Origin: Sphingomonas anseongensis
GTDB lineage: Bacteria > Pseudomonadota > Alphaproteobacteria > Sphingomonadales > Sphingomonadaceae
Direction: 5' to 3'
NCBI RefSeq assembly: GCF_023516495.1
Contig: NZ_JAMGBC010000001.1
Span: forward strand, 1,946,501-2,010,500
DNA: 64,000 nt
Below, in pieces: positions 1 to 64,000 of the stretch (the stretch's first letter is position 1; every line of letters starts with the position of its first letter). The position numbers and the translations under genes were made by a program. The notes beneath the pieces are model-generated. The model ran no database searches. It was not told the DNA's origin and worked only from the letters and a program-made list of their open reading frames with translations.

Positions 1-631
1 GCTCGAGTTCCTGTTCGCTCGGCGGCTTGGTTTCGAAGCTGCCCGTCTGGACATCGCCCGCCGGTTCGTAAGTCGCGATGACCACGCCTGTGTTCGAGAC
101 GAAGTGATCGACCAGCTTCAGCGTGCCCGCTTCCAGCGAGCCGTCGAAGATGCTTTTGCCTTCGCCCAGGACGACGGGGAAGGTCATCAGCATCAGCCGG
201 TCGATCAGCCTGGCCGAAAGCAGGCCGGGATAAAGCGTGCTGCTTCCCTGGATGAGCAGGTCGCGGCCCTCGCTTCGCTTCAGCTCAGCGACCGCCTCGG
301 AGGTCTCGCCTGCCAGACGATGGCTGTTCTGCCACTCCAGCGGCTCGTCGGAATGGGTTAGCACATATTTGTTGATGCCCTGGAATTTCTCGCCGACCGG
401 ATTGTCCTGGTTGTAGGGCCAGTAGCCGGCAAAGATGTCGTACGTCCGCTTGCCCAGAAGCAGGTCGTAGTCGCCCATGATGACGCCCTCGAATGGGCCC
501 ATGTCCTCGCCCCAGAGCGGCTGTACCCAGCCCCCGAACCGGAAGCTGCTGGTGGGATCCTCCTCGGGTCCGCCCGGAGCCTGCATGACCCCGTCGAGCG
601 ACTGGAACACCGCGCCGGTAAGCTTACGCAT
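1..631 (-). CDS. Dihydrofolate reductase / RibD C-terminal family protein (partial, 3' end outside window)
   Basis: The gene reads leftward from ATG at 631 and has no stop before base 1, so about 210 codons are visible. The N-terminus (MRKLTGAVFQSLDGVMQ) and the later GRDLLIQGSSTLYPGLL and VVLGEGKSIFDG segments are typical of the RibD C-terminal / DHFR-like reductase family, which binds NADPH. The true substrate of these stand-alone members is usually unknown. Its ATG overlaps the stop of the SRPBCC gene by 8 nt, so it is probably translationally coupled as the last visible gene of the run that starts at 4333. Real folate-cycle DHFR is less likely because the family signature is that of the YwjB/YyaP type. 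Confidence 0.85.
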   Translation of the reverse strand, partial: MRKLTGAVFQSLDGVMQAPGGPEEDPTSSFRFGGWVQPLWGEDMGPFEGVIMGDYDLLLGKRTYDIFAGYWPYNQDNPVGEKFQGINKYVLTHSDEPLEWQNSHRLAGETSEAVAELKRSEGRDLLIQGSSTLYPGLLSARLIDRLMLMTFPVVLGEGKSIFDGSLEAGTLKLVDHFVSNTGVVIATYEPAGDVQTGSFETKPPSEQELE

Positions 632-1094
632 GCGCCGGAACGCCTTCCGCAAGCCCGGCCAGCTGCTCGGCAACGGCGTTCCAGCCTTGCTCGAAGCCCA
701 TCTCGCGGTGCTTTTCCATCGCCTCGGCCGTCCAGTGGCGGGCGGTTGCCCGGTACAAAGTGCCGTCGCCGTCGGGCTCGATCTCGAAGATGCCCACCAT
801 GAACGGCTCGTGCGGCTTCCACCCTGGCGTGAAGGCGTCGGTGAAGGCGAAGCGCCGCTCGGGCTCATACTCCAGGAGGACTCCGCCGACGCTCTCCTCG
901 CCCTGGCAATCGGCTTCGCCGTTGGGGCCGCGCATGATGAGGTGGAAAGCGCCTCCGGCTTTCCATTCCAGCTTGTCGATCGTGGTCGACCACGGCTTCG
1001 GGCACCACCATTCTGTGATGCGGTCGGTCATCACCTGCCACACTCGCGACGGAGGCGCGTCGATCCGCCGTTCGACCGAGAGATCGTAGCTCAT
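624..1094 (-). CDS. SRPBCC (AHSA1-like, START-superfamily) protein
   Basis: This 156-residue protein begins MSYDLSVERRIDAPPSRVWQ, the classic opening of AHSA1/polyketide-cyclase-like SRPBCC proteins, followed by a WW-containing strand region and a C-terminal helix (GFEQGWNAVAEQLAGLA) that closes the ligand cavity. The family binds small hydrophobic ligands; no catalytic residue can be named. The start overlaps the preceding VOC gene by 4 nt (ATGA) and its stop overlaps the next gene by 8 nt. Its place among VOC, GST and DUF1428 genes suggests a role in handling a toxic small molecule, which is inference. Confidence 0.85.
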   Translation of the reverse strand: MSYDLSVERRIDAPPSRVWQVMTDRITEWWCPKPWSTTIDKLEWKAGGAFHLIMRGPNGEADCQGEESVGGVLLEYEPERRFAFTDAFTPGWKPHEPFMVGIFEIEPDGDGTLYRATARHWTAEAMEKHREMGFEQGWNAVAEQLAGLAEGVPAHA

Positions 1095-1582
1095 GCTTCC
1101 ACTCCTTCGACCGCACGGTCGAGAGCAGCAATGTCGATCTTGGTCATGTCCATCATCGCGGTGAAGGCGCGCTTAGCGCGCTCGCCGCCCTCGCTCATCA
1201 GGTCCATCAGCCGCTGCGGAGTGATCTGCCAGGAATAGCCCCAGCGATCCTTGCACCAGCCGCAGGCGCTTTCCTGGCCGCCATTCTGGGTGATGGCGTT
1301 CCAATAGCGGTCGGTCTCTTCCTGGTCGGCAGTGAAGACCATGAAGCTGACGGCCTCGTTCGGCTTGAAATTGGGGCCGCCGTTCAATCCATAGAAGGGG
1401 CGGCCGAGGACGGTGAACTCGACGGTCAGCTCTTCGCCCTCCTCGCCGCCGGGATAGTCGGTGGGGGCAGGGTTGCGATGGCCGACATGGCTGTCGGGGA
1501 AAACGGAAGCGTAGAATTCGGCCGCCTTGCGCGCCTCGCCTTTGTCGAACCACAGGCAGGTGGTCAGTCTGTTGTCAGCCAT
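1091..1582 (-). CDS. VOC family protein, PhnB / 3-demethylubiquinone-methyltransferase-like fold
   Basis: The 163-residue product (MADNRLTTCLWFDKGEARKA) contains the TCLWFD, FYASVFPDS and GYSWQITP segments that mark the PhnB-like branch of the vicinal oxygen chelate superfamily. Many members are annotated as 3-demethylubiquinone methyltransferases without evidence of that activity, so I do not assign it. Two adjacent ATGs occur (1585 and 1582); the second lies about 7 nt after GAGGAG and is preferred. It follows the two-domain VOC gene by a few bases and overlaps the SRPBCC start by 4 nt, so it belongs to the same transcript. Confidence 0.85.
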   Translation of the reverse strand: MADNRLTTCLWFDKGEARKAAEFYASVFPDSHVGHRNPAPTDYPGGEEGEELTVEFTVLGRPFYGLNGGPNFKPNEAVSFMVFTADQEETDRYWNAITQNGGQESACGWCKDRWGYSWQITPQRLMDLMSEGGERAKRAFTAMMDMTKIDIAALDRAVEGVEA

Positions 1583-1593
1583 CATTGCTCTCC

Positions 1594-2427
1594 TCATTCG
1601 CCGCCGACGAGCGCGAATTCGGCGCCCTGGGGATCCGTCCCGATGAGGATCCAGTCGCCCGTCGGCACCTGGTGCGGGCCCATGGCGATCGTGCCGCCGC
1701 CCGATTCCGCGGCTGCTTTCGCCACCGCGATCGAGGGAACTCGGAAATAATAGCGCCACTTGGGCTGCTGGCCCGGCATCACTCCGCAGACCGCGCCGAT
1801 GCGGACTCCACCATGATCCCAGAAGCGGTATTTCCCCATCGCGCCCATATCCATGAAGTCGTCGCTGACCCAGCCGAAACGCTCGCCGTAGAACCCTCGG
1901 GCGGCTTCGGGATCGCTGGTCGAGAGCTCGTTCCAGCCAACCCTTTCGACTTCGGTCGGGGAAAAGACGTCGCTCCTGGCGTCGGGATCGCCGCCGGGTG
2001 GGATCGGCTTCATCACGTAGAAAGCCGCACCCTGCGGATCCGCGACCATCGCGATCCGGCCGACGCCGGGAACATCGAACGGCGGCATCAACGCCTTGCC
2101 TCCGCCGCGCTCGATCCCGGCGACGCTGCCATCGACGTCGTCGACGAATAGATAGCCGAGCCAGGTCGGCCGCGCGCCGTGGGAGCGCATCGAATCGTCG
2201 ATCTGGAGCACTCCCCCGGCATTGCCTCCATCGCTGCGTTCGATGCCGCGATAGTCGACCTCGCCGGGCATCCGCTCGCCGAACGTCCATCCAGGAACGA
2301 CCGCCGAGTAGAACCGGCCCGCCGCCCCGGCGTCGGAGGTCATCAGCTCGTACCAGATGAAATCGCCGTGCGGGTCTTGCCGGCTGTCCGCAGTTGCGGG
2401 AGCCGCTTCGGTGCGGGCGTCGCTCAT
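1594..2427 (-). CDS. Two-domain VOC (glyoxalase/bleomycin resistance-type) protein
   Basis: The 277-residue protein carries two VOC modules in tandem, roughly residues 20-140 (from DFIWYELMTSDAGAAGRFY) and 150-275 (from GWNELSTSDPEAARGFYGER). Both show the repeated pattern of a small-residue-rich first strand, an FY helix, and a DPQGA(A/E)F strand near the end. A two-domain VOC polypeptide can form the metal-chelating site without dimerising. The start at 2427 is fixed by a strong AAGGAGGT sequence 8 nt upstream; reading further upstream in the same frame is spurious. It is the fourth gene of the leftward run, 34 bases after the DUF1428 gene. Confidence 0.88.
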   Translation of the reverse strand: MSDARTEAAPATADSRQDPHGDFIWYELMTSDAGAAGRFYSAVVPGWTFGERMPGEVDYRGIERSDGGNAGGVLQIDDSMRSHGARPTWLGYLFVDDVDGSVAGIERGGGKALMPPFDVPGVGRIAMVADPQGAAFYVMKPIPPGGDPDARSDVFSPTEVERVGWNELSTSDPEAARGFYGERFGWVSDDFMDMGAMGKYRFWDHGGVRIGAVCGVMPGQQPKWRYYFRVPSIAVAKAAAESGGGTIAMGPHQVPTGDWILIGTDPQGAEFALVGGE

Positions 2428-2461
2428 GTCGTCGACCTCCTTTCGCCGGGTTCGATCCGGA

Positions 2462-3220
2462 TCAGGCGTTGGCGGGAGTCGGAGCCTGCTGCGCGGGCTG
2501 CGACTCGGCCGTGTCGAGGACCTTCTCGAACCCGCCCCAGAACATGCGCTGTCCGGCGAACGGCATTTCACCTTCCGGCTTCAGGCTCTCGTCGGCCATG
2601 ATGGTCTTCCACGCCTCGTCGCGCGTCCCCTTGTCGGGCCATTCGATGAACGAGAAGACGACGGTTTCGCCGTCCTCGGCCTTCACCGCGCGATAGAAGT
2701 CGGTGACCTTGCCGTGGTTCACGTCGTCGGCGATCGCCTCGACGACGCGCGTGGCGCCGTTCTTGCGGAAGGTCTTTGCCATCTTCGAGGCAAGCTCGCG
2801 GTAGGCGTCGCGCTTACCTTCGGGAACCGGAACAACGAAGCCGTCGGCATAGCTGCCCCCGGCCGAGCCTTCCTCGACGATCGCGTCGAAGCCGCCCACG
2901 ATCATTCGCTTGGCGTCGAAGGGCATGCTCTCGCCCATGTCCTGCATGCGCGGGTCGTTCATCATCTTCTCGTTGGTCGAATCGCGGCTCGTCCTGTCCG
3001 GATATTCGAACCAGGCGAAGACGACCTTCTCGTCCGGCTTGGCATCGACCGCCTTGCGGAAGTCGGTGACCTTGCCCTCGGGAACGTCGCTGTCCCAGGC
3101 TTCGACGTGCCGCCTGACCCCGAACTCACGCATGATTGGCGCAAAGTCGCTTGCCGACTTCACGTAGGCGTCCCTGTTGGCTTCGGGGACGGGCGCTACG
3201 AATCCTTCGAAATAGGTCAT
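2462..3220 (-). CDS. Tandem DUF1428 protein (two domains in one chain)
   Basis: This 252-residue protein contains two copies of the DUF1428 (YbaA-like) domain. Copy 1 spans about residues 1-115 (YFEGFVAPVPEANRDAY to MIVGGFD) and copy 2 about 122-235 (YADGFVVPVPEGKRDAY to MFWGGFE). Shared landmarks are the GFV(A/V)PVPE opening, GKVTDF(R/Y)(K/R)AV, EKVVF/ETVVFS and a closing (M)PF-(D/G)-(A/Q)-(K/R)-R-M-(I/F) strand. Bacterial DUF1428 proteins are normally a single ~120-residue domain with unknown function, so this is an internal duplication or fusion. The start is supported by AAGGAG 8 nt upstream. It overlaps the GST stop by 4 nt. Confidence 0.88.
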   Translation of the reverse strand: MTYFEGFVAPVPEANRDAYVKSASDFAPIMREFGVRRHVEAWDSDVPEGKVTDFRKAVDAKPDEKVVFAWFEYPDRTSRDSTNEKMMNDPRMQDMGESMPFDAKRMIVGGFDAIVEEGSAGGSYADGFVVPVPEGKRDAYRELASKMAKTFRKNGATRVVEAIADDVNHGKVTDFYRAVKAEDGETVVFSFIEWPDKGTRDEAWKTIMADESLKPEGEMPFAGQRMFWGGFEKVLDTAESQPAQQAPTPANA

Positions 3221-3891
3221 GCTGCTTCTCCTTGGGGTTCGTTCTCGCGAAATGTCGCGAGCTGCTCTTCGAGGGCGCGCTTGAAGGCGGGCCGCGCCTG
3301 GCCGCGGGCGACATAGTCGCGAAGGTTGGGGTAGGGCTCGAGCAGCCTGGCGCGCTCGGCGAGCCGAAGGACGGTCACCATCATCAGGTCGCCGATCGTG
3401 AAGCGCTCGCCCTCTAGCCATGTCTTGTCGCCGAGGCGGTCGGAGAGTTGCCCGAGCCGAAGGCTGGAAAGGTGATCGAAGGCGGGCTTGCTCGGCTCTG
3501 CCCACTCCTGGTCCGCCCAGAAATTGTTGAGCAGCGCCCTGAACTGAACGAACGGTTCGACGCTGCTGACCGCCGCATAGGTCCACTGAATGGCGCGGAG
3601 CCGTTCCCGCGGGTCGCGCGGCAACAGCGCCTCGCTCTTCTCGCCGATATATTGGAGGATCGCGCCGCTTTCGAAGATCCGCACGGTGCCGTCCTTCAGG
3701 CAGGGGACCTGTTCGAACGGCTGGTCTTCGCGATAGCCTTCGGGCCGCTCGAGGCCGATCAGCACCCGGTAGTCGAGGCCCGCTTCACCGAGCGCCCAGC
3801 GGACTCGAAGATCCTTCACCAGTCCTTGAGCGCCCTCGGGCACCCAGCGGAAGGCGGTCACTTCGATGTCGGCGTTGGGATCGATCGCCAT
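3217..3891 (-). CDS. Glutathione S-transferase family protein
   Basis: The 224-residue product has a thioredoxin-like N-terminal half (about residues 8-90) with the glutathione-contact segments QVPCLKDG and IFESGAILQYIG, then an all-helical C-terminal half with the conserved FTIGDLMMVTVL motif that caps GST folds. The family conjugates or reduces electrophiles with glutathione; the substrate is not visible. It starts 2 bases after the upstream VOC stop and ends in a 4-nt overlap with the DUF1428 gene, so it is the second gene of the divergent operon. Confidence 0.92.
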   Translation of the reverse strand: MAIDPNADIEVTAFRWVPEGAQGLVKDLRVRWALGEAGLDYRVLIGLERPEGYREDQPFEQVPCLKDGTVRIFESGAILQYIGEKSEALLPRDPRERLRAIQWTYAAVSSVEPFVQFRALLNNFWADQEWAEPSKPAFDHLSSLRLGQLSDRLGDKTWLEGERFTIGDLMMVTVLRLAERARLLEPYPNLRDYVARGQARPAFKRALEEQLATFRENEPQGEAA

Positions 3892-3892
3892 G

Positions 3893-4333
3893 TCAGGCCT
3901 CCGCCGCCTCGGCGGGGTGCGCGCCTTTTTCGGCGAAGTTGGCGTCCATCCAGACCGGCTCCCAATGATGGCCGTCGGGATCCTCGAAGCTCCGCCCATA
4001 CATCATCTCGGGCATGTCATTCTTCGGGCCTGGATCGGCCTTGCCGCCCGCCGACGTCGCGGCTTCGACCATCTCATCGACCGCCGCCGGGCTGTCGCAG
4101 GAAATGGCGAGCAGAGCGGCGCTCGACGCGTGGGCATCGGCGATCGGCTTGCTCGTGAAGCCCGAATAGAATTCGTGGCGAAGGAGCATCACCGAGATTG
4201 TATCGGAAAACACCATCATTGCCGCCTGCTCATTGCTGAACTTCGGCTCCTTGCGGGCACCAATCGCCTCATAGAAGCGAACCGAGCGGTCTAGGTCCGT
4301 CACCGGCAGGTTGATGAAGATCATTCGTGACAT
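3893..4333 (-). CDS. VOC family protein (glyoxalase-like), first gene of operon
   Basis: A 146-residue single-domain VOC protein. It opens MSRMIFINLPVTDLDRSVRF, then FYEAIGA, and closes with FEDPDGHHWEPVWMD, the usual pattern of glyoxalase/dioxygenase-type VOC proteins. I start it at 4333 because AGGGG lies just upstream; an in-frame ATG at 4402 would overlap the divergent regulator and is unlikely. It is the promoter-proximal gene of the leftward operon and faces the HxlR regulator across 67 bases, which suggests that the regulator controls it. Confidence 0.87.
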   Translation of the reverse strand: MSRMIFINLPVTDLDRSVRFYEAIGARKEPKFSNEQAAMMVFSDTISVMLLRHEFYSGFTSKPIADAHASSAALLAISCDSPAAVDEMVEAATSAGGKADPGPKNDMPEMMYGRSFEDPDGHHWEPVWMDANFAEKGAHPAEAAEA

Positions 4334-4384
4334 CGCCGTTTCCCCTCGATTGCGACTCGATTCGCTTGCTTTTTGACTCTCTGA

Positions 4385-4399
4385 GTTATAAATTGCAAC
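4385..4399. promoter_or_regulatory. Candidate HxlR operator dyad
   Basis: The 67-base gap between the divergent VOC operon and the HxlR gene is AT-rich compared with the flanks and contains GTTATAAATTGCAAC, an imperfect palindrome of the form GTTnnAAnTTnnAAC. HxlR/MarR-like dimers bind short dyads of this size, and the site abuts the regulator's ATG, fitting autorepression plus control of the operon. This is inference from position and symmetry; no consensus for this protein is known to me. Confidence 0.35.
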
Positions 4400-4400
4400 C

Positions 4401-5075
4401 ATGCAGTTAGAAAAAACAACTAAACCGCGACAAAAAGAGGGAAAACGCGGATATGGCGATGCCTGCGGGCTTGCTCATGCGCTCGAGCTGATCGGCGAAC
4501 GCTGGGCCATGCTGGTGATGCGCGAGCTGATGTTCGGCCCGCGGCGCTTTTCAGGGCTGAAGCGCGATCTTCCTGGGATCAGCGCCAATGTTCTCGCGCA
4601 GCGGCTCGCTGAGCTCGAGGACCGCGGGCTGGTCAGGCGCGCCAGGCTTCCACCGCCCGCTTCCGTGCAGGTGTACGAAGCGACCGAATGGGGGCTTGAG
4701 GCGGCGCCCGTCCTCGGCGTGCTCGGCAAATGGGCGGCCAGGAGCCCGCTTCACGACCCCAGCCTTCCGATCAGCCATGTGTCGGTGATGATGTCGCTGC
4801 AGACGATGTTCGAGCCGGAGCTAGCCGGCGACTTCGTGGCAACGGCCCGCTTCCGGCTCGGCGACGTGACTTACTGCGCGGATGTGCGCAAAGGCCGCAT
4901 CGACGTTCGCCGGGGCGAGCCGGAGCAGTGTGACTTTACGGTCACTGCGGAGCCTGCCCAACTGGCCGGCGTGGTCTATGGCGGGGCCCCGATCGATGTT
5001 ATACGGATCGACGGAGACCTCGCGCTTGCCAAGCGTTTCGTGACGCTGTTCCCCTTGCCGCCGAAAGTCGCCTGA
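4401..5075 (+). CDS. HxlR-family transcriptional regulator with SCP2-like C-terminal domain
   Basis: Residues ~20-110 form the HxlR winged helix: DACGLAHALELIGERWAMLV, FGPRRFSGLKRDLPGISANV and LAQRLAELEDRGLVRR are near-canonical. Usual HxlR proteins are about 110-130 residues; this one is 224 because residues ~125-220 add an SCP2 (sterol carrier)-like module with VRKGRIDVRRGEP and VIRIDGDLALAKRFVTLF. Such a domain could be a hydrophobic-ligand sensor. The gene is divergent from the seven-gene VOC/GST operon and is its likely regulator. The cysteine at about residue 22 of the wing-helix region is a common redox or electrophile sensor in this family. Confidence 0.88.
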   Translation: MQLEKTTKPRQKEGKRGYGDACGLAHALELIGERWAMLVMRELMFGPRRFSGLKRDLPGISANVLAQRLAELEDRGLVRRARLPPPASVQVYEATEWGLEAAPVLGVLGKWAARSPLHDPSLPISHVSVMMSLQTMFEPELAGDFVATARFRLGDVTYCADVRKGRIDVRRGEPEQCDFTVTAEPAQLAGVVYGGAPIDVIRIDGDLALAKRFVTLFPLPPKVA

Positions 5076-5131
5076 ATCCCATCGACGCACTGTCTTGAGG
5101 CACGATTGCCTCTCGCTTAAGGCCCGAACCG

Positions 5132-6139
5132 ATGAACGATATTGCCAACGTGAACCCCGAAAGCCGAAGCGAAACCGTGATGGCCGCGCCCGACCGGATG
5201 GTGAAGGTGCGTGATGCGTTCGGCGTCGATTCCGACATGGAGGTTCCGGCCTTCAGCGAGGCCGACGAGCGAGTGCCCGACCTCGACCCGGCTTACGTTT
5301 TCGACCCGAACACGACGCTTGCGGTCTGCGCCGGGTTCGCCCGCAACCGCCGGGTGATGGTCCAGGGCTATCACGGCACCGGCAAGTCGACCCACATCGA
5401 GCAGGTGGCCGCGCGGCTCAACTGGCCGATGATCCGGATCAACCTGGACGCCCACATCAGCCGCATTGACCTAGTCGGCCGCGACGCGATCGTCCTTCGC
5501 GACGGCCAGCAGGTGACGGAGTTCCGCGAAGGCCTTCTTCCCTGGGCTTTGCAGCACCCGGTCGCGCTCGTGTTCGACGAATATGATGCGGGGCGGCCGG
5601 ACGTGATGTTCGTGATCCAGCGAGTGCTGGAATCGGAAGGCAAGCTGACGCTTCTCGACCAGAACCGGGTGATCCGCCCGAACCCATGGTTCCGGCTGTT
5701 CGCGACGACCAACACCGTCGGCCTCGGCGACACCACCGGCCTCTATCACGGCACCCAGGCGATCAATCAGGGGCAGATGGACCGCTGGAACATCGTCAGC
5801 ACCCTCAATTACCTGCCCGCCGCGGTCGAGGCTCAGATCGTGCTCGCCAAGTCGGGCGAATATGACAATCCCGACGGCAAGGGCACGGTCGAGAAGATGA
5901 TCAAGGTCGCCGACCTGTCGCGGCAGGGCTTCATCAACGGCGACATATCGACCGTGATGAGCCCGCGGACGGTGATCAGCTGGGCGCAGAACGCTTTGAT
6001 CTTCGGCGACGTCGGCTTCGCCTTCAGGGTCTCGTTCCTCAATAAGTGCGACGAGTCCGAACGCTCGATCGTCGCCGAATATTATCAGCGCGTCTTCGGT
6101 CAGGACCTTCCGGAAAGCGTGGTCGGGACAGCAGCCTAA
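5132..6139 (+). CDS. cobS: Cobaltochelatase subunit CobS (AAA+ ATPase)
   Basis: The 335-residue protein matches CobS of the aerobic cobaltochelatase along its length. Walker A is GYHGTGKST (residues 79-87), Walker B is VALVFDEYD (144-152), and [19 protein letters not shown] is the sensor region with the substrate loop. CobS and CobT form the ATP-driven ring that powers cobalt insertion by CobN into hydrogenobyrinate diamide in B12 synthesis. AAGG lies upstream of the ATG. The stop overlaps the cobT start by one base (TAATG). No cobN and no B12-box riboswitch is visible in this window, so involvement in B12 synthesis in this organism is not proven. Confidence 0.93.
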
Positions 6140-7947
6140 TGGCTGAGCGGATCGACCTGTTTCGTCGCGCCCTCGCCGGCGCGGCCCGGGCGATCGCTCG
6201 CGATCCGGAAATCGACGTGGTGTTCGCGTCGGAGACCGCGTCCCCGGCGCCGAGAGCGGCGCGGGTGCCTTCCCCGGGGCCGGGCCTCGAGCCCAAGTTG
6301 GTCGCGGAAGCTCGCGGTGCAGCCGATTCTGCGGCGCTCCGGCTTCGTCACCACGACGTCCGGCTTCACAATTCTCTCGCTCCCGCTGATCCCGAGGCCC
6401 GGGCCGTGTTCGATGCGCTCGAGACCGCGCGGATCGAAGCCCTTGGCGCGCGGGCAATGGCAGGAGTGCGCGCCAACCTCGCCCAGCTTGCCGACGCGCG
6501 GGTGCGCGGCGACGCAATCACACGCGCTCGAAGCGCTGAAGAAGTGCCATTGGCAACCGCAATCGGACTGATTGCCCGCCAGCGGCTAAGCGGGGAGGCG
6601 GCTCCGAAAGCGGCTCAGGCGGGCCTCAAGCTGGTCGAGCCATGGGTCGAGGAAAAGGGCGCAGCCGAGCTCGATTCGCTGGCGCTCACGCTCGACGACC
6701 AGGCGGCCTTCGCCCGGCTGTCGCGGCAACTGCTCGAGGACCTCGATCTCGCAAGCGCCGCCGAGGAGGGCGAGGATCCGCTTGAGGACACGGGTGAGGA
6801 AGAGGGCGACGAGGCGGCCGGGGACGAAGGCGAAGACGAAGGCGAATCGACTCCCCAGAGCGGCGATAGCGAAATGCGCGCCGAGCAGTCGGATGACAGC
6901 GCCGACGAGGAGCAGGCTGCCGAGGACAATGATCCCGACGACGACCAGCTTTCCGAAGGCGACGAGACCACCGACAGCGGCCAGCCCGGCCAGGCGCGCC
7001 GCAACTGGGAGCTGGCCCCGCCCAGCGACTACAAGCCGTTCACCACCCAGTTCGACGAGATGATCGAAGCCGGGGAGCTTTGCGACGAGGCGGAGCTCAA
7101 CCGACTGCGGCTCTATCTCGACCAGCAGATCGGCGGCCTTTCGGGAATCGTCACCAAGCTCGCCAACCGCCTCCAGCGAAGGTTGATGGCGCAGCAGGCG
7201 CGAAGCTGGGACTTCGACCAGGAAGAAGGAATGCTCGACGCGGCCCGGCTCGCCCGGGTGATCGTCAATCCCGGCCATTCGCTGAGCTACAAGGTGGAGC
7301 GCGAGACCGAGTTCAAGGACACGATCGTCTCGCTTCTGATCGACAATAGTGGCTCGATGCGAGGGCGGCCCATCGCCATCGCCGCCATCTGCGCCGACAT
7401 TCTCGCTCGGACGCTGGAGCGTTGCGGAGTCGCGAGTGAAATCCTCGGCTTCACGACGCGGGCGTGGAAGGGCGGCCAGAGCCGCGAGGCCTGGCTAGCT
7501 GCCGGTCGTCCGGCGCATCCGGGGCGCCTCAACGACCTTCGCCACATCGTCTACAAGCGCGCGGACGAGCCGTATCGCCATTCGAAGCGCAGCCTTGGCC
7601 TGATGATGCGCGAAGGGCTGCTCAAGGAAAATATCGACGGGGAAGCGCTTCTCTGGGCGCACCAGAGGCTGATCGCCCGGACCGAGGAGCGGCGGATCCT
7701 GATGGTGATCTCCGACGGCGCGCCGGTCGACGATTCGACCGCCTCGGCCAACGGCGGGACATATCTGGAGCGACACCTCCGACAGGTAATCGCTTGGATC
7801 GAGCAGCGCTCGCCGGTGGAACTTGTCGCGATCGGGATCGGCCATGACGTGACGCGTTATTACGAGCGCGCCGTCACTATCATGGACGCCGAGCAGCTAG
7901 GGGGTGCGATGATCGAGCAGCTCGCCCAGCTGTTCGACATGCATTGA
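6139..7947 (+). CDS. cobT: Cobaltochelatase subunit CobT (VWA protein)
   Basis: The 602-residue product begins [20 protein letters not shown], as CobT proteins do. Residues ~240-330 are a very acidic, low-complexity linker rich in Glu, Asp and Ser. The C-terminal third is a von Willebrand A domain with the MIDAS motif DNSGSM at residues 402-407 and a second Asp/Ser cluster in [13 protein letters not shown]. CobT binds CobS and couples it to the catalytic CobN. The start overlaps cobS by one base, so the pair is co-translated. An upstream in-frame ATG (6046) inside cobS was rejected. Confidence 0.93.
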
Positions 7948-7964
7948 GTGTGGCCAGAAGGTTA

Positions 7965-7993
7965 GGCCCGGCGCGATCTCTCGCGGCCGGGCC
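7965..7993. terminator. Strong GC hairpin after cobT
   Basis: Eighteen bases after the cobT stop lies a hairpin with arms GGCCCGGCGCGA and TCGCGGCCGGGCC around a TCTC loop: 12 pairs with one bulged G. There is no T-tract after it on the plus strand, so it may act as a pause or exonuclease block with Rho rather than as a classic intrinsic terminator. Confidence 0.5.
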
Positions 7994-8031
7994 CGCCCCC
8001 GATACTCTACCGGAGGGCAATCTAACGGCAT

Positions 8032-8174
8032 CGCTGCCGCACCATGTGCAGCGGGGAGAAAGGGGGAAACCCCGCTACGTGAGTAACTTATGCACGAGTC
8101 GCGGGATATCGCGGCTGAACGTCAGGTGCAGCCCGCATTCATGGTTTCAGACGGTTGGGAAAGCCGTGGCAGCG
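8032..8174. other. Gene-free stretch with nested long-range inverted repeats; possible structured RNA
   Basis: Between the convergent cobT and rpmB 3' ends, several complementary arms nest inside each other. CGCTGCC (8032-8038) pairs with GGCAGCG (8168-8174). ACCATG (8041-8046) pairs with CATGGT (8140-8145). AGCGGGG (8050-8056) pairs with CCCCGCT (8070-8076). GGCTG (8113-8117) pairs with CAGCC (8129-8133), with GCGGG/CCCGC (8101-8105/8132-8136) as a competing option. I recognise no SRP, tmRNA, RNase P or B12-riboswitch signature on either strand. It could be an independent small RNA, a 3'-UTR structure for either gene, or chance in GC-rich DNA. Confidence 0.35.
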
Positions 8175-8176
8175 CC

Positions 8177-8473
8177 TCAGGCGGCGGCCGCTTCGCCTTG
8201 CTTTTTGGCGATCTCGCGCTTGAGCTTGCGAGCCTTGGTCGACAGCTTTTCGTCGCTTGTCTTGACCAGCCAGTTGTCGAGGCCGCCGACATGCTCGACC
8301 GAGCGAAGGCCATGGGTCGAGACCCGCAGCTTCACGCTGCGCTCGAGGGCGTCGGAAATGAGCGTGACGTCCTGCAAATTGGGCAGGAACACCCGCTTGG
8401 TCTTGTTATTGGCGTGGGAAACGTTGTTTCCCACCTGCCGGCCCTTGCCGGTCAGCTCGCATACGCGCGACAT
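8177..8473 (-). CDS. rpmB: 50S ribosomal protein L28
   Basis: The 98-residue product is L28: [20 protein letters not shown] at the start, then [15 protein letters not shown] and [18 protein letters not shown], and a Lys/Ala-rich C-terminus. L28 is a small basic protein of the large ribosomal subunit near the E site. The length fits the alphaproteobacterial form, which is longer than the ~78-residue enterobacterial form. The start at 8473 has AGGA about 9 nt upstream; an in-frame ATG at 8512 adds an unrelated N-terminus and was rejected. It is monocistronic here, convergent with cobT. Confidence 0.97.
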
Positions 8474-8630
8474 GTGGCTAATCCTGATTTTGTCTCGGCC
8501 CCAAAGGGCCAAAATGCGCGCGTCCGTTAGCCTCTCCCTCCATCCTCGTCAATGTGCGGGTGCAACCTCGCGACGAACTTCGGCGTTCATTGCTCGTCGT
8601 CTGGTCGACACAAGCGGCAGGGAATTACCA

Positions 8631-8918
8631 ATGCGTGCGATTATATTCATTCTCATCCTGGCGGTGATTGCGCTTCTGATTGCAGTGGCCACAGGCTTTC
8701 TGAACATCAGCCAGACCCGTGAGGCGAGGGCGCCCCAGCTCAGCACCGACGGGAAGAGCGTCAGCGCCCGCGGCGGCCAGACGCCTGCGTTCGACGTCGA
8801 AACCGGGTCGGTCTCGGTCGGCACCAAGCAGAAGAAGGTCGCGGTGCCGAGCCTCGAGGTCAATCCGCCTGACGGGGGCAATCAGGAGACAGCGAACGCC
8901 ACGACCAACGGGGCCTAG
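8631..8918 (+). CDS. Small single-pass membrane protein of unknown function
   Basis: A 95-residue protein with one strongly hydrophobic helix at residues 3-24 (AIIFILILAVIALLIAVATG) and a polar, low-complexity remainder rich in Thr, Gly and Ser. It looks like an N-anchored envelope protein with a periplasmic tail. AGGGA lies about 8 nt upstream of the ATG. It is divergent from rpmB across 157 bases and sits 12 bases before tadA, so the two may be co-transcribed. I recognise no family. Confidence 0.6.
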   Translation: MRAIIFILILAVIALLIAVATGFLNISQTREARAPQLSTDGKSVSARGGQTPAFDVETGSVSVGTKQKKVAVPSLEVNPPDGGNQETANATTNGA

Positions 8919-8930
8919 CCGCGCCGGAGA

Positions 8931-9428
8931 ATGACAGCCCACCTCGCGTCGGCTAGCGCGCTGCGCATGGCTTTTCCCTTGCCTTCGCCGATGCGCCGGG
9001 CCCTCGGCCTTGCTTCCGAGGCTGCGGCCGACGGGGAAGTGCCGGTCGGAGCGGTGATCACGCAAGGCGAGCGAATCGTCGCCGAAGCGAAAAATTCGAT
9101 GCGCGGCCTGCTCGACCCGACCGCGCATGCCGAGATGGTTGCGATCCGCGCCGCCGCCGAAGCGCTAGGCACGTCCCGCCTGGACGGCTGCACTTTGTGG
9201 GTGACGTTGGAACCGTGCGCGATGTGCGCGGCGGCTGCCTCGATCGCCCGGCTCGACGCGGTCCGATACGCGGCGGAAGATCCCAAGGGCGGGGGCGTTG
9301 TTCACGGCGCGCGGATCTTCGCGCAGCCGACCTGCCACCATAGGCCAGACGTCCTGGGCGGCATCGGCGAGGAGGAATCTGCGGAGCTTCTAAGACGCTT
9401 TTTCGGGGAGCGGCGCGGCCGGGGTTGA
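8931..9428 (+). CDS. tadA: tRNA-specific adenosine-34 deaminase
   Basis: This is a cytidine-deaminase-fold zinc enzyme with the TadA signature: HAE at residues 66-68 (zinc ligand and proton shuttle) and PCAMC at 95-99 (two zinc cysteines). It converts the wobble adenosine of tRNA-Arg(ACG) to inosine and is essential in most bacteria. The 165-residue length from ATG 8931 is slightly long; in-frame ATGs at 8967 and 8991 (MRRALGLASEAA) match the family N-terminus better, and no Shine-Dalgarno sequence clearly decides. The gene ends just before the CorC-like gene. Confidence 0.93.
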   Translation: MTAHLASASALRMAFPLPSPMRRALGLASEAAADGEVPVGAVITQGERIVAEAKNSMRGLLDPTAHAEMVAIRAAAEALGTSRLDGCTLWVTLEPCAMCAAAASIARLDAVRYAAEDPKGGGVVHGARIFAQPTCHHRPDVLGGIGEEESAELLRRFFGERRGRG

Positions 9429-9480
9429 GAGCCCCCGCTTGCTGCGGACCGAGTTTACGGGCAAGACCTGCGCCGCCGCC

Positions 9481-10815
9481 ATGAGCGACCATCTTCTCCC
9501 GTTCCCCTGGATCGACGTCCTCATCATTCTGGCGCTCATCGCGCTTAATGGTCTGCTTGCGTTGAGCGAGCTCGCTGTGGTCTCGTCGCGCGAGGCGCGG
9601 CTGAAGGCGATGGCCAGAAGCGGGAGCGCGGGCGCCCAGTGCGCGCTCGATCTTGCCGGCAACCCGGGCAAGTTCCTGTCCACGGTGCAAACGGGAATCA
9701 CGCTGATCGCGGTCGTCTCCGGCGCATTTTCAGGGACCGCGCTGGGACGGCCGGTTGGCGAGCGCCTTCAGCTGCTCGGCCTCGAACCGGACACCGCCCA
9801 GAGCGTCGGCTTTGGGATCGTCATCGTCGGCGTGACCTATGTCTCGCTTGTGATCGGCGAACTGGTACCCAAGCAGCTCGCACTGCGCTCGCCCGAGCCG
9901 ATCGCAGCGGTCATGGCCCGGCCGATGCTGTGGCTTTCGAAAGCGGCGGCGCCCTTCGTCTGGCTGCTCGACCGGACCAGTGCCCTGATCTTCCGCATGC
10001 TCGGCCTCAACCGCGAATCGGACAAGGCCGTCACCGCCGAGGAGCTGCACCTGGTGGTCGCAGAGGCGCAGACTGCCGGCGTGCTGGAGGAGAGCGAACG
10101 GGCGATCATTTCCGGTGTCGTCCGCCTCGCCGACCGCCCGGTGCGCGAGGTGATGACTCCGCGAACCGAGGTCGACTGGATCGACATCTCCGCCAAGGGC
10201 AAAGCGCTTCGCGCGGCGCTCAAGCGGACGCCTCACAGCCGCATTCCGGTCGCGGACGGATCGGTCGAGAATATCGTCGGCGTCGTCCAGAGCCGCGACC
10301 TTCTCGAAGCCTTGCTCGACGGCGAGGACCTCGACCTCCGCAAGATGGCGCGAACGGCGCCAATCATCCCGGACCTGATGGACGCGATGGACGCGCTCGC
10401 CGTGCTCCGTTCGGCGGCGGTGCCGCTCGCTTTGGTCCACGACGAATATGGCCATTTCGACGGGATCGTCACGCCCGGAAGCATTCTCGCGGCGCTCGCC
10501 GGTGCTTTCCATCACGATTTCGAGGACGGCGATGAGCCGGACATCGTCGAGCGCGATGACGGAAGCTTCCTGTTGTCCGGTGCGGCGAGCGCCGACATTC
10601 TTGCAGACCGGCTCGGGATCAAGCTTCCAAGTGACCGCGACTTTTCCACTGTCGCCGGCTTTGCGCTCGAGCAGCTCAAGCACCTGCCGGAGACCGGCGA
10701 GCGGTTCGCCCACGACGGCTGGTCGTTCGAGATCGTCGATATGGACGGCCGGAAGATCGACAAGCTGATCGCTGCCAGGGCGAAGCGAAAGAAGGCGCCC
10801 GAGAAAGACGCCTGA
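9481..10815 (+). CDS. CNNM/CorC-type hemolysin-family protein (DUF21, CBS pair, CorC_HlyC)
   Basis: The 444-residue protein has an N-terminal DUF21/CNNM membrane domain (about residues 10-180, with ALNGLLALSELAVVSSREAR and VSLVIGELVPKQLAL), a pair of CBS domains (about 200-320, REVMTPRTEVDWID and DEYGHFDGIV) and a C-terminal CorC_HlyC domain (about 340-430). Members are implicated in magnesium or cobalt efflux. A TTG at 9439 would add 14 residues; I prefer the ATG at 9481 because the extra residues do not look like part of the first helix. It is convergent with the gene ending at 10828. Confidence 0.9.
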   Translation: MSDHLLPFPWIDVLIILALIALNGLLALSELAVVSSREARLKAMARSGSAGAQCALDLAGNPGKFLSTVQTGITLIAVVSGAFSGTALGRPVGERLQLLGLEPDTAQSVGFGIVIVGVTYVSLVIGELVPKQLALRSPEPIAAVMARPMLWLSKAAAPFVWLLDRTSALIFRMLGLNRESDKAVTAEELHLVVAEAQTAGVLEESERAIISGVVRLADRPVREVMTPRTEVDWIDISAKGKALRAALKRTPHSRIPVADGSVENIVGVVQSRDLLEALLDGEDLDLRKMARTAPIIPDLMDAMDALAVLRSAAVPLALVHDEYGHFDGIVTPGSILAALAGAFHHDFEDGDEPDIVERDDGSFLLSGAASADILADRLGIKLPSDRDFSTVAGFALEQLKHLPETGERFAHDGWSFEIVDMDGRKIDKLIAARAKRKKAPEKDA

Positions 10816-10827
10816 CGCCGGAAATAT

Positions 10828-11325
10828 CTAAAGCTTGCCGAACCTCTGCTCGAAACCGTCGATGTCGCCCCGCTGCAGGTAATCTGCCTGGAGCAGGATT
10901 TGGTCGCGCTCGATCCGTCCCCTGAACGCACCGAGATTCTGGTCGATGCGTTCGATGTCGGCTTCGCTCAATCGTGCGAGCTGTTCGAAGCGGCTGATCC
11001 CTTGGTCGTTGAGCATTGCAGCGAACTTCGGACCGACACCCTTCAGGCGAGTAAGGTCGTCCGGCGGGCCGGAGCTCGCGTGGAGGTCGTGGGACGCTTC
11101 GCCGCCGATGATCTGGCCGCCCACGTCTCCGACTGCGGCGGCCGCCTCGGACGCGAAGCCGTGGCTTTCGTGCCCTTTTTGCGGAGCCTGCATGTGCGGG
11201 CGAATCGGGGCGGAATCCTGCGAAAGCTGAACCCTCTGTCTTGGCCGAAACAGAAGGAAGGCCGCGACCAGGAGGATCGCAGCGGCAATGAGGATCAGAA
11301 GCCAATATTCGCGGACAAATTCCAT
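10828..11325 (-). CDS. Membrane-anchored helix-hairpin-helix protein
   Basis: The 165-residue protein has one N-terminal membrane helix (residues 8-26, WLLILIAAAILLVAAFLLF) followed by a basic RPRQR stop-transfer, a polar linker, and a C-terminal helix-hairpin-helix unit from about residue 92 (LTRLKGVGPKFAAMLNDQGI, then SRFEQLARLSEADIERID). This is the pattern of conserved proteobacterial proteins sometimes described as flap-endonuclease-like 5' nucleases; no nuclease active site is visible here. It follows the membrane protein ending at 11330 by 4 bases and is likely cotranscribed with it and purD. Confidence 0.8.
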   Translation of the reverse strand: MEFVREYWLLILIAAAILLVAAFLLFRPRQRVQLSQDSAPIRPHMQAPQKGHESHGFASEAAAAVGDVGGQIIGGEASHDLHASSGPPDDLTRLKGVGPKFAAMLNDQGISRFEQLARLSEADIERIDQNLGAFRGRIERDQILLQADYLQRGDIDGFEQRFGKL

Positions 11326-11329
11326 TCGA

Positions 11330-11821
11330 TCACCATTTCCACTCAGCGTTGTAGCGACGGCGCAGCTCGGCCAGATAAGCCAGGAGCAGCCCGATAAGGA
11401 ACCCCAGGGTTGCGGCAATCGCCGCTTCGGCGATCAACGGGATGCCGGCCGAGTTCGACCAGGTGGCGCGGCTCACTCCCGGAAGCTGGTTGAGAATGAT
11501 CACCAGCTGGCTGCGCTGGAAATCGTCGGCCGGGCCGGTCAGCATCAGGTGGCGGGTCAGGGGACCGTGATGAAGCCGTCCTTGCACCTGCGTCATTTCC
11601 CAGTCGGTGAGCGTCCGCTTGGCAGAGGTCTCAACGACATTCGCGAAACGGTCGGCCGCTCCCAGCGGACCGTGCCACAGGCCCGCTCCGGCGAGCGCCA
11701 GCAAGGCCGCAGCAGCGAATATCCACCCGCGGCGCCGCCTGAACCCCATCAGCCCGCCGAGCAGGCCGACCAGCACCGCGAACCCGAAGACCGGCCAGAA
11801 ATAGTCCCACAGCGGGTTCAT
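11330..11821 (-). CDS. Membrane protein with a BON-like central segment
   Basis: A 163-residue protein with hydrophobic helices at about residues 9-25 and 33-50 and another near 128-148, ending in a basic tail. The segment between (VQGRLHHGPLTRHLMLTGPA, then FQRSQLVIILNQLPGVSRAT) resembles a BON-type repeat found in envelope proteins, but the match is by eye. The ATG overlaps the purD stop by 4 nt, so it is translated from the purD transcript, and the HHH protein follows. Function unknown. Confidence 0.7.
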   Translation of the reverse strand: MNPLWDYFWPVFGFAVLVGLLGGLMGFRRRRGWIFAAAALLALAGAGLWHGPLGAADRFANVVETSAKRTLTDWEMTQVQGRLHHGPLTRHLMLTGPADDFQRSQLVIILNQLPGVSRATWSNSAGIPLIAEAAIAATLGFLIGLLLAYLAELRRRYNAEWKW

Positions 11822-13074
11822 GCCTTCTCCCTTTCCAGCTCGCGCCAGCCGATGTCGCGCCGGTGGAATCCGTCGGCGAAGTCGATCTGGTCGACGGCCC
11901 GATAGGCGCGGGCGCGCGCGCTCGCGAAACTGTGCGCGGTCGCTGTGACAGCGAGCACTCGCCCGCCCTTGGCTACGAGCCCGCTTTCTCCCTGTGCCGT
12001 GCCCGCATGGAACACGGTGACCCCCTCGACCTGCTCTGCGGCTTCGATCTCGCGAATAAGGCCGCCGCTTGCCGGGGTGCCGGGATAGCCACGCGCGGCG
12101 ACGATCACGGTCACCGCGTAATCGTCCTTGAGCCGCGGCTGGACCTCGCCGAGCCGGCCGGTCGCAACAGCATTCAGGAGCTTCGCGAAGTCGCCGTCGA
12201 CGCGCGGCATGATCGCCTCGCATTCGGGGTCGCCGAAGCGGACGTTATATTCGATCAGCTTGGGGCCGTCGGCGGTCAGCATCAGCCCGGCATAAAGAAC
12301 GCCGGAGAACGGGGTTCCCGCCGCCGCAAGCGCCCGCGCGGTCGGCCGAACGATCTCGTCCATCGCCCGGCGCTCGAGCTCGGCGGTGAGGACAGGGGCA
12401 GGGGTATAGGCGCCCATTCCGCCGGTGTTCGGGCCGGTGTCGCCCTCGCCGACGCGCTTGTGGTCCTGCGCTGAGGCGAAAGATACCGCAGTCTCGCCGT
12501 CGACCAGCGCGAACAGGCTGGCTTCCTCGCCCTCCAGGAACTCCTCGATCACCAGCGGAGAATCGCCGATCTCGCGGATCGCCTGCTCCGCCTCCTCGCG
12601 GCTGGTGGCAACGGTGACGCCTTTGCCTGCGGCGAGTCCGTCCGCCTTGATGACGACGGGCACGCCGAAGTTGGCCAGTGCCGCCAGCGCCTCGTCACCC
12701 CGTTCGGTGCGGACGTACCGTGCAGTCGGTATGTTGTTCGCCTCGCACAGGTCCTTGGTGAAACCCTTCGACCCTTCCAGCCGGGCCGCGTCGGCATTGG
12801 GGCCGAACACCGCAAAGCCGGCCTCCCGCAGCGCATCCCCGACACCGGCCACCAGCGGAGCTTCGGGGCCGATGACCACCAGGTCGATTCCCCGCTCGCT
12901 CGCCAGGCCGACCACTGCGCCGGCATCGCAGGGATCGATCGCCACGCATTGTGCCCAGCGCGCAATTCCCGGATTTCCCGGCGCCGCGACCAGTTCTTCG
13001 CAGCTCGGCGATTGCCTCAGCCGCCACGCAAGCGCATCTTCGCGCCCGCCCGAACCAAGCAGAAGAATATTCAA
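11818..13074 (-). CDS. purD: Phosphoribosylamine-glycine ligase (GAR synthetase)
   Basis: The 418-residue ATP-grasp enzyme opens with the canonical NILLLGSGGREDALAWRL and carries GPEAPLVAGVGD, KADGLAAGKGVTVA, GDTGPNTGGMGAYTPAP and VRFGDPECEAIMPR. It catalyses the second step of purine synthesis, joining glycine to 5-phosphoribosylamine with ATP. The start codon is TTG at 13074: no ATG fits the conserved N-terminus, and GGAAGGT lies 6-7 nt upstream. That Shine-Dalgarno sequence lies inside the first codons of xseA, which begins at the very next base on the other strand. Confidence 0.95.
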   Translation of the reverse strand: MNILLLGSGGREDALAWRLRQSPSCEELVAAPGNPGIARWAQCVAIDPCDAGAVVGLASERGIDLVVIGPEAPLVAGVGDALREAGFAVFGPNADAARLEGSKGFTKDLCEANNIPTARYVRTERGDEALAALANFGVPVVIKADGLAAGKGVTVATSREEAEQAIREIGDSPLVIEEFLEGEEASLFALVDGETAVSFASAQDHKRVGEGDTGPNTGGMGAYTPAPVLTAELERRAMDEIVRPTARALAAAGTPFSGVLYAGLMLTADGPKLIEYNVRFGDPECEAIMPRVDGDFAKLLNAVATGRLGEVQPRLKDDYAVTVIVAARGYPGTPASGGLIREIEAAEQVEGVTVFHAGTAQGESGLVAKGGRVLAVTATAHSFASARARAYRAVDQIDFADGFHRRDIGWRELEREKA

Positions 13075-14472
13075 GTGGACCTTCCCGAAGACACGCGCTC
13101 CGGCCTGTTAGCGAACGTGCCGCCCGGCGACAATTCGCCGGCGCTGACGGTCGGCGAGCTCGCCGGCTCACTGAAGCGGGTGATCGAGGGCGAATTCGGC
13201 CATGTCCGGGTGCGCGGCGAGATCTCCGGCTTCAAGCGCCACAGCTCCGGCCATTGCTATTTCTCGATGAAGGATGATGCGGCCTGCATCGACGCGGTCA
13301 TCTGGCGGGGCAATGCGAACGGACTCGCCTTCCAGCCCGAAGACGGCGCCGAAGTGATCGCGACCGGTAAGATGACCACCTATGCCGGCCGATCGAAATA
13401 CCAGCTGGTCATCGACCGGCTGGAGCTTGCCGGCGAAGGGGCGCTGATGGCGCTCCTCGAGCGGCGGCGCAAAGCGCTCGCTGCGGAAGGCCTGTTCGAC
13501 GAAAGCCGCAAGCGCAAGCTCCCGTTCCTTCCCAAGGTAATCGGCGTCGTCACCTCCCCCACCGGAGCAGTCATCCGCGACATTCTCCACCGGCTGGAAG
13601 ACCGCTGCCCGACGCATGTTCTCCTGTGGCCGGTGCCGGTCCAGGGCGAAGGTTCTTCCGCCAAGATCTCCGCCGCCATTCGCGGCTTCGGCGAGATCGA
13701 CGGGAACGGAGCGCTTCCCCGCCCCGACCTCCTGATCGTCGCTCGCGGCGGAGGCTCGATCGAGGATCTCTGGGCGTTCAACGAGGAGGAGGTGGTCCGC
13801 GCCGCGGCTGAATCCCCGATCCCCTTGATCTCCGCGGTCGGCCACGAGACGGACACGACCCTGATCGACCACGCATCCGACCGGCGGGCGCCGACACCAA
13901 CTGCGGCCGCCGAGATCGCGGTGCCGGTGAGGGCTGAGCTTTTCGTCCTGGTCGGCGAGCTCGGCCGGAGAAGCCAGAACTGCCTGTCGAAGATGGCGGA
14001 CCGTTCGCGCGAGCGGCTCGAGCTGACCGTCTGCCGATGGCCCGAGCCTCAGGCGCTGTTCGCGCCTGCCGCCCAGCGGCTCGACGAGGTCGGCGACCGG
14101 CTTCCGCGAGCGCTTGCCTCGCGCGCGGGCGAGGCGCGCGCGGACTTGAACGCTGTGGCGCCGAGGCTCCGGCCGGAGCTCCTCCTGGACCGTGTCAGCC
14201 GGTCGGCGGAAAAGCTCGCCTCGCTGTGGAAGATGGCGGGACTCGTTCATCCCGACCGGCCGTTGTCGCGCGGCTTCGTCCGGGTCACCGATCGCGCCGG
14301 CAAGACTTTGGCGAGCGCTGCCGACGCTATCGCCGCCAGGCTGCTCACCCTGAACTTTGGCGATGGCGCGGTCGATGCGGCCGTCGGCGAAGCAGCGCCG
14401 GCGCCCGTTGAGCGCAAGCGCCGCTCTCCCTATGTGTCTCGGCAGCCCGGGTTCTTCGACGAGCAGGAGTGA
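13075..14472 (+). CDS. xseA: Exodeoxyribonuclease VII large subunit
   Basis: The 465-residue product has an N-terminal OB-fold (residues ~22-115, with ALTVGELAGSLKRVIEGEFG and VRVRGEISGFKRHSSGHCYF) and the catalytic domain with VIGVVTSPTGAVIRDILHR, LIVARGGGSIEDLWAFNEE and GHETDTTLIDHASDRRAPTP, followed by coiled-coil helices. With XseB it degrades single-stranded DNA to oligonucleotides. The GTG at 13075 gives a sensible N-terminus (VDLPEDTRSGLL); the open frame upstream lies inside antisense purD. A DUF2093 gene follows after 3 bases. Confidence 0.93.
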   Translation: MDLPEDTRSGLLANVPPGDNSPALTVGELAGSLKRVIEGEFGHVRVRGEISGFKRHSSGHCYFSMKDDAACIDAVIWRGNANGLAFQPEDGAEVIATGKMTTYAGRSKYQLVIDRLELAGEGALMALLERRRKALAAEGLFDESRKRKLPFLPKVIGVVTSPTGAVIRDILHRLEDRCPTHVLLWPVPVQGEGSSAKISAAIRGFGEIDGNGALPRPDLLIVARGGGSIEDLWAFNEEEVVRAAAESPIPLISAVGHETDTTLIDHASDRRAPTPTAAAEIAVPVRAELFVLVGELGRRSQNCLSKMADRSRERLELTVCRWPEPQALFAPAAQRLDEVGDRLPRALASRAGEARADLNAVAPRLRPELLLDRVSRSAEKLASLWKMAGLVHPDRPLSRGFVRVTDRAGKTLASAADAIAARLLTLNFGDGAVDAAVGEAAPAPVERKRRSPYVSRQPGFFDEQE

Positions 14473-14475
14473 AAG

Positions 14476-14685
14476 ATGCTGATGACCGGCGGCGGGACGC
14501 CCGCTCGCATCCATTATATGGCCGGAACCTTCAGGATCCTCGCAAGCGGCGACCATGTCGTCTGCGCGGTGACCGGACAGCGGATTCCGCTTCACGAGCT
14601 CAAATATTGGAGCGTCGAGCGGCAGGAGCCCTATGTCGACGCCGAGGCCAGCCTGAAGGCCGAGCAGAGCGCCGGGAAAGCCTGA
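14476..14685 (+). CDS. DUF2093 domain protein
   Basis: This 69-residue protein matches the small alphaproteobacterial DUF2093 family: ARIHYMAGTFRILASGDHVV, CAVTGQRIPLHELKYWSV and a closing QEPYVDAEA. The function is unknown. The Cys in CAVTG and the compact beta-rich appearance are family features. It starts 3 bases after the xseA stop and is probably translated from the same mRNA. It is convergent with the secreted protein gene ending at 14689. Confidence 0.88.
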   Translation: MLMTGGGTPARIHYMAGTFRILASGDHVVCAVTGQRIPLHELKYWSVERQEPYVDAEASLKAEQSAGKA

Positions 14686-14688
14686 ACC

Positions 14689-15210
14689 TCAGCCGATCCG
14701 TTTGACCTTGATCCCGTTCTCGCCCGGGATAGACAGTCGGAACGATCCAAGCGCGGCGCGCTTTACGATCACCTTCTTACCCGGCCTGGGATCGAGGCCC
14801 GGCCAGTCGTCGGTCTGGCTCCATACGGACCCGTCGGCCAGCGTGATGACCCATCCGCCGTCGGCATTGTGCCCGGTGCTCTTCACGGTGCTTTCGATCT
14901 GAGTGATCTCGTCTTCGCCGCCGCCGAACAGCCCGCCGAAATTGGGGATCGAAAATCCGAACAGGGAACGGCCCGCGGCCCGAGCCTTCTCCTTGTCGAC
15001 GAACACAAGGTTCCTGCTCGCGATCGCGGCGTCCATCGCCGTCGCTTCGCGGTCGAAGCAGGCGAGTCGCTGGTCAGCTGCCGCGATCGCCCGGCAGTCC
15101 ATCAGCCGTTTCACCTGCGCCGGGGTGCCGAGCTGGACGGGCTTGGCGGCCTGGACGGTTCCTGCAACGGCCAGCGCGCAGACGCCGGCCATGATCGTGA
15201 AATTGCGCAT
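14689..15210 (-). CDS. Secreted protein of unknown function
   Basis: The 173-residue protein has a clear Sec signal peptide (residues 1-21, ending VQAA). The mature part includes LMDCRAIAAADQRLACFDRE, with two cysteines that could form a disulfide, a Phe/Gly-rich patch (RSLFGFSIPNFGGLFGGG), and a beta-rich C-terminal half with VWSQTDDWPGLDPRPGKKV. This layout recurs in sphingomonad periplasmic proteins of unknown role. GAGGGA precedes the ATG. It is divergent from the TonB receptor across 229 bases. Confidence 0.75.
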   Translation of the reverse strand: MRNFTIMAGVCALAVAGTVQAAKPVQLGTPAQVKRLMDCRAIAAADQRLACFDREATAMDAAIASRNLVFVDKEKARAAGRSLFGFSIPNFGGLFGGGEDEITQIESTVKSTGHNADGGWVITLADGSVWSQTDDWPGLDPRPGKKVIVKRAALGSFRLSIPGENGIKVKRIG

Positions 15211-15439
15211 GAAATCCCTCGCTGCTTCCCGGGCGCAACACTAGGCCGCAGGTGCCGAAATCGGCAAGACTGGCGCTGTTGCAAATTTGATACAGCGCAT
15301 TGACAACTGCATTGGAAGCACCCGCCAGCCGTTGCCAGCGCCTTGCAGCTTCTCTTATCAGACAGTGCAGTTCGGCAATTTCGCATTGCCGCACCATGTC
15401 GGTCGTGCCGTTAGCGCGACCTTTAAGGGGATGGATTTT

Positions 15440-18400
15440 ATGAAGCTCGAATTCCGTCAGCGTCTTCTTGCAACGACGCTTCTCGTCGGCGCCAGCACGG
15501 TCGCCGCTCCGGCTTTTGCCCAGGACACCAATCCGAACACGAACCCGCCGGACACGAGCGCGGTTCCGACGGCTCCGCAAACCACGGCTCCGGTCGAGGG
15601 TGCGCCGGTTCCGAGCACTTCGGCAACGGGTGAGACGGTCAAGTCGAGCCAGGACATCATCGTTACCGGTTCGCGCATTCCGCAGCCGAACCTTGAGTCC
15701 ACCAGCCCGGTGACGGTCGTCACGAGCCAGGACGTCAAGCTTTCCGGTACCAGCCGTACTGAGGATCTCGTCAACTCGCTCCCGCAGGTGTTCGCGAGCC
15801 AGGGCTCGAACATCTCGAACGGATCGAGCGGAACGGCGACGATCGATCTTCGCGGCCTCGGCTCGAAGCGCAACCTCGTCCTCGTCAACGGCAAGCGCCT
15901 GCAGGCGGGTGACACCGGCAACCCGGTCGCGGACATCAACTTCGTCCCCTCGCAGCTGGTCAAGCGCGTCGACGTGCTGACCGGCGGTGCATCGTCGGTT
16001 TACGGTGCCGACGCCGTCGCGGGTGTCGTCAACTTCATCATGGACACGACCTTCACCGGCCTTCGCATCGACGGCCAGGCGAGCGCGTTCAACCACCACA
16101 ATCACATGGACGACACTCTTCTGGTCCCGAACGAGGTCCGTGGCTTCCTTCCGCCGCGCGGCTGGAGCACCAACGGCGGCGCCCAGGACATCGCCGGAAT
16201 GTTCGGCGCAGCGTTCGACGACGGCCGCGGCCACGTCATGGCCTATGCAACCTATCGCGCCCAGGATCCGGTTCTCGAATCCACCCGCGACTATTCCTTC
16301 TGCACCCTCGCAGCCCGAGCGACCCGCCAGAGCGGCTCGCCGGCCCGCGACTGGAATTGCGGCGGTTCGGCGACGTCGTCGACCGGCACGTTCCTGCAGT
16401 ATGATCCGAACACGTTCGCGAACATCGACGTGTTCCAGGTCAACGGAAACCAGTTTGTTCCCGGCACGACACCGTTCAACTTCGCGCCGTACAACTACTT
16501 CCAGCGCCCTGACGAGCGCTACAACTTCGGTGCGTTCGGCGACTACGAGATCAGCCCGGCCTTCAAGCCTTATGTCGAGCTGATGTTCATGGACGATCAC
16601 TCGGATGCGCAGATCGCGCCGTCGGGTGACTTCGGCAACACCAACCGGCTCGCCTGCGACAACGCGCTTCTGTCTGCGCAGCAGATCAATCGCCTCTGCG
16701 CTGAGGGTCGTACGTTCGTCGACTCGCTCAACGGCCAGGCCGGCGTCGAGCAGACCTACACCTACATCCTTCGCCGTAACGTCGAAGGCGGCGGCCGTGA
16801 TGACGATATTCGTCATACCGACTACCGCATCGTCGCCGGCATGCGCGGCGACGCGGCCCGTGGCATCTCCTACGATGCTTACTATCAGACGGGTCACACG
16901 CTTCGCCAGGAAACCTACCTCAACGACTTCTCGGTCACTCGTCTTGGACGAGCGATCGACGCCGTTGCGGTCCTCGGCGGCGCCATCGTTGCTCCGGGTA
17001 CCCCGGGCGCAACGATCATGTGCCGCGCTGCCTTCACCGGCATCGACCCGAACTGCGTACCTTACAACATCTTCGCGACGGGCGGCGTTACTCCGGATGC
17101 TCTGAGCTACCTCCAGACCCCGGGCTTCCAGCGCGGCAACATCGTGGAGAATATCGCTCACGTCGACGTCACGGTCGCCGGTGACGAATATGGGATGCGT
17201 CTGCCTTGGGCGGAAACCGGGATCGGCCTCAACATCGGCGCCGAGTACCGCAAGGAAAGCCTGGACTTTAAGGTGGACGAAGAGTTCCGGACCGGCGACC
17301 TCGCCGGCCAGGGCGGCCCGACCCCACCGGTCAAAGGAGAGTTCGACGTTCGCGACCTGTTCGCCGAAATCCAGATCCCGATCATCGAGCATAACTTCAT
17401 CGAAGAGTTCAAGATCGGGGCCGGCTATCGCTACTCGAACTATCACGTCGGCGGAAACAGCTTCAACACCGACACGTACAAGATCGAGGCCGATCTCGCC
17501 CCGATCCGCGACGTCCGGTTCCGCGGCAGCTACAACCGCGCTGTTCGCGCACCGAACATCGTCGAGCTGTTCTTCCCGCAGGCGCTTGGTCTGTCGGGCG
17601 AGCTCGATCCGTGCGCAAACGCTGTTGGTGGTGGCGCCCCGAGCGCAACGCTTGCTCAGTGCCAGCTCTCAGGCGTGACCCCGGCTCAGTACGGTAACAT
17701 CACGCCGAACCCGGCTAACCAGTACCAGGGCCTGTTCGGCGGTAACCCGGACCTCGCGCCGGAAACTGCCGATACCTGGACTTTGGGCGCGGTAGTCCAG
17801 CCGCGGTTCATTCCGGGCCTCGCGCTGACCGCTGACTACTTCAACATCAAGGTGAAGGACATCATCGGCACGCTCGGCTTCGACCAGGTGCTGAACGGCT
17901 GCATGGGCACCGGCGGCATTCCGCAGGATCCCACGCTGTGCGCGTTCGTCCATCGCAACCCGAACAACGGGTCTCTGTGGCTCGGAACGAACTCGTATGT
18001 CATCCTGACGAACGTCAACCAGAGTGGCGTCGGCCTGAAGACGGACGGCTGGGACTTCAACGGCACCTACTCGCGCCGTCTCGGCGGCTGGGGAACGGCC
18101 AACATCGCCTTCGTTGGCACGCTGCTCAACCAGCTCGAGAACCCGCATGTCGGCATCAACTGCGTCGGCAAGTTCGCGGGTGCCTGCGGCACGCCGACCC
18201 CGAAATGGCGTCACGTGCTGCGCGTCGGCCTGACCATGCCGAGCGGCCTGGGCGTGTCGACTCGCTGGAGGCACTTCTCCGGCGTCGATGCGGTCGCGGC
18301 TGCCGGCCCGGCTGAAGAGCGGCTGAGCTCCAGGGATTACTTCGACCTGACGCTCACTGCTCGCCTGGCGCAGAGGCTCAACCTCCGCGTTGGTGCGAAC

Positions 18401-18532
18401 AACATCTTCGATACCGATCCGCCGCTTGGTGGTGGCAACATCCCGGCCGGCTTCGGCAACGGCAATACCTTCCCGCAGGTCTATGATGCCTTGGGACGGT
18501 ACATTTTCGCCGGCTTCACCGTCGACTTCTAA
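15440..18532 (+). CDS. TonB-dependent receptor
   Basis: The 1030-residue protein has a signal peptide (residues 1-28, cleaved after APAFA), a Pro/Thr-rich spacer, the TonB-box-like SQDIIVTGSRIPQPN, a plug domain with LVNSLPQVFASQGSNISNG, VLVNGKRLQAG and GASSVYGADAVAGVVNFI, and a large beta barrel ending in the aromatic FAGFTVDF. It should transport a scarce large ligand across the outer membrane using TonB-ExbBD energy; the ligand is not evident. AAGGGG precedes the ATG; an in-frame ATG lies 9 bases upstream. A strong terminator follows. Confidence 0.95.
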   Translation: MKLEFRQRLLATTLLVGASTVAAPAFAQDTNPNTNPPDTSAVPTAPQTTAPVEGAPVPSTSATGETVKSSQDIIVTGSRIPQPNLESTSPVTVVTSQDVKLSGTSRTEDLVNSLPQVFASQGSNISNGSSGTATIDLRGLGSKRNLVLVNGKRLQAGDTGNPVADINFVPSQLVKRVDVLTGGASSVYGADAVAGVVNFIMDTTFTGLRIDGQASAFNHHNHMDDTLLVPNEVRGFLPPRGWSTNGGAQDIAGMFGAAFDDGRGHVMAYATYRAQDPVLESTRDYSFCTLAARATRQSGSPARDWNCGGSATSSTGTFLQYDPNTFANIDVFQVNGNQFVPGTTPFNFAPYNYFQRPDERYNFGAFGDYEISPAFKPYVELMFMDDHSDAQIAPSGDFGNTNRLACDNALLSAQQINRLCAEGRTFVDSLNGQAGVEQTYTYILRRNVEGGGRDDDIRHTDYRIVAGMRGDAARGISYDAYYQTGHTLRQETYLNDFSVTRLGRAIDAVAVLGGAIVAPGTPGATIMCRAAFTGIDPNCVPYNIFATGGVTPDALSYLQTPGFQRGNIVENIAHVDVTVAGDEYGMRLPWAETGIGLNIGAEYRKESLDFKVDEEFRTGDLAGQGGPTPPVKGEFDVRDLFAEIQIPIIEHNFIEEFKIGAGYRYSNYHVGGNSFNTDTYKIEADLAPIRDVRFRGSYNRAVRAPNIVELFFPQALGLSGELDPCANAVGGGAPSATLAQCQLSGVTPAQYGNITPNPANQYQGLFGGNPDLAPETADTWTLGAVVQPRFIPGLALTADYFNIKVKDIIGTLGFDQVLNGCMGTGGIPQDPTLCAFVHRNPNNGSLWLGTNSYVILTNVNQSGVGLKTDGWDFNGTYSRRLGGWGTANIAFVGTLLNQLENPHVGINCVGKFAGACGTPTPKWRHVLRVGLTMPSGLGVSTRWRHFSGVDAVAAAGPAEERLSSRDYFDLTLTARLAQRLNLRVGANNIFDTDPPLGGGNIPAGFGNGNTFPQVYDALGRYIFAGFTVDF

Positions 18533-18555
18533 GTCGCGGAAAGTATGAAAAGATT

Positions 18556-18591
18556 GCGGCGGGCCTCGAAAGAGGTCCGCCGCTTTCTTTT
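18556..18591 (+). terminator. Rho-independent terminator of the TonB receptor gene
   Basis: Twelve paired bases (GCGGCGGGCCTC with GAGGTCCGCCGC, one G-U pair) close a perfect GAAA tetraloop and are followed by TTTCTTTT. This is the clearest intrinsic terminator in the window and separates the receptor transcript from the dioxygenase genes downstream. Confidence 0.92.
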
Positions 18592-18636
18592 GTCCCTACC
18601 GTTGCTTTTCGCTCCCCACTGCGCTGACTTGCGCTG

Positions 18637-19788
18637 GTGAGCGAAACACCCTCCGACATCGAGGCTGAGGCCGACCGGGCGGCAGCTTCCGGCGACCTCG
18701 CCCGGGCAATTAGCTTGCTGGACCGGCTAAGCTCGACCGCGGAGCCGAGCCTCGCTCTGTGGACCAAGCTTGGCGCGATGAGGCGCGCGACGGGCGACAT
18801 CAAAGGCGCGCTTCACGCGATCGAGAAGGCCCTGGCCCTCGCGCCGCTCGATTTCTCTGCGCTCCTTGCTCGAGCGATGCTTCTCGACAGGCTCAAGGAT
18901 CCTGGCGCCGGCGAAGCTTTCTCCAACGCCATCGCCCGGCTTCCGGCCGAGGAGAATATCCCCGAAGCGATGGCTGCGGCCGTCGCCCACGCAAGAATGC
19001 GCGCGGATCAGCACAGAGCCGGAATCGAAGAGCGGCTCGTAAGAGCCATCCCGTCGGGGCTCGACCGGTCCCATGAGCAACGCCTGTCCCGCTTTGCTTC
19101 CAATGTATCGCGCCGAACCCGCCACCATCACCAGGAGCCTTCGGATTTCCATTATCCCGGCCTCCCCGAGATCGAGTTCCACGATCCCGCTCACTTTCCC
19201 GAGCTCGCCGCGCTTGAAGCCGCCACGGACGCGATTCGCTCCGAATTCGAAGCCCTGATCGCCGCCGAAGCGGCGGAGATGGTACCCTACATCCACTATC
19301 CCGAACGCGTGCCGCTGCGGCAGTGGAAGGAGCTCAACAACAACCGCGACTGGACGGCGATCCACCTGCTTCGAAACGGCAGCGCCGTGGAGGGCAACGC
19401 CAGGCATTGCCCGCAGACGATGGCCGCGGTCGCGAAGCTGCCGCAGCCGCACGTACCGGGTGCCTCGCCCAATGCGATGTTCTCGCTACTTGCTCCGCGC
19501 ACGCGCATTCCTCCGCACACGGGGGTCGCGAACACCCGGCTCGTCTGTCACCTGCCGCTGATCGTTCCGCCCGATTGCGGCTTTCGTTGCGGAGCAACCA
19601 CCCGGCAGTGGGTGGTCGGCGAAACCTTCGTGTTCGACGACACCATCGAGCATGAGGCGTGGAACGACAGCGGCGAGCTTCGGGTCGTCCTGATCGTCGA
19701 CCTGTGGCCGCCCGCACTCGACGCCGTCGAACGCGAAGCCGTCGCAAGGATGATCGCCGCGACGGGCGTCAGCTTCACGGGTGCCTGA
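18637..19788 (+). CDS. TPR protein with aspartyl/asparaginyl beta-hydroxylase domain
   Basis: Residues ~1-150 are helical repeats of TPR type (LARAISLLDRLSS, ALWTKLGAMRRATGDIKGAL, ALHAIEKALALAPLDFSALL). Residues ~190-375 form an AspH-like iron/2-oxoglutarate dioxygenase: iron ligands H294 (PPHTGVANTRLVCHLPL) and H339 (FDDTIEHEAWN), with R301 and R349 as likely 2-oxoglutarate contacts. AspH enzymes lack the usual carboxylate iron ligand, as here. The start is GTG at 18637. Its last codons overlap the next dioxygenase gene by 8 nt. The substrate is unknown. Confidence 0.88.
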   Translation: MSETPSDIEAEADRAAASGDLARAISLLDRLSSTAEPSLALWTKLGAMRRATGDIKGALHAIEKALALAPLDFSALLARAMLLDRLKDPGAGEAFSNAIARLPAEENIPEAMAAAVAHARMRADQHRAGIEERLVRAIPSGLDRSHEQRLSRFASNVSRRTRHHHQEPSDFHYPGLPEIEFHDPAHFPELAALEAATDAIRSEFEALIAAEAAEMVPYIHYPERVPLRQWKELNNNRDWTAIHLLRNGSAVEGNARHCPQTMAAVAKLPQPHVPGASPNAMFSLLAPRTRIPPHTGVANTRLVCHLPLIVPPDCGFRCGATTRQWVVGETFVFDDTIEHEAWNDSGELRVVLIVDLWPPALDAVEREAVARMIAATGVSFTGA

Positions 19789-20713
19789 GGTGCCGGCACC
19801 CGTGCAAAACGACCCGTCGGTGCAGCTCGAGCAGGGTCTGGCCTTGCTGGGCGGTGAGACGGCGTCGGCCGACGGCCCGAAAGCAATTGCACTTATCGAT
19901 ACGGCCGCGGCAAATGGCCATCCCGATGCGCTGGTGATGTCGGCCCTCTTCGAGGCCATGGGCGCGCTTAGGCCTCAGAACTGGCCTGCTGCCATGCGAA
20001 AACTCCGGCGGGCGGCTGAGCTGGGGTCGGAAAGCGCGCGCGGGCAAGTGCAAGTGCTCGAGGAGCGCGGTTCCGTCGATCTCTCGATCGACCGGCTGCT
20101 CGCTCCGCCGCCCAAGAAGCAGCTTCACGACAGCCCACGCATAGTCGCCTATCCCGGCTTTGCGGCCGAAGCCGAATGCGCATGGATCATCGGTCGCGCG
20201 CGCGACCGTCTGAAGCCGGCGAAGGTCTTCGCCACGTCTACAGGCGACCAGACTCACAATCCCGCGCGCGACAACAAGGCCATCGAATTCCAGCTCCCCG
20301 ACATGGACTTGGTGGTGGAGGTGCTGCGCGCCCGAATCTCCGCCGCCACCAGGTTGCCGGTAGCGATTTTCGAGCCGACGCAGATCCTGCACTATTCGGT
20401 TGGCGAGCAATTCCGGCCGCACCACGACTTCCTCGATCCGGAGATTCCCGGCTTTGCGGAGCACCTGAAGAAGTTCGGGCAGCGCATCGCTACCGTCCTC
20501 ATCTACCTGAACGACGGTTACGAGGGCGGCGAGACGGTGTTTCCGAAGCTTGGCATCAACCATCGCGCGGCCGCGGGCGATGCGCTGTTCTTCACTAATG
20601 TCGACCGCTCCGGCCGCGGAGACCCGTTGACGATGCATGCCGGATCTCCTCCGACGTCCGGCGAAAAGTGGGTCTTCTCGCAGTGGATCCGTGACCGGCT
20701 GCCGGCTCAATAG
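19781..20713 (+). CDS. 2OG-Fe(II) oxygenase, prolyl 4-hydroxylase type, with helical-repeat N-terminus
   Basis: The 310-residue protein has an N-terminal ~90-residue helical region resembling Sel1/TPR repeats (ALIDTAAANGHPDALVMSAL, MRKLRRAAELGSESARGQV) and a P4Hc dioxygenase domain. Iron ligands are H214 and D216 (FRPHHDFLD) and H286 (LTMHAGSPP), and K296 (GEKWVFSQW) should bind 2-oxoglutarate; LIYLNDGYEGGETVFP is characteristic. The GTG start overlaps the preceding gene by 8 nt, so translation is likely coupled. It is the second of three neighbouring dioxygenases of different subfamilies. Confidence 0.9.
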   Translation: MPEVPAPVQNDPSVQLEQGLALLGGETASADGPKAIALIDTAAANGHPDALVMSALFEAMGALRPQNWPAAMRKLRRAAELGSESARGQVQVLEERGSVDLSIDRLLAPPPKKQLHDSPRIVAYPGFAAEAECAWIIGRARDRLKPAKVFATSTGDQTHNPARDNKAIEFQLPDMDLVVEVLRARISAATRLPVAIFEPTQILHYSVGEQFRPHHDFLDPEIPGFAEHLKKFGQRIATVLIYLNDGYEGGETVFPKLGINHRAAAGDALFFTNVDRSGRGDPLTMHAGSPPTSGEKWVFSQWIRDRLPAQ

Positions 20714-20773
20714 CCGCCGCCTGCCGCCCGCGAAGTTGCTGCGCTCAGCCGACGACTTGTCTATGACCCCGCC

Positions 20774-22261
20774 ATGGCAAGCCCGGCGCCCCTGAACACC
20801 GTCGCGTTCGAGGACGCGATCGCCGCTTTTGAGTCGGGGCAGCGCGAGCAGCTTCTTGCGCCGCTAGGGGCAGCCGTTTCCGCTGGAAGCCCGGACCCCA
20901 GATTGTGGCACCTTCATGGGCTTGTGCTTCGCGATCTCGAACGAAGAGAGGATGCGCTTCCCTCGCTTCGGAAGGCGGCGCAGATGGCGCCGACATCGGC
21001 CAAGATCGCCCACTCGCTCGCCCGGACGCTCTACGAGGCTGGGCTGCCATCGATCGACGCTTACGGCCAGGCGCTGAGGCTCGCTCCCGGCGACACCGAA
21101 ATCGTCGCAGGCCTCACCTCCGCCTTTGTCGCCGACGGAGAACCGCAGACGGCGATCTCGGGCCTCGAACGTATCGTGTCGCGCTCCCCACATTGGGTTG
21201 TTGGGCACATTCTCCTGTCGAAGCTGCGTTGGGCGCAGGGTGACCGCGATGACTTCACACGGAGCTTCGCCGACGCCATCCGGCAAACACCGCAGAATCT
21301 CGACCTTTGGCACCAGTGGATCATCGCACTGACTCACGCGGAGCGTTGGGAGCAGGTGCTCGAGGTGATCGGAAACGGCCGCGCTGCGCTCGGCGAGCAG
21401 GGCGTGTTCAGCATAAGCGAAGCCATCGTTTATGCCGAGCGGGGCGAGACGGAGAAGGCGGAGGCGCACTTCGCTCCTTTCGCCGATCTGCAAGACGGAA
21501 CGGTCCAGGTCAGGCGGGTCCGCCACTACCTGCGCTCCGGCCGGCCCGAGGAGGCCGACCGGATCATCAGCGAGTGGACGCGCAAACCCGACGCCTTCAT
21601 GTTCTGGCCCTACGCTTCGATTGCGTGGCGGATGCTCGGCGACCCTCGGTGGGACTGGCTCGAGGGCGACGCGCGCTTCGTCGGAGTCTACGACATCGCC
21701 GATCGCCTGCCGCCACTCGACCAGCTGGCGGAGACGATGCGCAAGCTGCACACTTTGAGCGGGCAGCCGCTAGAACAATCGCTTCGCGGCGGGACACAGA
21801 CAGACGGCGACATCTTCCTTCACATCGACCCGGTGCTGATCCAGCTTCGGGAGGCGATCAGGGCCACCGTCGCCGAGCACGTTGCCAAGCTCCCGGCACG
21901 TGACGAATCGCACCCGCTCCTCGGGCCGCCGCGAGAGCAGATCCGCTTTTCCGGGGCCTGGTCCGTCTGGCTTCGCGAGCGCGGTTTCCATGCCAACCAT
22001 GTCCATCCGGCAGGCTGGATCAGTTCGGCGTTGTACATCGTGCTTCCGCCGGACCTGGGTGAGGAAGGGGCGGGCTATCTCACCCTCGGCGACTCTACGT
22101 CGTCGACGCTCGATGTCGGGCTTCCGCCGTTTCGCACCGTGGAGCCAAAGCCCGGCCGGCTGGCCCTCTTCCCGTCCTACATGTGGCACGGGACTCGTCC
22201 TTTCGGTAAAGGAGAGCGGATCACGGTTGCGTTTGACGTCGCCGTACCGAGCGGAAACTAG
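20774..22261 (+). CDS. TPR protein with putative 2OG-Fe(II) oxygenase domain (TIGR02466-like)
   Basis: Residues ~10-310 consist of TPR-like helices (LWHLHGLVLRDLERREDALP, AYGQALRLAPGDTEIVAGL, YAERGETEKAEAHF). The C-terminal ~170 residues match the putative 2OG-FeII_Oxy_5 type: NHVHPAGWISSALYIVLP (H409, H411), the distal H472 in FPSYMWHGTRPF and R482 in GERITVAFDV. The 495-residue length is typical of fused TPR forms. It follows the prolyl-hydroxylase-type gene by 60 bases in the same orientation. The substrate is unknown, and the TPR part may recruit a protein target. Confidence 0.87.
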   Translation: MASPAPLNTVAFEDAIAAFESGQREQLLAPLGAAVSAGSPDPRLWHLHGLVLRDLERREDALPSLRKAAQMAPTSAKIAHSLARTLYEAGLPSIDAYGQALRLAPGDTEIVAGLTSAFVADGEPQTAISGLERIVSRSPHWVVGHILLSKLRWAQGDRDDFTRSFADAIRQTPQNLDLWHQWIIALTHAERWEQVLEVIGNGRAALGEQGVFSISEAIVYAERGETEKAEAHFAPFADLQDGTVQVRRVRHYLRSGRPEEADRIISEWTRKPDAFMFWPYASIAWRMLGDPRWDWLEGDARFVGVYDIADRLPPLDQLAETMRKLHTLSGQPLEQSLRGGTQTDGDIFLHIDPVLIQLREAIRATVAEHVAKLPARDESHPLLGPPREQIRFSGAWSVWLRERGFHANHVHPAGWISSALYIVLPPDLGEEGAGYLTLGDSTSSTLDVGLPPFRTVEPKPGRLALFPSYMWHGTRPFGKGERITVAFDVAVPSGN

Positions 22262-22325
22262 TTGCGGGGGAAAGTTGCCCGCATCGCGGATTTGACGTAC
22301 GATGGGCGCGAAGGTGAGGGTGAAA

Positions 22326-22601
22326 ATGTCGAAGCTTTTGTATGTAGTTGGAGCCAGCCTGGTCCTGTCAGCTCCAGCTTTTGCGCAGACCGCGGCCGAG
22401 CCGCAGGCAGTTCCCGTAATGCTTCCGCCGGCCAAGTCGGACGTGAACAAGATCATCTGCGAGCGGCAGGAAGAGATGGGTTCGAGGCTCAAGGGCAAGA
22501 AGGTCTGCATGACCCTTGAGCAATGGCAGCAGTATCGCGCGGAGAACCGCGAAAAGACGGAGCGGCTGCAGGGAAGCGCCGGAACCCGCCCGTCGGGCTA
22601 A
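22326..22601 (+). CDS. Small secreted two-cysteine protein (paralog 1)
   Basis: The 91-residue product has a signal peptide (residues 1-20, ending APAFA), a Pro/Ala spacer and a conserved core from DVNKIICERQEEMGSRL to KGKKVCMTLEQW, with C45 and C61 as the only mature cysteines. This CERQEE..GSRLKGKKVC core recurs in small sphingomonad proteins of unknown function. The ATG at 22326 is preferred over 22302 because it begins directly at the signal peptide. The next gene is a clear paralog, and both follow the dioxygenase genes in the same direction. Confidence 0.78.
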   Translation: MSKLLYVVGASLVLSAPAFAQTAAEPQAVPVMLPPAKSDVNKIICERQEEMGSRLKGKKVCMTLEQWQQYRAENREKTERLQGSAGTRPSG

Positions 22602-22643
22602 GTGCCGGCGCGCGGGTCCTTTGAGAGCGGGAGGCCAAAAATC

Positions 22644-22916
22644 ATGCTCAAAGTTTCGATTCTCGGTCTGGCAATGACCGCTCTGGTGGGCTCGCCGGCC
22701 TTCTCGCAGGCGACGCCGCATTCGGCCGCCGTGACGATCCCGCCCAATCAGACCGACGTGAACAAGATCGTCTGCGAGCGGCAGGAAGAGATCGGGTCGC
22801 GCCTCAAGGGCAAGAAAGTCTGCCTGACCGTCGAGGAATGGAAGGTGTTCAAGAACCAGAGCCGCGACGACGTCGAAGAGATGCAGCGCCACGCGAACAC
22901 GGCGCGAAGCAACTGA
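22644..22916 (+). CDS. Small secreted two-cysteine protein (paralog 2)
   Basis: The 90-residue protein has a signal peptide (residues 1-22, ending SPAFS) and repeats the core of its neighbour: DVNKIVCERQEEIGSRLKGK followed by KVCLTVEEW, with C44 and C60. GGGAGG sits about 10 nt upstream of the ATG. Cores differ at only a few positions while signal peptides and tails have diverged, so this is an old tandem duplication. The stop lies directly against the stop of the convergent TPR-sulfotransferase gene, with no bases between them. Confidence 0.78.
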   Translation: MLKVSILGLAMTALVGSPAFSQATPHSAAVTIPPNQTDVNKIVCERQEEIGSRLKGKKVCLTVEEWKVFKNQSRDDVEEMQRHANTARSN

Positions 22917-24368
22917 TCATTCCCGCCCGGTGAGTTCCCCGAGCGCTCGCTCAAGCTGATCGCGATAATGTTTCCAGCGGCCGCTTGAGCGTGCGTGAAG
23001 CGGCTCGCGCACCTGCCAGACACTCGCCGTCTTCACGGTGCCGGCCCGCCGGTGGAAGTGGAGCAAATCGTCCTCCCAATCCAGGCCCAGGAAGCTGAGC
23101 AGCCCCTTCAGAACCGGCTCGGGCTCGCGCACCAGCAAATCGTAATCGACGTCGAAAATGTCGTCCGGATAGAGGGTCTTCCAATGCGCCATCAGCCGCT
23201 CGTGCTGGTCGTACCAATGGGCTGAGTCGTCGAGATCCAGTCCGTATGGCATCGCCGGGCCAAGGTGCAGGAAGTGAAGCGAGATAAGGTTGTCCAGCTG
23301 GTGGCGGCGCGTGTGGACGATTTTGGCGTCAGGAAACAGCGTCTTGATCAGCCCGATGTGAAGGAAATTGTCGGGCCGCTTGTCGGTCACCAGCGCCTGC
23401 CCCCGTCGGTAAGGTGCCAGCCCGTCGAGATAGAAACGGCGCCACGATTCAAGCTCGGCCCCATCCGGATTCGAGGCCGCTTCGGGATAGCCCGCAATCC
23501 TGCCGGGAAGTGCAGGAATCAGGTCGAGCTCCCCTCCGCTAACGATCGCGCTGTGGCCGCCGAGGATCTGCTCGACCAGCGTCGAGCCCGACCTGAACAT
23601 CCCGCAGATGAACACCGCCGGAGCGGGCTCACCATCGCGGGCAACCGGTTTCGAAAAGGCGCTGATCAGGCGGTCGACCAACGCTTTCTGTGCTGCGCGA
23701 TCATAGGGCCTGAAACCCCGTCCAAATGCTTCTCGGCTGGCAAGGTTCGCCGCCTCTGCTGCTGCAAACGCTTTGTCATATTCGCCCTGTGCGTCGAGCA
23801 GCCGGGCAAGCGCAAAGCCAAGGTCGGCGCGTGCGGCGGGCTCGCGAGTCGCGGCAATCTCGCCCTCCAGCCGCCCGATCAGCCGGTCCGCCGAATCGCC
23901 CTTCGGCTCGACGATTCCGGCCAGCCGCGCGAGCGCGAGCGGATGGTTCGGCGCAACCGCAAGCGCGCGCTCATATGTCGCCCGCGCGGCGGCCCTGTCG
24001 CCTCGGTCCTCGTGCAAGTTGCCAAGGTTGAGCAGCGCGGGGACATAGACCTCGTTAATCGCAAGCGCCGCCTTCAGCTCGGCCTCCGCTTCCGCCGGGC
24101 GAGCCAGATGGTCCGACAGGATCACCGCACGATTGAGGTGCACCTCTTCGGGCCCGCGAACGCCCCGCTTCAGGGCTTCAGCATAGGAATGAAGCGCAAG
24201 CTCGTACTGCCGCGCCTGCCGCTGCAGCCAACCCAGGTTGTACCAGCTATCCGCAAGGTCTGGCTCGCGCTTCAGAAGGTCGGAATAAGCGGCGATCGCC
24301 TCTTCGACCCGGCCGGCTCGCCGAAGCTCGGCCGCTTGTTCCAGAAGTGCCGCGCTTTCAGCGTCCAT
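22917..24368 (-). CDS. TPR-containing sulfotransferase family protein
   Basis: Residues ~1-150 are TPR units (LADSWYNLGWLQRQARQYEL, YVPALLNLGNLHEDRGD, ARATYERALAVAPNHPLAL). Residues ~250-475 are a PAPS-dependent sulfotransferase domain with the 5'-phosphosulfate loop CGMFRSGST at 255-263 and the segment AKIVHTRRHQLDNLISLHFL that reads like the 3'-phosphate-binding region. The eukaryotic relative closest in layout is tyrosylprotein sulfotransferase, but the acceptor here is unknown. It converges on the dioxygenase/small-protein genes and lies 39 bases downstream of the clpB stop on the same strand. Confidence 0.9.
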   Translation of the reverse strand: MDAESAALLEQAAELRRAGRVEEAIAAYSDLLKREPDLADSWYNLGWLQRQARQYELALHSYAEALKRGVRGPEEVHLNRAVILSDHLARPAEAEAELKAALAINEVYVPALLNLGNLHEDRGDRAAARATYERALAVAPNHPLALARLAGIVEPKGDSADRLIGRLEGEIAATREPAARADLGFALARLLDAQGEYDKAFAAAEAANLASREAFGRGFRPYDRAAQKALVDRLISAFSKPVARDGEPAPAVFICGMFRSGSTLVEQILGGHSAIVSGGELDLIPALPGRIAGYPEAASNPDGAELESWRRFYLDGLAPYRRGQALVTDKRPDNFLHIGLIKTLFPDAKIVHTRRHQLDNLISLHFLHLGPAMPYGLDLDDSAHWYDQHERLMAHWKTLYPDDIFDVDYDLLVREPEPVLKGLLSFLGLDWEDDLLHFHRRAGTVKTASVWQVREPLHARSSGRWKHYRDQLERALGELTGRE

Positions 24369-24407
24369 CCGCGCTGCGTAGCTGTGGCCGGGAACGGCTG
24401 TCGAGCA

Positions 24408-27011
24408 TTACTCGGCGGCCTGGCGAACCTCGCCCACCGGCTCGAGCACCAGCTGCCCGTCGCCCTCGTCAGCGCGGACCGTGTCGCCGTCCTTGATCTT
24501 TCCGGAGAGGATGGCGTCGGCGAGCGGGTCCTGGAGGTATTTCTGGACCGCGCGCTTGAGCGGCCTCGCGCCGTAGACTGGGTCGTAGCCGACCCGCCCC
24601 AGCCATTCGCGCGCCTTGGGCGTCAGCTCGAGCGTGATCTTGCGGTCATCCAGCAGCTTCTGGAGCCGTCCGACCTGGATATCGACGATCGGGCCCATGT
24701 GCGCGGCGCCGAGCCGGTGGAAGAGGATGATCTCGTCCAACCGGTTGAGAAATTCCGGGCGGAAGTGGGCGCGAACGACCTCCATCACCTGCGGCTCGAC
24801 CTTCTCGACCGGCTCGTCCTCGCCCAGGTTGGCGAGGAATTGCGACCCCAGGTTCGAAGTCAGGATGATCAGAGTGTTCGTGAAGTCGACGGTTCGGCCC
24901 TGGCCGTCGGTCAGACGCCCATCGTCCAGTACCTGCAGAAGGATGTTGAACACGTCGCCATGTGCCTTCTCGACCTCGTCGAACAGCACGACCTGGTATG
25001 GCCGGCGGCGTACCGCCTCGGTCAGAACCCCGCCTTCCTCATAGCCGACATAGCCGGGAGGAGCGCCGATCAGCCGCGCGACTGCGTGCTTCTCCATGAA
25101 CTCGCTCATGTCGATGCGCACCATCGCCGACGAATCGTCGAACAAGAACTCAGCGAGCGCCTTGGTCAGCTCGGTCTTGCCGACCCCGGTGGGGCCGAGG
25201 AACAGGAAGGAGCCGAGCGGCCGGTTGGGGTCCTGGAGTCCGGCGCGGGCGCGGCGGACGGCGGCGGAAACAGCTTTCACCGCATCGTCCTGGCCGATGA
25301 CCCGGGCGCCGATCGCCGCTTCCATCTGCATCAGCTTGTCGCGCTCGCCTTCCATCATCCGCTCGACGGGGATCCCGGTCCAGCGGCTGACGACCCCGGC
25401 GATGTCCTGGTCTGTCACTTCCTCGCGGAGCATTGCGCCCTTGGTGACCGCCTGCGCTTCGCTCAGCTGCTTTTCGAGCTCGGGAATCCTGCCGTATTGA
25501 AGCTCGCCGGCTTTCGCGAGGTCGCCATTCCGTTGCGCCTGCTCGAGCTCCAGACGAGCCTGGTCCAGTTGCTCCTTCACCTTCGCTTCGCCCGCGATCT
25601 TGTCCTTCTCCGCCTGCCAACGCTGGGTCAGCTCGGCCGACTGCTGCTCGAGATTGGCGAGCTCCTCCTCGAGCTTCGCGAGCCGGTCCTTCGACGCCCG
25701 GTCCTGCTCCCTCTTCAGCGCTTCGCGCTCGATCTTCAGCTGAATGATCCGACGGTCGAGATTCTCGATCTCCTCGGGTTTCGATTCGACCTCCATCCGT
25801 ATCCGGCTCGCAGCCTCGTCCATCAGATCGATCGCCTTGTCGGGAAGGAACCGGTCGGAGATGTAGCGATTCGAAAGGGTTGCGGCCGCAACGATAGCGG
25901 CGTCCGTGATCCTCACCCCGTGGTGGAGTTCGTACTTCTCTTTGAGGCCGCGGAGGATGGAGATGGTGTCGGGCACTGTCGGCTCGCCGACGAACACCGG
26001 CTGGAATCGCCGCTCCAGCGCCGCGTCCTTCTCGATATGCTTTCGATATTCGTCGAGCGTGGTCGCACCGATCACGTGGAGCTCGCCGCGCGACAGCGCG
26101 GGCTTGAGCAAATTGCCGGCGTCCATCGCGCCTTCGCTCTTCCCCGCGCCAACCAGCGTGTGCATCTCGTCGATGAACAGGATGATGTTGCCTTCGGACT
26201 GCTTCACCTCGTCGATGACGCCCTTCAGCCGTTCCTCGAACTCCCCGCGATATTTCGCGCCTGCGATCAGCGAGCCCATGTCCAGCGACAGCAGCCGCCG
26301 GTCCTTGATCCCGTCGGGAACGTCGCCGTTCGCAATCCGCACAGCGAGGCCTTCGGCGATCGCGGTCTTGCCGACGCCGGGCTCGCCGATGAGCACTGGA
26401 TTGTTCTTGGTCCGGCGGGCAAGCACCTGCACCGTCCGCCGGATCTCCTCGTCGCGGCCAATGACCGGGTCGAGCTTGCCCTGGCGGGCAGCTTCGGTGA
26501 GGTCGCGCGTGTAGCGCTTGAGCGCATCGTAGCGGTCTTCGGAGCTCTGTGTGTCGGCGGTCCGTCCGCCGCGAAGCTTCTCGATGGCTGCATTGAGCGT
26601 TTGGGGCTTCAACCCCGCACGCTCTAGCGCAGTCCCGACGTCGGTGCCCTTGGCGAGCGCCATCGCCAGCAGGATCCGCTCGACGGTCACATACTGGTCG
26701 CCTGACTTCTTCGCGACCTGCTCGGCCTGGTCGAGAATGCGGATGGTATTGCCGTCGAGCGCAGGGGCGGAGGTGGCGCCGCTGCCGGTCACGGCCGGCT
26801 CTTTCGCTACGAGTGCGTCGACTTCGCGCCGGGCCGTCTTCGAGTCGCCGCCGGCAGCCTCGATCAACCCGGCGGCCATGCCCTGCTCGTCGTCGAGCAG
26901 CGCCTTGAGGAGATGGGCCGGCGCAATCCGCTGGTGATGCTCGCGGACCGCGATCGTCTGCGCGGCCTGGAGGAAGCCACGGGCGCGGTCGGTCAGCTTT
27001 TCAAAGTCCAT
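24408..27011 (-). CDS. clpB: ATP-dependent chaperone ClpB
   Basis: The 867-residue disaggregase has an N-terminal repeat domain ([18 protein letters not shown]), a first AAA+ domain with [13 protein letters not shown], a long coiled-coil middle domain (about residues 400-530, rich in Glu/Lys/Gln), and a second AAA+ domain with [20 protein letters not shown] and [20 protein letters not shown]. It extracts polypeptides from aggregates together with DnaK. AAGGGGG lies 6-7 nt before the ATG. A dyad and a possible heat-shock promoter lie just upstream. Confidence 0.98.
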
Positions 27012-27043
27012 TCAAAACCCCCTTAGGTCGGGAGGGATATTGT

Positions 27044-27061
27044 TGTTGCATATCAGCAACA
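27044..27061 (-). promoter_or_regulatory. Dyad and possible heat-shock promoter upstream of clpB
   Basis: The 66 bases before clpB contain an inverted repeat TGTTGC-N6-GCAACA. On the minus strand CTTG begins at 27065, followed about 19 bases later by CAATAT, which loosely resembles a sigma-32-type promoter and would overlap the dyad. The repeat could instead be an operator or a leader hairpin. The assignment rests on the heat-shock nature of clpB and is tentative. Confidence 0.3.
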
Positions 27062-27077
27062 CAAGGGCGAGCGGGCC

Positions 27078-27842
27078 CTAATATTTCGGCGCCGGCGGCA
27101 GCTGCGTGGCGGGCGTTGGAGTCGCGGGCGGGGCTGAGGGCAAAGGCTGGCCGACCGAAGCCACGTCGCTGGGGTGGACGATCGGCGGGCACAAGGCTGC
27201 AACCGCTGGATCCATGTTCCACCGGCGGTACTTGGTGCTGTCTACGTGGAATCGAAGGAAGGCGTAGAAGCCGAGGCCGGCGCCATAGGCCTCGCCGTGC
27301 CTGGAATGGATCCGGCACAATTCCGACATCAGCGCCTCGCGGGTGGTTGGCCTGAGCGGCACCATGTCGATGGCGGAATCATACTTGTGCGCGCTCTCCA
27401 CGGCCCCGCCGGCGCACTCGTTGAGCTGCGGGTTGCGATAGACCGAGACCGGCTCGACCGGCCCGACGGCCGGGATCACATAGTCGCGGATGTAGCGAAG
27501 AGTCTGGATGATGTGCGGCCACTCGCTCGTCGGCGGAACCTCAAACGGCTGCGCTCCACACTCCTGCCAGGAGGTGGCGGTTCGGAACAGCTGCCAGGTC
27601 GGAACGATCCCACCGACGCCCGCCGATTCCAGATAGGCGTTGAACGCCTTCACCTGGGTCGCCCGCCACGGAACCGCGAGGTACCACGAGCGGTAACCGG
27701 GCTCGTCCTGGCCGACGGTGATATATTGGGCCGCCGGGTCGGCAGCGACGGCGACGGGGGTCGCTTCAGGCAGCGCCGGAGGCAGGGTTTGAGCGGCAGC
27801 GGGGGCCGCAAGGGCCAGGAACCAGAGGAAAAGCATTCGCAT
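27078..27842 (-). CDS. Secreted peptidase M15-like (D-Ala-D-Ala carboxypeptidase family) protein
   Basis: The 254-residue protein has a signal peptide (1-18, ending AAAQ). The core shows the M15 zinc motif S150-x-H152-x6-D159 in ESAHKYDSAIDM, with H199 of FLRFHVD as the expected third ligand region. M15 enzymes cleave peptidoglycan stem peptides or D-Ala-D-Ala. The last ~40 residues are a Pro/Ala-rich tail (PSAPPATPTPATQLPPAP). No strong Shine-Dalgarno sequence is seen; ATG 27842 starts the signal peptide. It is divergent from the PHA-system gene. Confidence 0.72.
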   Translation of the reverse strand: MRMLFLWFLALAAPAAAQTLPPALPEATPVAVAADPAAQYITVGQDEPGYRSWYLAVPWRATQVKAFNAYLESAGVGGIVPTWQLFRTATSWQECGAQPFEVPPTSEWPHIIQTLRYIRDYVIPAVGPVEPVSVYRNPQLNECAGGAVESAHKYDSAIDMVPLRPTTREALMSELCRIHSRHGEAYGAGLGFYAFLRFHVDSTKYRRWNMDPAVAALCPPIVHPSDVASVGQPLPSAPPATPTPATQLPPAPKY

Positions 27843-27906
27843 CGCTGGCGATGATAGTCTTGTGCGGCGGCTTGAAAAGCGGCGAGCGCTGGGCAACACC
27901 GCATTT

Positions 27907-28224
27907 ATGGGCCAGCCGATCGATGTCGACCTTCCGCACAAGCTGGGTAAGGAAGCCGCCAAGCGGCGCATCGGCGACAATGTCCACAAGCTTCACGAGC
28001 ATCTCCCGGGCGGCGGCAAGGTCAGCTCGCACTGGGAGGGCGATACCCTGAACATGTCTGTGGCGGCGATGGGCGACGCGATAGAGGCGAAGCTCACAGT
28101 CTATGAGGACAAGGTTCACTGCCACTTCGATCTTCCCGGGCTCCTAGGAATGTTCGCCCAGCCGATCGCGGCGATGTTGAGGGCCAAGGGCGGCGACATC
28201 CTCCTGGAAGACCACAGGGACTGA
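27907..28224 (+). CDS. Polyhydroxyalkanoic acid system family protein
   Basis: The 105-residue protein matches the PHA_gran_rgn family: MGQPIDVDLPHKLGKEAAKR at the start, a beta-rich middle with VSSHWEGDTLNMSVAAMGDA and a C-terminal helix GMFAQPIAAMLRAKGGDILL. Such proteins are found near PHA metabolism genes in some proteobacteria, but none is visible here, so a granule role is not supported by context. The start at 27907 drops a poorly conserved upstream extension (27862). Its TGA overlaps the next ATG by one base, coupling it to the reductase gene. Confidence 0.82.
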   Translation: MGQPIDVDLPHKLGKEAAKRRIGDNVHKLHEHLPGGGKVSSHWEGDTLNMSVAAMGDAIEAKLTVYEDKVHCHFDLPGLLGMFAQPIAAMLRAKGGDILLEDHRD

Positions 28225-29534
28225 TGCGCCACTTCGCCGTCGTCGGTTCGGGGCCCGGAGGCTTCTATACCGCGGAGGCGCTCAACAAGGCGTACGGCGA
28301 TGAGGCGCGGGTCGACATCATCGATCGCTACCCGGTCCCTTATGGGCTGGTCCGCTTCGGCGTCGCGCCCGACCATCAATCACTCAAAGCCGTTTCCAAG
28401 CGCTACGACGCGACTGCCGACACGTCGGGCGTCGATTTCATTGGCAATGTAACCGTCGGGCGCGACGTGTCCGTCGCGGAGCTGCTGGACCATTATGACG
28501 CCGTGGTGCTGGCTATCGGGGCACCCAACGATCGCAAGCTCGGAATTGCGGGTGAGGACCTGCCTGGAGTCTTGGGCTCTGCTGCCTTCGTCGGCTGGTA
28601 CAATGGCCATCCCGAGTTCGCGGACCTCGATCCGCCGCTCGGCGGCGCTCACGCAGCAGTGATCGGCAACGGCAATGTCGCGCTCGACTGCGCAAGGATC
28701 CTGGCCAAGACCCGCGAGGAGCTACAGGGCGGCGACATCGTCAACCACGCGCTCGACGCGCTTCATGCCTCGCCGATCGACACCATCACCATCCTCGGCC
28801 GGCGCGGGCCGTTGCAGATCTCGATGACTCCGAAGGAGCTCGGCGAGCTCGGACATCTCGAGGCGGCAACTCCGGTCGTCGACCCGGCCGACTTCCCGCC
28901 CGTGGAAGCCGATGAGGAGCTTGATCCGGGGCAGCGCAAGTCGGTCTCGCTCCTTCGCGGATTTGCCGAAACAGGACCGGACGGCTCGAAGCCGACGAAG
29001 ATTGTCTTCGACTTCTTTGCCAAGCCGCTTTCCATCGAAGGCAAAGGCAGGGCCGAACGGCTGATCGTCGAGCGGACCAGGCTCGACGAAGCGGGAAGGG
29101 CGACGGGGACCGGCGAAACCTATGAGGTGCCCGCGTCGCTGGTGATCAGCTCGATCGGTTATTCGACCCCGCCGCTCGAGGGCATTCCGTATGACGATCG
29201 CGGCGGCAAGTTCCTCAACGAGAACGGCAAGATCGCCGACCGTCTCTATTGCGTCGGCTGGGCGCGGAGAGGGCCGAGCGGCACAATCGGGACCAACCGC
29301 CCCGACGGCTATGAAGTCGCCGAGCAGATCGCCGCCGCGATGCCCCCGGGAGACGCCGGCGACCGCAAGGGCGCGGAAGGGCTGAAAGCTCTGCTCGCCT
29401 CGCGAGACGTCATGGCGACCGACTATGACGATTGGCGCAAGATCGAACAGACGGAAAGCGCCAACGCCCGTTTGGGAAGCCCGCGCGAAAAGTTCGTCCG
29501 GGTCGAAGACTGGCTCGCCGCGACGGGGCGCTAA
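28224..29534 (+). CDS. Ferredoxin/adrenodoxin-NADP reductase (FprA type)
   Basis: The 436-residue flavoprotein has an FAD-binding GSGPGGFYTAEALNKAYG at residues 8-25, the RYPVPYGLVRFGVAPDH segment diagnostic of the adrenodoxin reductase branch, an NADP-binding VIGNGNVALDCARIL, and the C-terminal GWARRGPSGTIGTNRPD that positions the isoalloxazine ring. It should pass electrons from NADPH to ferredoxins that feed P450s or other oxygenases. The ATG overlaps the preceding stop (TGATG). No ferredoxin gene is nearby. Confidence 0.93.
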   Translation: MRHFAVVGSGPGGFYTAEALNKAYGDEARVDIIDRYPVPYGLVRFGVAPDHQSLKAVSKRYDATADTSGVDFIGNVTVGRDVSVAELLDHYDAVVLAIGAPNDRKLGIAGEDLPGVLGSAAFVGWYNGHPEFADLDPPLGGAHAAVIGNGNVALDCARILAKTREELQGGDIVNHALDALHASPIDTITILGRRGPLQISMTPKELGELGHLEAATPVVDPADFPPVEADEELDPGQRKSVSLLRGFAETGPDGSKPTKIVFDFFAKPLSIEGKGRAERLIVERTRLDEAGRATGTGETYEVPASLVISSIGYSTPPLEGIPYDDRGGKFLNENGKIADRLYCVGWARRGPSGTIGTNRPDGYEVAEQIAAAMPPGDAGDRKGAEGLKALLASRDVMATDYDDWRKIEQTESANARLGSPREKFVRVEDWLAATGR

Positions 29535-29635
29535 GCAGCTCCTCAGGACGTGCTTGCGCTTATTCCGCCCCCAATCTATCTAGCCGCGGCCTTGGCTCCC
29601 GCCGCGACTTCCGTGTCGCACATGCGGGTTCCGGT

Positions 29636-29712
29636 CGGGGAGTAGCTCAGCCTGGTAGAGCACTGTCTTCGGGAGGCAGGGGCCGGAGGTTCGAATCCTC
29701 TCTCCCCGACCA
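29636..29712 (+). tRNA. tRNA-Pro (anticodon CGG)
   Basis: A complete 77-nt cloverleaf: acceptor CGGGGAG pairs with CTCCCCG, the D arm is GCTC/GAGC, the anticodon stem CTGTC/GGCAG has one T-G pair around loop TTCGGGA (anticodon CGG), and the T arm is GGAGG-TTCGAAT-CCTCT with one wobble pair. The discriminator is A and CCA is encoded (29710-29712). The C1-G72 first pair is typical of proline tRNAs. Confidence 0.97.
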
Positions 29713-29718
29713 TCGATT

Positions 29719-29748
29719 TTGCCGGGTGTCCGGTGGACACTCTGGCAA
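29719..29748. terminator. Long hairpin between tRNA-Pro and the convergent dehydrogenase gene
   Basis: TTGCCGGGTGTCC pairs with GGACACTCTGGCAA around a GGT loop: 13 pairs with one wobble and one bulged T. It lies 7 bases after the tRNA and 7 bases before the stop codon of the gene on the other strand, so it could end transcription from both sides. Neither side has a clean T-tract. Confidence 0.5.
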
Positions 29749-29754
29749 GATCCA

Positions 29755-30882
29755 TCAGCTACGGTCGATCACGTCCCCGTTGAGCTCCGCGATTCTCGTC
29801 GTTCCCGTTAGCGCCATGGCGACCCGCATCTCCGCGTCGATCAGCTTGAGCATGTGCGCCACGCCCGCTCCGCCGGCGCCGGCGAGCGCATAGGCCCAGG
29901 GCCGGCCGAGGAGTACGAAGTCGGCGCCAAGCGCGAGCATCCGCACCACGTCGAGGCCCGAGCGCACTCCGCCGTCGACCAGCACCGGCACTTGGCCGGC
30001 GACGGCTTCGACGATCCTCGAAAGGGCTTTCGCGGTGGAGACCACGCCGTCCAGCTGCCGCCCGCCGTGGTTGGACACGACGATCGCGTCGGCGCGAGCT
30101 GCCGTCGCCTGGAGAGCGTCTTCGGCGTCGAGGATGCCCTTGATGATCAGTGGCCCGTCCCATTGATTCCGTACCCACTGGACGTCGGCCCAGCTGACGC
30201 TCGGGTCGAAATTGGCTGCGATCCACGACTGGAAATCGCTCAGCGGCGCGCCCTTGCCGACGATTGCCTCCAGATTGCCGAGGTTCAGTGGCCGCCCGTG
30301 GACGGCGACGTCCCAAAGCCACTGCGGCCTCGATAAAAGCTGCGCCATCCGCCTCGGGCCGCCGCCGGCCGCTCGGGAGTCGCGATAGCGCGAGCCCGGC
30401 ACGGCGAGATCCACCGTCAATACCAGCGCCCCGCAACCGGCCGCCTTCGCTCGCTGGATCAGGTCGGCGACGAAGCCTCGATCCTTGACGAAATAGAGCT
30501 GGTACCAAGGCACGTGCCCGCTTGCGGCCACTTCGCCAAGCGAGCAGCCGCTGACCGTCGACAGAGCGAAGGGCACGTTCGCGGCCGCGGCTACCCTGGC
30601 GACCTGAACCTCGCCTCTCCGCGCGTAGATCCCAGCCAGCCCGACCGGGCCCAGGCCAACCGGCATCGCCCAACGCTTGCCGAACAGCTCGGTCGACAGG
30701 TCGATTCGCGAGACGTCTCGAAGCACCCGCTGGCGGAGCGCGATTTTCTGCAGATCCTCCACGTTTCGGCGGAGCGTGATCTCGTCGTAGGAACCGCCGT
30801 CGAGATATTCGAACAGGAAATGGGGTAGCCGCGCCTTCGCGAGCGCGCGATAGTCGCTGACGCTTGCGACGCGCCTCGCCAA
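29755..30882 (-). CDS. FMN-dependent alpha-hydroxy acid dehydrogenase (L-lactate dehydrogenase-like)
   Basis: The 375-residue enzyme matches the FMN-dependent 2-hydroxyacid dehydrogenase family: FLFEYLDGGSYDEITLRRN, the FMN-binding PVGLGPVGLAGIYARRGE, WYQLYFVKDR, and the active-site VSNHGGRQLDG with its catalytic histidine, then VLVDGGVRSGLDVVRMLALG. It oxidises L-lactate or another 2-hydroxyacid and passes electrons to quinone or oxygen. The start is TTG at 30882, one base after the class II aldolase stop; no ATG fits. It is the last gene of the long leftward series. Confidence 0.9.
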   Translation of the reverse strand: MARRVASVSDYRALAKARLPHFLFEYLDGGSYDEITLRRNVEDLQKIALRQRVLRDVSRIDLSTELFGKRWAMPVGLGPVGLAGIYARRGEVQVARVAAAANVPFALSTVSGCSLGEVAASGHVPWYQLYFVKDRGFVADLIQRAKAAGCGALVLTVDLAVPGSRYRDSRAAGGGPRRMAQLLSRPQWLWDVAVHGRPLNLGNLEAIVGKGAPLSDFQSWIAANFDPSVSWADVQWVRNQWDGPLIIKGILDAEDALQATAARADAIVVSNHGGRQLDGVVSTAKALSRIVEAVAGQVPVLVDGGVRSGLDVVRMLALGADFVLLGRPWAYALAGAGGAGVAHMLKLIDAEMRVAMALTGTTRIAELNGDVIDRS

Positions 30883-30883
30883 A

Positions 30884-31699
30884 TCAGGTCGCGAAGCTCG
30901 GATCGAGCCGGTACGCCTTGCGCTTGAGCGCCGGCCAGGCGAGCAGGTTGGCGGCGACGTTGAGCCCCGTCGCGCCCTGCTGTGCCGTCACTTCGGGAGC
31001 GCCCTGCGGCGGCATGTTCACGTCCTTGCCGGCGGAAAGCGCCATCACCTGCGCCTGGCAGGCGCGCTCGAGGAAATAGAGCTTCACGAAGCACTCGCCG
31101 ACGCTCTTGCCGACGGCGAGAGTGCCGTGGTTGCGCAGGATCATCGCGCTCTTGTCGCCCAGATTCGCGACCAGCCGCTCGCGCTCGTCGAGGTCCACGG
31201 CGACGCCTTCATAATCGTGGAACGCGATGTCGCCTCGAACTAGCATCGCGGTCTGGGTCAGCGGCAGCAGCCCCTCCGAATGTGCCGCGACCGCCTGCCC
31301 CGCGGGCGTGTGAAGATGCATCACCGCCATCGCGTCCTCGCGCGCCATGTGCACCGCCGAATGGATGGTGAAGCCGGCCGGGTTGGTGATGAACGGAGTC
31401 GGATCGACCGGATTGCCTTGGATATCGACCTTGACCAGCGACGAGGCGGTGACCTCCTCGAACATCAGCTGATAGGGGTTGAGCAGGAAATGATGCTCCG
31501 GGCCGGGGACCCGCGCCGAGAGGTGGGTGAAGATCAGGTCGTCCCAGCCGTAATAAGCCACCATCCGATAGGCGCAGGCGAGGTTCACCCGGATCGCCCA
31601 TTCCTCGTCGCTGACCTTGCCCTTGAGCGACGGGATCTCGACCGATTCGATGGCGGCTGCGCTGCCGATCCCGCGGTTCATGCTGTCGACGCGGTTCAT
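30884..31699 (-). CDS. Class II aldolase/adducin family protein
   Basis: The 271-residue protein has the class II aldolase fold: YYGWDDLIFTHLSARVPGPE near residue 50, the zinc ligands in VMHLHTPAGQAVAAH, and RNHGTLAVGKSVGECFVKLY with the third histidine. Relatives include fuculose-phosphate aldolase and many uncharacterised proteins of about this length, so the substrate is open. The ATG overlaps the maleylacetoacetate isomerase stop by 4 nt and the stop nearly touches the dehydrogenase start, so the three are co-translated. Confidence 0.88.
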   Translation of the reverse strand: MNRVDSMNRGIGSAAAIESVEIPSLKGKVSDEEWAIRVNLACAYRMVAYYGWDDLIFTHLSARVPGPEHHFLLNPYQLMFEEVTASSLVKVDIQGNPVDPTPFITNPAGFTIHSAVHMAREDAMAVMHLHTPAGQAVAAHSEGLLPLTQTAMLVRGDIAFHDYEGVAVDLDERERLVANLGDKSAMILRNHGTLAVGKSVGECFVKLYFLERACQAQVMALSAGKDVNMPPQGAPEVTAQQGATGLNVAANLLAWPALKRKAYRLDPSFAT

Positions 31700-32334
31700 G
31701 CTGCCTCCGCCATGGCGTCAGGGTGAGCCGCAGCGAAAGCCGGAAGCTCCGACGCGTTGGTGTCAGCGCGAAGGAGCGTCGGATAGGCATCGACCGGCAC
31801 GTTGAACCGCCGCGCGTTGTACATCTGCGGCACCAGGCAGATGTCGGCCAGCGTTGGCGTGTCGCCGAACAGGAACGTGCCCGCCCTCTCCGCAGCAAGG
31901 GTTTCAAGAGCGTCAAAGCCTTCCGTCACCCAATGCGCATACCAATCGTCGCGCGCCGGCTGCTCCTGGCCGAGGGGGCCGCTCAGATACTTCAGTACGC
32001 GAAGATTGTTCAGCGGGTGGATGTCGCAGGCGATAGTCAGCGCCATTGCGAGCACGTGCGCGCGATCGGCTGCGTCCGCCGGCATGAAGGGCGGGTCGGG
32101 CACGATCGAATTGATGTAGTTGCAGATCGCCAGGCTCTGGCTGATGTAGTGGCCGTCGATCTCCAGCGTGGGAACAAGGCCCTGCGGATTGAGCCCGCGA
32201 TAGGGTCCGCCTTTCTGCTCGCCTTCCAGCAGATTGACCGGCCTACGCTCGTAATCGACGCCCTTCAGGTTGAGCGCGATTCGAACGCGGTATGCCGCCG
32301 AGGACCGGTAATAATCGTGGAGGATCGCCCGCAT
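31696..32334 (-). CDS. maiA: Maleylacetoacetate isomerase (zeta-class GST)
   Basis: The 212-residue protein carries the zeta-GST signature SSAAYRVRIALNLKGVDYER, followed by GLNPQGLVPTLEIDGHYISQ and a C-terminal helix with FGDTPTLADICLVPQMYNAR. The enzyme isomerises maleylacetoacetate to fumarylacetoacetate in tyrosine/homogentisate breakdown, using glutathione. No other homogentisate gene is in this window; the neighbours deal with peptides and 2-hydroxyacids, so a related cis-trans isomerisation is also possible. It ends in a 4-nt overlap with the aldolase gene. Confidence 0.9.
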   Translation of the reverse strand: MRAILHDYYRSSAAYRVRIALNLKGVDYERRPVNLLEGEQKGGPYRGLNPQGLVPTLEIDGHYISQSLAICNYINSIVPDPPFMPADAADRAHVLAMALTIACDIHPLNNLRVLKYLSGPLGQEQPARDDWYAHWVTEGFDALETLAAERAGTFLFGDTPTLADICLVPQMYNARRFNVPVDAYPTLLRADTNASELPAFAAAHPDAMAEAA

Positions 32335-32346
32335 CGCGGCGATTCC

Positions 32347-32754
32347 TTACTCCGCCGTGACGAACGGCGCTACTACCTCGGCCGGAACGCGTATCGGGCG
32401 GCCGCTCGCCCGGTCGATGATCGCCCAGAAGGTTCGAGCGCGCACGCAGGGCTTTCCGTCCGCCCCCGTGAACTCGACGATGCGGTCGAATCGCGCCCCC
32501 TTCGGTGCCTCTCCGACCCAGGTCCGCGCTGTGACCGTGTCGCCCTCGCGGGCGGCGCGCAGGTAATCGATCTCGTGCCTGACCACGACCCAGAAATAAG
32601 CTTCGTCATGCTCGGGCGCGGCGACGGACCGCCAGTGTGCGACGGCGATGTCCTGGATCCACCGGACCCACACCGCATTGTTGACGTGGCCGAGTTCATC
32701 AATGTGCTCGGGCGCGGCCGTGAACGTCATTTCGAACACCGGCCGCTCGCTCAT
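32347..32754 (-). CDS. Acyl-CoA thioesterase (4HBT hotdog family)
   Basis: A 135-residue hotdog-fold protein with the 4HBT motif HIDELGHVNNAVWVRWIQD (catalytic Asp and Asn), then FWVVVRHEIDYLRAAREGD and a FWAIIDRASGRP strand. Such enzymes hydrolyse acyl-CoA thioesters; the acyl group cannot be read from sequence. The ATG begins one base after the oligopeptidase B stop and 12 bases separate its stop from maiA, so it sits in the middle of the leftward transcript. Confidence 0.9.
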   Translation of the reverse strand: MSERPVFEMTFTAAPEHIDELGHVNNAVWVRWIQDIAVAHWRSVAAPEHDEAYFWVVVRHEIDYLRAAREGDTVTARTWVGEAPKGARFDRIVEFTGADGKPCVRARTFWAIIDRASGRPIRVPAEVVAPFVTAE

Positions 32755-32755
32755 C

Positions 32756-34816
32756 TCACTTCACCTGGGTGATCACAAAGGCGAAGGCCTCGGCGACCTC
32801 GTGCAGATGCTCCCAGCGACCGGACTTGCCGCCGTGCCCGGCGCCCATGTTGATCTTCAGCAGCAGCAAATTGTCGTCCGTCTTGGTGGCGCGAAGCTTC
32901 GCGGCCCACTTGGCCGGTTCCCAATAGGTCACTCGCGGGTCGTTGAGGCCGCCGGTGATCAGCATCGGCGGATAATCCTGCGCTCTTACATTGTCATAAG
33001 GCGAGTAGCTTCGGATCAGCTCGAACGCCGCCTTGTCCTTCAACGGATTGCCCCATTCGGGCCACTCGCCCGGAGTCAGCGGTAAGCTGTCGTCGAGCAT
33101 TGTGTTCAACACATCGACGAAGGGAACATCCGCGACCACGGCGCCCCATAGCTCCGGGTCGGTATTGGCGACGACGCCCATCAGCTCGCCGCCGGCGGAC
33201 CCGCCGTTGATAGCGATCCGGCCTGCCTTGGTGAGCCTGGCGTCGATCAACCCCTTCGCCGCGTCGACGAAGTCGGTGAACGCGTTGTTGCGCTTGTCCA
33301 GCTTGCCTTCGAGGTACCAATTGTAGCCAAGGTCGTCGCCGCCGCGGATGTGGGCGATCGCATAAGCCCAGCCACGGTCGAGCAAGCTGATCCGGGCGCT
33401 CGAAAAGCCTGGCGGGATTGCGTGGCCGTAAGCGCCATAGGCATAGAGGAAGAGCTTCCCCTCGCCGTTCTTCTCGAACCCCTTTGGGTAGACGACGGAA
33501 ACCGGCACTTGCTTGCCGTCGCGCGCAGGCACCATCAGCCGCTCGGTCACATATTTGGACGCGTCGTAGCCCGACGGAATTTCCTGGACTTTCAGGACCT
33601 CGAGCTCGCCGCTCTCCGGGTGATAGTCATAGACCGTGCCGGGCGTGACCATCGACGAATAGCCGATGCGGTACGCTTCCGGAGCGAACTCGGGATTGCC
33701 CGCGAAGCCTGCGCTGTAGCTCGCCTCCTTGAAGGGAATGCGCGTTTCCTCGCCGTTGTAGGTGCGGAGAATCAGCTGATCGAGCCCATCCACCCGCCGG
33801 TGCATCGCGATATGGTCGCGATAGCTCGCCGCCCCCATCAGATAGACCTGGTCGGAGCCTGGGATGATCTCCTTCCACTCGCCGGGTGAGGCGGGGTCCG
33901 CTTCGACGAGGCGGAAGTTCACGTGATTGTCGTTGGTGACGATCCACAATTTGCCGTGTGCGGAATCGACCGAATATTCGAGACCCTGCTTGCGCGGTGC
34001 GACCAACACCGGCTCCGCCAGCGGGTCGGAAGAGGGGACGAAGCGCACCTCGGTCGTCGTATTGTCGCCCGTGGCGATGAAAATCAGGCTCCGGTCCTGC
34101 GAATCGTCGATCCCGACCGAAAACCCCAAGTCGTCGGTCTCCTCGTAGAGCGTCCTGTCCTCGCTGACCGGGGTGCCGAGCCGGTGGTAGCGGGCGCGAT
34201 AGCTTCGCCAATTGTCGTTCACCTCGGTGAAGACGATGCCCGTGCTGTCGCTGGTCCAGACGGGCGATCCGATCCCGACCTCGGTGATCGTCTCCACATC
34301 CTTGCCCGTCGCGAGGTCGCGGACCGTCAGGACGAAGCGCTCCGACCCGCTGGCGTCGATCATTGTCGCGGCCAGCCTTCCGTCCGGGCTGATCTCGAGC
34401 GCGCCGAGGCGGAAATACTCCTTGCCCTCGGCCTCAGCCGGCTCGTCGAAGATCAGCTCGTCTTCGCCGCCCGCAAAGCGCTTCCGGTACCAGCTGCGAT
34501 ATTGGGCGCCCGGCGTGAACTTCCACCAATAAAGCCAGTCGCCGTCGCGGATCGGGACGGAGCTTTCATCCTCCTTGATCCGCCCCTTCATCTCCTCGAA
34601 CAGCCCGTCCACCAGCGCCTTGTGCGGCTCCATCGCGGCCTCGAAAAAAGCGTTCTCCGCCTTCAGGTAGGACAGCACATTCTCGTCGGTGACGTTGGGA
34701 TAGCCCTGGTCGCGGAGCCAGGCGTAGGGGTCGTCGACTCGAACGCCGTGATGCTCGAAGCTGTGCGGCCGCTGTTCGGCCTTTGGCGGCTGCGGAAGGT
34801 CTGGAGTCTTGTACAT
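32756..34816 (-). CDS. ptrB: Oligopeptidase B-like S9 family peptidase
   Basis: The 686-residue protein combines an N-terminal beta-propeller (about residues 75-410, after the DPYAWLRDQGYPN opening) with an alpha/beta hydrolase domain. The nucleophile is S540 in NGGSAGGELMG and the histidine is H661 in GAGHGGKSGRWEH; the Asp lies in GGLNDPRVTYWEP. Oligopeptidase B cuts small peptides after Arg or Lys in the cytoplasm or periplasm. No signal peptide is visible, so it is probably cytosolic. It is separated by 59 bases from the serine hydrolase gene and begins a tight five-gene run. Confidence 0.92.
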   Translation of the reverse strand: MYKTPDLPQPPKAEQRPHSFEHHGVRVDDPYAWLRDQGYPNVTDENVLSYLKAENAFFEAAMEPHKALVDGLFEEMKGRIKEDESSVPIRDGDWLYWWKFTPGAQYRSWYRKRFAGGEDELIFDEPAEAEGKEYFRLGALEISPDGRLAATMIDASGSERFVLTVRDLATGKDVETITEVGIGSPVWTSDSTGIVFTEVNDNWRSYRARYHRLGTPVSEDRTLYEETDDLGFSVGIDDSQDRSLIFIATGDNTTTEVRFVPSSDPLAEPVLVAPRKQGLEYSVDSAHGKLWIVTNDNHVNFRLVEADPASPGEWKEIIPGSDQVYLMGAASYRDHIAMHRRVDGLDQLILRTYNGEETRIPFKEASYSAGFAGNPEFAPEAYRIGYSSMVTPGTVYDYHPESGELEVLKVQEIPSGYDASKYVTERLMVPARDGKQVPVSVVYPKGFEKNGEGKLFLYAYGAYGHAIPPGFSSARISLLDRGWAYAIAHIRGGDDLGYNWYLEGKLDKRNNAFTDFVDAAKGLIDARLTKAGRIAINGGSAGGELMGVVANTDPELWGAVVADVPFVDVLNTMLDDSLPLTPGEWPEWGNPLKDKAAFELIRSYSPYDNVRAQDYPPMLITGGLNDPRVTYWEPAKWAAKLRATKTDDNLLLLKINMGAGHGGKSGRWEHLHEVAEAFAFVITQVK

Positions 34817-34875
34817 GCTGCGCTCTTAACGCCGCTGCCGCCTACGGGAAGGGCAGGTGATGATCCTGCTGGTGC

Positions 34876-36459
34876 CTATTGCCGCGACACAGGCTCGAAC
34901 AAGAGGTCCTGATAGTCCCAGCTGAAGTCGGCCCTCGGCGACACCGGTTTCATCGTCACGCGCTCGATCTTGCCGTTCGAGTCCACTGAAAAGGACACAT
35001 AGGCCGGCTCGACCCAGTTGAGCGCCGGGTTCGTCTTGAACGTGTCGTATTGATAGTGGGTGAGGGGGCCTTCCATGCCGCTCGAATGCGGGAAGGCAAT
35101 GTTCAGCCCCTTGCCCGACCTGCGGACGCTGATCGTCCCGTACCAGGGATCGGTGTAGTCGCCGACGTAGCGGTCGAGCGGAAGCGAAGGACCGATCGGC
35201 GCGGGCTTGGCCTCGGCGGTCTGCACCTGCTTCGCCGCCGCCGCGAGCCGGCCCATCTTGAACGCGTGAAACTTCTCCGGCCACTGACCTTGCGGCGCGC
35301 CGAGATAATGGTCGAGAAGCTCGTCGCGAAGGCCGAGGATGATCTGGCCGTCCTCGCTGTTGGCGGCAATGAAGATGCCCACGTTCTTGTCAGGCAGGAG
35401 CGCGATGGTCGCCTGCGAACCAAGCACCGCACCATCATGTCCGACGACCTTTGCCCCGCGATAATCGGATACGTCCCAGCCCAGCGCGTAGAGGTTGAAG
35501 TTGGGCTCGGTCGCAGCGAATTCGGGCGGAAACTGGCGGATCGGGGTCGGCACGACTCCGGTCCACATCTGCTCCGACTGCTCTTCCGAGAACAGCCGCT
35601 TGTCGGTTCCCGGAATGCTTCCGCGGCCGAGTTGGGTCAGCAGCCAACGGCCCATGTCATTGGCGCTGATGGCCAGGCCGCCGGCCGGTGCGGCGTTCTG
35701 GGCAATCGTCGCGCTTTCATCGAGCGGAGCCTGCGCGCCCATTCCATGAACCGGTCCGCTGTTGCGGCTGTGCGGGCGGGCGTGGTTCGGGTTTGCCTGG
35801 AACTCCGCGTCGGTATCCGTCGAGTTGCGCATGCCAAGCGGTCCGAACACGTGGTTGTGGATATACTGCTCCCACGTCTCGCCGCTGACTTCCTCGATCA
35901 GCTGGCCGGCGGCCATGTATAGGATGTTGTCGTAGGCATAGCCGCTCCGGAAGCTCGTTGCCGGCTTGAGATAGCGGATCCGGCGCACCGTCTCCTTGCG
36001 CGAAAGCGTGCTGTTGGGGAGGAAGAGGAGGTCGCCCTGGCCAAGGCCTAGCCCGCTGCGGTGGACCAAAAGGTCGCGGATCGTCATCTCGCGCGTGACC
36101 CACGAATCCCACATGCGGAAGTCGGGCATGTGGTCGATGACCTTGTCGTCCCACTTGATCTTGCCGGCATCGACAAGCGTCGCCAGCGCCGCGTTGGTGA
36201 ATGCCTTTCCGGTCGATCCGGTGAAGAAGATCGTGTCCGCATCCACGGGCTGGTTGGTGGTGATGTCCCGGACGCCCCACCCGTGCGCCAGGGTCACCTT
36301 GCCGTCCTCGACGATGGTGATGGTGACGCCCGGCACCCCAAACTCTTTGCGGAGCTGCTCGACGCGCTGCTCGAAACCGGCCGGCGGAGCTGCTGCCGCC
36401 GGTATTGCGCAAAGCGCCAGGGCGATGGCCGTGAGTGTTCGGGTGCCGAGCTTGAGCAT
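34876..36459 (-). CDS. Secreted serine hydrolase, beta-lactamase/penicillin-binding class C fold
   Basis: The 527-residue protein has a signal peptide (1-23, ending IPAAA). The class C serine hydrolase core has the nucleophile S82-x-x-K85 (GSTGKAFTN) and Y176-x-N178 (YAYDN), followed by a ~120-residue C-terminal beta domain of DUF3471 type (from about residue 400). Class C relatives include D-aminopeptidases, esterases and beta-lactamases; the peptide-related surroundings favour a peptidase acting in the periplasm. It follows the YkvI-type transporter by 3 bases and therefore shares its transcript. Confidence 0.88.
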   Translation of the reverse strand: MLKLGTRTLTAIALALCAIPAAAAPPAGFEQRVEQLRKEFGVPGVTITIVEDGKVTLAHGWGVRDITTNQPVDADTIFFTGSTGKAFTNAALATLVDAGKIKWDDKVIDHMPDFRMWDSWVTREMTIRDLLVHRSGLGLGQGDLLFLPNSTLSRKETVRRIRYLKPATSFRSGYAYDNILYMAAGQLIEEVSGETWEQYIHNHVFGPLGMRNSTDTDAEFQANPNHARPHSRNSGPVHGMGAQAPLDESATIAQNAAPAGGLAISANDMGRWLLTQLGRGSIPGTDKRLFSEEQSEQMWTGVVPTPIRQFPPEFAATEPNFNLYALGWDVSDYRGAKVVGHDGAVLGSQATIALLPDKNVGIFIAANSEDGQIILGLRDELLDHYLGAPQGQWPEKFHAFKMGRLAAAAKQVQTAEAKPAPIGPSLPLDRYVGDYTDPWYGTISVRRSGKGLNIAFPHSSGMEGPLTHYQYDTFKTNPALNWVEPAYVSFSVDSNGKIERVTMKPVSPRADFSWDYQDLLFEPVSRQ

Positions 36460-36462
36460 GCG

Positions 36463-37602
36463 TTACTCCTGGGTTGGGGCAGGTCGTGGGGTGGCGCAGA
36501 CTTGGTCGCGCGAACGCCAGAGCTTCCAAACGCCGATCGTTACGAGCGGCAGAATGTATGTGGCGAGCAGCACGTAGGCGAGCGCGCGGTATCCGTTGGC
36601 GATCAGGGACACGAGTCCGAAGCGGCCGGCGATGAACATGCAGCCGGTGAGCAGGACGAGCGCGACGATCAGCCTCGCGCGATGCGAAAGCGGCTGGCCC
36701 GACCGGAGCGTCCACACATGGTCGATTCGCTCGTTGATCGCGTGCACCGAGCTTGTCCCGCTTTCCAGCAGAGCGGAAAAGATCATCGCCTGGAACAGCA
36801 GGTGGAAGGCTGGAATGCCGATCTTCTGAAGAAGGAAGTCGGACGGTAGCGTCGCGCCCTGAACTTCGGGATAGAAAGCGACCATCGGGATGAAGAAGAG
36901 GAGCGCCGGAATCATCGTCAGTGGCCCGGCGATCGTTCCGGAGATCATTGCGTCGCGGTCGCTCGTCAGGTGGCGAAGGACCGGCAGGATCACCACCGCG
37001 CCGATGATGTTGTAGCTGAAATAGGTGAGGCCGCCGAGCGCCCAGCCCGAGCTTTGCGGATAAGCCGCGAAGCCCGCCGGAACGCGGTCGCCGAAGCTCC
37101 ACAGCGCCAGCACGATGAACAAAGCGTAGACCGCGTAAAGCAGGTAGGACACGTCGCGGAACAGCGCTTCGACCGCCTTGTTTCCGAAGGCGACTACGGC
37201 TGCGATTCCGCCCGCGAGCACCGCGGTCCCAAGCCAGACCGGAGCACCGAAAACCGCATGGCCGATCGCGCCAGCGGCGGCTCCGTAGACGGCAAGGATC
37301 AGGATGACGAACAGGATGTAGGCCAGCTCGAACGCCGGCCATGCAGGGCCGAGCAGCCGCTTGAAGAAGCTACGGTAGTCGAATGCCTGGAATCGCCGCG
37401 CCAACACGAAGGTCAGCGAGCAGAAGATGCTGAACAGCAATGTCGCGAACAGGATCGCGAACAGGCCGCCCCACGGACCTCGAGCCAGGAAGAATTCGGC
37501 AAGCTCGCGGCCGGTCGCATAGCCGCCGCCGATCACCACCGCCTTCATTCCGAGCCCTGGAAGGATCCAGCGGCTGAAGCGGCTCGGAAGGCGATCGGTC
37601 AC
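36463..37602 (-). CDS. YkvI-type membrane transporter (APC-like fold)
   Basis: The 379-residue protein has about ten membrane helices and the YkvI-family opening SRWILPGLGMKAVVIGGGYA followed by TGRELAEFFLARGPWGG. The family is related to amino acid/cation symporters but has no assigned substrate. I place the start at GTG 37602, because GTGA overlaps the epimerase stop by 4 nt and the residues between it and the first ATG (37548) belong to the family's conserved N-terminus. It lies between a dipeptide epimerase and a secreted serine hydrolase, which suggests transport of an amino acid or dipeptide derivative. Confidence 0.82.
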   Translation of the reverse strand: MTDRLPSRFSRWILPGLGMKAVVIGGGYATGRELAEFFLARGPWGGLFAILFATLLFSIFCSLTFVLARRFQAFDYRSFFKRLLGPAWPAFELAYILFVILILAVYGAAAGAIGHAVFGAPVWLGTAVLAGGIAAVVAFGNKAVEALFRDVSYLLYAVYALFIVLALWSFGDRVPAGFAAYPQSSGWALGGLTYFSYNIIGAVVILPVLRHLTSDRDAMISGTIAGPLTMIPALLFFIPMVAFYPEVQGATLPSDFLLQKIGIPAFHLLFQAMIFSALLESGTSSVHAINERIDHVWTLRSGQPLSHRARLIVALVLLTGCMFIAGRFGLVSLIANGYRALAYVLLATYILPLVTIGVWKLWRSRDQVCATPRPAPTQE

Positions 37603-38624
37603 TTGGCTGCGGGTCCCGACGCTCCTCCCCAGAGCCTCTCGGGAACGAAGACTTCGCCGTCCGAATAGATCGAGCTCGACAGCGGGTCGTCGGAAAGGCC
37701 GTAGGGTCCATCGAGGTCGACAAAGTCGCACAGCTGCCCGACGATGAATCCCGGCGCCATGGCAAGGGTCGAGCCGCCCATGTTGCCGACCATCACCTGC
37801 TTGCTCATTGCGCGCGCTTCGTGCGCCATCGCCAATGCCTCGGTGAGGCCGCCGCACTTGTCGAGCTTGATGTTGATGACGTCGAAGGACCACGCCCGCT
37901 CGCGAAGCTCCTCCAGGTCCAGAATGCTCTCGTCGGCAGCGACCGGAACGCCCGGCTTCCAGCCTTCCAGGGACAATTCCTTCCCGCGCGCCACCGGCTG
38001 CTCGACGAGCGAAACCTTATGGTCGGAGAGCAGCTGCGACAGCCGGTCGAGATCCTGTTCGACATATCCCTGGTTGGCATCCACCGAGAGCCACACGTCG
38101 GGCCGCAGGCTGCGAACCGCGGCGAGCCGCTCGCGGTCCGCCTCCACGACTCCGTCGAGCTTGAGCTTGATGGCCTTGGCGAAGTCCAGTTTCGCCAACC
38201 GGTCGATGATCACCTGCGGCTCGTCGGCGGGCAGGGTGAAGACCGTTACCAGCGGCTTCGGCTGGGCAATTCCGGCGAGCGCCCACACCGGCTTTCCGGC
38301 TGCTTTCGCCTCCAGGTCCCACAAGGCGCAGTCCAGCGCGTTGCGACCGCCGCACGGCGGAAGCATCGAGCGCAATTCCTTGCGGCCGATTCCCTGTTCG
38401 ATCGCCGGCCTGACTTCCTCGATGGTCGCGACCATGCGGTCCTGGTCGTCGCCCAAGTAATAGACTCCGGCCGCCTCTCCGCGCCCCGCCTCGCCCTGGA
38501 CCGAAATGGTCGCGACCACGGAGGGCATCGCGTCGAAAACATAGCCGCTGATTCGAAGGGGCGATGCGAACCGCATTGCCATCCGGTCGACACTCAATTC
38601 GCGCGCTGCGGTCGTGGTTGCCAT
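37599..38624 (-). CDS. dgcA: Dipeptide epimerase / N-acyl-glutamate racemase-like enolase-superfamily enzyme (DgcA type)
   Basis: The 341-residue enzyme belongs to the muconate-lactonizing/L-Ala-D/L-Glu epimerase group. Seen are GGRNALDCALWDLEAKAAGK, the catalytic KxK in AIKLKLDG, VDANQGY with the first metal Asp, LVEQPVARG with the Glu, VAADESI with the last Asp, and INIKLDKCGGLTEAL with the second catalytic lysine. It would interconvert L and D residues in dipeptides or N-acyl amino acids, as in recycling of murein peptides. The stop overlaps the transporter start by 4 nt. Confidence 0.88.
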   Translation of the reverse strand: MATTTAARELSVDRMAMRFASPLRISGYVFDAMPSVVATISVQGEAGRGEAAGVYYLGDDQDRMVATIEEVRPAIEQGIGRKELRSMLPPCGGRNALDCALWDLEAKAAGKPVWALAGIAQPKPLVTVFTLPADEPQVIIDRLAKLDFAKAIKLKLDGVVEADRERLAAVRSLRPDVWLSVDANQGYVEQDLDRLSQLLSDHKVSLVEQPVARGKELSLEGWKPGVPVAADESILDLEELRERAWSFDVINIKLDKCGGLTEALAMAHEARAMSKQVMVGNMGGSTLAMAPGFIVGQLCDFVDLDGPYGLSDDPLSSSIYSDGEVFVPERLWGGASGPAAK

Positions 38625-38670
38625 GGCGCATGCTTAGCAACAGTCAACAAAGTTTCAAATATAGAAACAG

Positions 38671-39366
38671 TCAGTCGATCCGATGCAGGCCGTGCTCGCT
38701 GAGGCGCCACGCCTTCCCGGCAGTCCCGGCCAGTTGCTGAATGCCCGGGCCTGCACAAACCGCGAGCACGGAGCACGGGCCGGCGCTGGTTCGGACGTAG
38801 CCGTGGGCCATCCCGCTGTCGAAATAGACGGAGTCGCCGGGGCCGAGATTGAGCGGAGCGTAAAGGTCCGAGTGGAGCTCCATCGTACCCTTCAACACGT
38901 AGAGATATTCCTCCCCTGCGTGCCGAACGAGTCCGCCCAGTTCCTCGACGCTTCGCGCCTGCACGTCGATGATGATCGGAATCATCATTTTTCCGAGCAA
39001 TTCCGCCGCCGGATAGTGGTGCACGTGGCGCTCCGACTGGGCGTCCAGCTCCTGGCCCGAGCGGGTCACGCTGCGTCTTCCGACCGCCACCGGAGCGTTC
39101 GCCTGCTCGCCCTCCGCGATGATGTCCTTGAGGTCGACGTTGAGGGCCTGGGCGAGGCGGATGAGCTTGTCGTAGGTCAGCGCCATCTTGCCGTTTTCGA
39201 GCTTCGACAGCGTCGAGTAGGGAAGCCCTGCCCTGGCCGACAGCGCGCGCAGGCTGAGCCCCTGGTTGAGCCGCGCCTGGCGGATCGCGCGAGTCGGGGC
39301 GGGGACGTCGTCGTCGGTGGCCCCGCGCCCTCCGCTAACGCCATTATCGCTGTGCGATCCGACCAT
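38671..39366 (-). CDS. XRE-family regulator with C-terminal cupin sensor
   Basis: The 231-residue protein has a helix-turn-helix of the Cro/C1 type (about residues 28-85: RQARLNQGLSLRALSARAGL, PYSTLSKLENGKMALTYDKL) and a cupin_2 domain (about 155-225: GEEYLYVLKGTMELHSDLYA, LNLGPGDSVYFDSGMAHGYV). Such HTH-cupin proteins sense amino acids or small acids and control nearby catabolic genes. It is divergent from the second TonB receptor across 81 bases and lies 46 bases upstream of dgcA, so it is well placed to control both arms of the peptide-use region. Confidence 0.9.
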   Translation of the reverse strand: MVGSHSDNGVSGGRGATDDDVPAPTRAIRQARLNQGLSLRALSARAGLPYSTLSKLENGKMALTYDKLIRLAQALNVDLKDIIAEGEQANAPVAVGRRSVTRSGQELDAQSERHVHHYPAAELLGKMMIPIIIDVQARSVEELGGLVRHAGEEYLYVLKGTMELHSDLYAPLNLGPGDSVYFDSGMAHGYVRTSAGPCSVLAVCAGPGIQQLAGTAGKAWRLSEHGLHRID

Positions 39367-39447
39367 AATTCCCCGATCTAGAAACCAGTTGCTATTCCGG
39401 AAACATGTGGCAAGTATGCCAGCATAATCGCGTGGAGGGCTAGAGCG

Positions 39448-41802
39448 ATGTTTCAAGGGTCGATGGCATTGTGGCTTGCGGGCAGCTCGCTTGCGGCGCT
39501 GGGGACTGCGGCGCAGGCCCAGGACACTGTAGCTCAGCCGGCGGCAACCGCTGCGGCCGAGCAGGCGGCGCAGGCGGCGCAATCGGAACCGACCGGCAGC
39601 CAGGACATCATCGTGACTGCGCAGAAGCGCGCGCAGGTGTTGCTCGACGTGCCCCAGTCGATAACGGTCGTCAGCGGCAAGACGCTTGAGGCCCAGCACG
39701 CCAACAGCTTCGAGGATTATCTCAAGCTCGTTCCCGGCCTTCAGCTCAACCAGGACACGCCCGGCGCCGGCCGCCTCATCCTTCGCGGAGTCAACACCGG
39801 GGGCGTCGCTTCCACGGTCGGTGTCTATGTCGACGAAACACCGTTCGGCTCGAGCAGCGGACTGGTCAATGGCGCCGTCCTTGCCGGCGATTTCGACACC
39901 TTCGACGTAAACCGGATCGAAGTGCTTCGCGGGCCGCAGGGCACGCTCTACGGCGCGAGCTCGCTCAGCGGCGTGCTTCGCTTCGTCACCAATGCACCCT
40001 CCACCGACCGCTTGCAGGTACGCGGCCGAGCGAGCCTTGAGGACGTCGCGGGCGGAGACCTCGGCTGGTCGACCAACCTGATGGTCAACGCGCCTATCAC
40101 CGACAATGTCGCCTTCCGCGCGTCGGGCTATTACCGCAAGAACCCCGGCTTCATCGACTCGATCGGCACTGCCGGAACCGACATCGTCGGCTTCACGCAC
40201 ACGTCCGACGTCCAGGAGGACATCAACGATTCCGCCAGTTATGGCGGCCGAGCCTCGCTGCTGTTCACGCCCAGCGACCGAGCATCGATTCGCCTCACGG
40301 CAATCAGCCAGGACATTAAGGTTGACGCGCCGACGATCGTAGAAGCGGACCCCGTGACACTTGAGCCGCTGCACGGCCTGTCGCAGTCGCAGTTCGTCCC
40401 GCAGAAGTCCGACGTCGCTTACCGTATCTACAACGCGACCGGTGAGTTCGATCTCGGCTTTGCTGACCTGACGTCTTCGACGAGCTACGGCACGCAGAAG
40501 CAGACGCTCCGCATCGACCTGACCTTCCCGATCAGCGGGTTCATTCAGCTTCCCTTCGCGTTCGGCGGCCTGAATCTTCCGGACAATGAGTTCATCGAAG
40601 GCCAGCACACCAACGACAAGAAGTTCACCCAGGAGGTCCGGCTCAGCGACCAGACTCGCATCGTCGACTGGCTGGTCGGCGCCTATTACACCGACGAGGA
40701 CGGCCTGATTGCTCAGGATTTCGTCGCGCTGCAGCCAGGGACTCTGACGCCGCTCGATCTACCGCCGATCTTCGATCTCATCGGCGGCCTCGGATTCGCC
40801 CAGATCGTTTCGAACTACAAGGAACTGGCGGGCTTTGCCGACGCTACATTCCACATCGCTCCGCAGTTCGATCTCGAACTCGGCGGCCGCTACAGCCACA
40901 ACAAGCAGAAGGCCCACCAGGTCACCGGCGGCGCTCTCGCCGGCGCCAGCGACTTCGTCGTTCGGTCTTCCGAAGATGTGTTCACATGGTCGGTCGCGCC
41001 CAAGTACAAGGTCAACGATCACACCACGCTCTATGCGCGTGTCGCCAAGGGCTTCCGTCCAGGCGGCCCGAACGTGCTTCCGCCGGGCGCCCCGCAGGAG
41101 TTCGCAACTTACGACTCCGACTCCATCATCAACTATGAAGCGGGCATAAAGGCCGAGTCAGCCGATCATCGGTTCAGCGTCGACGCGGCGGTCTTCCACA
41201 TCGATTGGGACAATATCCAGCTGCTGGCGAACGACGCTGCGAGCGGCTTCAGCTTCAACTCGAATGGCGGCAAGGCAAAGAGCGACGGCGTCGAGGTGAC
41301 TCTGGCGGCCCGACCGATACGCGGTCTCGAGCTATCGGCCAACGCGGCCTACACCAACGCCAGGTTGACCCAAGACACTCCGGCGGACACCGCTGGCAGG
41401 ATTCCTGCGAAGAAGGGCGACCAGCTTCCGTTCACGCCCAAGTTTACGACGGCCTTGAACGCAGATTACCAATGGGGCGTGGGCGGCAATGCAGTGGCGC
41501 ATTTCGGCGGATCGTGGCGCCACGTGTCGGGACAGACTGCCGGTTACGATGCGGTGTTCCGTCAGACGTTCGGCCACCAGCGCCACGTCGATGCCTATGA
41601 CGTCTTCGATCTCGCCGCCGGCGTCGACTTCGGCCGCTTCGACGTCCAGGCATTCGTGAAGAATCTCGGGAACAGTCACGGCGTGACTTCGACGACTGGG
41701 ACGACGGTCTTTGGTGTCTTCTCAATCTTCCCGGGTGGAGCGATCGGAACTGGTATAATCACTCCGCGGACTGCCGGCGTTTCGGTCGGATTCGACTTCT
41801 AA
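39448..41802 (+). CDS. TonB-dependent receptor (peptide-region)
   Basis: The 784-residue receptor has a signal peptide (1-24, ending AAQAQ), an Ala/Gln-rich spacer, the TonB-box-like SQDIIVTAQKRAQ and a plug with DVPQSITVVSGKTLEAQ, RLILRGVNTGG and EVLRGPQGTLYGASSLSGVL. The barrel ends GVSVGFDF with the terminal Phe. The VTAQKR opening places it in the large sphingomonad receptor group whose ligands are mostly unknown. GGAGG precedes the ATG. Its position at the head of a hydrolase-POT transcript and divergent from an XRE-cupin gene suggests a peptide-like ligand. Confidence 0.94.
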   Translation: MFQGSMALWLAGSSLAALGTAAQAQDTVAQPAATAAAEQAAQAAQSEPTGSQDIIVTAQKRAQVLLDVPQSITVVSGKTLEAQHANSFEDYLKLVPGLQLNQDTPGAGRLILRGVNTGGVASTVGVYVDETPFGSSSGLVNGAVLAGDFDTFDVNRIEVLRGPQGTLYGASSLSGVLRFVTNAPSTDRLQVRGRASLEDVAGGDLGWSTNLMVNAPITDNVAFRASGYYRKNPGFIDSIGTAGTDIVGFTHTSDVQEDINDSASYGGRASLLFTPSDRASIRLTAISQDIKVDAPTIVEADPVTLEPLHGLSQSQFVPQKSDVAYRIYNATGEFDLGFADLTSSTSYGTQKQTLRIDLTFPISGFIQLPFAFGGLNLPDNEFIEGQHTNDKKFTQEVRLSDQTRIVDWLVGAYYTDEDGLIAQDFVALQPGTLTPLDLPPIFDLIGGLGFAQIVSNYKELAGFADATFHIAPQFDLELGGRYSHNKQKAHQVTGGALAGASDFVVRSSEDVFTWSVAPKYKVNDHTTLYARVAKGFRPGGPNVLPPGAPQEFATYDSDSIINYEAGIKAESADHRFSVDAAVFHIDWDNIQLLANDAASGFSFNSNGGKAKSDGVEVTLAARPIRGLELSANAAYTNARLTQDTPADTAGRIPAKKGDQLPFTPKFTTALNADYQWGVGGNAVAHFGGSWRHVSGQTAGYDAVFRQTFGHQRHVDAYDVFDLAAGVDFGRFDVQAFVKNLGNSHGVTSTTGTTVFGVFSIFPGGAIGTGIITPRTAGVSVGFDF

Positions 41803-41816
41803 AAAGGGGCTTCACG

Positions 41817-43799
41817 ATGGCATGGATGAAGTGGGCGCTTGCAGCGATCGCGGCGCTGGCGATTCCCGTGGCGGCGCAGTCGCCGACGCAGCTGCAGCCG
41901 GCTCGGTCCAACACAGCCGTTCTTCCAGTCCAGACTCCGACGACGACGGCGGCTCCGTCGGCCGCGCCGGAGCTCAACCGGGCCGACCTCGACGCGTGGC
42001 TCGACGGCTACATGCCCTATGCGCTGAAGGCCGCGGGAATCCCCGGTGCGGTCGTCGTCGTGGTGAAGGACGGCCAGCCGCTGACGATGCGCGGCTTCGG
42101 CTATTCCGACGTAAAGGCACGCAAGGCGGTCGATCCGGAAAACACTTTGTTCCGCCCCGGCTCGGTGTCGAAGCTGCTCACCTGGACTGCCGTCATGCAG
42201 CAGGTCCAGGCCGGCAAGCTCGACCTCGACAAGGACATCAACACCTACCTGGATTTCAAGATTCCGGCGAAGGACGGAAAGCCCGTCACTCTCCGCAACT
42301 TGATGACGCACACGGGCGGGTTCGCCGAGACGGTCAAATGGCTGATCCTGTACGGCAAGAAGCAGCCCGTCTCGCTTCGCACCGCGCTGACCCGCCAGGT
42401 TCCCGACCGAATCTATGGACCGGGTGAAATACCGGCCTATTCCAACTATGGCGCGTCTCTCGCCGGCTACATTGTCGAGCGCGTGTCCGGTGAGCCCTTC
42501 GACCAATATATCGAGCGGCACATCCTGGCGCCCGCCGGAATGAACCACTCCAGCTTCCGGCAGCCGCTTCCCGCCAATCTCGATGGCCTGATGTCGAAGG
42601 CCTACAAGCCGGGAACCGACGAGCCGCAGCCCTTTGAGGTGATCGCCTTGTCCCCGGCCGGCGCATTGTCCGCCTCGGGCGCCGACATGGGCCGGTTCAT
42701 GATCGCCCATCTCAACAACAAGCTTCTCGATCCCGCGACCGCGAAGCTGATGTATGCGGAGGCCAACAAGCCATTCTCCGGGCTTCCGGCAATGGCGCTC
42801 GGTTTCTACCACGAGGACCGCAACGGGCTGACGATCGTCGGCCACGGCGGCGACACGGTCTTCTTCCATTCGGATCTGCACCTGATCCCGGAGAAGAACG
42901 TCGGGCTGTACATCTCGATGAACAGTGTCGGGAAGAACGGCTCGGCGCACGCGCTTCGCGAGCAGCTGCTGCACGAATTCACCGACCGCTATTATCCGGC
43001 CCCGCAGCGCATGCTGGCCACCGCTCCCACGGCGAAGGAGCATGGCGCGGCTATGTCCGGCCATTATGTCAGCAGCCGGGCTGGCGGCTTCAACTGGTTC
43101 CGGGCGATCGCGCTGATCGGCCAGACCACCGTTGCGGTCGACAAGGACAATTACCTGGTCGCCTCGTCCATCACTGATCCTTCGGGAACGCCGCGTAAAT
43201 GGCGCGAAGTCGGCCCCTGGCTGTGGCAGGAAGTGAACGGCAGCGATTTCCTGCAGGCGATCCCGAACGGCAAGGGCGGCGTGAAGATGTTCTCGATCAC
43301 GCCTTACGCGCCGATCATCGAATTCGTGCCCGCACCCGCATCGCTTAATGCCGGCTGGATCCTTCCGGTCGCGGGCATCGCCCTGCTCGTGCTCCTGATC
43401 GCTGCGATCGGCTGGCCGGTCGTCCGGGCCGTGCGCTGGCGTTACGGCTACAAGTCGGATCTCGCCGGACGCCCGCTCCTCCTCCACCGGCTGACCCGGG
43501 CGACGGCGTGGGTGTTCGTCGCCGTGCTGGTCGGCTGGTTCGCGATCATGATGATGCTTCAGAGCGACCTATCGGCGCTCGACGAGGGTCTCGATATCTG
43601 GATGCGGCTGCTACAGCTGCTCCTCGTCGTCGCCATCGTCGGTACGGCGGTCTCGGTCTGGAATGCCTGGACCGTCGCGACGGCTCCAGGGAGGCACCGG
43701 TTCGCGACCGTCTGGGCGATCCTGATCGCGCTTGCGGCGGTCTTCGTCGCCTGGCTCTGCCTCGATCTCGGGCTCCTGACGACCTCGCTGAACTACTGA
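41817..43799 (+). CDS. Membrane-anchored serine hydrolase, beta-lactamase class C fold
   Basis: The 660-residue protein has a signal peptide (1-20), a Pro/Thr-rich linker, and a class C serine hydrolase domain (about residues 55-400) with nucleophile S116-x-x-K119 (GSVSK), YSNYGASLAG as the YxN motif and HGGDTVFF in place of the KTG box. The last ~160 residues hold about four membrane helices, so the catalytic domain is held on the periplasmic face. AAGGGG precedes the ATG, 14 bases after the receptor stop. It is the likely periplasmic processing enzyme between the receptor and the POT symporter. Confidence 0.9.
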   Translation: MAWMKWALAAIAALAIPVAAQSPTQLQPARSNTAVLPVQTPTTTAAPSAAPELNRADLDAWLDGYMPYALKAAGIPGAVVVVVKDGQPLTMRGFGYSDVKARKAVDPENTLFRPGSVSKLLTWTAVMQQVQAGKLDLDKDINTYLDFKIPAKDGKPVTLRNLMTHTGGFAETVKWLILYGKKQPVSLRTALTRQVPDRIYGPGEIPAYSNYGASLAGYIVERVSGEPFDQYIERHILAPAGMNHSSFRQPLPANLDGLMSKAYKPGTDEPQPFEVIALSPAGALSASGADMGRFMIAHLNNKLLDPATAKLMYAEANKPFSGLPAMALGFYHEDRNGLTIVGHGGDTVFFHSDLHLIPEKNVGLYISMNSVGKNGSAHALREQLLHEFTDRYYPAPQRMLATAPTAKEHGAAMSGHYVSSRAGGFNWFRAIALIGQTTVAVDKDNYLVASSITDPSGTPRKWREVGPWLWQEVNGSDFLQAIPNGKGGVKMFSITPYAPIIEFVPAPASLNAGWILPVAGIALLVLLIAAIGWPVVRAVRWRYGYKSDLAGRPLLLHRLTRATAWVFVAVLVGWFAIMMMLQSDLSALDEGLDIWMRLLQLLLVVAIVGTAVSVWNAWTVATAPGRHRFATVWAILIALAAVFVAWLCLDLGLLTTSLNY

Positions 43800-43803
43800 T
43801 CCG

Positions 43804-45108
43804 ATGACCAGGGCCGGCACTTCCGACGATGCGGGCGTGCCGGCCCGGACCCTGTTCGGCCACCCACCCGGGCTGACCGTTCTCTTCCTCACCCAGATGT
43901 GGGCCGAATTCTCCTTCTTCGGCCTGCAGGCGCTGCTGGTCTATTACATGACCAAGCACCTGGGCCTGTCGCAGGCCCAGTCATCGGTGATCTACGGAAC
44001 TTACGGCGCAGCCGCCTTCTTCAGCCCCTTCTTCGGCGGCCTGATCGCCGACCGCTGGCTCGGCCGCACCGTGAGCGTCATCATCGGCGGAGTGATGATG
44101 ATGTTCGGCCATTTCGCGATGGCTTTCGAATCCTTGCTGTTCCCCGCGCTGGCGCTGGTCGCCCTCGGCAACGGGCTCTTCATCCCGCCGCTCGCGACGC
44201 AGGTCGGCAGCCTCTATGGCGACCGCGATCCCCGCAAGGCCTATGCGTACAGCGCCTATTACATGGGCATCAACCTCGGCGGGCTTCTGGCGCCGCTGGT
44301 GTGCGGGACTTTGGGAGAGCTGTACGGCTGGCACTGGGGCTTTGCGGCGGCCGGGATCGGTATGGGCATCGGCCTCGTCGTCTATCTGTCGTCGCTGCGG
44401 TGGCTCCCGCCCGAACCTGACCGGAAACACAGCTCGACGACCCGCTCGATCGGCGGCACGCGCATCGATGCCGCCAAGCTCAAGACCCTGTTCCTGCTGG
44501 TGGCGATGGTCGTCCTGTTCCGCGTCGGGTACGAACAGAGCGGCAACGTCATCGCCTTGTGGGTCGGCGACCGGACCGACCGCTCGATTGCTCTGTTCGG
44601 TTCTAGCGCGATGATTCCCGCGACCTGGTTCCAGTCGATCAATCCGCTGCTCATCATCCTTCTCACGCCCGTGCTGATCCGCTTCTGGCGTTCGCGTGGC
44701 GTGGCGGAGACCGTTCCCAACCTGCTTCGGCGGATGAGCGTCGGCTGCGTGCTTGCCGGCATGGCGATGGCGGTGATGGTGGTTGCGGCCTCGGTCAGCG
44801 GGCCGGAAGGAGCCCGGGTAAGCGCCTGGTGGACGATCGGCTATTTCGTCCTTCTCACGCTCGGCGAGCTGCTCGTCATCCCCGTTGGCCTGACTCTGGT
44901 CGAGACCCTGTCGCCGGCGGCCTTTGCGGCGACGGCGATGGGCGCCTGGTACATCGCCAAGTTCCTCGGAAGCCTGCTGGCCGGTTTCATGGGCGCCTAT
45001 TGGCTGACGATCCCGCCCAGCGCCTTCTTCGCGCTTGGAATGGTTTCGCCATTCATCGCGGCGGCGAGCCTCTACCTGATGGCGTCGAGGCGCTCCGCAC
45101 AATCCTAG
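43804..45108 (+). CDS. POT/PTR2 family proton-dependent oligopeptide transporter
   Basis: The 434-residue protein has about 12 membrane helices and POT-family landmarks: MWAEFSFFGLQALLVYYMTK on helix 1 (the ExxER-like region reads EFSFFG here), GGLIADRWLGRTVSVIIGG after helix 2, and YYMGINLGGLLAPLVCG on helix 5, the usual FYxxINxG signature. It imports di- and tripeptides with protons across the inner membrane. It starts 4 bases after the serine hydrolase stop. The canonical ExxERF triad is partly changed, so proton coupling may differ from that of well-studied members. Confidence 0.9.
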   Translation: MTRAGTSDDAGVPARTLFGHPPGLTVLFLTQMWAEFSFFGLQALLVYYMTKHLGLSQAQSSVIYGTYGAAAFFSPFFGGLIADRWLGRTVSVIIGGVMMMFGHFAMAFESLLFPALALVALGNGLFIPPLATQVGSLYGDRDPRKAYAYSAYYMGINLGGLLAPLVCGTLGELYGWHWGFAAAGIGMGIGLVVYLSSLRWLPPEPDRKHSSTTRSIGGTRIDAAKLKTLFLLVAMVVLFRVGYEQSGNVIALWVGDRTDRSIALFGSSAMIPATWFQSINPLLIILLTPVLIRFWRSRGVAETVPNLLRRMSVGCVLAGMAMAVMVVAASVSGPEGARVSAWWTIGYFVLLTLGELLVIPVGLTLVETLSPAAFAATAMGAWYIAKFLGSLLAGFMGAYWLTIPPSAFFALGMVSPFIAAASLYLMASRRSAQS

Positions 45109-45135
45109 CCTCAGCTTTGGGCGGAGCCGACAGCC

Positions 45136-45357
45136 TTAGGGGATAATCCAGCCAACGACCGCCAGCACTGCGGCCAGGACTGCGACGCCGAAGGCCGCCA
45201 CCAGGACCTGCGTTACTAACTCGGCTGGAGCTGCATTCGAAGCTCGCGTGCCATCGAGCCGTTGCAGCAGCGGGCCTCGAAGCTTTGCCCAGATTGCAAC
45301 GGACGCTGCCAACAGGAGCGCGGAGAGGAATGCCAAAATCTGGGCTGTCTCAGACAT
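45136..45357 (-). CDS. Small two-helix membrane protein
   Basis: The 73-residue protein has two hydrophobic helices (about residues 5-23, ILAFLSALLLAASVAIWA, and 50-72, VLVAAFGVAVLAAVLAVVGW) joined by a short basic loop. AAGGTGA lies 8-9 nt before the ATG, which supports real translation. I recognise no family. It is convergent with the POT gene. Confidence 0.6.
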   Translation of the reverse strand: MSETAQILAFLSALLLAASVAIWAKLRGPLLQRLDGTRASNAAPAELVTQVLVAAFGVAVLAAVLAVVGWIIP

Positions 45358-45687
45358 TGCAGGTCACCTTCACGCGACCGTTGGTCCGGTTGGACCGACA
45401 TAGGAATTTCATGGTCAATCTCCTGCGAGCGAGAGCATGGATTGTCTCTCTGTCACAGGGCGCTCGGATGCGATCTCAGGTGATAATCCTATGTAGCAGT
45501 TCGATTATGAATGAACCGTGAGGTCGATCGTGCGCCGATTGCAACGGCGCAGGAGTTTTGTTGCGGGCGGATGAACGCCGCAACTGCGGGTATTTCTGAT
45601 CGTTCAACCTTCAATGCACGCGGGTTTACCGTCGCTCTGCGGCCCGCGCCCAGCCTCCGTAACTTGAGCGGCCTCAGGAGGATCAAC
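45358..45687. other. 330-base gene-free stretch
   Basis: No coding frame with a ribosome binding site is visible. A small hairpin (GGTCC-GGTT-GGACC) lies at 45384-45397. The stretch must hold the promoters of the small membrane protein (leftward) and of the RcnB-like gene (rightward); I see no clear -35/-10 pair. Confidence 0.5.
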
Positions 45688-46149
45688 ATGAAAAGTCTCA
45701 TCTTAATTGCGGGAGCGGCGGCGTTCGCGCTTGCAACGCCCTCGCTCGCAAAGCCGGGCCAGGGCCATGGCAACCAGGGCAACCAGGGCAAGGCCCACAG
45801 CTCCAAGGTTCACGGCAAGGCGCATTCGAGCGCTCACGGTCGGCACGTCGTTACGAGCCGGCACGGACGCCTCTATGCGCTCGACGCCCGGGGGCGCTGC
45901 CCTCCGGGACTGGCGAAGAAGCACAATGGCTGCATGCCGCCGGGACAGGCGAAGAAGATCTACAACGTCGGGCAGCACTACAACCGCAATTTCGGATACC
46001 GGTGGACGTACGATCGGATCCCCTACGATTTGCGCTCGCGCTACACGTTCGACCGAAACGATCGTTTTTATTACCGCGACGGCTACCTCTATCAGGTCGA
46101 CCCGCGCACGATGCTGGTCGAGCAGGTCGTCAGCGCGCTCCTGCGTTAG
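45688..46149 (+). CDS. Secreted Gly/His/Lys-rich protein, RcnB-like C-terminus
   Basis: The 153-residue product has a signal peptide (1-21, ending PSLA), a low-complexity section rich in Gly, His, Lys and Ser (about 22-55), a segment CPPGLAKKHNGCMPPGQAKK with two cysteines, and a C-terminal stretch with YRWTYDRIPYDLRSRY and FYYRDGYLYQVDPRTMLVEQ. The latter part resembles RcnB-type periplasmic proteins. AGGAGG 6 nt before the ATG fixes the start. Metal binding by the His-rich part is possible but not shown. Confidence 0.72.
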   Translation: MKSLILIAGAAAFALATPSLAKPGQGHGNQGNQGKAHSSKVHGKAHSSAHGRHVVTSRHGRLYALDARGRCPPGLAKKHNGCMPPGQAKKIYNVGQHYNRNFGYRWTYDRIPYDLRSRYTFDRNDRFYYRDGYLYQVDPRTMLVEQVVSALLR

Positions 46150-46167
46150 TCACTCGCCAATTGTTAG

Positions 46168-46201
46168 AGCCGGCCCGCTTCCTTCCGGGAGGGGGCCGGT
46201 T
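46168..46201 (+). terminator. Candidate terminator after the RcnB-like gene
   Basis: AGCCGGCCC pairs with GGGCCGGTT (9 pairs including one G-T) around a 16-base loop, 18 bases after the stop. Only TTCT follows, so termination may be weak. Confidence 0.55.
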
Positions 46202-46360
46202 CTCGGATGTGACCGCAAGCCGTCATAGCTGATAAGCTTCACTGACGATTGGCGCCCTCCGCAACCAATGACCGTCCGGCCCGTTAGGGATACATCACCA
46301 TGACATTTGGGCATTGGTGCTGGAGAGACGTGGCATGCTCCCCGCTCGTGGAGCGCTGGA

Positions 46361-46714
46361 ATGCATGCACTCATCATCGAAGACGAAAGCTTGATCGCCA
46401 TGGCGATAGAGGACGCACTGCGCGGTTGCGGCTTTACTTCGTTCGATTTTGCCGCTTCGGCGGATGAGGCGGTCGAGGCGGCCGAGCGCAGGTGTCCGGA
46501 CCTGATTACCGCAGACGTCGAACTAAGGTCGGGCTGCGGGATCGCGACGGTTCAATCCATCTGTTCCGAACAACCGATACCTGTCATCTTCATTACGGGG
46601 AGCCCGGGTGAGGTCAGGATCAGGATGCCCGGGCATGCAATGGTCGAGAAGCCATTCAGCGCCGATCACATAATGGATGCTACCAGGCTCACATTGGACA
46701 GCAGAAATGGTTGA
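46361..46714 (+). CDS. Single-domain response regulator
   Basis: The 117-residue protein is a receiver domain with no output module. The acidic pocket is E7/D8, the phosphorylation site D52 (LITADVELRSG), with T79 (FITGSP) and K97 (VEKPF) completing the active site. Its stop overlaps the start of the histidine kinase gene by 8 nt. Receiver/HisKA_2 or HWE kinase pairs in alphaproteobacteria often tune the PhyR-EcfG general stress response, but neither phyR nor ecfG is in this window. Confidence 0.9.
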   Translation: MHALIIEDESLIAMAIEDALRGCGFTSFDFAASADEAVEAAERRCPDLITADVELRSGCGIATVQSICSEQPIPVIFITGSPGEVRIRMPGHAMVEKPFSADHIMDATRLTLDSRNG

Positions 46715-47735
46715 GATCATGCCGCTACCGAACGAGACCGTGACAAGCCTCGCCATGGCGCTCGTTGAGTCGTCGAAGGCTCCGCTGCTCCTGCTCGACG
46801 ACGATCTCGTCGTCATAGGTGCCAGCGCCTCGTTCTGTAACACGTTCAATCTCGATCCAGCGACCATCGCCAACCGCCGACTGGCCGATGTCGGTGCCGG
46901 TGAATGGGACGTTCCCCAACTCAACTCACTTCTCCGGGCGACGATCGCCGGAGCAGCGGAAATTGACGCCTATGAGATGGACCTCGTTCGTGAAGGCAAG
47001 GCGACCTGCCGTCTCATTTTGAGCGCTCACAAACTCGATTACTTCGACACGGAGAAGGTGCGCGTTGTGCTTGCCGCAACGGACGTGACGCCCGCACGCC
47101 TGGCGGAGAAGCAAAAGGACGACCTCGTTCGAGAGAAGCAGGTTCTGCTTCAGGAGCTCCAGCACCGCGTCGCGAACAGCTTGCAGATCATCGCAAGCGT
47201 ATTGATGCAAAGTGCGAAGCGCGTTCAGTCCGAGGAAACCCGTCTCCATCTTCACGACGCCCACAGCCGGGTCATGTCGATTGCGATGCTTCAAAAGCAG
47301 CTGGCGGTGACGCAGCTGAAATCCGTTGAACTACGGACCTATTTCGCGGACCTGTGCCGAAGCATTTCGGCTTCCATGATAGCCGATCCGGAACGGCTTA
47401 CTCTCGAGACGATCGTGGACAACACAACCACGAACTCTGCCGTGTCGGTCAGCATGGGCCTGATCGTTACAGAACTGGTCATTAACGCGATCAAGCATGC
47501 CTTCCCGGATCATGTCGCCGGGGGCAAGATCACCGTGTCTTTTGCGGCAGACGACGGCGCGTGGCTGCTCTCCGTCTCGGACAATGGAACGGGGATGCCA
47601 GTTGGCAAGAAGCGGGCAAAAGCGGGTCTTGGCACGGGACTTGTCGAGGCTTTGTCGAGACAACTGGACGCGAGCGTGACCGTGGTTGACGCCAAACCGG
47701 GCACTCGCGTCGAGGTTCGGCACGGGCAAGCCTGA
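46707..47735 (+). CDS. Sensor histidine kinase, HisKA_2 type
   Basis: The 342-residue kinase has a PAS-like N-terminal half (about residues 20-125, APLLLLDDDLVVIGASASF), a HisKA_2 dimerisation helix with the phospho-accepting H153 in LQHRVANSLQIIASVLM, and a HATPase domain with N260 (ELVINAIKHAF) and the G box D292NGTGMP. There is no membrane segment, so it is cytosolic. Unusually for the family, the motif is HRVANS instead of HRVKNN. The start overlaps the receiver gene; an in-frame ATG at 46719 is an alternative. Confidence 0.92.
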   Translation: MVEIMPLPNETVTSLAMALVESSKAPLLLLDDDLVVIGASASFCNTFNLDPATIANRRLADVGAGEWDVPQLNSLLRATIAGAAEIDAYEMDLVREGKATCRLILSAHKLDYFDTEKVRVVLAATDVTPARLAEKQKDDLVREKQVLLQELQHRVANSLQIIASVLMQSAKRVQSEETRLHLHDAHSRVMSIAMLQKQLAVTQLKSVELRTYFADLCRSISASMIADPERLTLETIVDNTTTNSAVSVSMGLIVTELVINAIKHAFPDHVAGGKITVSFAADDGAWLLSVSDNGTGMPVGKKRAKAGLGTGLVEALSRQLDASVTVVDAKPGTRVEVRHGQA

Positions 47736-47806
47736 TCTGTAACAAACGACGGTTCGCAAAAGTCGGCGGTGGGCCCCTGGTGGATGGTGCGGCTCTGCCA
47801 CCCACG

Positions 47807-48352
47807 CTAGAAACTGGGCGTATTATCGAGCGCCCAATTTGCCGCCCACAACATTAGTGCGGCAATCGCTGCAATAACCACGGCAATTACCATGAGCAGG
47901 ACGACGTGACCTGTTTCGACAAGATAAGCCGCACCGGCGATGGCCAACGCCGCAACCAACGTTGCTTTCAGCCACCCGGTACTTCGGCGGCCCGCGGAGC
48001 CAAGGCCCGCTTCGACCGTCGCGTGCGTGCTAGGGGGATGATCGCTTTGCAACAGCGCCGCGCTGACGGATGCTGCGGCCAATGGCTCAACGAACTCACA
48101 ACCGAAAAAACGGCCATGGCGCCACGCTATTCGTGCATGCGTGAGATCCGCATGAGGGAGCTTCACCTGGACCAGGTCGTCGGGCAGTTTCGCCGACGTT
48201 TCGAACAGGAGTCCCCTCGTGGAGATGTCGTGGATTCGCGCGTCCGACCCGTGGTCGCCCACGACGGCACCAAGGGTCAATTGCATGCGAGGAGTACGAC
48301 GGCGGTCTTCGGGAGCATCACTGAGGGGTTCCACACGGGCAAGAACTGGCAT
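47807..48352 (-). CDS. PilZ-domain membrane protein
   Basis: The 181-residue protein begins with a PilZ domain (about residues 15-100): the c-di-GMP-binding RRRTPR at 17-22 and the DISTRGLLFETS segment that supplies the second motif (DxSxxG). Two closely spaced membrane helices follow (about 125-145 and 148-170). PilZ modules sense cyclic di-GMP; with no effector domain here, it may act on a membrane partner. It is convergent with the kinase gene and divergent from aminopeptidase P. Confidence 0.85.
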   Translation of the reverse strand: MPVLARVEPLSDAPEDRRRTPRMQLTLGAVVGDHGSDARIHDISTRGLLFETSAKLPDDLVQVKLPHADLTHARIAWRHGRFFGCEFVEPLAAASVSAALLQSDHPPSTHATVEAGLGSAGRRSTGWLKATLVAALAIAGAAYLVETGHVVLLMVIAVVIAAIAALMLWAANWALDNTPSF

Positions 48353-48526
48353 TGAATTCCCTGTAATCGCGAGTGCCGAGCAGGCGGGCCATATCCGGCC
48401 ATAAGTTAACTTTCGATAACATGCGATGGAGAGTCAATGCGGTCGGCTGTTGGCGCTTCCACATTCACTCATTCGCCTCGGATGCGCCAACTTGTTGAGC
48501 CAAGGGAGCAAGCGTAGAGGAACGGC

Positions 48527-50320
48527 ATGTCCAGCTATGCAGATCGTCTCGCGGCCCTCCGCGAGCAGTTGAAGACGGACCGCCTCGACGGCTTCGTCGT
48601 CCCCCTCACCGACGAGCATATGAGCGAATATGTCGGAAGCTACGCGCAAAGGCTCGCGTGGCTGACCGGATTCCAGGGCTCGGCCGGATCCGCCGTCGTC
48701 CTTCCCGAGGAGGCGGCGATCTTCGTCGACGGCCGCTACACGCTCCAGGTTCGAAGCCAGGTCGACGGCAAGCACTGGAGCTATCAGTCGGTGCCCGAGA
48801 CCAGCGTTACCGACTGGCTGAAGGACCATGCCGCCAAGGGCGCGCGCATAGGCTACGATCCGTGGCTTCACACCGGCGACTGGGTGAAGAAGGCGAAGGA
48901 GTCTCTCGCCAGCCGAGGCGCCGAGCTTGTCGCGGTCGGCGAGAACCCGATCGACAAGATCTGGCGCGAGCGGCCCGAGCCGTCGAAGGCGCGCCTCGTC
49001 GTCCAGCCGGACGAATATGCGGGCAAGGGCGCCGCCGAAAAGCGCACCGACATCGCCGAATGGCTGGAAAAGCATCAGGCCGACGCCGCGGTTCTCTCCG
49101 CTCTCGATTCGATCGCCTGGGCGTTCAACGTTCGTGGCCAGGACGTCACCCACACTCCGGTCGCCCTGGCTTATGCGGTCGTCAATTCGGACGGCACGGC
49201 AGACCTGTTCGTCGCCGGCGAGAAGGTCGGCCCGGACGTTCGCCAGCACCTGGGCAACGGAGTGCGCCTCCACGAGCGCGACGAGTTCGAAAGCGCCCTG
49301 TCGCAATTTTCCGGCAAGACCGTCGCGGTCGATCCCGAGCGCGCGGTGTCCGCGATCTTCGACGGGCTTGAAAAGGCTGGAGCCAAGATCATCCCGCTTC
49401 GCGACCCTACGGTGCTTCCGAAGGCGCTGAAGAACGCGGTCGAGATTGCCGGGCAGAAATCGGCGCAGGCGCGCGACGGAGCGGTCATCGCGCGCTTTTT
49501 GAAGTGGATCGACGAGGAGGCGCCGGGCGGCGACGTCGACGAGCTCAAGGCTTCGGACCATCTCGAGGCGCTCCGCCGCGAAAATCCCGAGCTTCGCGAC
49601 CTGTCGTTCGATTCGATCTCGGGCGCCGGGCCGAACGGCGCGATCGTCCATTACAAGTCGAGCGAGAAGACCAATCGCAAGCTCGAGACCGGGACTCTCT
49701 ACCTGATCGATTCCGGCGGCCAGTATGTCGACGGAACCACTGACATCACCCGTACCGTCCCGATCGGCGAGCCGACCGACGAAATGCGGGACCGGTTCAC
49801 ACGGGTTTTGAAGGGCCACATCGCGGTTGCCACGGCGGTCTTCCCCAAGGGAACCCGCGGCACCCAGATCGACAGCTTCGCCCGCCGTCCGCTGTGGGAC
49901 GCGGGGCTCGATTACGCGCACGGCACCGGCCACGGGGTCGGAAGCTTCCTCGCGGTCCACGAAGGCCCGCAGCGAATCGCTCCGGTGACCAGCTCGCAGA
50001 GCGGTGGCGACGAGCCGCTGGCGGCGGGAATGATCGTCTCCAACGAGCCCGGCTATTACAAGACGGGCGAGTACGGCATCCGGATCGAGAATTTGGTGCT
50101 GGTCGTCGACAAGCAGATCGAGGGCGCGGAGAAGGAGATGCTCGGTTTCGAGACCCTGACCTTCGCCCCCATCGACCGGCGTTTGGTCGTCAAGGACATG
50201 CTGAGCCCGCAGGAGCTCGACTGGCTGAACGATTATCACAGCCAGGTCGTCGAAAAGATCGGGCCGAACCTCAGTGGCGCCGATCGCGAGTGGCTCGAGG
50301 AGGCCTGCGCGCCGATCTAG
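48527..50320 (+). CDS. pepP: Aminopeptidase P family protein (M24B, Xaa-Pro aminopeptidase)
   Basis: The 597-residue protein has the three-domain layout of the larger Xaa-Pro aminopeptidases: two creatinase-like N-terminal domains and a pita-bread catalytic domain from about residue 310. Metal ligands are visible in LYLIDSGGQYVDGTTDITRT (two Asp), HGTGHGVGSF (His), SNEPGYY (Glu) and IRIENLVLVV (Glu). It removes N-terminal residues ahead of proline. The length matches the ~600-residue cytosolic type and not the 440-residue PepP of E. coli, so the gene symbol is approximate. A cupin gene follows after 11 bases. Confidence 0.92.
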   Translation: MSSYADRLAALREQLKTDRLDGFVVPLTDEHMSEYVGSYAQRLAWLTGFQGSAGSAVVLPEEAAIFVDGRYTLQVRSQVDGKHWSYQSVPETSVTDWLKDHAAKGARIGYDPWLHTGDWVKKAKESLASRGAELVAVGENPIDKIWRERPEPSKARLVVQPDEYAGKGAAEKRTDIAEWLEKHQADAAVLSALDSIAWAFNVRGQDVTHTPVALAYAVVNSDGTADLFVAGEKVGPDVRQHLGNGVRLHERDEFESALSQFSGKTVAVDPERAVSAIFDGLEKAGAKIIPLRDPTVLPKALKNAVEIAGQKSAQARDGAVIARFLKWIDEEAPGGDVDELKASDHLEALRRENPELRDLSFDSISGAGPNGAIVHYKSSEKTNRKLETGTLYLIDSGGQYVDGTTDITRTVPIGEPTDEMRDRFTRVLKGHIAVATAVFPKGTRGTQIDSFARRPLWDAGLDYAHGTGHGVGSFLAVHEGPQRIAPVTSSQSGGDEPLAAGMIVSNEPGYYKTGEYGIRIENLVLVVDKQIEGAEKEMLGFETLTFAPIDRRLVVKDMLSPQELDWLNDYHSQVVEKIGPNLSGADREWLEEACAPI

Positions 50321-50331
50321 GAGATGCCCTC

Positions 50332-50724
50332 ATGGCGCATTCGCTGTTCAGCCATCCGATCCACCTTGGCCCCGGCGCCACGGCCGTCGCCGAGCCCGAA
50401 TTCACCGGGATGGAATGGTACGATTCCTATCAGGAGCGCCACGCGGATGACGGGCCGGAGGGCCGACTCGTTTCGCTCTACCGTTTCGACAAGAGCTGGG
50501 AGAGCTGGGAGGTTCACCCTGCGGGACATGAGGTCGTCTGCTGCATCGAAGGGTCGATGACTCTCCACCAGCAGCTCACCGGCGGAGGAGAGAAGTCCAT
50601 TCACCTCGGTCCTGGGGATTATGCGATCAACCCGCCGGGGACATGGCACACGGCCGATTGCGAGGGCTCAGTCGTCGCGCTCTTCATCACCGCCGGGTGG
50701 GGGACGGAGAATCGGCCCCGGTGA
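50332..50724 (+). CDS. Cupin-domain protein
   Basis: The 130-residue protein is a single cupin barrel. Seen are a strand pair with SWEVHPAGHEVVCCIEGSMT and the second motif LGPGDYAINPPGTWHTADCE. The HPAGHE and TWH segments can supply histidine metal ligands. AGGAG lies about 8 nt before the ATG, 11 bases after the aminopeptidase stop, so the two are probably cotranscribed. Its 3' end overlaps the small minus-strand ORF 50668-50811 by 57 bases. Substrate unknown. Confidence 0.85.
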   Translation: MAHSLFSHPIHLGPGATAVAEPEFTGMEWYDSYQERHADDGPEGRLVSLYRFDKSWESWEVHPAGHEVVCCIEGSMTLHQQLTGGGEKSIHLGPGDYAINPPGTWHTADCEGSVVALFITAGWGTENRPR

Positions 50725-50811
50725 TTGGCGCGCATGAGTTTTGCGCCGCTTGAGGTTCTCCCGGAGCGCTTTGGCGAGCCTCTCCTCGCGCGACTTGTCC
50801 TGCTTTGCCAT
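50668..50811 (-). CDS. Small basic protein of unknown function
   Basis: The 47-residue product starts MAKQDKSREERLAKALRENL and continues KRRKTHARQ, a pattern that I have seen in short conserved sphingomonad proteins, followed by a Pro-rich tail. The charged helix could bind nucleic acid. The tail overlaps the cupin gene on the other strand by 57 bases, so the true stop region is doubly coding or the ORF is only partly real. Support is the motif alone. Confidence 0.5.
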   Translation of the reverse strand: MAKQDKSREERLAKALRENLKRRKTHARQSPGPILRPPPGGDEERDD

Positions 50812-50903
50812 CGCCTTACATTGGTCGGCGAGCGTCGTGGCGGCAAGGGCGGGTTGACGGCCTTGAGCCGCTTGGCCATAGCCGCGCCTCTCTCCGGAAC
50901 AGT

Positions 50904-50978
<75 letters not shown>

Positions 50979-51003
50979 TTTCCGCCTGCAGGGCATCCGG
51001 GGG

Positions 51004-52368
51004 ATGCCCGAAGCCGGAAATTATCCCGACGTGACCGACGCTCCCTCCTTCGACATCGAAGCGGCCGACGCCGGCACCGGCGTGACCATCGCCGTCCGCG
51101 CCTTCGGCCAGACCCGAATTTACGCCCTCCAGGGGACCGACCAGGCGGACTTCGCCGGCTTTTACGCCGAGCTTGCCCGCGATTTCGGAACCCGGCCGCT
51201 CGTCAAGACTCCGAAGCTTCCGCCCGACGCTCCGGAGCCGCCCTGGCAACCGCTGCTGACGGAGAATATCTCCGAGCAAATCCTCGCCGGCTATGGCGAT
51301 CCCGCGGCTCTGAAAACCGACGACGGCTATGTCCTCGTCGCGACGTCAAACGACGCTCCGGACGCGTTCCCGATCCTGCGGTCGAACGACCTGGCCAGCT
51401 GGACCCACGAAGGCTTCGTCTTCCCGCAAGGGCAAACGCCCGAGTGGACCGCGGCGGGGCTCAAGGTTGGCGATTTCTGGGCGCCGGAGATGACGAGGGT
51501 CGGGGATGAATATTGGCTGGTCTACACCGCCCGCGACAAGGCGCATCTGCTCGGGATCGGCCTAGCCAAGGCGAAGTATCCCGCTGGGCCGTGGACCGAC
51601 CTTGGACGGCCGCTCCTCACCGGCGGGAATATCGACGGGCACATCTTCGTTGAGGGCGACGACCGCTACCTGTTCTGGAAGGAAGACCGCAACGGCATAT
51701 GGCCGCGCAAGCTGGCGGCTTTCCTGCGCGATCGTCCCGAGCTCATCAACGACATCTACGATACGGAAATGGACCGCCTGACTGCGCGCTTCGCCGCTGC
51801 GGTGGTCGCCTGGGCCGGGACCCGCCGCTCGATCGAGCGCTTCTTCCTGATGCAGCCCTTCATCGCGGCCTCGGTCGAAGCCTGGCCGAAGCTTCGCGCC
51901 TGCCTCCAACGCTGCGGAGGCGCCGAGGAGATACTCGCCGCGACGCAGACTCCGATCCTCGCCCAGCGGCTCAGGCACGACGGCTCGTCCTTCGTCGGAA
52001 GCCCGGTGACCATCATCGCCAATGACCTGGATTGGGAAGGCCACCTGGTCGAGGGGCCGTTCGTCTGGAAACAGGATCGCCGCTACTTCCTTTTCTACGC
52101 CGCCAACGACTTCACCGACCCGGCCTATGGAATCGGCGTCGCGGTCGCCGACGACCCGCTCGGTCCCTATCGCAAGCACCAGAAGGCGCTCCTGAGTTCG
52201 TCGCGCAACTGGACCGCGCCGGGCCATCCCTCGATCGCCGAGGGTCCGGACGGCACTCCGCACATTTTCTTCCACGCCTTCTTCCCGGGCACGGGCGGCT
52301 ACAACGTGTTCCGGGCACTCCTGACAGCGCGCCTCAGGTTCGACGGCGACCAGGTGTCGATTTTCTGA
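51004..52368 (+). CDS. GH43-like five-bladed propeller glycosidase with helical insertion
   Basis: The 454-residue protein shows the GH43/GH117-type propeller: catalytic base D99 (GYGDPAAL), a structural/pKa Asp D211 (NIDGHIF) and acid E350 (LVEGPFVW), with DFWAPEM and YWLVYTARD typical of the blades. Two oddities: an N-terminal ~80-residue beta-rich extension, and a ~90-residue helical insert (about 240-330, ELINDIYDTEMDRLTARFAA) between blades. No signal peptide is seen. The ATG sits 25 bases after tRNA-Thr with no good ribosome site; GTG 51031 is an alternative. Confidence 0.75.
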   Translation: MPEAGNYPDVTDAPSFDIEAADAGTGVTIAVRAFGQTRIYALQGTDQADFAGFYAELARDFGTRPLVKTPKLPPDAPEPPWQPLLTENISEQILAGYGDPAALKTDDGYVLVATSNDAPDAFPILRSNDLASWTHEGFVFPQGQTPEWTAAGLKVGDFWAPEMTRVGDEYWLVYTARDKAHLLGIGLAKAKYPAGPWTDLGRPLLTGGNIDGHIFVEGDDRYLFWKEDRNGIWPRKLAAFLRDRPELINDIYDTEMDRLTARFAAAVVAWAGTRRSIERFFLMQPFIAASVEAWPKLRACLQRCGGAEEILAATQTPILAQRLRHDGSSFVGSPVTIIANDLDWEGHLVEGPFVWKQDRRYFLFYAANDFTDPAYGIGVAVADDPLGPYRKHQKALLSSSRNWTAPGHPSIAEGPDGTPHIFFHAFFPGTGGYNVFRALLTARLRFDGDQVSIF

Positions 52369-52405
52369 CCTTGCCATTGCTCCGGCCTTGGGCTTGAGCG
52401 CCGCA

Positions 52406-53407
52406 ATGCGCTTCTTCTCCGACAATGCGGCCGCTGCTCACCCCGAGGTGATGGAAGCGATCCTGCAGTCGAACCGGCTCGACACCGCCTATGACGGCGA
52501 CGAGTGGAGCGCTCGCCTCGACAGCGCTTTCTCGGAGCTTTTCGAGCGGGAGGTGCGCGCGTTGTGGGTTAGCACGGGCACCGCGGCCAATTGCCTTGCG
52601 CTCGCCGCGCTCTGCCCGCCCTATCGCGGAATCCTCTGCCACAGGGATGCGCACATCGAGGTCGATGAAGCCGGAGCTCCCGGCTTTTTCACCGGCGGGG
52701 CCAAGCTGATGCTTCTCGACGGCCCGGGAGCGAAAGTGACGCCAGAGATTGTCGACGAGGGCGTGCGCAGCGTTCGCAAGGACGTACACCAGGTGCAGCC
52801 GGCGGCGATCTCCATCACGAACGCGACCGAATATGGTCTCGTCTATCGCGCGTCCGAGGTCGCGGCGCTCGGCGATCTGGCGCGCACCCATGGTCTGGCA
52901 ATGCACATGGATGGCGCCCGCTTCGCCAATGCGATCGCCAGCACCGGCGACAGCCCCGCCGACATGACCTGGCGCGCAGGTGTCGATGCGCTGTCCTTCG
53001 GGTTCGTGAAGAATGGCGGGCTCAATGCCGAGGCGTTGATCCTCTTCAAGACCGAGCTTGCAGACGAGGTTGCCGTCCGCCGCAAACGGGCGGGACACCT
53101 GTCGTCCAAGGGCCGGATGCTCGCGGCGCAGATCCTGGCCCTGATCGAAGGCGACCTATGGCTTGCCAATGCCCGCGCCTCCAATGCAGCGGCGCAGGCG
53201 CTCGCTTCCGCGGCCCCCGGCCGGCTGGTCTATCCAGTGGAGGCGAATGAGATTTTCCTCCGGGCTAGCCCCGACGAAGCGCTGGCGCTTCGAGCCAAGG
53301 GCTTCGACTTCTACGACTGGGGACCGGGCGAAATCCGCTTCGTCACCAGTTGGGACCAGGACGGCGACGATGTCGCCAAGCTCGCGGAAGCGATCCGCGC
53401 GCTGTGA
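52406..53407 (+). CDS. Low-specificity L-threonine aldolase-like PLP enzyme
   Basis: The 333-residue fold-type I enzyme matches the threonine aldolase/beta-eliminating lyase group: FFSDNAAAAHPEVMEAIL at the start, VSTGTAANCLALAALCPPYR for phosphate binding, MHMDGARFANAIAS with the cofactor Asp, and SFGFVKNGGLNAEALILFK with the PLP lysine. The usual lysine context is S-x-S-K-G; VKNGG marks the variant seen in many alphaproteobacterial homologs. The reaction is likely threonine to glycine plus acetaldehyde. Its stop overlaps the exporter GTG start by 4 nt. Confidence 0.88.
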   Translation: MRFFSDNAAAAHPEVMEAILQSNRLDTAYDGDEWSARLDSAFSELFEREVRALWVSTGTAANCLALAALCPPYRGILCHRDAHIEVDEAGAPGFFTGGAKLMLLDGPGAKVTPEIVDEGVRSVRKDVHQVQPAAISITNATEYGLVYRASEVAALGDLARTHGLAMHMDGARFANAIASTGDSPADMTWRAGVDALSFGFVKNGGLNAEALILFKTELADEVAVRRKRAGHLSSKGRMLAAQILALIEGDLWLANARASNAAAQALASAAPGRLVYPVEANEIFLRASPDEALALRAKGFDFYDWGPGEIRFVTSWDQDGDDVAKLAEAIRAL

Positions 53408-54333
53408 CCGAGCGGCGGACCTCGACCTTCCTCGAGATCGTCCTCCCATTCATCATCTTCACCAGCGTCTGGGGCTCCACCTGGATCGTCATCCGCGACC
53501 AGCTCGGCACGGTCCCGGCGCAATGGTCGGTGAGCTACCGCTTCGTCATCGCCGCAATCGCGATGGCCATGCTTGCGCGGTTCAAGGGCAGGCCGCTGAT
53601 GCTCGACCGGCAGGGGATGCAGGCGGCCTTGTTCATCGGGATCGCCCAATTCTGCATCAACTTCAACGCCGTGTACCTGGCGGAACGGCATATCACCTCG
53701 GGCGTGGTGGCCACGATCTTCGCTCTGCTGCTGATCCCCAACAGCCTGCTCGGCTGGATCTTCCTCGGCCAGCGGCCGGGGCGCCGCTTCGCAATCGGTT
53801 CGGCCCTTGCGATCGCCGGCATCGTGCTCCTGTGCCTCCATGAGCTCCGCGCCAATCCCGCTCCCACGGCACAGGTGCTGACCGGAATCGGCTTCACCCT
53901 GCTGGGCCTCACCTCGGCTTCCGCGGCCAACGTCTACCAGGCGCGCGAACATGTCCGCAGGCACCACCTGGCTAGCCTGCTCGCATGGTCGATGGCGATT
54001 GGAGCGGTGATCGACATCGCGGTTGCGTGGTTCGTCTCCGGTCCGCCCGTATTCACCAGCCGCCCGGGCTATTGGGCGGGAATGCTTTACCTTGCGCTGG
54101 CCGCCTCTGCGCTCGGATTCAGCCTCTACTTTCCGGTGGTGCGCAAGATCGGGCCCGGCAAGGCGGCCTATTCCAGCGTGCTGGTCCCGGTAATCGCGAT
54201 GGCGATCTCGACCGTCGTCGAATCCTACCGCTGGAACGCGATCGCAATGCTCGGCGCCGGTTTAACGCTCGCCGGAATGCTGGTGGCGATGAGCAGAGGC
54301 CGCTTGGTTGTGCAGTCGCCCGACGCAGCTTAA
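53404..54333 (+). CDS. EamA/DMT-family transporter
   Basis: The 309-residue protein has ten predicted membrane helices in two EamA repeats; FTSVWGSTWIVIRDQLGTVP is the classic first-helix motif, followed by FNAVYLAERHITSGVVATIF and SSVLVPVIAMAISTVVE in the second half. DMT exporters move amino acids or metabolites out of the cell. The GTG start (GTGA overlap) couples it to the threonine aldolase gene, which may suggest an amino acid substrate. pepN follows after 9 bases. Confidence 0.9.
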   Translation: MTERRTSTFLEIVLPFIIFTSVWGSTWIVIRDQLGTVPAQWSVSYRFVIAAIAMAMLARFKGRPLMLDRQGMQAALFIGIAQFCINFNAVYLAERHITSGVVATIFALLLIPNSLLGWIFLGQRPGRRFAIGSALAIAGIVLLCLHELRANPAPTAQVLTGIGFTLLGLTSASAANVYQAREHVRRHHLASLLAWSMAIGAVIDIAVAWFVSGPPVFTSRPGYWAGMLYLALAASALGFSLYFPVVRKIGPGKAAYSSVLVPVIAMAISTVVESYRWNAIAMLGAGLTLAGMLVAMSRGRLVVQSPDAA

Positions 54334-54342
54334 GCCGCCTCA

Positions 54343-56949
54343 ATGGACGTCAGAGTGAACGCGGAAGCCCCGCAAAGCCCACAACATGTCGAAATCCGAC
54401 GTGAGGACTACCGTCCCTATCCGTGGAAGGTGCCGAACACCCGGCTGAAGTTCACCCTCGGCCTAGGAAAGACGCGGGTGCAGGCCATCCTCGACGTCGA
54501 GCCGAACGCCGCCGCTGAAAGCAGCGACGTCCTTTGCCTCAACGGCGACGAGCTCACGCCGCTGGGAGTCTGGGTGGACGGCTCGCCACTCGACAGCTGG
54601 TTGATGGACGGGGACGACCTCCTCATCCCGCTGACACCCGGCAAGCACGAGGTCGGGATCGACACCGAATTCAGCCCGGCCGCGAACACGAAGCTGATGG
54701 GCCTTTACGCATCCAACGGGATGCTTTGCACCCAGTGCGAGGCGGAAGGATTCCGCAGGATCACCTTCTTCCCTGACCGGCCCGACGTGCTCAGCCGCTA
54801 CCGGGTCCGGATGGAAGCGGACAAGGCGAAGTTTCCGATCCTGCTGACCAACGGAAATCCGATTGAATCCGGCGAAGGCGCAGACGGCATCCACTGGGCC
54901 GAGTGGGAGGATCCGTTCCCTAAGCCCTGCTACCTGTTTGCCCTCGTCGCCGGGGACCTGAAGGCCAACCGCGACAGCTTCACCACCATGTCCGGCCGCA
55001 AGGTCGAGCTGGGGATCTGGGTTCGCGAAGCCGACCTTCCAAAGACCAGCCACGCGATGGAGAGCCTGAAGCGGGCGATGCGGTGGGACGAAGAAGTCTA
55101 CGGCCGCGAATACGACCTCGACCTGTTCAACATCGTCGCAGTCTCCGACTTCAACATGGGCGCAATGGAGAACAAGGGGCTGAACATCTTCAACTCGGCC
55201 TACATTCTCGCCGATCCCGATACCGCGACCGACGGCGATTTCGACAATATCGCCAGGGTCGTCGCGCACGAATATTTCCACAACTGGTCGGGCGACCGAG
55301 TGACCTGCCGCGACTGGTTCCAGCTGAGCCTGAAGGAAGGCTTCACGGTCTTCCGCGACCAGAGCTTCGGCGCAGACATCGGAAGCCCGGCGGTCAAGCG
55401 CATCGATGACGTCCGCACGCTTCGGATGATCCAGTTCCAGGAAGATTCGGGACCGCTCGCGCACCCCGTCCGGCCGGACAGCTATATCGAGATTTCTAAC
55501 TTCTACACCGCGACGATCTACAACAAGGGCGCCGAGCTGATCCGGATGATGAAGACGGTCCTAGGAGAGAAGAAATTCCGCGCCGGGACCGACCTCTATT
55601 TCGAGCGGCACGATGGCGAGGCCGCGACCTGCGACGATTTCGTCAAGGCGCTCGAGGATGCGAGCGGGGTCGACCTCACGCATTTGAAGCTCTGGTATTC
55701 GCAGGCGGGGACCCCGCACGTCACCGCGCGGCTCGAGCAGACGGGCGGCAAGGCCGTTCTTCATCTCCGCCAGTCGGTCGCTGCGACTCCCGGCCAACCG
55801 GTGAAGAAGCCGATGGCGATACCGCTCAAGACGGCGTTGATCGGCGAGGAGAGCGGCGCCGAGATCGCGTCCGAGCGGCTGATCCTACTCGAAGAGTCCG
55901 AGGCGACGGTCGAGTTCGATAACATCAGCGAGCCGGCCCTGCTGTCGATCAACCGCGGCTTTTCCGCACCTATCGTCCTCGACGTAGATCGGAAGCCCGA
56001 CGACCTCGAGAAGCTGGCCGCAAGCGATACCGACCCGTTCGCCCGCTACGAGGCGATGCAGGAGCTGATGCTTCGCTGGCTGATCTCCACGGCGAAGGGC
56101 GAGACGGTCGATCCTCAGCCGGTAATCCGCGCCGTCGGCGACACGCTTCGTTCAAACCAGCTCGACAGCGCGTTCAAGGCTGAAGTCATCCTGCCGCCCA
56201 GCGAAAGCATGGTCGGCGACCGGATGGATGTCATCGACCCTGCAGCGATTCATGCGGCGCGCGAGCAGCTTCGCTCGGTGATCGGCCGGGACCTTTCAAG
56301 CGAGCTCGCCAACGCGCAGCGCGGCGGTGGCCAGCCGGGGCACGACGTGAGCGCGGAAGCGAAGGGCGCGCGCCGCCTTCGGACCGTAGCGCTCGGCCTT
56401 CTCGCTGCCGGCGATCCGGCAAATGGCGCGAAGCTCGCGAAGGCTCAGTTCGGCGCCGCGGATAATATGACCGACCGTCAGGGCGCGATGATGGTGCTTG
56501 CGTCGCTCGAAGCTCCGCAGCGGAAGGAGGCGCTGGACGCCTTCTACGCCCGTTACGAGGACGATCCGCTCGTGATCGACAAATGGTTCGGGGTGCAGGC
56601 GGCGGCGCAGCGCCCGGACACGGTCGACCAGGTGGTGGCTCTCGCGGAGCATCCGAAGTTCAATCCTGCCAACCCGAACCGGCTTCGTTCGATCGCGATC
56701 AGCTTCGGCATGAACCAGTGGGCATTCCACGACGAATCCGGCCGCGGCTACCGCTTCCTCGCGGACCTGATCCTGAAGGCCGACAAGCTGAACCCGCAGG
56801 TTGCGGCTCGGCTGGTTCCGCCGTTCGGCAGATGGCAGAGATTCGAGCCGAAGCGCGCGGCGCTCATGCGCACCGAACTGGAGCGGATTTTGTCGACGCC
56901 GGGCTTGTCGAAAGATCTTTACGAGCAGGTCAGCAAGTCGCTCGTTTGA
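54343..56949 (+). CDS. pepN: Aminopeptidase N (M1)
   Basis: The 868-residue zinc peptidase has the substrate-binding GAMEN at 273-277 and the zinc motif H309-E310-YF-H313 with E332 eighteen residues later, plus the bacterial PepN pattern throughout (for example the DYRPYPWKVPNTRLKFTLG entry strand and a C-terminal helical superhelix). It trims N-terminal residues from peptides in the cytosol and is the main broad aminopeptidase. It follows the EamA gene by 9 bases. Its stop lies next to that of the convergent lipoprotein gene. Confidence 0.97.
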   Translation: MDVRVNAEAPQSPQHVEIRREDYRPYPWKVPNTRLKFTLGLGKTRVQAILDVEPNAAAESSDVLCLNGDELTPLGVWVDGSPLDSWLMDGDDLLIPLTPGKHEVGIDTEFSPAANTKLMGLYASNGMLCTQCEAEGFRRITFFPDRPDVLSRYRVRMEADKAKFPILLTNGNPIESGEGADGIHWAEWEDPFPKPCYLFALVAGDLKANRDSFTTMSGRKVELGIWVREADLPKTSHAMESLKRAMRWDEEVYGREYDLDLFNIVAVSDFNMGAMENKGLNIFNSAYILADPDTATDGDFDNIARVVAHEYFHNWSGDRVTCRDWFQLSLKEGFTVFRDQSFGADIGSPAVKRIDDVRTLRMIQFQEDSGPLAHPVRPDSYIEISNFYTATIYNKGAELIRMMKTVLGEKKFRAGTDLYFERHDGEAATCDDFVKALEDASGVDLTHLKLWYSQAGTPHVTARLEQTGGKAVLHLRQSVAATPGQPVKKPMAIPLKTALIGEESGAEIASERLILLEESEATVEFDNISEPALLSINRGFSAPIVLDVDRKPDDLEKLAASDTDPFARYEAMQELMLRWLISTAKGETVDPQPVIRAVGDTLRSNQLDSAFKAEVILPPSESMVGDRMDVIDPAAIHAAREQLRSVIGRDLSSELANAQRGGGQPGHDVSAEAKGARRLRTVALGLLAAGDPANGAKLAKAQFGAADNMTDRQGAMMVLASLEAPQRKEALDAFYARYEDDPLVIDKWFGVQAAAQRPDTVDQVVALAEHPKFNPANPNRLRSIAISFGMNQWAFHDESGRGYRFLADLILKADKLNPQVAARLVPPFGRWQRFEPKRAALMRTELERILSTPGLSKDLYEQVSKSLV

Positions 56950-56950
56950 G

Positions 56951-57541
56951 TTAGCCGCCGATCCATTGCGCCACCTGAGTGGCGACCTGGTTGGCTGCCT
57001 GATTCAATGCGGGAGCAACCGTCGTCGAGGTTCCATCCGCCGGGAGCGATGCCTCGAAGCGGCGGGTTTCGACGTGGGTGCCGCCTTGGGTTGCAAGCGC
57101 GGCATCATATCGCACGACGACCGTGCCTTGCTGCGCGTCATATCCGAAGCGATTGAGCTGTCCGCTGACCACGAGGCCCGGATCGAGCGCCGATTGGCTG
57201 GGGTCGAGCACCACGCGATTTGTAGTACGTCGAACCGTTTCCTCGACGAGCCCCTGGAACAGCTTGTCCGGCGTATCGACCCACTGGAAATTGGGGACAT
57301 ATTGAATGACCGTCGGGCTTACCTGCACCGGCACTCTCACGGTCCTCAGTTCCTTGGCGATGACTGGCGTTCGGATCGTCACCGTCTGCCCCACCGCCGC
57401 CGACCGCGCAGGAGCAGCCGGAGCCGCTTCAGGCGTTAGCGTGAACAGGTAAGGCGGCGCCTTGCCTCCGCCCATGAGGGCGCAACCTGCAAGGCACGCT
57501 GCCAATGTCACTGCGGTGGCCGAACGCATCAACGCTCTCAT
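56951..57541 (-). CDS. ABC-type transport auxiliary lipoprotein (MlaEFD-linked, PqiC-like)
   Basis: The 196-residue protein has a lipoprotein signal with lipobox LAGC (Cys20) and matches the ABC_trans_aux family: VTIRTPVIAKELRTVRVPVQ, the mid-section FQWVDTPDKLFQGLVEETVR and VVVRYDAALATQGGTHVETR. These lipoproteins partner MCE transporters in the outer membrane. The ATG overlaps the MCE gene stop by 4 nt, so it is the last gene of the Mla-type operon. Confidence 0.9.
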   Translation of the reverse strand: MRALMRSATAVTLAACLAGCALMGGGKAPPYLFTLTPEAAPAAPARSAAVGQTVTIRTPVIAKELRTVRVPVQVSPTVIQYVPNFQWVDTPDKLFQGLVEETVRRTTNRVVLDPSQSALDPGLVVSGQLNRFGYDAQQGTVVVRYDAALATQGGTHVETRRFEASLPADGTSTTVAPALNQAANQVATQVAQWIGG

Positions 57542-58491
57542 TGCTTCTTCCCCGGTTTGTAGTCGGGCAGCTTCTCAGGCCCGAGAGCGCCGCCGATTCC
57601 GCCTTGCTCGACCCGCGACGAGACCCCTTCGAGCGACTGCGTCAGCTCGCGAAGGTCGCGGACCAGGTGATTGAGCTCGGGCAGCGTCGACTTGCTGAAG
57701 TTCTGAACTCCGGGCCGGGCGTCGCTGAGCATCGCATCGAGATTGTCGGCGGCCGACTGAACCGAAGCTATCGCCTTGTTCAGGTTCTCCACCGCGGGGC
57801 GGCCCTGGTCGGTGACAAGCGCGTTGGTGTTCCGCGCAAGCGCTCCGACCTGTTCGGCCGCAATGCCGGCGTTGTGGACCGCCACCCGAGTGTCGCGGAG
57901 CGTGTCTGCGAGATCGGGAGCGCGGTCTGCAAGCACCTTGGTGGTGCGATCGACATTCTCGAGGATGTCGGAGATCGCGTTCTGGTTCTTGTCGGACAGT
58001 AGCTCGGTCAGACGTTCGGTGAGCCTCTGGATGCGTTCCATCAGCTCCGGAGCGCTGTTGAGCAACGCGCCAAGGCCGCTGGTGCTCGACGGAATGACGG
58101 GGCAGCCTTGCGGACCTGTCTGCTGGATCGGGGGCGCGCCCCGCGATGCGCCGGTCAGCTGGATTTCGCTAACGCCGGTAAAGCCGACGCCGTGGATTTC
58201 CGCGGTCGTGCCTTGGACGACCGGAGTTTCGCGCTCGACGTCGATGCGGACCCAGATGAACTCGGGCCGGTCGGGGAGTAGCGAGATCTTGCTGATCTGG
58301 CCGACGGGAACACCGTTGAAGGTGACGTTGGAGCCCTTGTTCAGCCCGCCTACGCCTTGAGTGAAGTAGATGTCGAAGCATCGGGTTTCCCGGTTCGACA
58401 GGCCGGCAAGCCAGACCGTGAAGATCAGCAAGCCGACGAGCATCGCCAGCGTGACTGCGCCTACCAAGATGTAGTTCGACCGCGTTTCCAT
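57538..58491 (-). CDS. MlaD-family MCE protein
   Basis: The 317-residue protein has an N-terminal membrane helix (residues 9-29, ILVGAVTLAMLVGLLIFTVW), an MCE domain (about 37-125, with DIYFTQGVGGLNKGSNVTFN and GVPVGQISKISLLPDRPEF) and a long helical tail with coiled-coil character. MCE hexamers form the channel that lipids cross between membranes. Its start shares one base with the ATPase stop (TGATG-like). It belongs to the transporter whose permease and ATPase precede it. Confidence 0.93.
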   Translation of the reverse strand: METRSNYILVGAVTLAMLVGLLIFTVWLAGLSNRETRCFDIYFTQGVGGLNKGSNVTFNGVPVGQISKISLLPDRPEFIWVRIDVERETPVVQGTTAEIHGVGFTGVSEIQLTGASRGAPPIQQTGPQGCPVIPSSTSGLGALLNSAPELMERIQRLTERLTELLSDKNQNAISDILENVDRTTKVLADRAPDLADTLRDTRVAVHNAGIAAEQVGALARNTNALVTDQGRPAVENLNKAIASVQSAADNLDAMLSDARPGVQNFSKSTLPELNHLVRDLRELTQSLEGVSSRVEQGGIGGALGPEKLPDYKPGKKQ

Positions 58492-59291
58492 CAGGCGTCG
58501 ACCTTTTCCTCAGCCGTGTCCGCCGCGGCACGTCCACGCGGCCCGTTGAAATATTCCTGGATCCAGGGGTGGTCCAAAGCCAATAATTCCGGGATCGTTC
58601 CGACCGCTATCACTTTCTTGTCAGCAAGCACCGCGACACGGTCGCAGATGGCGTACAATGTGTCGAGGTCGTGGGTGATCAAGAAGACGGTGAGGTCCAG
58701 CTTCTTCTGGAGCGAAAGGATGAGCTCGTCAAACGACGCAGCCGCGATCGGATCGAGGCCGGCGGTCGGCTCGTCGAGGAACAGGAGCTCGGGGTCGAGC
58801 GCGAGCGCCCGCGCGAGGCCGGCGCGCTTCACCATGCCTCCGGACAGTTCCGAAGGGAACTTCGGGCCGGCATCTTGGGGAAGGGCGCTCATCGCGATCT
58901 TGTAGGACGCGATCTCGTCCATCAGTTGCTTGTCGATGTAGGGGAAATATTCCCGGATCGGCACCTCGACATTCTCCGCGACCGTCAGCGTCGAGAAGAG
59001 GGCACCGTTCTGGAAGAGAATTCCCCAGCGCCGGCGAATGTTCTTCGCTTCGTCCTCGTCGCGGTCGATCATGCTCTCGCCAAGGACCTCGACCTCGCCC
59101 TCGTCGGGCCTCTGGAGGCCGATGATCGAGCGCATTAGGACCGACTTGCCGGTTCCCGACCCACCGACGACGCCGAGAATCTCGCCGCGGCAGACGGTCA
59201 GGTCCAGATTCTCGTGGACGACCTGCTCGCCAAAGCTGTTGCGAAGCCCCTGGACGGTGATGACCGGCGAGCAGTCTTTCGGGTTCGTCAT
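58491..59291 (-). CDS. MlaF-type ABC transporter ATP-binding protein
   Basis: The 266-residue ATPase has Walker A GGSGTGKS, the signature LSGGMVKRAGLARALALDPE, Walker B LLFLDEPTAGLDP and the H-loop FLITHDLDT. The M in the signature (SGGMVKR) is typical of MlaF/Mkl-type ATPases that serve MCE systems. The ATG shares a base with the permease stop (TGATG). It supplies energy for lipid movement by the MlaE-like permease. Confidence 0.95.
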   Translation of the reverse strand: MTNPKDCSPVITVQGLRNSFGEQVVHENLDLTVCRGEILGVVGGSGTGKSVLMRSIIGLQRPDEGEVEVLGESMIDRDEDEAKNIRRRWGILFQNGALFSTLTVAENVEVPIREYFPYIDKQLMDEIASYKIAMSALPQDAGPKFPSELSGGMVKRAGLARALALDPELLFLDEPTAGLDPIAAASFDELILSLQKKLDLTVFLITHDLDTLYAICDRVAVLADKKVIAVGTIPELLALDHPWIQEYFNGPRGRAAADTAEEKVDA

Positions 59292-60433
59292 CACCGCCAC
59301 CCGATCGAGCTGAAGAAGACGGCGAAGACGGAATCGAGCACGATCACTAGAAAGATCGACTGGACAACGGCGGTCGTCGTCCGCTGCCCGACTTCCTCCG
59401 AATTGCCCTCCACGAGCATGCCCTGGAAGCATCCGGCAAGAGCGATGATGAACCCGAAAACCGGCGCCTTGATGAGGCCGATCCAAAGGTCGGTGATCGG
59501 GATCACCTCCTGCAGCCGCTGGATGTAGGTGAGCGGAGGTATCGACAGGACCAGCCAGACGAAGATCCCGCCGCCGATCAGCGACATCAGCATCGCCCAG
59601 AAGGCAAGCAAGGGCATCATGATCACCGTCGCGATCAGGCGCGGAATGACCAGCGCCTCGACCGGCGAGACTCCGATCGTCCGCATCGCGTCGATCTCCT
59701 CGGTGATCTTCATCGTGCCGATCTGCGCGGCGAATGCGGAGCCGGAGCGGCCCGCGACCATGATCGCCGTCATCAAGGTGCCGAGCTCGCGGACGGTGAT
59801 CCGGCCGATCAGGTTGATCGTGTAGATTTCGGCTCCGAACTGCTGGAGCTGGACCGCGCCCTGCTGGGCGACGACGATCCCGATCAGGAAGCTCATCAGC
59901 CCGATGATTCCGAGAGCACGCACTCCGACGACGTCGAAGCGCTGGACGACGGCGTTGACCCGGAAACGCTTGGGCCGCTTGATCAGGTTGGCGAAGCCGA
60001 TCAGCGTCGCCCCGAAGAAGCCGAGAAGGCCGACGAGGGTGACGCCCGCCTCCGCGACCCATTCGCCAAGCTCGCGAACCACGCGGATGAATCCACCCCG
60101 CTCTTCCGGGTGGACCTTAACGGGGTGGTCGGCATCGGCGACCTGCTCGAGCAGGCTCGTGACCTGTTCGCTCGCTCCCGTCACCTTGGCGTTGCGGTCG
60201 CGGACAGTGCGATAGACCAGCCAGGCGCCGACAGTGTCCATGTTCCTGACATTGCTGAGGTCTATGGTCAGCGGGTCGGGATGGTCGGCAATCTCGCGTG
60301 CCGTGGTCGCAGCGCGCGAGATCGTGATCGACCCCGCCATGCGGTAAGTCGCCCCGTCTCCTTCAGCCCCCTCTGGCGGATCACCGTCCATCTGCGCGGA
60401 AGAGTGCGCGAAATCTTGTGATCCAGCAAGCAT
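59291..60433 (-). CDS. MlaE-type ABC permease with N-terminal STAS domain
   Basis: Residues ~25-110 resemble a STAS domain (LTIDLSNVRNMDTVGAWLVY), and residues ~120-380 are the MlaE permease with VVAQQGAVQLQQFGAE, AGRSGSAFAAQIGTMKITEE and IDAMRTIGVSPVEALVIPR. In E. coli the STAS protein MlaB is separate; here it is fused to the permease, as in several alphaproteobacteria. The 380-residue length agrees with this fusion. It is the first gene of the four-gene operon and is divergent from the phospholipid-type cassette across 54 bases. Confidence 0.93.
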   Translation of the reverse strand: MLAGSQDFAHSSAQMDGDPPEGAEGDGATYRMAGSITISRAATTAREIADHPDPLTIDLSNVRNMDTVGAWLVYRTVRDRNAKVTGASEQVTSLLEQVADADHPVKVHPEERGGFIRVVRELGEWVAEAGVTLVGLLGFFGATLIGFANLIKRPKRFRVNAVVQRFDVVGVRALGIIGLMSFLIGIVVAQQGAVQLQQFGAEIYTINLIGRITVRELGTLMTAIMVAGRSGSAFAAQIGTMKITEEIDAMRTIGVSPVEALVIPRLIATVIMMPLLAFWAMLMSLIGGGIFVWLVLSIPPLTYIQRLQEVIPITDLWIGLIKAPVFGFIIALAGCFQGMLVEGNSEEVGQRTTTAVVQSIFLVIVLDSVFAVFFSSIGWR

Positions 60434-60487
60434 GTCGAGGCCCAGCCACTTTCATGCTTGCCGATGCGCCCCTAAAGAAACTGCCGA

Positions 60488-61606
60488 ATGGACGAGCAAA
60501 GCCGCCCTGTTTTCCTTCCAGTCGGTGACAATTCGGCCCGCGTCTTTGGGCTGGAGGGCCGCGAGCGCGCCTGCCGGCTGGCCGCAAATGCGGGCTTCGA
60601 GAGGGTGGATTCCATCCCTGGGGGCAGTCCGGCGCTCCTTGCGAACATGGACTTCGCCTGGGACCCGGCGTGGCTGCGGGTGATGGCGACGCGACCGGGG
60701 AGCGTGCTGGAGTTCGAGGGTCACCCGGTGCTCGCGCACGTCCCGGTCGGCCATTCGCGGACCCCGGTCGAGCAGGCGATGACCGGCGCCGGAGGTTCCC
60801 TCGAAGGGCTGGAACGGCTGGACTCGCAGAATGCCGAGATCACTTACGACGAGCTGAGGAAACGCGAGCGGCCGTTCGTCCTTCCGCTGAGCGAAGAGAC
60901 CGCGGGCGACGTCGAGCGCGCGGCATACGACGCCTCGTACAAGGGCGTTACCGACGTGCTGACGCTCTACCTGTGGCGACGGCCGGCCTTCTACCTGACC
61001 CGCTGGGCGGCCGAGGCGGGGCTGACCCCCAACGTCATCACCGCGTTCGGCGGGCTGCTGTGCGTCCTCGCCTTCTTCTATTTCTGGTTCGGCAATTACT
61101 GGCTGGGAGTGGCCGCGGGCTTCATCTTCATGGTGCTCGACACCGTCGACGGGAAGCTCGCGCGCTGCACGGGGACCTCGTCGCGATGGGGTGAGGTGCT
61201 CGACCACGGGATCGACCTCATCCACCCGCCCTTCTGGTACTGGGCCTGGGCGCACGGGCTGGGGACTTACGGCCGCCCGCTGGAGCCGGTCTATGAGACG
61301 ATGCTGCTGGCAACGATCGTCATCGGCTATGTCGCGCAACGCGTGATCGAAGGCATCTTCATCAAGCGCTTCGCCATGCACATCCACGTGTGGCGGCCGA
61401 TCGACAGCCGATTCCGGCTGGTCACTGCCCGCCGCAACCCGAACATGGTGCTCCTCGTCCTCGCCCTGCTCGCGGGGCGGCCGGACGTCGGGCTCGAGCT
61501 CGTCGGCGCGTGGACGATCCTGTCGCTGATTTTCCACACCGTCCGCCTGGCGCAGGCCGAGATGCGCGCGTGGCGGGGGGAGCCGGTCGTGTCCTGGCTG
61601 ACATGA
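60488..61606 (+). CDS. CDP-alcohol phosphatidyltransferase family enzyme with extended N-terminus
   Basis: The 372-residue membrane enzyme has the full signature D218xxD221G222xxA225R226-x8-G235-x3-D239-x3-D243 (DTVDGKLAR, then GEVLDHGID). Helices around it form the membrane domain. The first ~150 residues are unusual for the family and resemble a worn-down nucleotidyltransferase (GLEGRERACRLAANAGFERV). The enzyme would transfer a CDP-activated alcohol to an acceptor alcohol, making a phosphodiester. Its stop overlaps the next start by 4 nt. The acceptor is unknown. Confidence 0.88.
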   Translation: MDEQSRPVFLPVGDNSARVFGLEGRERACRLAANAGFERVDSIPGGSPALLANMDFAWDPAWLRVMATRPGSVLEFEGHPVLAHVPVGHSRTPVEQAMTGAGGSLEGLERLDSQNAEITYDELRKRERPFVLPLSEETAGDVERAAYDASYKGVTDVLTLYLWRRPAFYLTRWAAEAGLTPNVITAFGGLLCVLAFFYFWFGNYWLGVAAGFIFMVLDTVDGKLARCTGTSSRWGEVLDHGIDLIHPPFWYWAWAHGLGTYGRPLEPVYETMLLATIVIGYVAQRVIEGIFIKRFAMHIHVWRPIDSRFRLVTARRNPNMVLLVLALLAGRPDVGLELVGAWTILSLIFHTVRLAQAEMRAWRGEPVVSWLT

Positions 61607-62361
61607 TCGCGGTCGTCCTGGCCGGCTCCAGGCCCGGGAGCGACCCGCTTGCGGCGGCCTTCGGGACCGACCTCAAGGCCCTCGTGCCCGTCGGCGGCAA
61701 GCCGATGGTTCGCTGGCCGGTCGAGGCCCTGCTCGCCTCGCCCCGCTTCTCGCGGGTGCTGGTGCTCGCGCAGGAGCCTGAGCGGATAGCCGAGGCCTTG
61801 CCCGCGCATCCCAAGCTCAGCGTCGAGAAGTCGCTCGGATCGATCGCCGCAACTCTCGAGCGCATGTGCTTCGACCCTACCTTGGAATGGCCGCTGTTCG
61901 TCACCACCGCCGACCACGTTCTTCTCGACCACGGCATGATCGACGAATTCTGCGACCTGGGGGAGCTTGCCGACATCGCGATCGGCGTGGTCGAGCGCGA
62001 AAATTTGATGGCGCGCTTGCCGAGGTCGCAGCGGACCTGGATTCGCTTCCGTTCGGGCGCCTACAGCGGCGCGAACATGTTCCTGCTGAGCGGCAAGAAG
62101 GTGCTTCCCGCGCTCGAAGTGTGGCGGTCGATCGAGCAGGACCGGAAGAAAGCCTGGTCATTGCTGTGGGCGCTTGGACCGCTCACCTTCGTCGGAGCGG
62201 CGCTTCGGCTCCGGACCATCCACCAGACGCTCGACAGGATCGGCGAAAGGCTGGGGGCCAAGATCGAGGCGGTCGACCTGTCCGACCCGCTCGCGGCGGT
62301 CGACGTCGACAAGCTTGCGGATCACGGGCTGGTCGAGCAGCTGCTCAAGGAACGCTCATGA
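61603..62361 (+). CDS. NTP transferase-like nucleotidyltransferase
   Basis: The 252-residue protein has the Rossmann-type sugar/alcohol phosphate nucleotidyltransferase opening: AVVLAGSRPGSDPLAAAFG, then DLKALVPVGGKPMVRWPVEA, the metal-binding TTADHVLLD around residue 105, and SGANMFLLSGKKVLPAL. In the context of the upstream CDP-alcohol transferase it is the likely enzyme that makes the CDP-activated substrate. ATGA overlaps at both ends show coupling within the three-gene cassette. CTP use is inferred. Confidence 0.85.
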   Translation: MIAVVLAGSRPGSDPLAAAFGTDLKALVPVGGKPMVRWPVEALLASPRFSRVLVLAQEPERIAEALPAHPKLSVEKSLGSIAATLERMCFDPTLEWPLFVTTADHVLLDHGMIDEFCDLGELADIAIGVVERENLMARLPRSQRTWIRFRSGAYSGANMFLLSGKKVLPALEVWRSIEQDRKKAWSLLWALGPLTFVGAALRLRTIHQTLDRIGERLGAKIEAVDLSDPLAAVDVDKLADHGLVEQLLKERS

Positions 62362-63029
62362 GCGACCTTGCGGTCTACGATCTCGACCGGACGATCACCC
62401 GTCGCCCGACCTATACCTTGTTCCTGATCCACTGCGCCATGCGGCGGCAGCAATGGCGGCTGGTCTTTGCCCCCGTCGTGGTCCTGGCGATGCTGGCTTA
62501 TGCGATGGGCCTGTTCGACCGCGGCCGGCTGAAGGAGATCTGCCAGACGCTGTTGATCGGCCACAAGGTCCATGGGCGAGACCTCATGCCGCTGGCGGAA
62601 AGCTTCGCCGATGCGACCATCGCCCGCAACATCCGGCCGGGCGCTCGGAAGGCAATCGAACGTGACCGCTCCGAAGGACGCCGGCTGGTCCTCGCGACCG
62701 CATCGTACCGCCTCTACGCCGACGCGATCGCCGAGCGGCTGCATTTCGACGACGTGATCGCCACCGGCTCGGTGATCGGCCTCGATGAGCGCGTGCACGC
62801 ACGGATCGAAGGCAGCAATTGCTACGGCGAGGAGAAGATGCGGATGATCGCCGACTGGGTCGAAAAATCAGGCCTGCTCGGCAAGCACGGCCACGTCCGC
62901 TTCTATTCCGACCACGCGTCCGACGAGCCGGCGTTCAACTGGTCGGACGAGCCGGTGGCGGTGAACCCGCATGACCGGCTTGCGCGCATGGCCGTGGAGA
63001 GAGGGTGGGCCGTGGAAGATTGGGGCTAA
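62358..63029 (+). CDS. HAD-IB family phosphatase
   Basis: The 223-residue protein has the HAD nucleophile motif DLDRTIT (residues 8-14), motif II near LVLATASYRLYADAIAERL, and SDHASDEPAFNWSDEPVAVN as motif III/IV. Size and HAD-IB cap suggest a phosphoserine phosphatase-like or phosphatidylglycerophosphatase-like enzyme. As the last gene of the cassette it may dephosphorylate the phosphodiester precursor made by the two upstream enzymes. Its stop codon lies within the left arm of the first palindromic repeat. Confidence 0.88.
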   Translation: MSDLAVYDLDRTITRRPTYTLFLIHCAMRRQQWRLVFAPVVVLAMLAYAMGLFDRGRLKEICQTLLIGHKVHGRDLMPLAESFADATIARNIRPGARKAIERDRSEGRRLVLATASYRLYADAIAERLHFDDVIATGSVIGLDERVHARIEGSNCYGEEKMRMIADWVEKSGLLGKHGHVRFYSDHASDEPAFNWSDEPVAVNPHDRLARMAVERGWAVEDWG

Positions 63030-63060
63030 TGTCTGCTTTCGACCCATTGCGGACATTAGC
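63025..63060. repeat. Palindromic intergenic repeat, copy A
   Basis: GCTAATGTCTGC and GCGGACATTAGC form a 12-pair stem (one T-G wobble) around the 12-base loop TTTCGACCCATT, the core of the repeat family at this end. It includes the stop codon of the HAD phosphatase gene and could act as its terminator or mRNA stabiliser. Confidence 0.88.
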
Positions 63061-63081
63061 TAACCCACAGATACTGCACGA

Positions 63082-63489
63082 ATGAACACATCAATCCGAG
63101 CAGCTCTGCTGATCCTGATTGCCACCGCAACCTCGTGCACATCAGAACCGCCTGAACTGGCAAAGTCGCAGTGTTCCCGTGTAGGTCAGCGCTTGGGTGA
63201 AACGCCGGTCAAAGGTTTCATCTTTGGTGAACTTGGCACCAAGGTTTTGCTCAACTCATGTCCTGGCGTTCAAGTCCCCATAACTTTCATTGGCGACGCG
63301 CCACCTGAGTTCATGAAGCTGGTGAGTGTTGCGGTTCAGCGGGAAGACGTGCTTGGTTTTGAGGCAGTAGCTAATGGGTTTGTCGTGCAAGAGCGGGACG
63401 GGGATCCGGTGCTCATTCTAACGAGCTTGGACAAGCTACGAGAGGCCCCCAGCATTGTGGCAGCGAGAGAAACCGCGTCAGGGCAATAG
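63082..63489 (+). CDS. Lipoprotein of unknown function
   Basis: The 135-residue protein has a lipoprotein-like signal (residues 1-19, ATATSC at the lipobox region) and a mature part with CSRVGQRLGETPVKGFIFGE and CPGVQVPITFIGDAPPEF, giving two further cysteines. No family is recognised. The codon use is visibly less GC-biased than in the genes to the left, which points to recent arrival or fast evolution. It is flanked on both sides by copies of the palindromic repeat. Confidence 0.6.
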   Translation: MNTSIRAALLILIATATSCTSEPPELAKSQCSRVGQRLGETPVKGFIFGELGTKVLLNSCPGVQVPITFIGDAPPEFMKLVSVAVQREDVLGFEAVANGFVVQERDGDPVLILTSLDKLREAPSIVAARETASGQ

Positions 63490-63534
63490 TGTCTGGTTTC
63501 CACCCATTGCAGACGTTTGGTTGCTTTCGACCCA
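63490..63534. repeat. Palindromic intergenic repeat, copies B and C
   Basis: Copy B (from 63490) begins directly after the lipoprotein stop: GTCTG and CAGAC pair around the same loop core (TTTCCACCCATT), with a change on both arms relative to copy A that keeps the pairing. Copy C (63522-63534, TGCTTTCGACCCA) is a half copy without its right arm. Confidence 0.8.
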
Positions 63535-63555
63535 AGTAGGTGCGAGCGGGAAAAT

Positions 63556-63714
63556 GTGTCCCGTTGGTGGCTTGTCGCTCTAGTCCTGACCGCTGCTCTC
63601 GTGCGGGAGCTGATCGTGTGGCTTGGCTATTCCTGGATCGTGGCAACGAGCGTTGCGATCATTTTGATGGTCGCATTCTTTCTGCTGTCGATCCGACGCC
63701 TGCACAAGCGTTGA
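63556..63714 (+). CDS. Small membrane protein
   Basis: The 52-residue frame from GTG 63556 encodes two hydrophobic stretches (WWLVALVLTAALVRELIVWL and ATSVAIILMVAFFLLSI) and a basic end. A longer reading from TTG 63517 would translate part of the repeat and was rejected. Expression is unproven. Confidence 0.4.
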   Translation: MSRWWLVALVLTAALVRELIVWLGYSWIVATSVAIILMVAFFLLSIRRLHKR

Positions 63715-63719
63715 CGCCG

Positions 63720-63776
63720 CGTCCGCTTTCCACCCAAAGTTGCCGTGACTGCTTTCGACCCATTGCGGACATTGGC
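63720..63776. repeat. Palindromic intergenic repeat, copy D (two sub-units)
   Basis: A first unit (63720-63749, CGTCCGCTTTCCACCCAAAG then TTGCCGTGAC) is followed by a second (63746-63776, TGCTTTCGACCCATTGCGGA). GTCCGC at 63721 is the exact complement of GCGGAC at 63765, so the two units together can form a larger hairpin. Confidence 0.85.
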
Positions 63777-63798
63777 TGGCCCGACCAATCTACCCTTC

Positions 63799-63957
63799 AT
63801 GCGGATGCCTGGACCGGCGCTTTCGTGCGTCATCATCGCGGCTGTAATTTCAGCGGCCCTAGTAGCGCTGGGCGATACAACTTGGGGTGTTATCGGATTT
63901 GTTGCCTCGGGGCTGTTTTGGGCGGCTCTCTACGTGCTGGTCGGGGGGAAGCGCTAA
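63799..63957 (+). CDS. Small two-helix membrane protein
   Basis: The 52-residue frame from ATG 63799 has two hydrophobic helices (LSCVIIAAVISAALVALG and WGVIGFVASGLFWAALYVLV) and ends GGKR. The longer reading from GTG 63745 would start inside repeat copy D and is rejected. No family recognised. Confidence 0.45.
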   Translation: MRMPGPALSCVIIAAVISAALVALGDTTWGVIGFVASGLFWAALYVLVGGKR

Positions 63958-63987
63958 CGTCCGCTTTCCACCCAAACTTGCCGCGAC
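63958..63987. repeat. Palindromic intergenic repeat, copy E
   Basis: CGTCCGCTTTCCACCCAAAC followed by TTGCCGCGAC repeats the first unit of copy D almost exactly (two differences in 30) and starts at the base after the stop codon of the preceding small gene. The window ends shortly after, so a partner unit may lie outside. Confidence 0.85.
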
Positions 63988-64000
63988 AGGAATGGCAGGT

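Follow-up and report, generated by a model that had tools for sequence, protein, structure and literature searches.

A recurrent gene cluster of repeat-fused 2-oxoglutarate oxygenases and a TPR-sulfotransferase beside a TonB-dependent receptor in Sphingomonas anseongensis, a candidate system for protein tailoring

The stretch of Sphingomonas anseongensis DNA analysed here, called the window, is 64 kb long, and the coordinates of the cluster genes within it were confirmed. A gene on the plus strand (15440..18532) encodes a TonB-dependent receptor (TBDR) of ~1030 amino acids with a plug (PF07715) and a barrel (PF00593) domain and a signal peptide recognised by inspection. In the gap between this gene and the first enzyme gene lies a terminator-like hairpin on the plus strand (18556..18592), with a 12-bp stem at 18556-18583 and a T-rich tail, as expected from the preliminary description, which had placed a TonB receptor upstream behind its own terminator. 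The same kind of hairpin follows the receptor at 45 of 66 receptor-to-enzyme/small-protein junctions, compared with 0 of 87 enzyme-to-enzyme/small-protein junctions.

Downstream of the hairpin, three adjacent oxygenase genes had been described as each joining a repeat region to a distinct 2-oxoglutarate (2OG) oxygenase subfamily with intact iron ligands. The Pfam scan, which covered seven window proteins, bore out the three subfamilies (PF05118, PF13640 and PF13759), and all of the named ligands are present. The TPR-AspH gene (18637..19788, plus strand, GTG start) encodes a TPR region followed by an aspartyl/asparaginyl beta-hydroxylase domain (PF05118, 141.6 bits). The TPR matches ahead of this domain were all under the Pfam cut-offs; the family profile aligns with human AspH across TPR plus oxygenase (best E 9.6e-47). 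H294 and H339 are kept in 15/15 aligned homologs, and the predicted metal site consists of two His and no carboxylate ligand, the same as in human AspH, with Gly at the carboxylate place and a common His-x-Gly motif. In the alignment, the human metal/2OG residues S668, H679, H690, H725 and R735 are retained in the window enzyme and in 15/15 homologs. Human AspH is an enzyme of the ER that acts on disulfide-bonded EGF domains. Unlike the human enzyme, TPR-AspH has no signal peptide, and human Q627, located near the substrate Asp, and R688 are replaced by Ala241 and Val303 (alignment, numbering by our own count). These replacements make an EGF-type substrate unlikely, and no EGF domain was detected by Pfam in the seven window proteins scanned. 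The AspH domain also matches two lipid hydroxylases, OlsC at 86.5 bits and LpxO at 48.7 bits, both under cut-offs.

The second oxygenase gene (19781..20713, plus strand), with a called GTG start that gives an 8 nt overlap with the AspH gene, encodes a Sel1-like region and a prolyl-4-hydroxylase-type domain (PF13640, 50.3 bits). Among solved relatives, the protein matches collagen P4H alpha-2 with an E-value of 7.7e-26. Its helical part gave no Pfam match; a Sel1-repeat protein of solved structure, however, aligns with residues 8-98 (E 1.1e-6), so the label 'Sel1-like' holds. H214, D216 and H286 are present in the window protein and in the one homolog that was aligned. The third gene (20774..22261, plus strand) encodes TPRs above cut-offs and a TIGR02466-like oxygenase domain (PF13759, 68.4 bits), of which the putative iron ligands H409, H411 and H472 are found in 60/60 homologs. 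The predicted structure of this enzyme has a mean pLDDT of 94.8. With this model, the ten lowest E-values in Foldseek all belonged to human AspH, at TM-scores of 0.28-0.36 and an rmsd of 13-15 Å; the low scores and large deviations indicate a shared domain make-up and not a shared arrangement.

Two small genes follow on the plus strand, at 22326..22601 (ORF open from 22302) and 22644..22916 (ORF open from 22602); the starts at 22326 and 22644 are likely ones, chosen as Met codons. As described before, the pair appears duplicated, with 46% identity and a common CERQEE.GSRLKGKKVC core. Each protein consists of a Sec-type signal peptide (by inspection), a conserved core predicted to fold as beta-beta-alpha, and a variable tail; in protein 1, C45 sits on one of the two predicted strands and C61 on the other. 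A structure search against the PDB returned nothing at E <0.001 (best 1.8). Facing these genes, a convergent gene on the minus strand (22917..24368) encodes a TPR-sulfotransferase (PF13469, 141.8 bits). Its F253-L264 stretch, which we take to be the 5'-PAPS loop, is intact, in line with the earlier reading: F253, G256, R259, S260, G261, T263 and L264 are kept in 16-18 of 18 homologs. Residues 239-445 match protein-tyrosine sulfotransferase 2 (TPST2; E 5.8e-10). Like TPST2, the domain has the loop; unlike TPST2, the window protein carries a TPR arm outside the match, and its similarity to a polyketide-synthase sulfotransferase is nearly level (E 1.2e-9). By inspection, export signals were recognised on the receptor and both small proteins, and all four enzymes lack a signal peptide.

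To describe the neighbourhood in other genomes, 80 named loci from alpha- and gammaproteobacteria were used, retrieved through the TPR-AspH family only. Up to 4 kb from TPR-AspH, a TBDR of the same class occurs in 61/80 loci (59/80 within 3 kb), a TPR-PF13759 oxygenase in 51/80, a TPR-sulfotransferase in 48/80, a small two-cysteine gene in 31/80 and a prolyl-hydroxylase type in 7/80. A single one-strand gene order is seen in 18/80. Starting from the other side, a TBDR was found within 3 kb of 40/60 TPR-PF13759 loci compared with 2.7% of 260 control points, and the same-class receptor appeared once in 20 control stretches. A small gene lies within 5 kb of 16/34 strong TPR-AspH genes, where ~0.35% would be expected, both models having been built partly from such loci. 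Linkage of the cluster is thus above chance. The preliminary description had named a lack of co-occurrence beyond this strain as a result that would speak against it; this objection fails, as AspH loci with TBDR, PF13759 enzyme and sulfotransferase were found in other bacteria. Some enzyme loci have no labelled neighbour at all (19/60 for PF13759, 8/80 for AspH).

Our data are best explained, tentatively, by repeat-armed (TPR or Sel1) enzymes of the cytoplasm that modify the adjacent receptor, with or without its small partner, before export. Lacking signal peptides, the four enzymes should act in the cytoplasm, and the receptor and the small proteins are exported. The repeat arms would grip the unfolded, still reduced protein encoded next door, and the AspH-, P4H- and PF13759-type domains would use Fe(II), O2 and 2-oxoglutarate to hydroxylate it. 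Sulfate from PAPS would be added to the same protein by the sulfotransferase, and the modified protein would then be exported, its altered residues possibly tuning the binding of ligand or partner by the receptor. We infer here the protein substrate, its identity and the physiological role of the module. Support comes from the repeated tight linkage, the conserved active sites, the gene content and the terminator-like site between receptor and enzymes. The solved relatives of the enzymes include human AspH, collagen P4H and TPST2, all with protein substrates, and the TPR domain of human AspH helps to bind the substrate (PMC13168262). On these grounds, the earlier suggestion of a hydroxylation-plus-sulfation system gains a widely conserved enzyme set tied to a TBDR and small proteins, with protein-modifying enzymes among its relatives. 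Against protein tailoring stand the near-equal similarity of the sulfotransferase to the polyketide-synthase type, the lipid-hydroxylase likeness of the AspH domain, the enzyme loci without neighbours and the occurrence of a receptor loop motif in receptors without nearby enzymes.

This loop, Y[DN]CxGxxGxxCGxPxPxWR, contains the Cys pair C909 and C917, which is present in 83% of 132 linked receptors compared with 0/15 unlinked ones among the fetched loci; the strict pattern occurs in 56/147 receptors. The 15 unlinked receptors probably belong to another class. As an enzyme-specific target, the loop was rejected: it is also carried by the plasmid receptors L248, L249 and L250, which are of the same class and have no labelled enzymes in the ~5 to 7 kb of flank checked, so it looks like a feature of the receptor class, although it may still be a site of modification. 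Tyr makes up 3.9% of the receptor residues.

That only the small two-cysteine proteins serve as substrates, in a modified exported peptide system, we regard as distinctly improbable. Their linkage to TPR-AspH genes given above would fit, as would the tandem copies, found in the window and in L042, L036, L135 and L070. An Asp-Pro immediately before Cys1 is likewise more frequent in linked than in unlinked copies (39/73 vs 7/29; nominal p 0.008, relatedness uncorrected), with a weak trend for a C-terminal Asn (25/73 vs 5/29, p 0.099). The residues to be modified are less convincing: the two-cysteine loop has no conserved Asp/Asn (24/73 linked and 10/29 unlinked copies), a Tyr after Cys1 occurs in 13/73 linked proteins, and small protein 2 contains zero Tyr. 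Moreover, 49/80 AspH loci have no small gene within 4 kb, and a pattern scan for hidden ones in the 46 enzyme loci that lack a small gene at any distance gave only frames judged spurious. The family occupies 118 places in 80/119 genomes, and at 25/40 fetched small-protein loci away from PF13759 no labelled partner lies within 3 kb. The earlier proposal that these proteins carry +16 and +80 Da modifications is weakened accordingly. In L098, L108, L110, L111 and L119, the small gene directly follows a same-strand receptor, and labelled enzymes are absent within 3 kb (in L110 a TPR-sulfotransferase is found 4.7 kb further on); this marks the small protein as a partner of the receptor. A resemblance of the GSR core to a TonB box was seen, but mimicry was rejected since linked copies show no enrichment of GSR (38/73 vs 13/29). 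No protease was found by Pfam among the seven window proteins scanned.

It is also conceivable, though we think it unlikely, that the enzymes make, decorate or degrade a small molecule taken up through the receptor, such as a siderophore. For CciT-CciO of Caulobacter crescentus, PiuA-PiuC and Fiu-YbiX, it has been published that the genes for a TBDR and a 2OG oxygenase lie together in different species, and metabolism of imported substrates has been proposed; in CciT-CciO-type pairs, the three top-ranked neighbours include a Sel1-repeat gene, seen in <25% of genomes (PMC12004943). Methanobactin operons, which have a small genetically encoded product, often contain TBDR genes, and two Methylocystis operons contain a sulfotransferase (PMC3621798). 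The window cluster shares the TBDR-oxygenase neighbourhood with the former and the combination of TBDR, sulfotransferase and small encoded product with the latter. Compared by gene content, it is unlike CciT-CciO and PiuA-PiuC: a TPR-sulfotransferase and small two-cysteine proteins are combined with as many as three oxygenases, each repeat-fused and of its own subfamily, whereas those systems have a single PiuC-type oxygenase and are not known to include fused repeats, TPR or a sulfotransferase. Unlike methanobactin, the window small proteins have Sec-type signal peptides and the predicted beta-beta-alpha core, and neither an MbnB/MbnC-type match nor an MbnA core peptide was found among the seven window proteins scanned. 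Nor did the scan of these proteins reveal a peptide synthetase, a core-peptide gene or an exporter. Furthermore, all four enzymes bear a repeat arm, TPR in the sulfotransferase and two of the oxygenases and Sel1-like in the third oxygenase, and such arms are unusual for small-molecule enzymes. Very unlikely, in our view, is a lipid or surface-glycan modification in which the oxygenases act on acyl chains, the sulfotransferase acts on lipid or glycan, and the receptor is a mere neighbour. The OlsC and LpxO matches point in that direction; the family profile, however, spans both TPR and oxygenase of human AspH, with His-x-Gly in common, and the receptor linkage is frequent, if partly due to shared synteny.

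No earlier description of the gene cluster was found in the open-access PMC literature; the nearest systems on record are methanobactin operons and the pairs of a TBDR with a lone oxygenase (CciT-CciO, PiuA-PiuC). The pairing of TBDRs with lone 2OG oxygenases (PiuC, YbiX, CciO) is an open puzzle, and a recurrent cassette beside one receptor class narrows it to few proteins that are open to mass spectrometry. To our knowledge, an outer-membrane receptor that is hydroxylated or sulfated would be new. More speculatively, and with considerable doubt, receptor-linked tailoring might be a bacterial cytoplasmic counterpart of the Asp/Asn and Pro hydroxylation and the sulfation of the animal secretory pathway, acting on a TBDR and a small periplasmic partner. 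TPR arms would choose the substrate, and the enzyme set would be exchanged from lineage to lineage, which would leave every receptor with a chemical decoration of its own.

The neighbourhood extends to the far side of the receptor. A gene on the minus strand, divergent from the receptor (14689..15210), encodes a flanking secreted protein with 40% identity to a member of family c2 that adjoins the receptor in locus L034. The family has members in 22 fetched loci, by a clustering made without the window copy. Judged by this similarity, the flanking protein is part of the conserved neighbourhood.

The receptor gene of the window (15440-18532, +), assigned like the four enzyme genes from reading frames and domains, encodes a TonB-dependent receptor (TBDR). 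It is followed by a terminator-like hairpin (18556-18583) and, on the same strand, by genes for a TPR-AspH enzyme (aspartyl/asparaginyl beta-hydroxylase type; 18637-19788), a Sel1-like prolyl-4-hydroxylase-type (P4H-type) oxygenase (19781-20713), a TPR-PF13759 oxygenase (20774-22261) and two small secreted two-cysteine proteins, at 22326-22601 and at 22644-22916. A TPR-sulfotransferase gene (22917-24368, -) is convergent with these. By inspection, the receptor and both small proteins carry signal peptides and the four enzymes do not. Next to the sulfotransferase gene lies clpB (24408-27011, -), with 81% identity to a protein annotated ClpB in the fetched locus L257. A secreted protein is encoded divergently from the receptor (14689-15210, -); it gave only a weak TIGR03360 match and is 40% identical to a receptor-adjacent protein in L034, whose family is present in 22 fetched loci. 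A search for sigma-70-like promoters found none in 14600-24500. The stretch 12949-27011 extends from the xseA/M23-peptidase side to clpB and seems to be a chromosomal location for receptor-plus-enzyme cassettes whose make-up varies across related genomes (L034, L042, L257); in L257 this location holds a pair of TBDRs and a further 2OG oxygenase. The genome of the window also has two adjacent TPR-sulfotransferase genes at another place (L095:7958-11445).

The putative iron ligands, described as intact in the preliminary description, are conserved among aligned homologs: H294/H339 of AspH in 15/15, H409/H411/H472 of PF13759 in 60/60, and the P4H triad in the sole P4H homolog of the set (n = 1). 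The AspH profile (58-380) aligns across the TPR and oxygenase regions of human AspH (best E 9.6e-47). In this alignment, numbered by count, S283, H294, G296, H305, H339 and R349 of the window enzyme correspond to human S668, H679, G681, H690, H725 and R735, and human Q627 and R688 are replaced by A241 and V303. Residue roles follow PMC13168262, where the 2OG arginine is printed as R736. Collagen P4H alpha-2 is closest to the P4H-type enzyme (E 7.7e-26), residues 8-98 of which match Sel1. Among sulfotransferases, TPST2 is closest to the window enzyme (5.8e-10), with a PKS sulfotransferase nearly equal (1.2e-9); for its TPR arm, OGT and designed TPRs score above the sulfotransferase matches. The predicted model of the PF13759 protein (mean pLDDT 94.8) was compared by Foldseek, and the ten lowest E-values (4e-10 to 2e-9) were all human AspH structures, at 11-12% identity, TM-scores of 0.28-0.36 and rmsd of 13-15 Å. 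Judged from this model, the two proteins share a TPR-plus-oxygenase make-up with no close superposition.

With the PF13759 protein alone as query, some match was obtained in 84 of 119 genomes of the family, and 64 matches exceeded 100 bits by our own count. Of the 63 outside the window, 60 were fetched, some stopping at contig ends and one being a 3.7-kb contig. A TBDR lies within 3 kb of PF13759 in 40/60 loci; other partners at this distance are the small protein (11), TPR-sulfotransferase (10), AspH (4), P4H and c18, a family clustered from the fetched loci (1 each), and 19/60 loci have no labelled partner. A small control of 20 offset 20-kb stretches gave one TBDR and one TPR-sulfotransferase with the same models, and at 260 pseudo-anchor points these were near in 2.7% and 3.8%, respectively. 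Since clpB often adjoins PF13759 loci, synteny shared along the chromosome accounts for part of the adjacency. The genes present and their order vary nonetheless, and the set is also seen without clpB in the fetched stretch (e.g. L034, L035, L046). Strong PF13759 homologs are rare across the class (7/240 genomes at E 1e-40); of five outside the family, two have, by coordinates, a TBDR of this class (threshold E 1e-60) within about 2 kb.

One scan with a TPR-AspH alignment yielded at least 80 named loci. They represent one AspH subfamily, because the alignment was seeded with loci in which a receptor or small protein was already close by; a few genomes repeat those of the PF13759 set (e.g. L173/L062, L180/L041, L219/L049). 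Among the 80 matches listed, a TBDR lies no more than 4 kb from the best-scoring AspH in 61 and within 3 kb in 59. Within 4 kb, again among the matches listed, were PF13759 (51), TPR-sulfotransferase (48), small protein (31), c18 (8) and P4H (7), with no labelled partner in 8/80. The linkage of oxygenase and TPR-sulfotransferase proposed in the preliminary description thus recurs beyond this strain. Among the matches listed, the one-strand order TBDR, sulfotransferase, AspH, PF13759, small protein occurs in 18/80 loci and the complete window set in 3/80 (L168, L213, L228). Judged by stop-to-stop frames, which frequently overlap, the genes appear tightly packed. By record titles, the listed loci come from Sphingomonas, Novosphingobium, Sphingopyxis, Sphingobium, Caulobacter, Phenylobacterium, Nitrospirillum, Nevskia, Povalibacter and others. 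TBDR-PF13759-AspH is also present on a Pseudoalteromonas replicon (L256). Paired TPR-AspH genes, mostly divergent and often by a TBDR, were seen in several records that are beta- or gammaproteobacterial or unclassified (L223, L226, L227, L229, L230, L233, L240, L243 and L244). L244, titled as a Klebsiella pneumoniae MAG, has a paired AspH-TBDR locus as in other proteobacterial MAGs and is perhaps a misbinned contig.

The terminator noted behind the receptor is recurrent at receptor genes, with enzymes behind them or not. A hairpin with a T-run, mostly starting 15-40 nt past the receptor stop, was found at 45/66 receptor-to-enzyme/small-protein junctions, 40/84 other receptor ends, 0/87 enzyme-to-enzyme/small-protein junctions and 2/233 other enzyme ends, a few loci being counted twice; mononucleotide shuffles gave 0 to 1 per group. 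Near the receptor C-terminus, a Y[DN]C-x7-CGxPxPxWR loop is conserved in cluster receptors and in L248, L249 and L250, and occurs with and without enzymes nearby.

The small-protein family occupies 118 places in 80/119 genomes. Forty fetched loci away from PF13759 have, within 3 kb, TBDR (13), c18 (9), AspH (8) and sulfotransferase (2), and 25 have no labelled partner. The small protein lies within 5 kb of 16/34 strong and 1/23 weaker AspH genes (about 0.35% expected), the two models being partly built from loci where both occur. It looks like a receptor partner, since in five loci (L098, L108, L110, L111, L119) its gene directly follows the receptor and labelled enzymes are absent from the 3 kb around it; in L110, a TPR-sulfotransferase follows at 4.7 kb. 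Its predicted fold (mean pLDDT 74.6; above 90 for residues 41-80) consists of a beta hairpin, whose two strands bear C45 and C61, and then a helix. We compared 73 linked copies with 29 unlinked ones, merging identical copies and dropping those without the core pattern. Ignoring relatedness, linked copies more often had Asp-Pro before the first cysteine (39/73 vs 7/29, p 0.008) and Asn at -4 (27/73 vs 2/29, p 0.003); Asp/Asn inside the loop between the cysteines did not differ (24/73 vs 10/29, p 1). These counts would be compatible with a hydroxylation site before the first cysteine rather than within the loop. The small proteins had also been put forward as sulfation targets; Tyr occurs in only 13/73 linked vs 10/29 unlinked copies (p 0.11, relatedness ignored), which speaks against tyrosine sulfation as a general modification of the small protein. 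A C-terminal Asn is frequent among linked copies (25/73), and the GSR core is similar to VTGSR in the receptor's TonB-box region.

Taken together, the gene linkage, the conservation of active sites, the repeat arms and the relatives that modify proteins favour the modification of an exported protein encoded in the same cluster, without singling out a target. The main rival is that the cluster enzymes metabolize the ligand, as PMC12004943 proposes for PiuC, an oxygenase paired with the TBDR PiuA. A table in PMC10040529 places lasso-peptide, sulfotransferase and aspartyl beta-hydroxylase genes of related bacteria under neighbouring cluster numbers, which hints that enzymes of this kind can act on peptides. 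The open-access literature searched yielded no description of the cluster.

Family c18 (about 350 aa), not labelled in the window, gave no Pfam or PDB match and no meaningful NCBIfam match. A segment like FHSAFCCSTLLAR is read as a putative sulfotransferase-like P-loop. Among its 26 strong matches, 19 have AspH or the small protein within 5 kb, the model being built from such loci. In many Sphingomonadaceae, c18 neighbours AspH and the small protein (L114, L115, L121, L124, L135, L112, L036 and others).
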